Virus record (IMG/VR): IMGVR_UViG_3300035070_002679
Coordinates: 1 to 25,917 of that record
DNA length: 25,917 bases
From: a virus
Reading direction: 5' to 3' (one strand)
Every line of letters begins with the position of its first letter. The first letter of the stretch is position 1. The notes under the pieces were generated by a model. The model was not told the DNA's origin and ran no database searches. It saw nothing but the letters and a program-made list of their open reading frames with translations. Positions 1 through 25,917 of this stretch are shown in pieces. The position numbers and the translations under genes were made by a program.

Positions 1-68
1 GGTATTGTCGTTTGAGAATTGCCCAAAACAAAATAAAAAATAAATAAAAGTGAAAATAAATGTTTCAT
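1..68 (-). CDS. Partial secreted protein gene (5' end only)
   Basis: An ATG at 66-68 opens a frame that stays open for 22 codons to the left edge, so only the N-terminus is present. It reads MKHLFSLLFIFYFVLGNSQ followed by TTI. This is a Lys-His start, a 14-residue hydrophobic core and a likely Sec cleavage region near NSQ, typical of flavobacterial secretory signals. The gene starts 9 bases after the stop of the fibre-like gene and is probably in the same operon. Its N-terminus resembles that of the signal-peptide protein at 12281-12679 (MKYLFSLIF). The function is unknown because the body of the protein lies outside the window. Confidence 0.6.
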   Translation of the reverse strand, partial: MKHLFSLLFIFYFVLGNSQTTI

Positions 69-77
69 ATAAATTAT

Positions 78-1187
78 TTAATGAGTTCCAAAAATTAATG
101 TTACAAATTGACTTGACGCTAATAGAAAGTCCTTAATTGTTATTTCTAAGTCTGAACCGTCGCCCCCTGCAATTTCAGATATACCAACGTTACAATTTGC
201 ATATCCATCTGGACCGAAAAGAACGGGGTTTGATCTAGACATTCCACTGACATCCGCACCACCTAATAAAACAACGGGCAAATTAATATTGTCGATCGAT
301 GTGTTAAAATCTCTTTCGTCTTCATATGACATTTTAACGAAGTAGTTATTTGCTGCATCTATGGCCCCTGAAGGTAGTTTTATTTGTACTTTTTTAAGAT
401 TTATGGCCGTTGGTACATTTATAGATATTTCGCCCGTTGTATCATTTGTTGTGATGGTGACCCCTGGGCCCGTTGCCCATATTTCAGCAACTGTTGTACT
501 GTGACTTACTGAATATTGCGATGAACCTGGAGCATTTGATAAAAGATACATAAAATTCCAATCTGTACCATCATGGTAATATGCTACCTGTACAGAGTCT
601 TCTTCAAAGAAATAAAACAATTTTTCTCCAATTGTTCCCGTTGGTAAATATGCAGTTGGCTGCGGTTCCCCATCATACACACTTCCGTAATATGCCCCTA
701 CAACTGTAGAAATTGCAACTCCTTTATATCCTTGTGTAATCCATTCGGCACCGTTTGAAATTGCACTTTGTAATGAGTTTATAGGATTTGAGTCTGTAGA
801 AATAAAAACGGTTCCTTTTACGTGAACGCTTGAATTAAAAGACGGCAATGAAATTCCTGTAATTATTTCAGGGTGTGAACTCATTGATAAGGTAATTTTA
901 CTCCAACCGCTCAAATCTGCTTTATTCAATAATAATGCTGTTTCATTTGCGGAAAGTATTAAACCTCCCATATTAGAGTACGTACCCGCTGTTTTTGCAA
1001 TGTAAAAAACGGGTTTCTCACTAAATCCCGTTGGATTAGTGGATGGTACCGCTTCGCCCTGACATTGCGAATAACCCATAACGGTTACAATCTGATTCAA
1101 AGCATCCTGATTCATTTGCCCTGTAATCTCATTTGCCCCGTTGGTATATACTTTTGTACCTATGTATGTTAATAAAGTATCAAACAT
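78..1187 (-). CDS. Putative tail fibre / receptor-binding protein
   Basis: A 369-aa protein rich in Gly, Ser, Thr and Asn with short beta-strand-like stretches and no catalytic motif that I recognise. It includes GTYSNMGGLILS (about residues 68-79), a pattern I associate with Bacteroidota phage tail-appendage proteins, and a VAEIWATGPGVTI segment in the C-terminal third. It is the last complete gene of the tail module, 2 bases after the upstream tail gene. This is where siphoviruses usually place fibres or tail-tip adhesins. The likely role is host-surface contact at the tail tip, inferred from position and composition. A baseplate upper protein is an alternative. Confidence 0.55.
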   Translation of the reverse strand: MFDTLLTYIGTKVYTNGANEITGQMNQDALNQIVTVMGYSQCQGEAVPSTNPTGFSEKPVFYIAKTAGTYSNMGGLILSANETALLLNKADLSGWSKITLSMSSHPEIITGISLPSFNSSVHVKGTVFISTDSNPINSLQSAISNGAEWITQGYKGVAISTVVGAYYGSVYDGEPQPTAYLPTGTIGEKLFYFFEEDSVQVAYYHDGTDWNFMYLLSNAPGSSQYSVSHSTTVAEIWATGPGVTITTNDTTGEISINVPTAINLKKVQIKLPSGAIDAANNYFVKMSYEDERDFNTSIDNINLPVVLLGGADVSGMSRSNPVLFGPDGYANCNVGISEIAGGDGSDLEITIKDFLLASSQFVTLIFGTH

Positions 1188-1189
1188 AA

Positions 1190-2053
1190 TTATTCAGTTA
1201 TATGATTTAAAAAATCTTCATTGTAATCATTGTTAAAGTCACCACCTTTGTAAATTGCCTGACCTGTTTTGATCACTACTGTATCTGTCATAAATTCAAC
1301 TTCAACGGCTGCAATGTCGCCTGTTTCCTGCCATTGTGGAGTTATTAAAAATTGTTCAATATAGTATGTAACCCCGTTGTATAATACCTGCTTAAAGTTG
1401 TGTAATCTTACCAATCTCAAAGCATCAATAACAAATTCAGGTACCAATATTTCAAACTTGTATTTTTTTATACTTATTTGCTGAATAGGAAAAACGTGAC
1501 CGTCCAAATTTGCCACATCTTCTTCAAAATCATATTGGGGTTTTCCTAATTGAGAATTGAAATAAAACACATGCTTAAAACTGCTATATCTCAAATGTCC
1601 GTTTTTATAAACAATCGGTTCTTCATTCCAATAGCTTAATTTTAGCATTTCAGAAACTGAATTTTTCCATGTGAAATATTCACTATAAAAAGTCTCTGAA
1701 CCTACTACCATTGTGCAATAGTGTAATCCTTCCTTGAGTGTGCCGCCCGTTGTTAATTGAGCGGTTGCCGGGTTAATTATCAAATCATAGTCATCATATG
1801 ATACTTTCTCTAATCCTGAATCACTTACCATTGTTGAAAGTACATTTGTGGAAGATCCTGTTTCAGCATTTATCAAACTAAAAGCCGTTATACTTCCACC
1901 AGATGTTTTAGAGAATTGAAATGTCGGAACTTGTCCCCTTGGATAAATAATAGGTGACTGCCTGCCATAAGCATATTTTAAGTTTTTGTGTTGCATTGCC
2001 AAAGAATTATACCACGGCAAAACAGTATGATTATTATTCTCACTCAATATCAT
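1190..2053 (-). CDS. Putative minor tail / tail-tip protein
   Basis: A 287-aa protein. Residues about 120-131 (ETFYSEYFTWKN) resemble a recurring segment of Bacteroidota phage tail proteins as I remember them. The N-terminal third looks beta-rich, and the C-terminal half contains a Trp/Tyr-rich region (YYIEQFLITPQWQ) that could pack in a beta-sandwich. The start overlaps the end of the preceding tail gene by 14 bases, which suggests translational coupling. Its place between the large hub-like protein and the fibre-like protein suggests a tail-tip component. I cannot say whether it is a distal tail (Dit-like) protein or another baseplate part. Confidence 0.5.
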   Translation of the reverse strand: MILSENNNHTVLPWYNSLAMQHKNLKYAYGRQSPIIYPRGQVPTFQFSKTSGGSITAFSLINAETGSSTNVLSTMVSDSGLEKVSYDDYDLIINPATAQLTTGGTLKEGLHYCTMVVGSETFYSEYFTWKNSVSEMLKLSYWNEEPIVYKNGHLRYSSFKHVFYFNSQLGKPQYDFEEDVANLDGHVFPIQQISIKKYKFEILVPEFVIDALRLVRLHNFKQVLYNGVTYYIEQFLITPQWQETGDIAAVEVEFMTDTVVIKTGQAIYKGGDFNNDYNEDFLNHITE

Positions 2054-4424
2054 GGTTAATGCTTATCTTATTTGATAATGTGGCAATATTGACCTTTAAT
2101 GATTTTATTTTCCCTTCCCCTAAATCCGTTCTGATTAATCCATCAACATCAATATCAACACTTGACGGAAATTCTATTTCCTGTAATTTGGTTCTCTTTA
2201 CAGATTTTGCGGTTCGGGTACTTTGGTTAATTGTGATGGACGGAGCCGGCATATTGTCAATCCAAAACTTTTCATGTAAATTGGTAAATGCTAATTGTCC
2301 ATTTTGAATTTCGTAAACTTTATTTGTTCCTAAATTTACCGTCGCAATTTGAACCACTCCCCCGGACGTAGCTAATAAACAAAAGCCGTCTTTATTTATG
2401 TCGTTTGGTGCTGATTGAATAAAATCTACATCCGTTGTAATTATAGAAGCAGTATAATCTTCAATAACTCCATCCGCAGCAAATTTATTATTTATTACAA
2501 TCGGGTTACCGTCAAATACTACACTTGTTTTATCCATGAATCCAAATGTAAATCTTTGTGGTATTTTTTCCTTTTCAAACTTGTATTTATTTGAGCCAAA
2601 TGACCAACTCCGATTAGTTTCTAAACATTTCAAAGCCTTAATATCTGTACCTATTCTTTTTCCTGAAAGACTTAAACCGTTTCTGAAAAAAGATACATGT
2701 TCAATAATTAGTTTGTTTTCTGAATTTATGTAATAATCAGCATTAAAAATTGCTTTTAGATTATTCCTTAAATCAGACCATTTTAATAATTCCTTAGAAT
2801 CGGCACTATCGTAATTTCCTGCAATGATGTTACTTTTTGGAGTGATAAAATAATCAATTGCACCCCCGTATAGAAGTGTTGAATATTCAACATCGTGTTC
2901 ATGTTCAATTGTCGGGTCAATTTCCTGAATTAATTTTTTAATGAAGTCACCTAATTTATAAGCGTCTTTTAATACAATCGGTTTATCAACTCTAAATTCA
3001 ATTATCCCAGGTTCTACCCAAAATGAACACTCTATCCAATCCTTTTTTGAGACTGGTATTGTTTGCCTTGTGCTAATTTTGTCATCAAAATACTTTCCTG
3101 CAAAGAACAAAGCATTTTCACTGAATTTTCCGTAAATATTTTCACTTGTTGTATTTGAATCATCAACAAAATAATCAGTAAAATGGAACTCGTTAAAATA
3201 CTTATATCCTGAATTTTTGCTAAAATCATTATCCAATAATTCGGTTCCTGACAAATCAGATAATACCCTACTGTAAAATGTTGGAGCAAAACACCGGACA
3301 TAATCGGCACTCGGTTCTGAAAACCTTGATCTAAATTTAGTACCCAAACCAATTCCAAATATACCCCTGTTTGGTTCTGCTAAATAATAATAACTTGAAT
3401 CTGATATTCTTTGAATTACATAACGCCATGGATTAATGGGAACTCCATCATAATTTACGCTTGTAGTCTCAAACCCAATTGTAAAAGGTAATGAAGATGT
3501 ATTTGTGGCCCCTGATACGTGTGTTAAAGTTCCTGTAATTGGAGTTAATGCTCCAGGGTCTGAGCTTGTAATATCTCTAAAAATACCCGTATTTCCATCT
3601 TTGCCTATAAACTGAAAATTTCTACTTGCAACCGTCCATACACTTAAAAAATCTTCATTGTTGTCTATGGTGTTATTATCTGCCAAAATGAAAATATATG
3701 AACATGGTCTACCATCAGGATCATAAAATGTGTTCACGTCACCGACAATTACCTTTCGTGCGCTCATCCATGCCGGACGTGTTGGCGTTGATCCTAACTG
3801 AATTATTTTATAAAGTCCATCAATACTTATGCCTGTAGTTTTATTGTAATATTGACATACGTCCAAATCTCCTATAATTCTGTAATACTTTTCACCCGTT
3901 CCAAAACCCCAACTTACTAACTCATCATGTGACGGCGGACTTATCGAACTGTCATAAGAATTTTTACCTATTATGTTAGTTACAAATGTTGAACCCAAAA
4001 TATAAACCTGATTTAGAGTTCTTTTTATGTAGGTTAAACTTTCAGATTTTGGCCCTAATTTTATGATGTCATACTCATTGTCTTTTCCTGCTAACAATTT
4101 TTTATAACGGTCATTGGTTTCGGGTTTGAATTTTATAATTCGATGTTTATTGTCAAACTCACAATCTGTTTTATAGAAAATACCCGTCCAATATGTAGTC
4201 CATGTTCCTGCAATGTTTTTTTCTAATTTTAAATTGAAGTCAGTATCAAGTGTAGCCTGGTCAATAGTGTACCAATCTTGTAATGTAAATGTTAAAGTTC
4301 CGTTTAAAGTTTCACGGTAAAACCATTCGCCTGATTCCTTTTCCTTATCTAAAGAAACGTCTTTTCCGTAAATTGGATAAACCAACTCATAACCCGAACC
4401 AATATCCATTTTCCATCTAAACAT
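2040..4424 (-). CDS. Putative tail hub / tail-associated protein
   Basis: A 794-aa protein immediately downstream of the tape measure gene, overlapping its end by 8 bases. In siphoviruses this slot holds distal tail and tail-associated hub proteins. The N-terminus (about residues 1-110, FRWKMDIGSG ... FKPETNDRYKKLL) is beta-rich and resembles the opening of Bacteroidota phage tail proteins. The middle is Tyr- and Asp-rich. The C-terminal 200 residues contain SIDVDGLIRTDLGEGKIKSL, a beta-type segment. No lysozyme or peptidase motif is visible. ATG at 4424 is the annotated start. An internal ATG at 4409 (MDIGSG) is possible. The assignment rests mainly on position and length. Confidence 0.55.
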   Translation of the reverse strand: MFRWKMDIGSGYELVYPIYGKDVSLDKEKESGEWFYRETLNGTLTFTLQDWYTIDQATLDTDFNLKLEKNIAGTWTTYWTGIFYKTDCEFDNKHRIIKFKPETNDRYKKLLAGKDNEYDIIKLGPKSESLTYIKRTLNQVYILGSTFVTNIIGKNSYDSSISPPSHDELVSWGFGTGEKYYRIIGDLDVCQYYNKTTGISIDGLYKIIQLGSTPTRPAWMSARKVIVGDVNTFYDPDGRPCSYIFILADNNTIDNNEDFLSVWTVASRNFQFIGKDGNTGIFRDITSSDPGALTPITGTLTHVSGATNTSSLPFTIGFETTSVNYDGVPINPWRYVIQRISDSSYYYLAEPNRGIFGIGLGTKFRSRFSEPSADYVRCFAPTFYSRVLSDLSGTELLDNDFSKNSGYKYFNEFHFTDYFVDDSNTTSENIYGKFSENALFFAGKYFDDKISTRQTIPVSKKDWIECSFWVEPGIIEFRVDKPIVLKDAYKLGDFIKKLIQEIDPTIEHEHDVEYSTLLYGGAIDYFITPKSNIIAGNYDSADSKELLKWSDLRNNLKAIFNADYYINSENKLIIEHVSFFRNGLSLSGKRIGTDIKALKCLETNRSWSFGSNKYKFEKEKIPQRFTFGFMDKTSVVFDGNPIVINNKFAADGVIEDYTASIITTDVDFIQSAPNDINKDGFCLLATSGGVVQIATVNLGTNKVYEIQNGQLAFTNLHEKFWIDNMPAPSITINQSTRTAKSVKRTKLQEIEFPSSVDIDVDGLIRTDLGEGKIKSLKVNIATLSNKISINHDIE

Positions 4425-7400
4425 ACCGTGTCAAAAGGTTTTTATGCTGTTTGATAACATTTCCGTTCTTATCTGTGAAGTATACGGCCCCTTTAACTTC
4501 GTTTTGCTTCCTGATCTTAATCAGTTCACTTTCGACATTTCTCATATCGTTTGTTGGTGCAAATATAGGTACAATTTCCTTATGTATGTTATTTTGAACT
4601 TCAATGTGTCCCGAACGTGTTTGATTTTCGATATACTTTTCTAAATTACCCCTATTAATGTCGCTCACAATTGACTTAATTGCATTGCCATATTTAGAGA
4701 CTGAACGTTTATTAAATATGGCCATTGTTTCACCACGTTCAACCCTTCTATCTTTTCCATCTTTAGTTACTCCTAATTGGATGTCATTTCCTGATGCGTG
4801 AGAATCTCCGTAATCAAACTCTTCATATCCACCATCTCCGTATGCTTTTTTGGTAAGATTTGCGGCCTGAACTTTTGAAGCTATGAATGAACCCCACATT
4901 AAACCAAGTGCCGGAATTGCAAAAGGAAATCCTAAAGTACCCCAAATTTTTGCACTTGCAGTTACCAAAGATGATGCCTGCTGTACTGATTCTATTAATA
5001 ATTGTTGTTGTTGTGCCTTTTTTCGTTCTCTTAGAGCTGTCTCCTGAGCTTTCTTTGCATCTTGCAGCTCTTTGGTTACTGTTTCAACATTATGCGCCCG
5101 TCCTGCGTTTCTGTTCTCTATTTCTACCTGCAAACGGTTTTCTATGCTGTCAATTTCGTTTTTAATAGTATCGACATTTTGTTGTGCAATTTCCGTACGA
5201 ACTTTGGCCCATTCGTTTAATTGATCTTTGGCATATTGCAAAGAATCGGTTAAGGCTTGTTGTTTTTCAGAACTTAAATCCAATCCTATTAAATCATAAA
5301 TAGATTGTTTCTCTTTTGCTTCGCTTGTGCCTGATCCTTGTTCGAGTGACTTAATTTGGTTTTGAATGATTGACTTTTGAATTTCTGATAAGTCACCGCC
5401 AAATTGTTCGTTTAACTCTAAAATCTTTTTGAGCCTTAATTTTTCCTGTTCAATCTTGAAATCAGTTTTTTCCTTTTCGGTTTTCTCCAATAAAGCAAAT
5501 TCAGTATCTTTTAATTGTAACTCCAAATCATAAGAATCTAAAGCCTTTTTAATACTTTCCTGTTTGCCGTCTTTTTCTTTGTCTTTTTGCTTTTGGAGCA
5601 ACTTATCATATTCATTAAAATACCACTTATCTAATCCGGCTTTATCTTTTGTCGTTCGAGCCTTAACCTGATACTCGAAATAAAGTGCTGTCATTTCCTT
5701 TTCAGTACCTTCTTTTAAATATGATAGTTTTTCTTTAAATTCTTCATCAAATAATTCTGTCGATGATTTACCTTTATTTTCTGTTTTTGTTCCTGATTTT
5801 GTTGTTACTGTTGTACCTGATTTTGTTTTAACTTTATTTTCAACTTCTTTAGCTAACTTAGATTGTTCTAATAATACTTTTCTGTTAGCTTCTATTTCTG
5901 CTTTTGCTGATTTTTCAGCTTCCTTTACATTATTGTTATAGTATTCTGAAGCCTTTTTTCTTGCATCTGAAATACTGTTTCCTGATTCAGATATTGCTTT
6001 TTTAAACTTATCAAAAGAATCTCCAGCATCATCAAAATTTAATGTAAATAAATTCTTAAGACTTTCCCATAAATACCCGGCAGCGGTTCCAATATCTTTA
6101 AATGATTTTATAAATCCATCCTTTACAATTCCTATAGCTGTTGGAATGCTTGACCATTGAGCTTTGGCAATGGCAATATTTATTATAGTCGTATCAACAA
6201 ATTTAGTAATACCAATTCTTAAACCTTCAACAACATTGTAAAATACTGTTTGAATTTCCTTCCATGTGTTTACAAAATATTGTTTAAATACTAAAAAACC
6301 ATCTGTTTCAAGTGCCCTTGCTTTAGACTCTTCCAATTCTGTATTAAGTCTGATTGTTTCGACTTGTGCCTTTTGAATATCATTTAATAATCTTGGTTCG
6401 TCACTCAATGCTTCATTTACTGCCTTAAATACATTTAATGCGCCCCCTGCGTCTTCACCTGCACCCCTGAATAAATCTGCCGTTAATTGTGCTGCCTGTT
6501 GTGAATTTATACCTACCTTTTCAGCTTCTTTTGAAATTTGTCCCAATGCTTCACTCGCTGTTATAGTTCCGTTCTTTACACCGTTTAATAATGTTTCTGT
6601 AAACGGTTTACCAAATGCGTTTTCTAATGCTACTTTTGAAGCAACTGTTTGCTCGTTTATTGATAGTGTAAATTCTTTTAAAGCATCTGGTAATTTATCC
6701 TGATAAATACCTAAATCAATACCACTATTTAAAATGTCTGCAAATTGTTGAAAACTAAAACCTGCCTGACCAAAGAAAACACTATATTCAGAAACAGATT
6801 CTAAAAACAAATCTTGCTTAACTCCTGCATCAACTAAACCAACTCCAATAATATCAAGTGCCGTTTTATAATCAATCCCAAAATTAACAACTGCATTTTT
6901 TGCAGCTAAAAGAGTTTCTTTAATTTCTATTCCTGTTCCATCACTTATTGCAATTGCTTGTGATCTTATTTCCTTTGCTACTTCGCCTGTTGTGCCTGTT
7001 ATGTCTTGAGTTATTTTTTTAGCTTCTAAAATAGAATCATTGTAATTGTACCATTCTTTTGTAGCAGCTGCTAATCCTGCAACTACTGCCAATATCCATC
7101 CGTAAGGGGTTGCAAATAATGCCTTTGCACTATTCATTACACCGCTTATTTGTTCCTTTACATTGCTTAATATCGGTGCCGCTTTACCAAATGTTGATTC
7201 AAAATAATTGCCTACGTTTAACGAAGTTGGGCCCGTTGCAGATTGTAGGTTTTTCATTTCTTCATAAATCTTTTTGGTCTGAATTTCTAATTCACGTCCG
7301 GCCTTTGTACCCTTTCTTTCTGCATCACTCATTCTATTTAAGGTAATGGTATTTATTTGATGTTGTGCGCTCAACTGGTCAAAACTACCCTTTGCAGAAC

Positions 7401-7941
7401 TTGCAGCATTTGCCTGTAATTTCTTAATTTTTATATTTTCAGTTTCTTCTTTTGATAGCCTTGCAATTTTTACACTTAATCTATCTGTTTGCTGTTGGAG
7501 TTTATATCCTTCTTCACTGTTCTTTTTTTGAGCTTCTGTCATCTCATTCAACTTAGTTTTATTAAGAACTAATTGAGCTTTGAGATTATTTAATGAACCT
7601 GAAACTGTATCATTTACTTTGCTTTCTGCCTTACTAACGGCATTGTTTGCTTTTTTTGCTTCTGTGAGTGCCTTTAGTTTAGCGTTGACTGCTTCTAATT
7701 CTGTTTTAACCTTAATATACGATGCTGTTAGTTTTTCAATCTCTGTGGCCGTCTTTTTAACTGAATCCTGTTGCATTGTGGTTGTCACATTGCTTTTAGA
7801 TATTGTACCGTCCAATAAAACAGCCTGAGACTTCATTTCCTGGATTGAAGACGTGAAAGTATCTGATAACTTTTTGTACTTATTTATAAGTTCATCGATG
7901 TTGTCATCTTTCAGTAACTCACTTGTATAAATTGGATTCAT
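4417..7941 (-). CDS. Tail tape measure protein
   Basis: At 1174 aa this is the longest protein in the window. The first 235 residues are coiled-coil-like (Lys, Glu, Ala, Gln) and hold two degenerate copies of a 48-residue unit at about 115-162 and 185-232, each beginning GS(L/F)xxL. A hydrophobic segment follows at about 281-293 (GWILAVVAGLAAA), then a long helical middle, a very Lys/Glu-rich stretch, and a second hydrophobic region (FPFAIPALGLMWGSFIA) before a Gly-rich tail. Length, helical repeats and transmembrane-like segments are the usual signature of tape measure proteins, which set tail length and line the tail tube. It starts by ATGA overlap with the upstream tail chaperone frame, the canonical position. 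Confidence 0.92.
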   Translation of the reverse strand: MNPIYTSELLKDDNIDELINKYKKLSDTFTSSIQEMKSQAVLLDGTISKSNVTTTMQQDSVKKTATEIEKLTASYIKVKTELEAVNAKLKALTEAKKANNAVSKAESKVNDTVSGSLNNLKAQLVLNKTKLNEMTEAQKKNSEEGYKLQQQTDRLSVKIARLSKEETENIKIKKLQANAASSAKGSFDQLSAQHQINTITLNRMSDAERKGTKAGRELEIQTKKIYEEMKNLQSATGPTSLNVGNYFESTFGKAAPILSNVKEQISGVMNSAKALFATPYGWILAVVAGLAAATKEWYNYNDSILEAKKITQDITGTTGEVAKEIRSQAIAISDGTGIEIKETLLAAKNAVVNFGIDYKTALDIIGVGLVDAGVKQDLFLESVSEYSVFFGQAGFSFQQFADILNSGIDLGIYQDKLPDALKEFTLSINEQTVASKVALENAFGKPFTETLLNGVKNGTITASEALGQISKEAEKVGINSQQAAQLTADLFRGAGEDAGGALNVFKAVNEALSDEPRLLNDIQKAQVETIRLNTELEESKARALETDGFLVFKQYFVNTWKEIQTVFYNVVEGLRIGITKFVDTTIINIAIAKAQWSSIPTAIGIVKDGFIKSFKDIGTAAGYLWESLKNLFTLNFDDAGDSFDKFKKAISESGNSISDARKKASEYYNNNVKEAEKSAKAEIEANRKVLLEQSKLAKEVENKVKTKSGTTVTTKSGTKTENKGKSSTELFDEEFKEKLSYLKEGTEKEMTALYFEYQVKARTTKDKAGLDKWYFNEYDKLLQKQKDKEKDGKQESIKKALDSYDLELQLKDTEFALLEKTEKEKTDFKIEQEKLRLKKILELNEQFGGDLSEIQKSIIQNQIKSLEQGSGTSEAKEKQSIYDLIGLDLSSEKQQALTDSLQYAKDQLNEWAKVRTEIAQQNVDTIKNEIDSIENRLQVEIENRNAGRAHNVETVTKELQDAKKAQETALRERKKAQQQQLLIESVQQASSLVTASAKIWGTLGFPFAIPALGLMWGSFIASKVQAANLTKKAYGDGGYEEFDYGDSHASGNDIQLGVTKDGKDRRVERGETMAIFNKRSVSKYGNAIKSIVSDINRGNLEKYIENQTRSGHIEVQNNIHKEIVPIFAPTNDMRNVESELIKIRKQNEVKGAVYFTDKNGNVIKQHKNLLTRYV

Positions 7942-8186
7942 CTTTTACTTTTTATTTGTTCTTTAATATGCTCTAAAGTTTGGTAATACTTCAAAACAGT
8001 CATTTGTTCGGGGTCAATATTTACATACTTTGAAATCAATATATTTGTTTCCTGAAATGATTTTACGTGTCTTACTTCCAATCCATCGGAACCGTCGTAA
8101 ACTTTAGGCTTAAACACTCCATACATTTCATTGTCAATTGTTATTAAATCGTTTTCGCTTTGGTCATTCAATATTACATTTAGCAT
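7938..8186 (-). CDS. Tail assembly chaperone, distal (T-like) part; expressed by frameshift
   Basis: From ATG 8186 this frame gives 82 aa, but it is open further upstream, at least to the T10 tract at 8279-8288, without any stop. Read after a -1 shift there, it adds about 31 residues (IDSEFEVYFPKFVDKS ... DRSKS) before MLNVILND, forming the C-terminal extension of the upstream chaperone. The extension is acidic/aromatic and protein-like. The stop overlaps the tape measure start as ATGA. This matches the lambda gpGT arrangement, in which the T extension contacts tail tube subunits. ATG 8186 might also be used independently. I consider the fusion the more likely product. Confidence 0.75.
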   Translation of the reverse strand: MLNVILNDQSENDLITIDNEMYGVFKPKVYDGSDGLEVRHVKSFQETNILISKYVNIDPEQMTVLKYYQTLEHIKEQIKSKR

Positions 8187-8686
8187 TGATTTAGACCTAT
8201 CAATTAATTTTATGTAGAACTCGAAACTTTGCGATTTGTCAACAAATTTTGGAAAATAGACTTCAAACTCACTATCAATTTTTTTTTTAATTCACCTAAC
8301 AATGTGATCATCATTGCACGTGTGATCTTTGTTCTCATTAAAATTTCACGTGTTTTGAGTATTCCGTTTTCGCTTATGTCATCATTTGGCTTACCGTCAA
8401 TACTTTTAATCATACAAATAAAACTACTACATTTCGGGTCAATGTTCTCAAACATGAAGTAATAAGTATTTCGCATATTTAAAAGAGATTGAACCGCTTT
8501 TTCTTTTTGGTCTGAATTTAATAAACCTATTGTTTCGCTTATCTTTTGGTCAACATCTGCAAAGGTATTGCCTAATCCTGAATCAATAATTGAATACCTG
8601 TTAAATGAGTTGTAACGGACAATCGGCATCTCTTCTATGCTGTCATACATTTCAATGTCGTGTCCGTTTATATTTATGTCTTTCAT
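7938..8686 (-). CDS. Frameshifted tail assembly chaperone fusion (G-T-like)
   Basis: Translation from ATG 8686, with a -1 shift in the A10 tract at 8279-8288 and continuation to the stop at 7938, gives one uninterrupted 249-aa protein. It comprises 136 residues up to Lys-Lys-Lys and then 113 residues in the new frame. The alternative zero-frame product ends 22 residues after the slip. Established knowledge: many long-tailed phages make two chaperones from one start by programmed frameshifting just upstream of the tape measure gene. What is seen here is the open fused frame, the homopolymer and the genomic position. The shift itself is inferred. A simple sequencing error in the homopolymer would give the same picture. 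Confidence 0.65.
8210..8686 (-). CDS. Tail assembly chaperone, proximal (G-like) product
   Basis: A 158-aa protein counted from ATG 8686. A TTG two codons further upstream is less likely, because ATG 8686 overlaps the preceding stop as TAATG. The sequence is a small, mostly helical, acidic protein with SDQKEKAVQSLLNMRNTYYF near residues 58-77 and no enzyme motif. Its size is close to that of lambda gpG (about 140 aa), and it lies two steps upstream of the tape measure gene. Its last 22 residues follow the A10 tract and are replaced by a 113-residue extension if the ribosome shifts. The role inferred is keeping the tape measure protein soluble and recruiting tail tube subunits. Confidence 0.7.
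   Translation of the reverse strand: MKDININGHDIEMYDSIEEMPIVRYNSFNRYSIIDSGLGNTFADVDQKISETIGLLNSDQKEKAVQSLLNMRNTYYFMFENIDPKCSSFICMIKSIDGKPNDDISENGILKTREILMRTKITRAMMITLLGELKKKLIVSLKSIFQNLLTNRKVSSST
8279..8288 (-). promoter_or_regulatory. Slippery A10 tract, candidate -1 frameshift site
   Basis: Ten consecutive T residues on the plus strand read as A10 in the mRNA, within codons TTA AAA AAA AAA TTG. A -1 slip places translation in the frame TTA AAA AAA AAA ATT GAT, which is open to 7938. A-rich heptamers (A AAA AAA) are well-known -1 slip sites. Transcriptional slippage on A10 is an equally possible mechanism. No obvious strong stimulatory hairpin directly downstream was identified by eye. Confidence 0.7.
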
Positions 8687-9240
8687 TAGCAAGTTTCTTT
8701 TAAGTGAATTTTTGTTTTGATCTTGAAACAGCCATACGGTCTCATACTGAACTGGTCTTTAATTTCATTGTGTGAGAATCCTTTGTAAATTTCATCAACT
8801 TGAGTATAATAAGCATTTACAATTAAATCAGCATTTGAAAATGATGTTTCATTAAAAAACTTCATCACATCCCAAATAACATTGCTTACATTTCTGGTCT
8901 CAAAGTTGTTAGGGTAAACAGCCATAAAATCAAACCAAAAAACAAACTCAATATCAGAACTTCCATTTATTGACTGAAATTTACGTTCTGTTATCTCAAA
9001 GTCATCACTGACAACAAATGAAAAATTACCTATTGTATTGTCCGGGAAAAGTTTTATATATTGGTTTCCACTTGAATAAATTGCAGGATATTCTATGATT
9101 TTGTCGTCTTGCTTTTCGGTGTATCTTTCGGCCCTGCCAAATGCTTCGTTTAGCCATGAAAATTTTGTTTTTAGTTTAGTATTTATTTCTCCTAATGCAA
9201 TATCTAAGAATCGCGGAGTATCTAAAGTTTGTGGTGTCAT
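8686..9240 (-). CDS. Putative tail terminator / tail completion protein
   Basis: A 184-aa protein with mixed alpha/beta character. It begins MTPQTLDTPRFLDIALGEI, has a beta-rich middle (FSFVVSDDFEITERKFQS) and ends KIKTKIHLKETC. ATG 9240 overlaps the stop of the previous gene as ATGA. Placed between a gp10-like connector and the tail chaperones, it sits where siphoviruses usually encode tail terminator proteins, which cap the tail and join it to the head. This rests on position and size. I do not recognise a defining motif. Confidence 0.45.
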   Translation of the reverse strand: MTPQTLDTPRFLDIALGEINTKLKTKFSWLNEAFGRAERYTEKQDDKIIEYPAIYSSGNQYIKLFPDNTIGNFSFVVSDDFEITERKFQSINGSSDIEFVFWFDFMAVYPNNFETRNVSNVIWDVMKFFNETSFSNADLIVNAYYTQVDEIYKGFSHNEIKDQFSMRPYGCFKIKTKIHLKETC

Positions 9241-9665
9241 AAGTATGATTGTATTTTGGTTCTTAAATCTGATTTTATTTTATTTTTTAACAGATCAATT
9301 GATTTATCTGTTAATCCTAAAATAGAACCGCCGTATTTTTCTATCAAATCATTTGTTTTTGAATCTTTGGCATCAAAGTAAATATATTTAGTACCGTAAT
9401 CAATAAATATACTTGCATGAAAATCTCCCGTATCTTTTAATGTCACCCTATCTGCAGGTTGTCCAACTCTTATCTTAACATCAAATGTAAAATCTGAATA
9501 TTCTGGTACTATCTCATTTCCTTTTCCATCAATACCGGACATTAATTGTTTTCTATTTAGATCAATAGTAAATACTTCATTAATCTCAATTATATCTAAA
9601 ACGATTTTATCCTTATCAACTTTGATCTTTTGAAGGTTGCTTACTATGTTGTCAATGGCTGTCAA
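9237..9665 (-). CDS. Putative head-tail connector (gp10-like)
   Basis: A 142-aa protein starting at a TTG codon that overlaps the upstream stop as TTGA. No in-frame ATG precedes residue 39 and the frame is closed three codons upstream, so a TTG start is forced unless the protein is much shorter. The middle contains RVTLKDTGDFHASIFI (about residues 75-90), resembling the Asp-Thr-Gly region of HK97 gp10-like completion proteins. A C-terminal helix holds LTDKSIDLLKNKIKSDL. Its position after the capsid genes and before the tail terminator candidate supports a neck or completion role. Confidence 0.5.
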   Translation of the reverse strand: MTAIDNIVSNLQKIKVDKDKIVLDIIEINEVFTIDLNRKQLMSGIDGKGNEIVPEYSDFTFDVKIRVGQPADRVTLKDTGDFHASIFIDYGTKYIYFDAKDSKTNDLIEKYGGSILGLTDKSIDLLKNKIKSDLRTKIQSYL

Positions 9666-9925
9666 ATTACTTCAAAATTATCATTAAAATATTTTCCAGC
9701 AACTAACCATTGATCTAAATGATTTTTCGGATTTCTTGCAATCATATCGCCTATTTTTGGGCTTCCATTTGATTTGTCGACATCTGAAATAGATACTTCT
9801 ATCACATTGTCTTTTGTTTCATGAGATACAATGTAACCAAGATTTTTAAATTCATAAATATCGCTTTCGGTTACTGGCCTTAATTCTGCGATTTGCTTTC
9901 TCCTAAATTGATTAAATTTTGTCAT
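9662..9925 (-). CDS. Small phage head-cluster protein of unknown role
   Basis: An 87-aa basic-start protein (MTKFNQFRRKQIAELRPV) whose C-terminus contains GDMIARNPKNHLDQWLVAG. I recognise this pattern from small proteins encoded beside capsid genes in many phages, but I know no established function for it. ATG 9925 is preceded by AAAATCAA directly before the start, the leader motif recurrent in this element. It is coupled to the next gene by a TTGA overlap. It could be a capsid accessory or head-closure protein. Confidence 0.6.
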   Translation of the reverse strand: MTKFNQFRRKQIAELRPVTESDIYEFKNLGYIVSHETKDNVIEVSISDVDKSNGSPKIGDMIARNPKNHLDQWLVAGKYFNDNFEVI

Positions 9926-9935
9926 TTGATTTTAT

Positions 9936-11138
9936 TTAAATTGTTCTATAATTTACACCCCTAGCCAAACACGGTAAACATACGTTAGAAATCTTTGAAC
10001 TGTCAAACATTATTGAGTTCATTTCTTTGTCATACATGGATTTTAGAGAACGGTTGTTTTTTGGGTCACCTTCAGAACTTCCATCAATTTCATATAAAAC
10101 CATTTTTGCATCAATGTTCCTTTCATTCCTGTTTACCTTAGTATTTGCATTGTAAATAAATTCACGCATCATGGCCAAACCAACTCCCTTACAAATCAGA
10201 TTAGCAAACAATGCCTTTTGTTCCACAATGAAATCTGTGTAATCACACATTACACAGATTTTTAGATTTAACCCGTAATTATTGGAACCCGTAAAACTAA
10301 CTTTATTTTTTTCAATTACACTAAAGTCCGATACTGTCTCAAATCCTTGAATAGTGAAATATCTTGTATTGCAGCAAAATTCAGAAACATTACATTCTAC
10401 ACTATTTGAGTATTGACCCGAAATTCCATAATAACAAATATAGTAATTTGCATGGCTTTCAAAACTCCAATCAACTGCAAACCATTGTGTATCTTTTGCC
10501 GTCGTGTAAACTAAATTCGCTGTATAATCGGGTGCAACTTTCCCGGACTTGAAAACCTTTACAACTACGCTTTGAGCTTCTGACAATCTCAAAGATATGG
10601 AAGTGACTTTTGTTTTTATGCTTAAGTCTCTGTGAGTAGAAAACTCCAATCCTGTGACTTTTCCATTTTGAGAATGCCCTGTAAAATCTTCTGTCTCAAT
10701 TATCGGAATGTCTCTATTTAGTAAATTCTTTGCAGTTCCTAATCCAAATTTTTGAGTAAACCAATCGTTTATAGTTGTGGCAATGGCGTCCAATGTTTTT
10801 GTTTTTAACCACTCATTAAAGTGATTTGTTTCTTTCCAGAACTCTGTACTTGTTATTGCTACATTTGTGCCCGTCTTTAACCTTATGTAAAGTTTGGAGC
10901 TATGATGTACAATATCATCAACTTTATAATCTGTTTTTGAGTTGTCAAAATTTGGATATGTCGGCTGTTCCGGACAAAACGCATTTAAGTTCCCAAGTGT
11001 CAACAAAGGATGATTTGATTGATAGTATAACCCACTTGAAGAAGTGTTTAAATCCTTTATAACTATTGAAGGTTCAAGGTTTGATCTCCAACCTACCAAA
11101 GAAGACAATTCTGTTTTTATTGTATTCGTGTCAAACAT
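9936..11138 (-). CDS. Putative structural protein downstream of capsid (neck or adaptor region)
   Basis: A 400-aa protein in the first slot after the major capsid gene and its terminator. The N-terminal 130 residues are polar with a WLKTKTLDAIATTINDWFTQKF helix. The middle 150 residues look like a beta-sandwich (SISLRLSEAQSVVVKVFKSG). The C-terminal part is helical and contains VNRNERNIDAKMVLYEIDG and a final VCLPCLARG motif. Cysteines are unusually frequent for a cytoplasmic phage protein (ECNVSEFCC, VMCDY, CLPC). The role is unknown: adaptor, head decoration and tail tube are all possible. Codon use and spacing are like its neighbours. Confidence 0.5.
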   Translation of the reverse strand: MFDTNTIKTELSSLVGWRSNLEPSIVIKDLNTSSSGLYYQSNHPLLTLGNLNAFCPEQPTYPNFDNSKTDYKVDDIVHHSSKLYIRLKTGTNVAITSTEFWKETNHFNEWLKTKTLDAIATTINDWFTQKFGLGTAKNLLNRDIPIIETEDFTGHSQNGKVTGLEFSTHRDLSIKTKVTSISLRLSEAQSVVVKVFKSGKVAPDYTANLVYTTAKDTQWFAVDWSFESHANYYICYYGISGQYSNSVECNVSEFCCNTRYFTIQGFETVSDFSVIEKNKVSFTGSNNYGLNLKICVMCDYTDFIVEQKALFANLICKGVGLAMMREFIYNANTKVNRNERNIDAKMVLYEIDGSSEGDPKNNRSLKSMYDKEMNSIMFDSSKISNVCLPCLARGVNYRTI

Positions 11139-11151
11139 TTTTTTAGAATTT

Positions 11152-11181
11152 AAAAAGGAGCGAACCGTTATAGTCCGCTCC
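11152..11181 (-). terminator. Intrinsic terminator after the capsid gene
   Basis: On the minus strand GGAGCGG-ACTATAACGGT-TCGCTCC forms a stem (6 perfect GC-rich pairs, about 8 of 10 overall) at 11157-11181. It is followed by five T residues at 11152-11156. It lies 30 bases past the capsid stop and 18 bases before the next start. It probably ends many capsid transcripts while letting some polymerase through to the tail genes. Confidence 0.75.
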
Positions 11182-11211
11182 TTAAATCAATTAATCAAAT
11201 CAAAAGCCAAA

Positions 11212-12249
11212 CTATTCTGCTGAACCAATTGCAAATTTTGCAATCGGGGCCGCTTTGGTTGCGATATCGTCATTATAGGCTACAACTGTAGCAACGTCAA
11301 TACTAAAACCATAATGCTGCTTCATTGAACGGGTATTGTCAGCCGTTGCCGCTCCATGCAATGCGCTATTGTCAGATACTCCATAATAGTAGTAAGTTGA
11401 AACAGGCATATCCAACATTGGTAAGTTCATTATATCCCATTCGTGAGTAGGTGTTTTAGTTCCTAAAATACTTTCTCTTTCGTGTCTGAACAACAAACCA
11501 ACTGAACCCGGATTGATGATATAACCACTTGCTGCGTGACCGTCTGCATTTGCTAATCTATTTGAGAATCCAAAAACCTTATCGTCGAATTGAATAAGCT
11601 TATTAGCTTCGTTGTAAAGTCCTTTTTCTTTTAGTTTCTCAATTCTGGATTGTAATCCGGTGTTTCCTATGATATTAAAAGGCGAACCATAAAAATCATT
11701 TGAATACATGATTGGAGTCAAGTCACCGATAATCTCATCCTTTTGTGCGTTGGTAGCCACAATTACATTACCTGTATTTGTATATCCTAAAATGTCGCCA
11801 AATACCTGTGATTTTGCAGTACTTAAAGCACTCAGACAAGCTGAATCCAAAGTATCTGCAAATTTGTAAAGGTAACTCAAAAACAATCTTTCATATTCAC
11901 GTTGAACATCCATTTCGTTGTTCATGTGATTTGAAGGTGTAACAGTGAATCCCCAACTATAAGTAGTGAACGCAATAGTCACTAATCTTGAAGTGTTTTC
12001 AGTATCTGCAATGGTTACCGTTCTTGTGCTGCCTATTGTAACTGTATTACTGTCATAAACGGGAACTTTAACGTCGGTTCCAACTGCTGTTAGTGCCTTT
12101 TGTTTTAGTTCTTCTGACAATATGCCACCTGCACCCATTGACTGCTGCATAAATGCATCATACGCTCCATATCTTGAAGGTCTTAACGTCCATTGGTCAA
12201 GGTTCGCTTTTGCTCGGACTTCTAAAGTCCTTGTTAATATTAAACTCAT
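11212..12249 (-). CDS. Major capsid protein
   Basis: A 345-aa protein directly after the scaffold gene and one small gene, in the standard head-gene order. The sequence has no signal peptide. It opens with a helical N-arm (MSLILTRTLEVRAKANLDQW), then VKVPVYDSNTVTIGSTRTVT, a central helical domain (FLSYLYKFADTLDSACLSALS) and a C-terminal beta-rich region (THEWDIMNLPMLDMPVSTYYYYG). Length and layout fit an HK97-fold coat protein that assembles the icosahedral shell. A terminator directly follows, as expected for the most abundant late product. No maturation protease gene was recognised nearby, so the N-arm may not be cleaved. Confidence 0.8.
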   Translation of the reverse strand: MSLILTRTLEVRAKANLDQWTLRPSRYGAYDAFMQQSMGAGGILSEELKQKALTAVGTDVKVPVYDSNTVTIGSTRTVTIADTENTSRLVTIAFTTYSWGFTVTPSNHMNNEMDVQREYERLFLSYLYKFADTLDSACLSALSTAKSQVFGDILGYTNTGNVIVATNAQKDEIIGDLTPIMYSNDFYGSPFNIIGNTGLQSRIEKLKEKGLYNEANKLIQFDDKVFGFSNRLANADGHAASGYIINPGSVGLLFRHERESILGTKTPTHEWDIMNLPMLDMPVSTYYYYGVSDNSALHGAATADNTRSMKQHYGFSIDVATVVAYNDDIATKAAPIAKFAIGSAE

Positions 12250-12280
12250 TTTTAAAAATTAAATTTGTGAATAAATAAGC

Positions 12281-12679
12281 TTACTTGATCCTTTCCCCCT
12301 TGAAGTGGCAAGTTGCTGATGTGATTACTGACATTGTGCCGCTACCTGTCGTGCTAAATCGGTAAAACGCTTTTGTAGGTGGACTTTCAATGAAAATCTT
12401 TGTGTTAGTGGTTTGGTTTGTATTTGTCAAACTATCCAACTTTACATAATTAACCCCGTCAACCGAACCCATAAAATAGGTCTTTCCAGCTGCGGTACCG
12501 CCTATTTTTGTGTTTACAACCTGAAATGCTCCAGATGCAAAACTACCTGCATGTGCGTAATCCAGATTTACAGTTGCTGTGTTTACAATTGTGTCCGAAC
12601 CTGTGAATGTGTTTATCTTTTGAGCATCCATGCTAAAAGAAATCAACAACATAAAAATTAACGAAAATAAATACTTCAT
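12281..12679 (-). CDS. Small protein with Sec signal peptide in the head cluster
   Basis: A 132-aa protein beginning MKYLFSLIFMLLISFSMDAQ: two-residue basic start, 14-residue hydrophobic core and a Ser-x-x-Ala-Gln cleavage region typical of Flavobacteria. The mature part is Thr/Ser-rich and beta-like (TGSDTIVNTATVNLDY, then a YFMGSVDGVNYVKLDSL segment resembling beta-sandwich modules). A related small protein occurs at this place in other Bacteroidota prophages as far as I remember. It lies between scaffold and major capsid genes, where decoration or stabiliser proteins are usual, yet a signal peptide would send it out of the cytoplasm. Decoration protein and exported surface protein are both open. 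Confidence 0.65.
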   Translation of the reverse strand: MKYLFSLIFMLLISFSMDAQKINTFTGSDTIVNTATVNLDYAHAGSFASGAFQVVNTKIGGTAAGKTYFMGSVDGVNYVKLDSLTNTNQTTNTKIFIESPPTKAFYRFSTTGSGTMSVITSATCHFKGERIK

Positions 12680-12717
12680 TTTTTTTTTAAATTATAAGGT
12701 TAAAAAATACCCGTCTC

Positions 12718-13665
12718 TTAGGTTATAGGCATGTCGTCTGTGACGGCTTCTTTATAAAGTTCGTCAAACTTCTGCCCGTATTTGGGATCCGTTTTTGCGA
12801 TTCCCTGTTCTGCCAACATCTTACCAATTCCAATCGTAGCTTCGTTCTTTGTTTTAAAACTCCCTTTTACAATAGTACTACCGCTGCCGCCTTGGCCGCC
12901 TTCTGATCCTGTACCTGTTACATTTCTGCCAGGTTCAAGTATCGGTTTGAGTTTCTCTAAAACTAATTCGCCCGCTGTGAATGGCTTTTGTAAGTTTGTT
13001 GGATTTGAGATGATATGCCCGTTTACATCTCTGAAAACTGTAATCGTGTTACCTTTTTCGTCTTTTTGAAATTCTGGTTTCCCTGTTTGCAATACTGATT
13101 GTTTAGCTGTTTGAATCATTGTATCTATAATACTTTGATCTAAAGCCTTAAATTTCAATCCTGCTAACGTACCGTTTATTTCAGCTTCGATTTTAGAAGT
13201 AACTAATTCGTTATCCTTTTCAGTGATCTTTGACATATAATCCGTCTCTTTGGTTTTTATGTCGTTTCTCAAATCTGATAACGCTTTATCTTTGTCTTGT
13301 ATTGATTTGGTCAAATCTTCAATCTGTTTAGTCAAAACAGCATCTCCTCCCGTTTTAGCTAATTTTTCTAAATCTGACTTTTCTTTTTTGAGTGTTTCAA
13401 TTTCGGACTTCAAAGAACTTGTATCAGTTTGTGTTTTGAGTTCATTTACTTTGTCCTTTAAAAATTGGTAGGTCTTAACTCCTGCAGGCTTATCAACTCC
13501 AAACAACTCTTTTATGTCATTGTCATAAGCCTTGTGAACTTCTGCAATCTTATTACCTATTACCTGATTTTCATCATTCTGACTTAATACGGTAATGGCT
13601 GCGATTTGCTCAGGTGTCAAACCTGCTAAAACTGAATTGCTTTTGATTAAATTTTCTGTTAACAT
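12718..13665 (-). CDS. Capsid scaffolding protein
   Basis: A 315-aa protein. Residues about 60-165 are a long charged coiled coil (SLKSEIETLKKEKSDLEKLAK, then KDKALSDLRNDIKTKETDYM). A C-terminal region follows with a Gly-rich linker (GTGSEGGQGGSGS) and a terminal helix (FDELYKEAVTDDM). Coiled coil plus linker plus a short capsid-binding tail, placed between portal and capsid genes, is the classic scaffold layout, similar to Gp20-type phage scaffolds. No protease catalytic residues were seen, so a protease-scaffold fusion is unlikely. It probably guides coat assembly and is then removed. Confidence 0.75.
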   Translation of the reverse strand: MLTENLIKSNSVLAGLTPEQIAAITVLSQNDENQVIGNKIAEVHKAYDNDIKELFGVDKPAGVKTYQFLKDKVNELKTQTDTSSLKSEIETLKKEKSDLEKLAKTGGDAVLTKQIEDLTKSIQDKDKALSDLRNDIKTKETDYMSKITEKDNELVTSKIEAEINGTLAGLKFKALDQSIIDTMIQTAKQSVLQTGKPEFQKDEKGNTITVFRDVNGHIISNPTNLQKPFTAGELVLEKLKPILEPGRNVTGTGSEGGQGGSGSTIVKGSFKTKNEATIGIGKMLAEQGIAKTDPKYGQKFDELYKEAVTDDMPIT

Positions 13666-13695
13666 TTTATCCCTTTTATGTTATTAAATAATTGA

Positions 13696-14022
13696 TTACT
13701 TTTTGAATGGATTGTAAATTTCCAATTCTACTACAAACCCGTTCGGATGCTTGAGAAAGTTTTGATACTCTCTTTCATCAAAGTATTGAGCATATGGTTT
13801 ACTTTGCATTAAACCGTTTGCATCAAATGATCTTTTATGAATTACCGCTAATACTCTTTTTTCGCATCCTTTTTCTGGCTTGCTTCCAACTAATGCCCTG
13901 AACGGTTTTAAGGCTTCAGTTAGGTGCGGATTTTCGTTTTTTGTAACTGTTGTTACTTTTTCTGGACTTTCCATTGATTTAATAATTTTAGGTTTAATAA
14001 TTTTAGGCTTCTTTGTTCTCAT
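13696..14022 (-). CDS. Hypothetical protein overlapping the portal gene
   Basis: A 108-aa basic protein. ATG 14022 overlaps the end of the portal gene by 20 bases. The N-terminus MRTKKPKIIKPKIIKS contains a duplicated Lys-Pro-Lys-Ile-Ile unit created by a perfect 15-bp tandem duplication. A later ATG (codon 17, about 13974) would give a 92-aa form without the repeat. The conserved-looking core is PFRALVGSKPEKGCEKRVLAVIHK, then KPYAQYFDEREYQNFLKHPNG. I do not recognise the family. Its place between portal and scaffold suggests a head-related protein, but no function can be named. Confidence 0.55.
   Translation of the reverse strand: MRTKKPKIIKPKIIKSMESPEKVTTVTKNENPHLTEALKPFRALVGSKPEKGCEKRVLAVIHKRSFDANGLMQSKPYAQYFDEREYQNFLKHPNGFVVELEIYNPFKK
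13978..14007. repeat. Tandem 15-bp duplication
   Basis: TTTAATAATTTTAGG occurs twice head to tail without a mismatch at 13978-13992 and 13993-14007. It spans the portal stop codon and the first codons of the next gene. Both copies carry in-frame stops for the portal, so the portal end is insensitive to loss of one copy. Confidence 0.9.
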
Positions 14023-15706
14023 TGCCTATTGGTTTAATAATGTATGATTTTAAAACTTTCTCAATTTCATTTATCTTTTTGTCAAATGGCATTTTTGCCC
14101 CAAATAATCTCAAAGATATATTTTCACGCTCAAACCTTTTTATTAGGGTTGAAAATCTAACTTTCAACATATAATCAAAATAGTCTATTTGGTTACTATC
14201 ATACATTGACTTTACTTCTGTAATTGTCAAATGTCGGAATGGGTCCAAATTCTTTAATATTTTGTGTTCTTGTTTCTCATCTTTATTGTTTTTGTATTTG
14301 GTATCAATGTACATTTCTTGGAGTTCATCTAATACCATTTGATCCGCATTCATTGCCTTAGCTTCATTATAGGCTTTGAGTAAATCATCACTCGAATACA
14401 AATAAAATTCAGTTCCGTAATTACAGAAATAAGATACAAAGTTTTCCCCAAACATCAACTTTGCCATTGTGGTAAATGTCCATTGCTCAATATGTTCAAA
14501 GTTGGTCTTTAGGTTATATAAAACTTGTTTTCTCTTTTCGTAATTTCCCAATACTTGCTTTTCGTTAACAGCTTCTTTGGTTTGCTCATTAATTACACCC
14601 GTTACCGATTCTTTAAATTTGGTCTCAAGTCTTACCAACTCACCAACATTGTAGTTTAAAGAATTCACATCAACTGGAACAATTCCCACGGGCGGACTTA
14701 AAGCGGGTGTATTTGGAGTTGGTACCGGAACTTCAATAAATGATCCTGCACCTGTAATCCTACTTGAGCATTTAGGACATTTCTTTAGTTTGTTACCTTC
14801 GTAAAGGTATTCCATATTTTTACCACCAAGTAAAAATCCATGATCACAACTAACGTCTCCATCTGTATAATTACAATCTTGTTCATAACCCCAATAGATA
14901 GAAAATGGAGCGTAAAGGTCTGAAAACTGTTTTGAGATTGAATAAAACAAAATCCAATCTAATAAGGCTGTTTTACCTGATATTGGACTTTTCTTTAAAT
15001 CGTTGTTTTCTATTGACATTGTGTCAGTCCAAAACCATGAAGCCGGACAATATCCTAAATCATGTGGATTTTCTGACACCAACATATCTAATTCACCACT
15101 ATCTGACATTTTAAAGGTTCTGTAATATTGGTCACATATGACATAATACTTATCGTTAGAATTATATACGACATACTTAAACTTTCCTTTTTCAGTTTCG
15201 AAGTATTTGATATTTTTAATATCAACCCTGCAAATATAAGGTTCCGGGTATTCTGTAGTTTGTTCTGAAGGTAAGTCAACCACTAACATTGTGTTAATGG
15301 CTGACTTCATTACTTCAAAACCCGTGGTCGAAAAATAATTTTCTAATTCGCTACTTTTTAAATAATCTGAAAATATAACTTCATAATCAGGTTTGGTAAA
15401 CTCATATTTGCGAACGGAATTTATACCGTCAAATACTTTCTCCAATTCTGAAAATGCTTCTTCTGTAAGTAATGTTGTTGGTATTGGTTCCTTAAACAAC
15501 GTTTTAAAAATCGTAAATTTATCTTCAGGTAATAAAGATCGTACAAAGTTAAGAAACTCATTAGCGGCAATATTACTAAACTCTCTTTCAGTTCTTGTTA
15601 CTGAATGAAATTTTAATTTTTCCTGATGCCTTTGAGCTATTGAAAGAGTTTGTTGATTACTCTTCTGTCTTTCCTTTATCGACTGCCTTATTTCCTGAAT
15701 TTCCAT
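14003..15706 (-). CDS. Phage portal protein with embedded four-cysteine cluster
   Basis: A 567-aa protein in the portal position (between terminase region and scaffold). It has a helical N-terminus, a beta-rich wing (CRVDIKNIKYFETEKGKFKY) and a helical C-terminal stem/clip region (KQVLGNYEKRKQVLYNLKTNFEHIEQWTFT). Long portal-like proteins of this type occur in Bacteroidota phages. Unusually, residues about 278-313 hold C-x8-C-x22-C-x2-C (C278, C287, C310, PKC at 311-313), followed by a Pro-rich loop (VPVPTPNTPALSPP). This could bind zinc. The portal forms the dodecameric DNA gate. Assignment is by context and overall layout rather than a single diagnostic motif. Confidence 0.72.
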   Translation of the reverse strand: MEIQEIRQSIKERQKSNQQTLSIAQRHQEKLKFHSVTRTEREFSNIAANEFLNFVRSLLPEDKFTIFKTLFKEPIPTTLLTEEAFSELEKVFDGINSVRKYEFTKPDYEVIFSDYLKSSELENYFSTTGFEVMKSAINTMLVVDLPSEQTTEYPEPYICRVDIKNIKYFETEKGKFKYVVYNSNDKYYVICDQYYRTFKMSDSGELDMLVSENPHDLGYCPASWFWTDTMSIENNDLKKSPISGKTALLDWILFYSISKQFSDLYAPFSIYWGYEQDCNYTDGDVSCDHGFLLGGKNMEYLYEGNKLKKCPKCSSRITGAGSFIEVPVPTPNTPALSPPVGIVPVDVNSLNYNVGELVRLETKFKESVTGVINEQTKEAVNEKQVLGNYEKRKQVLYNLKTNFEHIEQWTFTTMAKLMFGENFVSYFCNYGTEFYLYSSDDLLKAYNEAKAMNADQMVLDELQEMYIDTKYKNNKDEKQEHKILKNLDPFRHLTITEVKSMYDSNQIDYFDYMLKVRFSTLIKRFERENISLRLFGAKMPFDKKINEIEKVLKSYIIKPIGNENKEA

Positions 15707-15833
15707 CTACTTTTTTTGGTTCATTATACAAACTCCAATTACCCCCGTTTTCCATTGCTAAAATCCTTTCTGCATGATCTTTGTCAAACTCCCGGATTAT
15801 ACCTTGTGCTGAAATTAAATTTACTTTACTCAT
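15657..15833 (-). CDS. Small 58-aa protein overlapping the portal start
   Basis: ATG 15833 opens a 58-codon frame (MSKVNLISAQGIIREFDKDH ... KGKTEE) ending in TAA at 15657. The last 50 bases overlap the portal gene start. It fills the otherwise empty gap between the 216-aa structural protein and the portal. I remember short proteins of similar opening (MSK-NLISA-G) upstream of portal genes in other Bacteroidota prophages, which supports it being real. The C-terminus is very hydrophilic. No function is known to me. Confidence 0.7.
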   Translation of the reverse strand: MSKVNLISAQGIIREFDKDHAERILAMENGGNWSLYNEPKKVDGNSGNKAVDKGKTEE

Positions 15834-15836
15834 GAC

Positions 15837-16487
15837 TTAAAGTTGAGTAATGCCGTTAAAGTCAGTTGGTGTAACAACATAGAATTTATCACTCCAATTT
15901 TCGAGCATACCAAAAGCTATCATATTGTGATCTGGAGCTTCAAAACCACCTATGATTTTGTCACCAATAAAGAAAGAGTTTGGAGCCAATGGAATAGGAC
16001 GAAATTTTGTAGGTGTAGTCAAATCATCAACTAACCCCGCAATTTTACCATTACCATTGATAAGATAAACTCCTAAGTTTTCGCACATGTACGCCTTCAT
16101 TAATGCAATGACGGTTTGCTTTTGACTAAGAAACTTACCTGTAAATGTAGTAGGTGTAGAGCCTATTACTTGTGCAACTCCGTTTACAGTAGCGTTACCA
16201 CCACCGTAATTTCTGGCTTCACCACCTCCAAAAGTAGGCTCTGAAACAAAAGGTGAAACGGTTACTTTTGTGCCATCTGATGCAGCTTTTAGAGCCGTCC
16301 ACGTAGCTAATACATTTGGGTTTGCACTTGCAATTACTGATTCATTCAGTGTTGTGCCTGTAGAATAAACCCTTTGAAACATAATTTTCTGAACTTGCCC
16401 GAAGTCTTCAGGACATGTAGAAGCGGTTAACGCTGTCAATGCTGAACCTACCGGACAACCGCATAACAATGCTGTGAATAAGGTCAT
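15837..16487 (-). CDS. Putative virion structural protein (candidate major tail protein)
   Basis: A 216-aa protein, the first gene after the promoter-like box at 16561. It contains STCPEDFGQVQKIMFQRVYS (about residues 23-42), NPNVLATWTALKAASDGTKV and a terminal KFYVVTPTDFNGITQL, a combination I associate with a conserved Bacteroidota prophage protein. No enzyme motif is visible. No tail tube gene is recognisable between the capsid and tape measure genes, so this protein is a candidate for that role. Head structural protein is the other option. It leads the head operon and is probably expressed strongly. Confidence 0.5.
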   Translation of the reverse strand: MTLFTALLCGCPVGSALTALTASTCPEDFGQVQKIMFQRVYSTGTTLNESVIASANPNVLATWTALKAASDGTKVTVSPFVSEPTFGGGEARNYGGGNATVNGVAQVIGSTPTTFTGKFLSQKQTVIALMKAYMCENLGVYLINGNGKIAGLVDDLTTPTKFRPIPLAPNSFFIGDKIIGGFEAPDHNMIAFGMLENWSDKFYVVTPTDFNGITQL

Positions 16488-16560
16488 TTTTGCTAATTTA
16501 AGATTAATAAATAAATTGCGCTTTGGCCCATTGCAGCGGTTTAAAAGAACTATTGTGTCA

Positions 16561-16595
16561 CAAAAGTATGTCTTTTTTTAATATGTTGGTGTAAA
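16561..16595 (-). promoter_or_regulatory. Candidate promoter of the head-gene operon
   Basis: On the minus strand TACTTTTG (16568-16561) matches the Bacteroidota -7 box TAnnTTTG. The upstream element is weak (TTTAC at 16595-16591, spacing slightly long). The predicted start is about 60-70 bases before the ATG of the 216-aa structural gene, in an AT-rich leader, and just downstream of the terminator at 16679-16712. Confidence 0.5.
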
Positions 16596-16678
16596 TGATT
16601 TAAAATTTATTGTTTTGGCTTGTTTTGGTGAACGCTGTTGATGTTTCTTTATATGTTTGAGTAGTAACACCACAAAAT

Positions 16679-16712
16679 AAAAAAGAGCCGTTAAAACTTA
16701 ATTTAACGGCTC
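16679..16712 (-). terminator. Strong intrinsic terminator
   Basis: GAGCCGTTAAA / TTTAACGGCTC is a perfect 11-bp stem with a 6-base loop at 16685-16712. On the minus strand it is followed by six T residues (16684-16679). The plus strand has no T tract, so it acts in the minus direction, separating the small-gene block from the head operon. Confidence 0.9.
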
Positions 16713-16803
16713 AATTCGATCTCATAAAAATTTACTAAATAAAAACTCTAAAGGATTACTTCATAATAAATGATTTAGGTTAAAAATATCTCAATGGTTT
16801 AAC
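16679..16803 (-). ncRNA. Candidate small RNA between two gene blocks
   Basis: A TAnnTTTG-type box (TATATTTG, 16816-16809) directly after the stop of the 104-aa gene would start a transcript near 16803. The strong terminator ends it near 16679, giving about 125 nucleotides. No frame longer than a few codons exists inside it. No upstream -33 TTG is obvious, so it could instead be plain trailer sequence of the operon. This and the head promoter account for the 334 bases without a gene at 16488-16821. Confidence 0.25.
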
Positions 16804-16808
16804 AGATA

Positions 16809-16816
16809 CAAATATA
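16809..16816 (-). promoter_or_regulatory. TATATTTG box, possible promoter
   Basis: TATATTTGTATCTG on the minus strand shares its extended form with the box at 18614 (TATCTTTGTATCAG). The -33 region falls inside the end of the 104-aa gene and lacks a clear TTG. Confidence 0.3.
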
Positions 16817-16821
16817 TGCTT

Positions 16822-17136
16822 TTAAATTGATTCCGATTTAATTAATTTTCCAGTCGTTCCCGAATAAGTAAGTTTTAAGTTTCCAATTATCCTTACTTCA
16901 TTTTCAATTACCTTGTTTCTATTAAAATACTTTTGTTTTGGTATTCCTTTTGGAAATGTCCCTTTTTGGATAATTTCAACCCGTACACCCTTAATTGTAA
17001 AGTGATCATCTTGGGCCGTCTTGTTTAACCAATATTGTACAACTCCCGAACTGTGTCCTAATGCCGTTCCGATGGAATAATAACCTTCGTATCTTTTTCC
17101 TTTGTACTCAAAAATATATCCTTTGGGGTGTATCAT
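16822..17136 (-). CDS. Hypothetical small protein, possibly DNA-binding
   Basis: A 104-aa protein. It opens MIHPKGYIFEYKGKRYEGYY, followed by SIGTALGHSSGVVQYWLNKT, which could form a helix-turn-helix like the NUMOD-type repeats of homing endonucleases, and ends in basic beta-like sequence (VRIIGNLKLTYSGTTGKLIK). No catalytic residues were seen. It is the last gene of the small-gene block, 1 base after its neighbour, and is followed by the strong terminator at 16679. A DNA-binding regulatory role is a guess from the HTH-like segment only. Confidence 0.5.
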   Translation of the reverse strand: MIHPKGYIFEYKGKRYEGYYSIGTALGHSSGVVQYWLNKTAQDDHFTIKGVRVEIIQKGTFPKGIPKQKYFNRNKVIENEVRIIGNLKLTYSGTTGKLIKSESI

Positions 17137-17137
17137 T

Positions 17138-17818
17138 TTAAAAGGGTATAAACATGTTTTTTAAATTAGATTCAATTTTCCGTATTACTGATTTGTAAAT
17201 TTCGAGTTCTTTAGATAGTTTATATCTTTCAAGTCTCAAATCTTTGCAGCGTTGTTTGTGATAGTTTGCTCTATTTTTCCAAAACTCCAAATTACTTTCT
17301 ATGGCTTCAATTTCTTGCTTTGTTTCTGTGAGTATTCCAAACTGTTTTCTGAATTGTTCTGTGGTTATTAGTTCATAAAATACATTACGATGCCCTAAGT
17401 CGTATCCATCATGGCTACTTGAATAAAATATTCCTGATCTAATTTCAACTTCCCATTTATCAGTATATTTTGGGTAATTTTTCCAATTCCTATGCATCCA
17501 AACATTTAACTCTTTCAAATTGCCTTCAGTCACTTCAATGCACCAATTTTCTGGAAATGATTCTGTGACTTTCTGAAAGTAGTCTTTGAATCTAATTCCT
17601 TGAAGTCTATTTTCGTTAAAATAGTCTTTAAGTAATCCAAATGTAATTTTTTGATTTTCAATAAATATATAACCGAAGTCTATGTGTACATATCCAGAAT
17701 CTTTATCATATTCAAACTCGGATTTATGTAGTTGGATTTGCAGTGCTTTTGATTGTTCAGGATTAACCTTAATTTTGAACTGTTTAGGTAAGTTCATACC
17801 TTCTTTTAGTTTGTACAT
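17138..17818 (-). CDS. Hypothetical protein with C-terminal coiled coil
   Basis: A 226-aa protein that I do not recognise. The N-terminal 160 residues are mixed and Tyr/Trp-rich (ESFPENWCIEVTEGNLKELN, then a WEVEIRSGIFYSSSHDGYDL stretch). The last 55 residues (EIEAIESNLEFWKNRANYHK ... KELEIYKSVIRKIES) look like a charged coiled coil. The start ATG 17818 has the leader AAATCAAAAGTA. It is tightly joined to the next gene (1-base gap), so the two are probably made together. The acidic/aromatic N-terminal domain would fit a small phage accessory or anti-host protein, but nothing in the sequence proves it. Confidence 0.6.
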   Translation of the reverse strand: MYKLKEGMNLPKQFKIKVNPEQSKALQIQLHKSEFEYDKDSGYVHIDFGYIFIENQKITFGLLKDYFNENRLQGIRFKDYFQKVTESFPENWCIEVTEGNLKELNVWMHRNWKNYPKYTDKWEVEIRSGIFYSSSHDGYDLGHRNVFYELITTEQFRKQFGILTETKQEIEAIESNLEFWKNRANYHKQRCKDLRLERYKLSKELEIYKSVIRKIESNLKNMFIPF

Positions 17819-17832
17819 TACTTTTGATTTAA

Positions 17833-17940
17833 TTAATTTTCAAAAAGGTCTTTGAATGTTTTCTTTATAAACCCTATTATAAATATTAGAGCTAAAATAA
17901 AACAAACACTACTGACTATAAATTGTAAAAAGTCTCTCAT
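17833..17940 (-). CDS. Tiny single-span membrane protein, 35 aa
   Basis: ATG 17940 to TAA 17833 encodes MRDFLQFIVSSVCFILALIF followed by IIGFIKKTFKDLFEN: a 20-residue hydrophobic helix and a basic/amphipathic C-terminus. The leader AAAATCAAATAAA matches other starts in the element. It fills the gap between two genes. Small phage membrane proteins of this type include superinfection-exclusion, holin-like and toxin-like peptides. Which applies is unknown. Confidence 0.6.
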   Translation of the reverse strand: MRDFLQFIVSSVCFILALIFIIGFIKKTFKDLFEN

Positions 17941-17959
17941 TTTATTTGATTTTTAAAAT

Positions 17960-18001
17960 GCAGCCGGTCTAAAGGTGCATTCTCAGGATGTGACCGGCTG
18001 C
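17960..18001 (-). terminator. GC-rich hairpin, possible terminator
   Basis: GCAGCCGGTC and GACCGGCTGC form a perfect 10-bp stem (17960-17969 with 17992-18001) around a 22-base loop. It lies 13 bases past the stop of the 121-aa gene. The tail on the minus strand is only ATTTT, so termination may be partial. A structured RNA or an mRNA-stabilising element is an alternative. Confidence 0.55.
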
Positions 18002-18014
18002 TAAGTTTGGTTAT

Positions 18015-18380
18015 TTAATTTCTTATGAACTCCTTAAACTTTTTTTCAATTGCGACAAATGTATTTTCAAGGTTTTGGTCAGGATTGTTAAAATCCTTAG
18101 TTGCTCCAAAATGATCTGCAATGTACGTTAAACTTGCATGGAAGTTGTACGCTAATATCTCATTCAATTCCGCTTTTAGTTCATCCAAATCAAAGTAAGC
18201 TAATTCAACATATTTGTTTTTCTTTTCAGACCAAACACCTGCAACATATGTTTTTCCTTCTTTGTCGATGTTGACACCCAAATGATCTTCAAAAAATTGC
18301 CCCTGGTAAGGTTCGATATAATTTTCGTGCATCTGATTTGGGTTTGTAATTCTTCCTAATTGTTCAAATAATTTGCTCAT
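18015..18380 (-). CDS. Hypothetical acidic protein
   Basis: A 121-aa protein, acidic and mixed alpha/beta: MSKLFEQLGRITNPNQMHEN, a beta-like TYVAGVWSEKKNKYVELAYF, then helices (LDELKAELNEILAYNFHASL, and a C-terminal FVAIEKKFKEFIRN). No signal peptide, metal site or nucleotide-binding motif is visible. ATG 18380 is preceded by CATCAAAAACAAAAATATC. It follows the 53-aa gene, probably transcribed from the promoter at 18614, and is followed by the 17960 hairpin. Function unknown. Confidence 0.6.
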   Translation of the reverse strand: MSKLFEQLGRITNPNQMHENYIEPYQGQFFEDHLGVNIDKEGKTYVAGVWSEKKNKYVELAYFDLDELKAELNEILAYNFHASLTYIADHFGATKDFNNPDQNLENTFVAIEKKFKEFIRN

Positions 18381-18415
18381 GATATTTTTGTTTTTGATGT
18401 AATTAAAAAATTTTA

Positions 18416-18577
18416 TTATTTATACTCTTTTAGCTCTTTTTCAAGATTCAAAATAGTTTCATAATTCAGCATATAGTCTGATGTTGTGTATATTTCTCCA
18501 TCAATAAAAAATACTTCCGTAATTCCGTATTCTTTTACTAAGTTTTGATCTTTAATGTTTGATACTAAATTTGTCAT
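18416..18577 (-). CDS. Small hypothetical protein, 53 aa (start moved inward)
   Basis: The frame is open from an ATG at 18616, but the promoter-like box TATCTTTG covers 18621-18614, so that ATG would lie before the transcription start. The next ATG, 18577 (MTNLVSNIKDQNLVKEYG), follows an A-rich leader and gives 53 residues. The protein is a small acidic alpha/beta peptide (VFFIDGEIYTTSDYMLNYET) with no recognised motif. It is the first gene of the block. Confidence 0.55.
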   Translation of the reverse strand: MTNLVSNIKDQNLVKEYGITEVFFIDGEIYTTSDYMLNYETILNLEKELKEYK

Positions 18578-18613
18578 TTTAAAATATTTTTGTTTGTTAC
18601 TTAATTTCTGATA

Positions 18614-18640
18614 CAAAGATAATCATTATTATAATAACAA
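18614..18640 (-). promoter_or_regulatory. Flavobacterial-type promoter for the small-gene block
   Basis: The minus strand reads TTG (18640-18638), 16 bases, then TATCTTTG (18621-18614), matching the TTG-n-TAnnTTTG consensus of Bacteroidota sigma-A promoters. The spacing is at the short end. It sits in the 65-base AT-rich gap after the large terminase gene and would drive the genes from 18577 down. Confidence 0.6.
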
Positions 18641-18681
18641 GTACATTTTATTATAATTATTTTCATTATTTTTTAAAATAA

Positions 18682-20019
18682 TTAATTCAGCCTTTTTATA
18701 CCCTGTGATTTAGGGGTTAACTCAAAGTATAAACGCATCATTATCATATCTGCAAAGTCCGGCGACCTGCCTAATCTGATTCGTATCTCTTCCTTTTTCT
18801 CTAAACAGTATTTACCTTCATCGTCCATTGGTAAACGGTTTATTTGCTCGAGTTCTTCAATGATCTGTTTTTTAAATGTCAAATCTTGAATGTAAATAGT
18901 GTTGTCTTTTACCGCTTCGCTCAAATAATAGTAACATTGAGCTTTTAGATTCTTAAAGTTTTCCACGTTCTTTTCATCCTGGTTCTGAATGTAAATAGGT
19001 TTTCCGCCATTGTGAAAATTAACTGCTCCAACTAAATTACCATTTCTGGAAGCGTGTCGGGTAAACGTCTGTAATCCATCAGCGTCATAAACGACGTTCT
19101 TTATTGGAACTCTATATTCAATTCTAAGTTCGTGAATTTTCTTACTTACCAAAACGTCGTCAATCTTATCAATAGCAATGATCTTTTTTAGCACTAAACC
19201 TGACCAAATACCAATAACAAAAACGTCCGATCCTGTATATGCAATGTCACAAGTCATATAATTTTCGTTTGTTGGTTTGATGAACTCATTTGTGAACATG
19301 CCTAAAATATTCGAATATTCAAATAATGCGTAAGGGTTATCATCAAAGTTCCAATCACCATCATGAAGACGTTTTTTACTTGCTGAATCCAAACCTAATA
19401 AAGTTTTGATGTAACTTTCTGGTAAGTGTGGGTTGTCTTTTGGTAACGCCTGTATAAACTTTCTTGACGGTCTAAGCTCTTTGTTTAGGTGTGGATTGTA
19501 AAACTCTGTGTATGTCCAATTCTTAGAAGGGTTACACGTTCCTAATATTTTCGGGGTTAAATTATATTCGTTTAGTTTGTATCTTATCCTAGATTTAAGT
19601 ATTTGCCATGCTTTGTAACTCACTTGACTGCATTCATCAACAAAGGCCCCTGTTATCTCTAAGGAACCAAGACTATCAAACTCCGGATCACTTGGATAAA
19701 GAAATAAGTCTTTGAGTAGTATCTCGCTACCATTGGCCCATTTTATGATACCTGAACTTTGATTGTAAACATATTGATCATTGAGTAGTAAAAAAGTAGT
19801 AGTCTCAAAGAATGTATTTAATGTAGTCTCCTTTAATGATTTTAATTTTGCCCTACCCATTACCCACCTAGTACCCGGATAAAGTTGACACATCTCTATT
19901 AACCAAAGAACGCCTATCTTAGACTTACCACCGCCGGCGCCGCCTCCATAAATCAGCTCTTCCGTTTCCCTATCCTTTAGGTAGTAAACCGCATTTTCTT
20001 GCTTTGGTAATAACTTCAT
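18682..20019 (-). CDS. terL: Terminase large subunit
   Basis: A 445-aa protein. The N-terminal ATPase has a Walker A motif GGAGGGKS (about 26-33), Walker B GAFVDEC with acidic pair D128-E129, and the coupling motif TCNPS (161-165). The C-terminal RNase H-like nuclease shows TCDIAYTGSD (D258), VYDADG, and a final SPDFADMIMM. All expected catalytic acids are present, so it should be active. It pumps and cuts phage DNA at the portal. ATG 20019 overlaps the upstream stop as ATGA. The length is typical for PBSX/SPP1-type large subunits, which would suggest headful packaging, though that cannot be decided from sequence alone. Confidence 0.96.
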   Translation of the reverse strand: MKLLPKQENAVYYLKDRETEELIYGGGAGGGKSKIGVLWLIEMCQLYPGTRWVMGRAKLKSLKETTLNTFFETTTFLLLNDQYVYNQSSGIIKWANGSEILLKDLFLYPSDPEFDSLGSLEITGAFVDECSQVSYKAWQILKSRIRYKLNEYNLTPKILGTCNPSKNWTYTEFYNPHLNKELRPSRKFIQALPKDNPHLPESYIKTLLGLDSASKKRLHDGDWNFDDNPYALFEYSNILGMFTNEFIKPTNENYMTCDIAYTGSDVFVIGIWSGLVLKKIIAIDKIDDVLVSKKIHELRIEYRVPIKNVVYDADGLQTFTRHASRNGNLVGAVNFHNGGKPIYIQNQDEKNVENFKNLKAQCYYYLSEAVKDNTIYIQDLTFKKQIIEELEQINRLPMDDEGKYCLEKKEEIRIRLGRSPDFADMIMMRLYFELTPKSQGIKRLN

Positions 20020-20210
20020 TCATAAAATGTTGTCTCCCCAATTTGGAAATTATAAAGTGTTAATATTTCAGATGTACAAAATTGAACCATATACAAAGTT
20101 TCTATTTTGTCAATTACGTAACCAATTACAAAACCTTTATAATTGTTTGTTTGGTCATATACTACTTGACCAATTTCATACATAGGTGTAAATCTTATTT
20201 CTTTGGGCAT
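20016..20210 (-). CDS. Small beta-barrel-like phage protein
   Basis: A 64-aa protein, coupled to the large terminase by ATGA overlap. It reads MPKEIRFTPMYEIGQVVYDQ, then KGFVIGYVIDKI, then YMVQFCTSE. The alternating hydrophobic pattern with the G-x-V-V opening is common in small SH3-like phage proteins placed beside terminase genes. I know no proven function. It may assist packaging, but this is position only. Confidence 0.55.
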   Translation of the reverse strand: MPKEIRFTPMYEIGQVVYDQTNNYKGFVIGYVIDKIETLYMVQFCTSEILTLYNFQIGETTFYE

Positions 20211-20215
20211 TTCTT

Positions 20216-20638
20216 TTAATTTATGGTTACTCTAATCAAATATTGCATCGTGCCGGATCTCGGACAATTAAACGACTTACAATAAGTTGTGTCTGATATT
20301 ACTTCATTCTCAAACAAAAATACTTTTTCAGAACTTACAAACTTTAAATCAGGTTCAATCTCATTTGTTTGGTACCTGCAATAGTTCCAATAACCTGAAT
20401 AATTAGTAAATGTGGTTTTGGTGTACTCTTTTGGTGTTTCTGGTTTTGAGCATCCTGCGAACATTAGCAAAAATACAAAGATTGATAAATACCTTACAAA
20501 TCTATGCTTAGCGTTGTATAAACAAAGTCTTCCTTCGCTGTCTGTTTTGGTGTAATCGCCTGCTTTGAATTTCTTTTTACCAAAATACTTTGAAGTTTCA
20601 CTAACTCTTAATATTTGTTTTTGATCTATTGGTTTCAT
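20216..20638 (-). CDS. Membrane-anchored protein with internal lipobox-like motif
   Basis: A 140-aa protein. The first 49 residues are basic and cytoplasm-like (MKPIDQKQILRVSETSKYFG). A hydrophobic segment then ends in a lipobox-like LLMFAGC (Cys 63), followed by 77 polar residues with four further Cys. No start codon near residue 48 would give a normal short lipoprotein signal. ATG 20638 lies one base after the previous stop, supporting the long form. It is either an N-in/C-out anchored protein or a lipoprotein with an unusually long leader. With the adjacent single-span 74-aa protein it might form an inner/outer membrane pair such as spanins, which I hold as speculative. Confidence 0.55.
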   Translation of the reverse strand: MKPIDQKQILRVSETSKYFGKKKFKAGDYTKTDSEGRLCLYNAKHRFVRYLSIFVFLLMFAGCSKPETPKEYTKTTFTNYSGYWNYCRYQTNEIEPDLKFVSSEKVFLFENEVISDTTYCKSFNCPRSGTMQYLIRVTIN

Positions 20639-20639
20639 T

Positions 20640-20864
20640 TTATAAAAATTTAAAGTAATTAAAATCTTTTGGCATTGCTTTGGTTATCTTATCCAAACTT
20701 TCATAATCTTCAATCTCTTTGGCTCTGTGATAAACTAATCTAACTAACGTCACATTGTGATCATCTTGTATTTTTGAAATTGTGTCCAACTGCTTTGAGA
20801 TTCTATAAAATAGAAATAGGTTGCAGCCTGTTAGGAAAATTAGGATTATGATTAATACTTCCAT
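20640..20864 (-). CDS. Small single-span membrane protein
   Basis: A 74-aa protein whose first 20 residues (MEVLIIILIFLTGCNLFLFY) are a transmembrane helix. It is followed by a charged helical region (RISKQLDTISKIQDD) and a C-terminal KAMPKDFNYFKFL. The LTGC inside the helix resembles a lipobox, but the residues after it stay hydrophobic, so lipidation is doubtful. It is tightly packed (2-base gap upstream, 1-base gap downstream). N-terminal anchor plus periplasmic helix would fit an i-spanin or a small exclusion protein. Not proven. Confidence 0.55.
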   Translation of the reverse strand: MEVLIIILIFLTGCNLFLFYRISKQLDTISKIQDDHNVTLVRLVYHRAKEIEDYESLDKITKAMPKDFNYFKFL

Positions 20865-20866
20865 CC

Positions 20867-21235
20867 TTATGGTTTATTTAGGTGTTCGTGAATATTGTTT
20901 TCCATATTCCCCCATTTACCTTTTATTTGGTTTCCAAATCTTGCACCCATGCAATAAGAATCGTAATTAATGCTGCAATTAGAGTTGTGTTCTAAATTCC
21001 ATTCAGTAACATGGTTTTGCCACTCAAATATTAATCCTTTTGGCTTATCATTTATCATGTCGAAATAGATGTCACCTAGACTAAAGAAGTTGTCACCTAT
21101 GCAATATATGCCCGTCACATCATCTTTTACAATGTGTTCGACTTCTGTTTCTTGTTTCTTGCAAAACATGTCAATTAACAACTTTGTCGATCTCTCGAAG
21201 TCTTGAATGTATTTTGGTTTCTTTTTATTACTCAT
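20867..21235 (-). CDS. Hypothetical protein, 122 aa
   Basis: The frame is open further up, to a TTG at 21298 and an ATG at 21280. ATG 21235 (MSNKKKPKYIQDFERSTKLL) has the A-rich AATCAATCAAAA leader seen elsewhere and is chosen as the start. The product is 122 aa, with a basic N-terminus and a mixed domain (GIYCIGDNFFSLGDIYFDMI, then a WQNHVTEWNLEHNSNCSINY stretch) that I do not recognise. It sits in the run of small genes between the terminase subunits. Function unknown. Confidence 0.55.
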   Translation of the reverse strand: MSNKKKPKYIQDFERSTKLLIDMFCKKQETEVEHIVKDDVTGIYCIGDNFFSLGDIYFDMINDKPKGLIFEWQNHVTEWNLEHNSNCSINYDSYCMGARFGNQIKGKWGNMENNIHEHLNKP

Positions 21236-21301
21236 TTTTGATTGATTTTTGATTTGATTACGAATAAAATTTGTACCCATCGACGAGCGCACAAACAAAA
21301 T

Positions 21302-21478
21302 CTATTTGATTTCGCTATTTATGTTCTCTCGGATTTGGTTTTTACCTTCTTTTCTGATCCTTTTGTTTATGCATCGCTTTGCAAATTTAACAATATTAGG
21401 TCTGTTTTTGGTATAACAATATATTTTCCTTGCATATATTGCGTCCTGCTCTAATCCATTTTTTAATACTGATCTCAT
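21302..21478 (-). CDS. Small basic protein next to small terminase, 58 aa
   Basis: ATG 21478 overlaps the small terminase stop as TAATG. The frame ends with TAG at 21302 after 58 residues (MRSVLKNGLEQDAIYARKIY ... ENINSEIK). It is strongly basic, with a Lys/Arg-rich C-terminal half (VKFAKRCINKRIRKEGKNQI). It occupies a gap of 180 bases, and small Tyr/Arg-rich proteins of this look are familiar to me from Bacteroidota prophages. A nucleic-acid-binding role is plausible from charge only. Confidence 0.7.
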   Translation of the reverse strand: MRSVLKNGLEQDAIYARKIYCYTKNRPNIVKFAKRCINKRIRKEGKNQIRENINSEIK

Positions 21479-21948
21479 TATGGCTTTATTCCTGAACCCA
21501 AATTAATAATCGTTGGAGCCTGTTTTATTTCGTTCCCGTCGCTTGTTAGGTCTATCTTATCGCTGTACTTCTTTGGATTCATCTTTGATAATATCCATTT
21601 CCTTGTGTCAATCCTTAGCCTTGATCGTTGTATGTGTTCGGTGTTAAGTACTTGTATTTCTATTCCGTCGCCTATTTGCTTAGTCATGTAATCATTGGTA
21701 CCGTCATCTGCTATATCCATCATTTCGTCAAAGATAATATCAGCTCTAACGTCACAAGTTCGCGCGTATTGGCTACTTAAATCTTTATCCTTTGCTAACC
21801 ACTCTAAAAATGTTTTCCTAGATGGCAGGCTTTCATTGTCTCTTAATATATGCCTTATGGAATTACCTTCTGTTATTTTGTGTAATATTTCATCAATTGC
21901 GTTTTGTTTTTTTTCTGGTGTCCATTCAATTGGCCTTCCCTTTTCCAT
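21478..21948 (-). CDS. terS: Terminase small subunit
   Basis: A 156-aa protein. The N-terminal DNA-binding region has GRPIEWTPEKKQNAIDEILH and NSIRHILRDNESLPSRKTFLEW, a helix-turn-helix pattern. The centre has KDKDLSSQYARTCDVRADII and FDEMMDIADDG. It then has SRLRIDTRKWILSKMNPKKY, a hallmark of this small-terminase family. It recognises the packaging start on concatemeric DNA and loads the large subunit. The large subunit is encoded about 1.5 kb downstream, separated by five small genes, which is unusual but known in phages. ATG 21948 is preceded by AATCAA. Confidence 0.93.
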   Translation of the reverse strand: MEKGRPIEWTPEKKQNAIDEILHKITEGNSIRHILRDNESLPSRKTFLEWLAKDKDLSSQYARTCDVRADIIFDEMMDIADDGTNDYMTKQIGDGIEIQVLNTEHIQRSRLRIDTRKWILSKMNPKKYSDKIDLTSDGNEIKQAPTIINLGSGIKP

Positions 21949-21962
21949 TTGATTAGTGTTTA

Positions 21963-22199
21963 TTAGTATTTAATGATTATTCCATTTTCTGTTTGGGTTA
22001 CTTCTTTGCTTTGATCTCTGAATTTGTTTATTGCGGAATTGCTTAGAGTGTTAACTGTTATTTGGTTTTTCAGGGTTTGATCTTTTTTAACTTCGTTTAT
22101 CCACTTGGTTGGAGGTGCTAACGGTGCTATTGGTTCGCATGTATTAGAGAATAAATCTATATGAGTTGCAAAACCCATTTCTTTTAAATTTCGCTTCAT
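21963..22199 (-). CDS. Hypothetical 78-aa protein
   Basis: A 78-residue protein, MKRNLKEMGFATHIDLFSNT, then a Pro-rich segment (CEPIAPLAPPTKWINEVKKD) and a polar C-terminus (KFRDQSKEVTQTENGIIIKY). No motif is recognised. A second ATG at codon 8 is possible. It lies 1 base after the 58-aa gene and 14 bases before the small terminase gene, clearly in the same operon. It may be a small head or packaging accessory. Function unknown. Confidence 0.55.
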   Translation of the reverse strand: MKRNLKEMGFATHIDLFSNTCEPIAPLAPPTKWINEVKKDQTLKNQITVNTLSNSAINKFRDQSKEVTQTENGIIIKY

Positions 22200-22200
22200 T

Positions 22201-22377
22201 TTAATTTGCTGAAAAATTGGTAAAGTAATCGATTATATTATGTTCGGGCGTTTCCTTATTGTAATTGCGTCTTTCCCATGATGACAAAGTAATTATGGAT
22301 TTAGGTACTTTCCTTTTAATTGGTTCATTAGTGCTAACTTTAACTTGCTTTACATATTTCAACCAATCTATTGTCAT
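22201..22377 (-). CDS. Small basic hypothetical protein, 58 aa
   Basis: Start chosen at ATG 22377 (MTIDWLKYVKQVKVS), which overlaps the previous stop as ATGA. The upstream TTG option is less likely. The product is basic (NEPIKRKVPKSIITLSSWER) without recognised domains. Confidence 0.55.
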   Translation of the reverse strand: MTIDWLKYVKQVKVSTNEPIKRKVPKSIITLSSWERRNYNKETPEHNIIDYFTNFSAN

Positions 22378-22706
22378 TTTGACCAAATTTTATAAACTTC
22401 GACAATCAAATCAACAAACAACTTCCCAACTGAAATTAGCTTTACTAAACCGAAAAAGTTATACCATTTTGTAGAAAACAACTTACCGTCAACAAATAAT
22501 ATTGTCGCTCCTTTGCTTATGTAATCCCAAAGAACGTTAATTGTTTGCTTTGACTTTTCGAGTATCTCTAACAAATCAAACTGCTTTTGTAGTTCAATCA
22601 TATTTGTAGGATTCTCAATTTTAGTTTTCATGTGATCAAATAATAATTCGGTGTTGTCCTTCATTATTTTTGTCACTTCTTTAATTTCAAATGATGTTAG
22701 TTGCAT
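22374..22706 (-). CDS. Hypothetical 110-aa protein, amphipathic C-terminus
   Basis: A 110-aa protein with a helical charged N-terminal half (VTKIMKDNTELLFDHMKTKI, LQKQFDLLEILEKS). The C-terminal half, rich in aromatic and hydrophobic residues (WYNFFGLVKLISVGKLFVDL), could associate with membrane but is not a clear transmembrane span. It lies downstream of the amidase gene, where a holin would be expected. It could be a holin-like or membrane-associated lysis regulator. That is inference from context only. Starts and stops overlap with neighbours on both sides. Confidence 0.5.
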   Translation of the reverse strand: MQLTSFEIKEVTKIMKDNTELLFDHMKTKIENPTNMIELQKQFDLLEILEKSKQTINVLWDYISKGATILFVDGKLFSTKWYNFFGLVKLISVGKLFVDLIVEVYKIWSK

Positions 22707-22798
22707 TTTGGTTTAGGTTTTATTGTTATTATTTTTTTTGGCATTAGGTATTCGTCTAATACTACAATTTCAGTGATAAATGTTTTCTTTTTTGGCAT
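22697..22798 (-). CDS. Very small basic protein, 33 aa
   Basis: ATG 22798, preceded by AAATCAATAAAA, opens MPKKKTFITEIVVLDEYLMP then KKIITIKPKPKCN. It ends at TAA 22697, overlapping the next gene by 10 bases and starting 2 bases after the amidase stop. It exactly fills the only gap in this packed stretch, with the leader seen at other starts. The size makes it provisional. Confidence 0.5.
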   Translation of the reverse strand: MPKKKTFITEIVVLDEYLMPKKIITIKPKPKCN

Positions 22799-22800
22799 TT

Positions 22801-23268
22801 TTATTGATTTAAAAGTTCCTGAATCTTGTTTTTGATTTGTGTTTCCGCTTCTATTGAAACGTCGGTTTTACGTCCCGGTGAAACTTCTCTATGTGTGGTC
22901 ACTTTGTCTAATCCAAACCCGTATAATTTCATCCTGACAAAACACCACTTAGCAACTGTTTCAATCTCAAATTCTGTCAATCTTCTTTTGTTGGTGTCAC
23001 CACTTACCGCAATACCTAACATAAAACTATTACAATCATTTATACCTTTAAATGATGATTTGCCGGAGTGCCATGCTCTATCATTGTCTTTAGCCAAAAC
23101 AGTAAGATCACCGTTTAAATCTACAATGCAATGATAAGTTACTTTTGATTTAGGGTCTAAACACCAACTAACGGAACCATTATAAGATCCTGATGTATGA
23201 TGCAAAATTATTCCTTTAGGTACTATCTTTTTTTTGCTTATGTTTGGGGACTGCTTAAATGTTTCCAT
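22801..23268 (-). CDS. N-acetylmuramoyl-L-alanine amidase endolysin
   Basis: A 155-aa protein of the Amidase_2 family. It has GIILHHTSGSYNGSV (zinc ligand His 23 or 24 in HHT), TYHCIVDLNGDLTVLA, NDRAWHSG (His 67), and TTHREVSPGRKTD, with His 126, Lys 134 and Asp 136 matching the second zinc ligand and catalytic pair. It cuts the bond between N-acetylmuramic acid and the stem peptide for lysis. No signal peptide is visible, so export would need a holin or a disrupted membrane. No cell-wall-binding domain is present: the whole protein is catalytic. The length is close to T7-type lysozymes. Confidence 0.93.
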   Translation of the reverse strand: METFKQSPNISKKKIVPKGIILHHTSGSYNGSVSWCLDPKSKVTYHCIVDLNGDLTVLAKDNDRAWHSGKSSFKGINDCNSFMLGIAVSGDTNKRRLTEFEIETVAKWCFVRMKLYGFGLDKVTTHREVSPGRKTDVSIEAETQIKNKIQELLNQ

Positions 23269-23274
23269 CTTTTT

Positions 23275-23502
23275 TTATTGCAAAGGTAAAGACTTTAGTT
23301 CAATGTTGCAATTATCGCATATAAAACGGGTTTCAGCATTGAAAAGTATAATCATATGAACACTACCCAAATTATCAAAATCTTGAAAATCAGTTTTACA
23401 AATGTGGCAGCTTTGCCAACATCGACGAACGTTGTATGTTTGATCTTTGAAGTCTTGGATTGACTTAAAGTTTTCAGATATTTTTTTTGGGTTAAAGTCC
23501 AT
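23275..23502 (-). CDS. Small zinc-finger-like protein (Cys4)
   Basis: A 75-aa protein with SCHIC (Cys 32, 35) and ICDNC (Cys 62, 65), 26 residues apart, plus Cys 28. These are two CxxC knuckles able to form one zinc ribbon, with basic residues in front (VRRCWQ). Such small phage zinc fingers can bind DNA, RNA or a host protein. ATG 23502 was chosen as the only sensible start. It sits between the methyltransferase and amidase genes, 6 bases before the amidase start. Confidence 0.6.
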   Translation of the reverse strand: MDFNPKKISENFKSIQDFKDQTYNVRRCWQSCHICKTDFQDFDNLGSVHMIILFNAETRFICDNCNIELKSLPLQ

Positions 23503-23563
23503 TGGTTCAATTTATTGAATTGCGCAAATAAACAAGTTACCTGCAAGTGCTATGATACTGCTA

Positions 23564-24268
23564 CTATTGAACATTTGTGGGAGAAAATTTAAAAAGTTTT
23601 TCAACGGGCTTCGTTTCATATTTAGCATTCATATTCGTTTTTAGTTCGGATTGCCAAACACATTCAAAGTCATTTGGGGCATTATACTCTGAAATAAAAA
23701 CAGAATGCCCTTCTTTTGTTTTTTCTCTACACCATTGCCAAAAAGCAATATGATTGAACTTGTCTTTATATCCTGCAACACCTTCGTAAGGTGGGTCGCA
23801 ATAAATGATTGAGTTTTTAGGTAAAGCAATATCGCAATAAGAACTTGATGTAAATATAGTTCCTTGCAATCGCTCAACTTGTTTCATTAAGTTTTTTCTA
23901 CCTTCCATTGCATAGTTAGTTCCTCGCTTATTTCTTGCATACGTCCCAAACCAAGTTGAGCCAAATGTTACTGCAATTCCAGTAAATCCTACAAGTTCTT
24001 TTGGATATTGCTCTTTATTGGTTTTTATATCATTGTATTGCTCTTCCGTTATTTCGGTAGGTGGTTGCCAATTTCTATTTACAAGTGCGTTCCACATTTC
24101 TGCAATATACTCATTATAGTCATTGGCAATTCTGTTTCCATCTACAAGTTCAATCATATTGCATCCACCACAAAATGGCTCAACATAAAATTGTTCGGGC
24201 ATTCTGTTTTTTAAAATTATCGGTAGAATGTCTTTGGCAATCCTACGCTTACTTCCCATATATTTCAT
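23564..24268 (-). CDS. D12-class adenine-N6 DNA methyltransferase
   Basis: A 234-aa protein. The N-terminus MKYMGSKRRIAKDILPIIL is typical of Dam/D12 enzymes. The AdoMet-binding motif is YVEPFCGGCN (28-37), followed by IANDYNEYIA (Asp 50). The catalytic motif IV is YCDPPY (156-161). It methylates adenine in a short recognition site using S-adenosylmethionine. No endonuclease gene is adjacent, so it looks like an orphan phage enzyme that may protect DNA from host restriction. The length is slightly below the usual 260-280, the difference probably being in the target recognition domain. It follows the attC-like palindrome at 24328-24417 and starts 60 bases downstream of it. Target sequence unknown. 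Confidence 0.93.
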   Translation of the reverse strand: MKYMGSKRRIAKDILPIILKNRMPEQFYVEPFCGGCNMIELVDGNRIANDYNEYIAEMWNALVNRNWQPPTEITEEQYNDIKTNKEQYPKELVGFTGIAVTFGSTWFGTYARNKRGTNYAMEGRKNLMKQVERLQGTIFTSSSYCDIALPKNSIIYCDPPYEGVAGYKDKFNHIAFWQWCREKTKEGHSVFISEYNAPNDFECVWQSELKTNMNAKYETKPVEKLFKFSPTNVQ

Positions 24269-24327
24269 ACTCTAAAACTTTTTAAATTTTCTTTTCATTT
24301 TCAAATCAAAATCCTGCCAAATAAACC

Positions 24328-24417
24328 GCACCAGCAGGTAACAGCGGTTTTGTGCAAGCTGCCCGACACACAAGCCAACGCTTCGCAGCCTGACACAAAG
24401 CCGCAAAACGTTATGCC
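24328..24417. repeat. attC-like imperfect palindrome A
   Basis: Arms 24344-24362 and 24385-24404 pair at about 17 of 20 positions (GCGG-TTTGTG ... CACAAA-CCGC) around a 22-base loop. The left border motif is GCACCAGCAGGTAAC (24328-24342) and the right border motif CGTTAT (24409-24414). The TAA stop of the Trp-rich protein lies inside CGTTAT, as in palindrome C. Resembles integron attC sites in layout, but the borders do not match the canonical GTTRRRY/RYYYAAC core. Confidence 0.65.
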
Positions 24418-24800
24418 CCATTTAACAAAGCGTTCAATGAACCATCAATATCCAATCTACCACCCCACCATCCAAGACTAAACCAACCGTCATTATTATT
24501 GATAGTTCTTACAAAAATTATCTTTTCGATTTTATCATCGGAAACTTTCAAATCCGCTTTTACGAAGTAATCAGTTTCTTTTGCGTAAAGCCAATCACAT
24601 TCCTCAACTTCTTCTTTCCAGTCATTTAAAGTTTCTTCATCAATTTCTGCGAATGGAATAATTTCTGTAATCACAACTTCCATTCTTCGACTTGGTTTAA
24701 TCTTTCCGTCATCGAAGTAATTATACGTTTGACCCAAAACGGGGCATAACAAAGTATTGCCAATAGTGGGGGTTTCATTTTTCAATTCAACATTTTTCAT
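24411..24800 (-). CDS. Hypothetical Trp-rich accessory protein
   Basis: A 129-aa acidic protein. The end contains NNNDGWFSLGWWGGRLDIDG and the middle DDWKEE-like acidic stretches with paired CDWLYAKETDYFVKADLK. No family with a known role is recognised. I have a memory of similar GWFSLGWWGGRLD proteins in Bacteroidota, often annotated hypothetical. The gene sits alone between palindromes A and B, its stop codon being part of palindrome A, and has no evident promoter of its own within its leader. It looks like a one-gene cassette. Function unknown. Confidence 0.7.
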   Translation of the reverse strand: MKNVELKNETPTIGNTLLCPVLGQTYNYFDDGKIKPSRRMEVVITEIIPFAEIDEETLNDWKEEVEECDWLYAKETDYFVKADLKVSDDKIEKIIFVRTINNNDGWFSLGWWGGRLDIDGSLNALLNGA

Positions 24801-24854
24801 ATTATCAAGTTTTGTATTTTAATTAAAGTTTAGTGGTTTAATGCTCCACCATCG

Positions 24855-24882
24855 GCAATACTCGGAACGTTACCAGTAATGC
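24855..24882. repeat. Short palindrome B, degenerate version of the border motif
   Basis: GCAATACTCGGAAC followed directly by GTTACCAGTAATGC forms a 28-base near-palindrome (12 of 15 positions with overlap). Its two halves resemble the left border of C (GCACTACTGGTAAC) and its reverse complement. No inner stem-loop is present, unlike A and C. It overlaps the stop of the 111-aa gene (TAG 24884-24882). It may be the shortened or recombined form of such a site, or a small terminator hairpin. Confidence 0.45.
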
Positions 24883-25217
24883 TACGAGCGTCTGTGCTTA
24901 ACATCACCTGACATCGTAGAAACTGAACCTCCTATCATTCCGCAATCTACATCGCCTGACATAGTTTGTATATTTCCATCAACATCACCAGTAACTTCAA
25001 CGTCACCGCTTTGTGTTTTGATGTTTTTAACGCTTCCTGTAACTGTTACTTTATTGCAACAATCAACTTCTAATTTTTCAACATCGCCATTTACTACGAT
25101 ATTTATTTCTTTACTGTCTGGCGTTACGTCTTTTCCGTTTACCATAATTTTACCGTTGGAAATCACTACATTTCCACTTCCTTGAATTGTCATTCCGTTA
25201 ATTGAGATTGTGTTCAT
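24882..25217 (-). CDS. Repeat-rich beta-type accessory protein
   Basis: A 111-aa protein with regular beta-strand repeats: ISINGMTIQGSGNVVISNGK, then a GDVxV/xxGSV pattern in the C-terminal half (SGDVEVTGDVDGNIQTMSGD ... GGSVSTMSGDVKHRRS). This resembles the repetitive beta-solenoid-like proteins annotated as DUF4097-type adhesins, which are common in Bacteroidota and lack a defined role. There is no signal peptide, so it is cytoplasmic by sequence. It sits between palindromes B and C as a one-gene unit. The MSGDV repeat occurs three times with small variations. Confidence 0.75.
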   Translation of the reverse strand: MNTISINGMTIQGSGNVVISNGKIMVNGKDVTPDSKEINIVVNGDVEKLEVDCCNKVTVTGSVKNIKTQSGDVEVTGDVDGNIQTMSGDVDCGMIGGSVSTMSGDVKHRRS

Positions 25218-25257
25218 TTTATTTGTATTTATTGATTAAATTAATTTGTGAAGAAAA

Positions 25258-25357
25258 GCACTACTGGTAACAAGGTATATGCAAGATTGGGGTCATTGTG
25301 CTTCTATTGAAAATTTCGTCTCCGAAATCCCCAACCTCGCATATACCCGACCGTTAT
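25258..25357. repeat. attC-like imperfect palindrome C
   Basis: Arms 25274-25292 and 25329-25347 (GGTATATGC-AG-TTGGGG with CCCCAA-CT-GCATATACC) match at 17 of 19 positions around a 36-base loop. The left border is GCACTACTGGTAAC (25258-25271) and the right border CGTTAT (25352-25357), with the TAA stop of the neighbouring gene (25356-25354) inside it. Same arrangement as palindrome A. Confidence 0.7.
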
Positions 25358-25842
25358 ATATTTTCAAATAAAGACCTATCAACTAATTCAATTTCCGGCA
25401 AAGTCTCAAACTTCGCTTTAATCTCTAACATCTTTTTATTGTTCGATTCCAACCAATCAATATAACTCAAAACTCCTGCAGCTCCATTGTTTCTGTAGGC
25501 TTCTTTTAATCGGTTGGTATGAATAATCTCTTTAAATTTGGGTTCTTTGATGTGGTAATTCGGTTCTGGTCCTGAATAACTTTTTAGCATAGGTAAAAAG
25601 TCCACCACAAACCCCGTCTCAGTCTCTTTGCACTCAAAAGGTATATTTATATTATACCAACGCTCCAACGTCTTAACGCCTTCGTTTACGTCGTCAATGT
25701 TTGATATTTCTTTAGTCATTCCACTTTCGAGTAACTTAATAAATTCGTGTCGTCTGACATATGAACCATATCTAACCAACTCATAAGATTTGGGTAATAA
25801 CTTTGCAGTGTTTCCCAACTGCTTTAAAATTTGCTTTTTCAT
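25354..25842 (-). CDS. Phage-like hypothetical protein, 162 aa
   Basis: Start chosen at ATG 25842, preceded by A-rich sequence ending AAATCAA. A GTG at 25881 would extend it by 13 residues through a hairpin and is unlikely. The N-terminus MKKQILKQLGNTAKLLPKSY and C-terminal HTNRLKEAYRNNGAAGVLSY resemble small proteins encoded near terminase genes in Bacteroidota prophages as I remember them (NHxRRLKKA-type). If so, phage sequence flanks the cassette-like genes on both sides. No enzymatic motif was found. Its stop forms part of palindrome C. Confidence 0.55.
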   Translation of the reverse strand: MKKQILKQLGNTAKLLPKSYELVRYGSYVRRHEFIKLLESGMTKEISNIDDVNEGVKTLERWYNINIPFECKETETGFVVDFLPMLKSYSGPEPNYHIKEPKFKEIIHTNRLKEAYRNNGAAGVLSYIDWLESNNKKMLEIKAKFETLPEIELVDRSLFENI

Positions 25843-25858
25843 TTGATTTTTTTTAAAA

Positions 25859-25888
25859 GGTTCGGGTATCTCTTTTGACACCCAAACC
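25859..25888 (-). terminator. Hairpin upstream of the first gene, possible terminator or leader hairpin
   Basis: GGTTCGGGT and ACCCAAACC pair at 8 of 9 positions around a 12-base loop. On the minus strand it is followed by TTTT and lies 16 bases before ATG 25842. A TAnnTTTG-like box (TATTTTTG, 25905-25898) is 9 bases upstream, so the hairpin could instead form at the very 5' end of a transcript. Its -33 region is beyond the window edge. Confidence 0.4.
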
Positions 25889-25917
25889 TACGGTAAACAA
25901 AAATATTAAAAATATTT

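Follow-up and report, generated by a model that had tools for sequence, protein, structure and literature searches.

The region under study is very probably an array of three cassettes belonging to an integron-like system of Bacteroidota, borne by a phage, situated at an attI-like site and moved by a recombinase other than IntI, as judged from sequence comparison. On balance we also favour the wider view that a parallel integron system, with a recombinase that lacks the IntI domain, operates in Bacteroidota and their phages, and that the mirror-image versions found in phages may be exchangeable libraries of anti-restriction DNA-modification genes. The initial annotation had taken the palindromes of this region to mark mobile gene cassettes with attC-like sites, and this is supported by movement with exact boundaries and by an attI-adjacent tyrosine recombinase in relatives. 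Phage arrays of this type are partly known already, P12002L of Polaribacter having one; what looks new is the recombinase other than IntI, together with its attI and the mirror-image arrangement in phages.

The window, by which we mean the whole 25,917-base virus record, carries genes for a terminase (18682-20019), a portal (14003-15706), a tape measure and an amidase, every one of them on the minus strand. The order on this strand is a 175-aa gene (25354..25881, its stop TAA lying inside the first box), site C, a 111-aa gene, site B, a 129-aa gene, site A, a D12-class DNA methyltransferase gene, a boundary designated D and then ordinary phage genes, the amidase/endolysin gene (22801..23268, minus strand) being downstream of the array. 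Read on the coding strand, a site consists of TAAC, 4-5 unpaired bases starting with G, a stem of 15-20 bp, a loop, the second arm, a T and GTTA. Site C (25269..25355, minus strand) reads TAAC-GGTC, 20-bp stem, 36-nt loop, T-GTTA and forms the 5' end of cassette 1; site B (24748..24871, minus strand) reads TAAC-GTTCC, 18-bp stem, 76-nt loop, T-GTTA; and site A (24340..24412, minus strand) reads TAAC-GTTTT, 15-bp stem, 31-nt loop, T-GTTA. Three minus-strand cassettes were delimited in this way: cassette 1 (24870..25353), with stem C and the 111-aa gene (phrog_3163, unknown function); cassette 2 (24411..24869), with stem B and the 129-aa gene (no family), the stop TAA of which sits inside the next box; and cassette 3 (23537..24410), with stem A and the D12-class DNA adenine methyltransferase gene (23564-24268, minus strand; Pfam PF02086, 1.6e-17). 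Boundary D (23519..23550, minus strand) contains GCAGGTAAC, the box that closes the last cassette, and after it the attI-like sequence TTGTTTATTTGCGCAAT; the box itself (23547-23536) is stem-less and no palindrome is present.

The palindromes A (24412-24340) and C (25355-25269) of the initial annotation are real, with the left border GGTAACA and the right border CGTTAT that it had given, and the TAA stop in the CGTTAT border was confirmed on the minus (coding) strand. Its stems of 17-20 pairs are imperfect as stated, but measured 15 bp in A and 20 bp in C, and the third site B and the attI-like end D had been missed, B because of its 76-nt loop, which holds the start codon of the following 129-aa gene. 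Our home-made detector scored the sites at 23.5 (A), 38 (B) and 43.5 (C), and dinucleotide-shuffled versions of the window contained 0-3 sites scoring no higher than 24.5, so that site A is borderline on stem score alone and is supported by its boxes. No credible Rfam family matched the sites, a plasmid search with a site sequence gave no match, and no relatives of the 175-aa and 111-aa genes were found in the viral contigs searched. A search for an empty insertion site returned two phage relatives of the amidase, at 48-49%. The 25.9-kb record, which may be a fragment, contains no tyrosine recombinase ORF.

The feature that sets these units apart is the pairing of their ends. Each unit opens with a box GTTAnnnGC and is closed by the complement GCnnnTAAC, so that box complementarity joins the two ends of one unit and not the two sides of a palindrome, a relation overlooked when the palindromes were described simply as flanking the genes. 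The outer boxes of cassettes 1, 2 and 3 matched at 11/12 (GTTACCAGTAGT/GTTACCAGTAAT), 11/12 (GTTATGCCCCGT/GTTATGCCCCAT) and 10/12 (GTTACCTGCTGG/GTTACCTGCAAG) positions, respectively. In related loci a perfect end match at positions 4-9 was observed for 170 of 267 distinct units, compared with 8 across the site and 8 when shuffled. Separated by source, perfect pairs were found in 125/186 viral, 71/90 chromosomal and 44/52 recombinase-linked units, with 5, 3 and 2 matches across the site. Position 11 of the boxes was a near-constant mismatch (4% identity), identified by its base composition as a G-T wobble. The box consensus was GTTAnnnGC with nnn free and a pyrimidine at position 5 in 58% of 437 sites; it does not conform to GTTRRRY / RYYYAAC, in agreement with the earlier description of the borders as non-classical. 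When each site was folded joined to its own cassette end, rather than as found in the array, the values were -32.9 vs -21.8 kcal/mol for C, -23.2 vs -11.8 kcal/mol for B and -27.9 vs -19.4 kcal/mol for A, a gain of 8-12 kcal/mol at the circle junctions of the window units. Paired ends would be expected if the unit circularises, with its two boxes then lying on either side of a single hairpin. As in an integron attC, the site is an imperfect palindrome with boxes complementary within the cassette. A 9-12-bp inverted repeat flanking each gene could also suggest small transposons bounded by terminal inverted repeats, but the repeat varies between units while matching within a unit, unlike a transposase-recognised terminus, consecutive units are arranged head to tail with a single box common to both, and neither a transposase gene nor a target duplication was seen; we regard this explanation as highly improbable.

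Sites were collected with one arm pattern and the home-made detector. The pattern identified 118 viral stretches, and 327 sites were found in 1.03 Mb of viral loci compared with none in 319 kb of shuffled sequence; the viral contigs are predictions and a few may be host DNA. The same pattern matched at least 118 stretches in genomes, nearly all from Bacteroidota, bearing out the earlier impression that similar palindromes occur elsewhere in this phylum. Similar sites were present in the cultured Polaribacter phage P12002L and the 634-kb phage LR745206, and the 642-kb phage LR756502 gave one pattern match. The sites recur in arrays with unrelated genes between them, which was one of the questions put in the initial annotation.

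Comparison of homologous units indicated that cassettes have moved from box to box. Aligned pieces of the methyltransferase unit of the window and of a unit of LR745206 showed 78% DNA identity, and the match spans 23536-24343 of the window, box to box. A two-ORF cassette of approximately 1.44 kb was found at 95-99% identity in five Bacteroidota genomes (loci L156, L174, L189, L199 and L236), namely F. denitrificans, Algoriphagus and three others. By reading of the sequence its ORFs resemble a MerT-type mercuric transporter and an ArsR-type regulator, its breakpoints lie at TAAC boxes, and it directly adjoins attI in two of the five genomes. Among homologous cassette pairs the 5' stem was common and the 3' stem different in five and the reverse was found in none; taken alone this test could carry a bias from the search pattern, which is symmetric for 5' and 3' stems, and its result agrees with the box-to-box homology and with the anatomy of the window. 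Because breaks occur at the boxes and the 5' stem travels with the cassette, the crossover is placed at TAA|C, equivalent to the classical G|TT position of the opposite strand. Each palindrome is accordingly assigned to the next gene along the coding strand. Exchange of genes through short repeated stems by homologous recombination, requiring no dedicated recombinase, was considered, as the stem families could provide short homologies and phage genomes are mosaic. It appears very unlikely, as breakpoints fall at the AAC box and not inside the stems, the stems differ at one end, and an attI and a linked recombinase are present. Cassettes have thus been gained, lost and shuffled as units, as in integrons.

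Recombinase genes of one type accompany such sites in relatives. An even sample of 247 Bacteroidota genomes, searched at E <= 1e-60, contained the array-type recombinase in 82, about a third. Regions of 20 kb around recombinase genes of this type held arrays of up to 10 sites, on the 3' side. At the best 29 recombinase loci, which were not chosen for sites, a site lay within approximately 1.5 kb on the 3' side in 15 and on the 5' side in 2; control XerD loci of the same genomes had a site in 1 of 29, a marginal one. Of 19 genomes with a pattern match, 9 showed no array-type recombinase at E <= 1e-60. In one chromosome (CP012155, genome G010, Bacteroidetes bacterium UKL13-3) there were at least 7 array-type recombinase matches, not all beside arrays. 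A MAG labelled Limnohabitans (G291, JASGCW010000224.1, locus L183) appears to belong to Bacteroidia, since the class-level draw around it gave genomes already in the Bacteroidota sample.

The attI of these loci was recognizable from the last cassette. In 20 of 22 arrays the interval from the last site to the recombinase contained an exact copy of the end box of that cassette, in most of those loci 45-165 bp from the recombinase stop codon and followed by a conserved TnnYTTATAnnCG. As in integrons, attI adjoins the recombinase and the first cassette begins there. A position weight matrix built from 32 such sequences (leave-one-out median of the training set 12.2) scored box D of the window at 16.1, rank 1 of 5003 AAC positions, the next position scoring 7.1. 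This rank indicates that the window array ends at an attI-like site, which accounts for the lack of a palindrome at D. The window thus has an attI-like site and the record no recombinase, so the linkage to the enzyme is drawn from relatives. Since the sites are stable stem-loops beside stop codons, in phage arrays between co-directional genes, they might be thought non-recombining terminators, structural RNA elements or REP-like palindromes. We give this reading hardly any weight, given that it is the unit ends that covary and not the palindrome arms, that units have moved box to box between genomes, that recombinase and attI are linked to the sites, and that Rfam gave no match. Neither of the outcomes that the initial annotation had set against its own proposal, palindromes occurring only as terminators or genomes lacking cassette gain, loss and shuffling, was found.

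The array recombinases are not IntI. In the 45 site-bearing genomes no IntI exceeded the family cut-off (TIGR02249 below 265 in 45/45), the best TIGR02249 hits covering IntI positions 3-179 and 238-315 only. Compared with the solved IntI4 the array recombinases lack segment 182-242, and their spacing from KDR to HxLRH was 53-59 residues (one value of 203 being a motif misassignment), that of XerD 65-67 and that of IntI 99-101. They are accordingly not IntI-clade integrases with the additional IntI-specific domain, which is used to recognise IntI and is held necessary for activity (PMC9668308, PMC2426708). The phylogenetic tree recovered IntI and XerD as separate clades (value 100 each) excluding all 45 array-type enzymes, and does not fix how the IntI, XerD and array-type groups join. 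The catalytic R, K, H, R, H and Y were invariant across 21 aligned array recombinases, and for most the top NCBIfam match was NF040815, 'XerA/integron integrase'. The array recombinases share the fold family of XerC, XerD and XerA, but the genomes that encode them have an XerC and XerD of their own, and the array enzymes group apart from the XerD clade and adjoin attI and cassettes. The question of an associated IntI-like or other tyrosine recombinase, raised in the initial annotation, is thus answered for relatives by the latter and not by IntI.

With three attC-like sites and no recombinase the window has the composition of a CALIN (at least two attC, no integrase), and its array could be read as an ordinary one, in which canonical IntI enzymes from passing hosts move plain attC sites and the Bacteroidota recombinases have no connection with the sites that they lie beside. 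The sites do have attC anatomy, and Qi et al. 2023 (PMC9892861), who reported that CALINs occur in virulent phages, described the P12002L array as a CALIN, named so by HattCI, and showed that one P12002L attC recombined with attI1 through IntI1, while another site of this phage failed. This sole experimental recombination known used the canonical IntI1, not the array recombinase. Canonical IntI was, however, found in a single genome of the 198 from Bacteroidia, none of the 45 site-bearing genomes had an IntI above the cut-off, and the array recombinases adjoin sites at 15/29 loci vs 1/29 for XerD and have their own attI. We therefore consider an ordinary CALIN unlikely. The sole IntI among the 198 Bacteroidia genomes (L417, genome G082) has the IntI-specific domain.

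Phage and chromosomal arrays proved to be mirror images. In the frame TAACG-stem-TGTTA the ratio of cassette gene orientations was 177:6 in viral loci and 7:117 in chromosomal and recombinase-linked loci, one arm pattern having seeded both the viral and the chromosomal collections. The attC lies 3' of the cassette gene, as in integrons, in 117 of 124 chromosomal cassettes, and this order is reversed in phages (177/183) and in the window. In viral arrays the TAA of the box often serves as the gene stop, exactly so in 44/189, as the initial annotation had noted for the window. A recombinase search of viral contigs identified 13 with same-strand sites directly upstream of the gene. All 23 scorable cassettes of these contigs had the phage polarity, 18 of 26 had perfect paired ends, several contigs had an attI-like sequence 16-54 nt before the recombinase start codon, and two long ones (208 and 349 kb) carry a terminase. 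One of the 13, the 169-kb viral contig IMGVR_UViG_3300043411_001575 (L048 and L428), has 19 sites, its own recombinase and at least 7 DNA methyltransferase cassettes.

The sites, the cassette-specific paired ends, the box-to-box mobility, the linkage of recombinase and attI and the polarity are read in the sequences themselves; from them we infer recombination through a single-stranded hairpin. The palindrome together with one gene would be the mobile cassette. In the excised circle the end boxes would pair and complete one long hairpin, and the acting enzyme would be the tyrosine recombinase of the clade distinct from IntI, without the IntI-specific domain, which would recombine one strand at TAA|C (G|TTA opposite) and insert the cassette at attI or at another site. 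The chromosomal order is recombinase, attI and genes each followed by a site, and the phage order is, on one strand, a site before each gene, attI and then the phage's own recombinase where present. For a record with an array and an attI-like site but no recombinase, the enzyme would be supplied by the host or by a co-infecting phage, or else be encoded in genome sequence that the record lacks.

The cargo of the two forms was compared. Among 101 non-redundant phage cassette proteins there were matches to N6/N4 DNA methylases (13), C5 methylases (3), D12 (3), Mom (2), Dam (1) and a TET-associated glycosyltransferase (1). Among 84 chromosomal cassette proteins, families with at least two members included Por secretion tails, GmrSD and Mrr restriction enzymes; no methylase was among the families of this size within the first 25 of 79 families, and single-member families among these 25 included Arr, a LinB-like domain and DarT. 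It is plausible that phage cassettes may help to overcome restriction. Host cassettes with the restriction enzymes GmrSD and Mrr and phage cassettes with DNA modification genes, in counts that are small, would be in keeping with an arms race.

Bacteroidetes had been considered almost devoid of integrons: IntegronFinder 2.0 (PMC9024848) found almost no complete integrons there, Salinibacter having the one complete example and the rest being integrase-only elements. The present system, found in about a third of the sampled Bacteroidota genomes, would be missed by the usual IntI-domain search. It resembles integrons in its one-gene cassettes with a palindromic site and end boxes complementary within the cassette, in an attI beside a tyrosine recombinase and in a crossover next to a GTT triplet, and the P12002L array, a phage CALIN, belongs to this family. 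It differs in its recombinase, which lies outside the IntI clade and lacks the IntI-specific domain, in boxes of GTTAnnnGC, with nnn free, instead of GTTRRRY, in an attI approximately 90 bp after the recombinase stop and, in phages, in a reversed gene direction with respect to the sites and an attI immediately ahead of the recombinase start. The system changes where cassette genes are sought, including defence, metal-resistance and antibiotic-resistance families, and it tests the need for the IntI-specific domain, held necessary for attC recombination. Phage versions stocked with methyltransferases would be a specialised means of exchanging anti-restriction genes.

Two related arrangements were observed on plasmids. 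In Acinetobacter baylyi pJAT2044 (NZ_CP104735.1, L414, 2925-5117) TpnF, a recombinase that belongs to the array clade (48% identical), is closely followed by tet(X3). An attI-like stretch separates the two, and an attC-like start, TACTAACA, comes after tet(X3); the two end boxes are mismatched, which makes a cassette origin of tet(X3) only a lead. The recombinase-associated acquired interbacterial defence (rAID) clusters of gut Bacteroidales were described as a defence-gene island in a paper that does not use the word 'integron' (PMC12247911). They likewise have a tyrosine recombinase (approximately 46% identical to that of L303) followed by a short co-oriented gene array with conserved intergenic motifs, but their site cores and boxes (CATTAnnnn) differ and their cassettes are mostly immunity genes, whereas the window has no recombinase and carries a methyltransferase and two genes of unknown function. 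The rAID clusters appear to be a sister of the present system. On a Bacteroides ovatus plasmid (NZ_CP081918.1, L416, 5764-12843) a rAID-like array of immunity genes had adjacent cassette ends complementary at 8/8 bases in all three pairs tested, which suggests that rAID may itself be integron-like.
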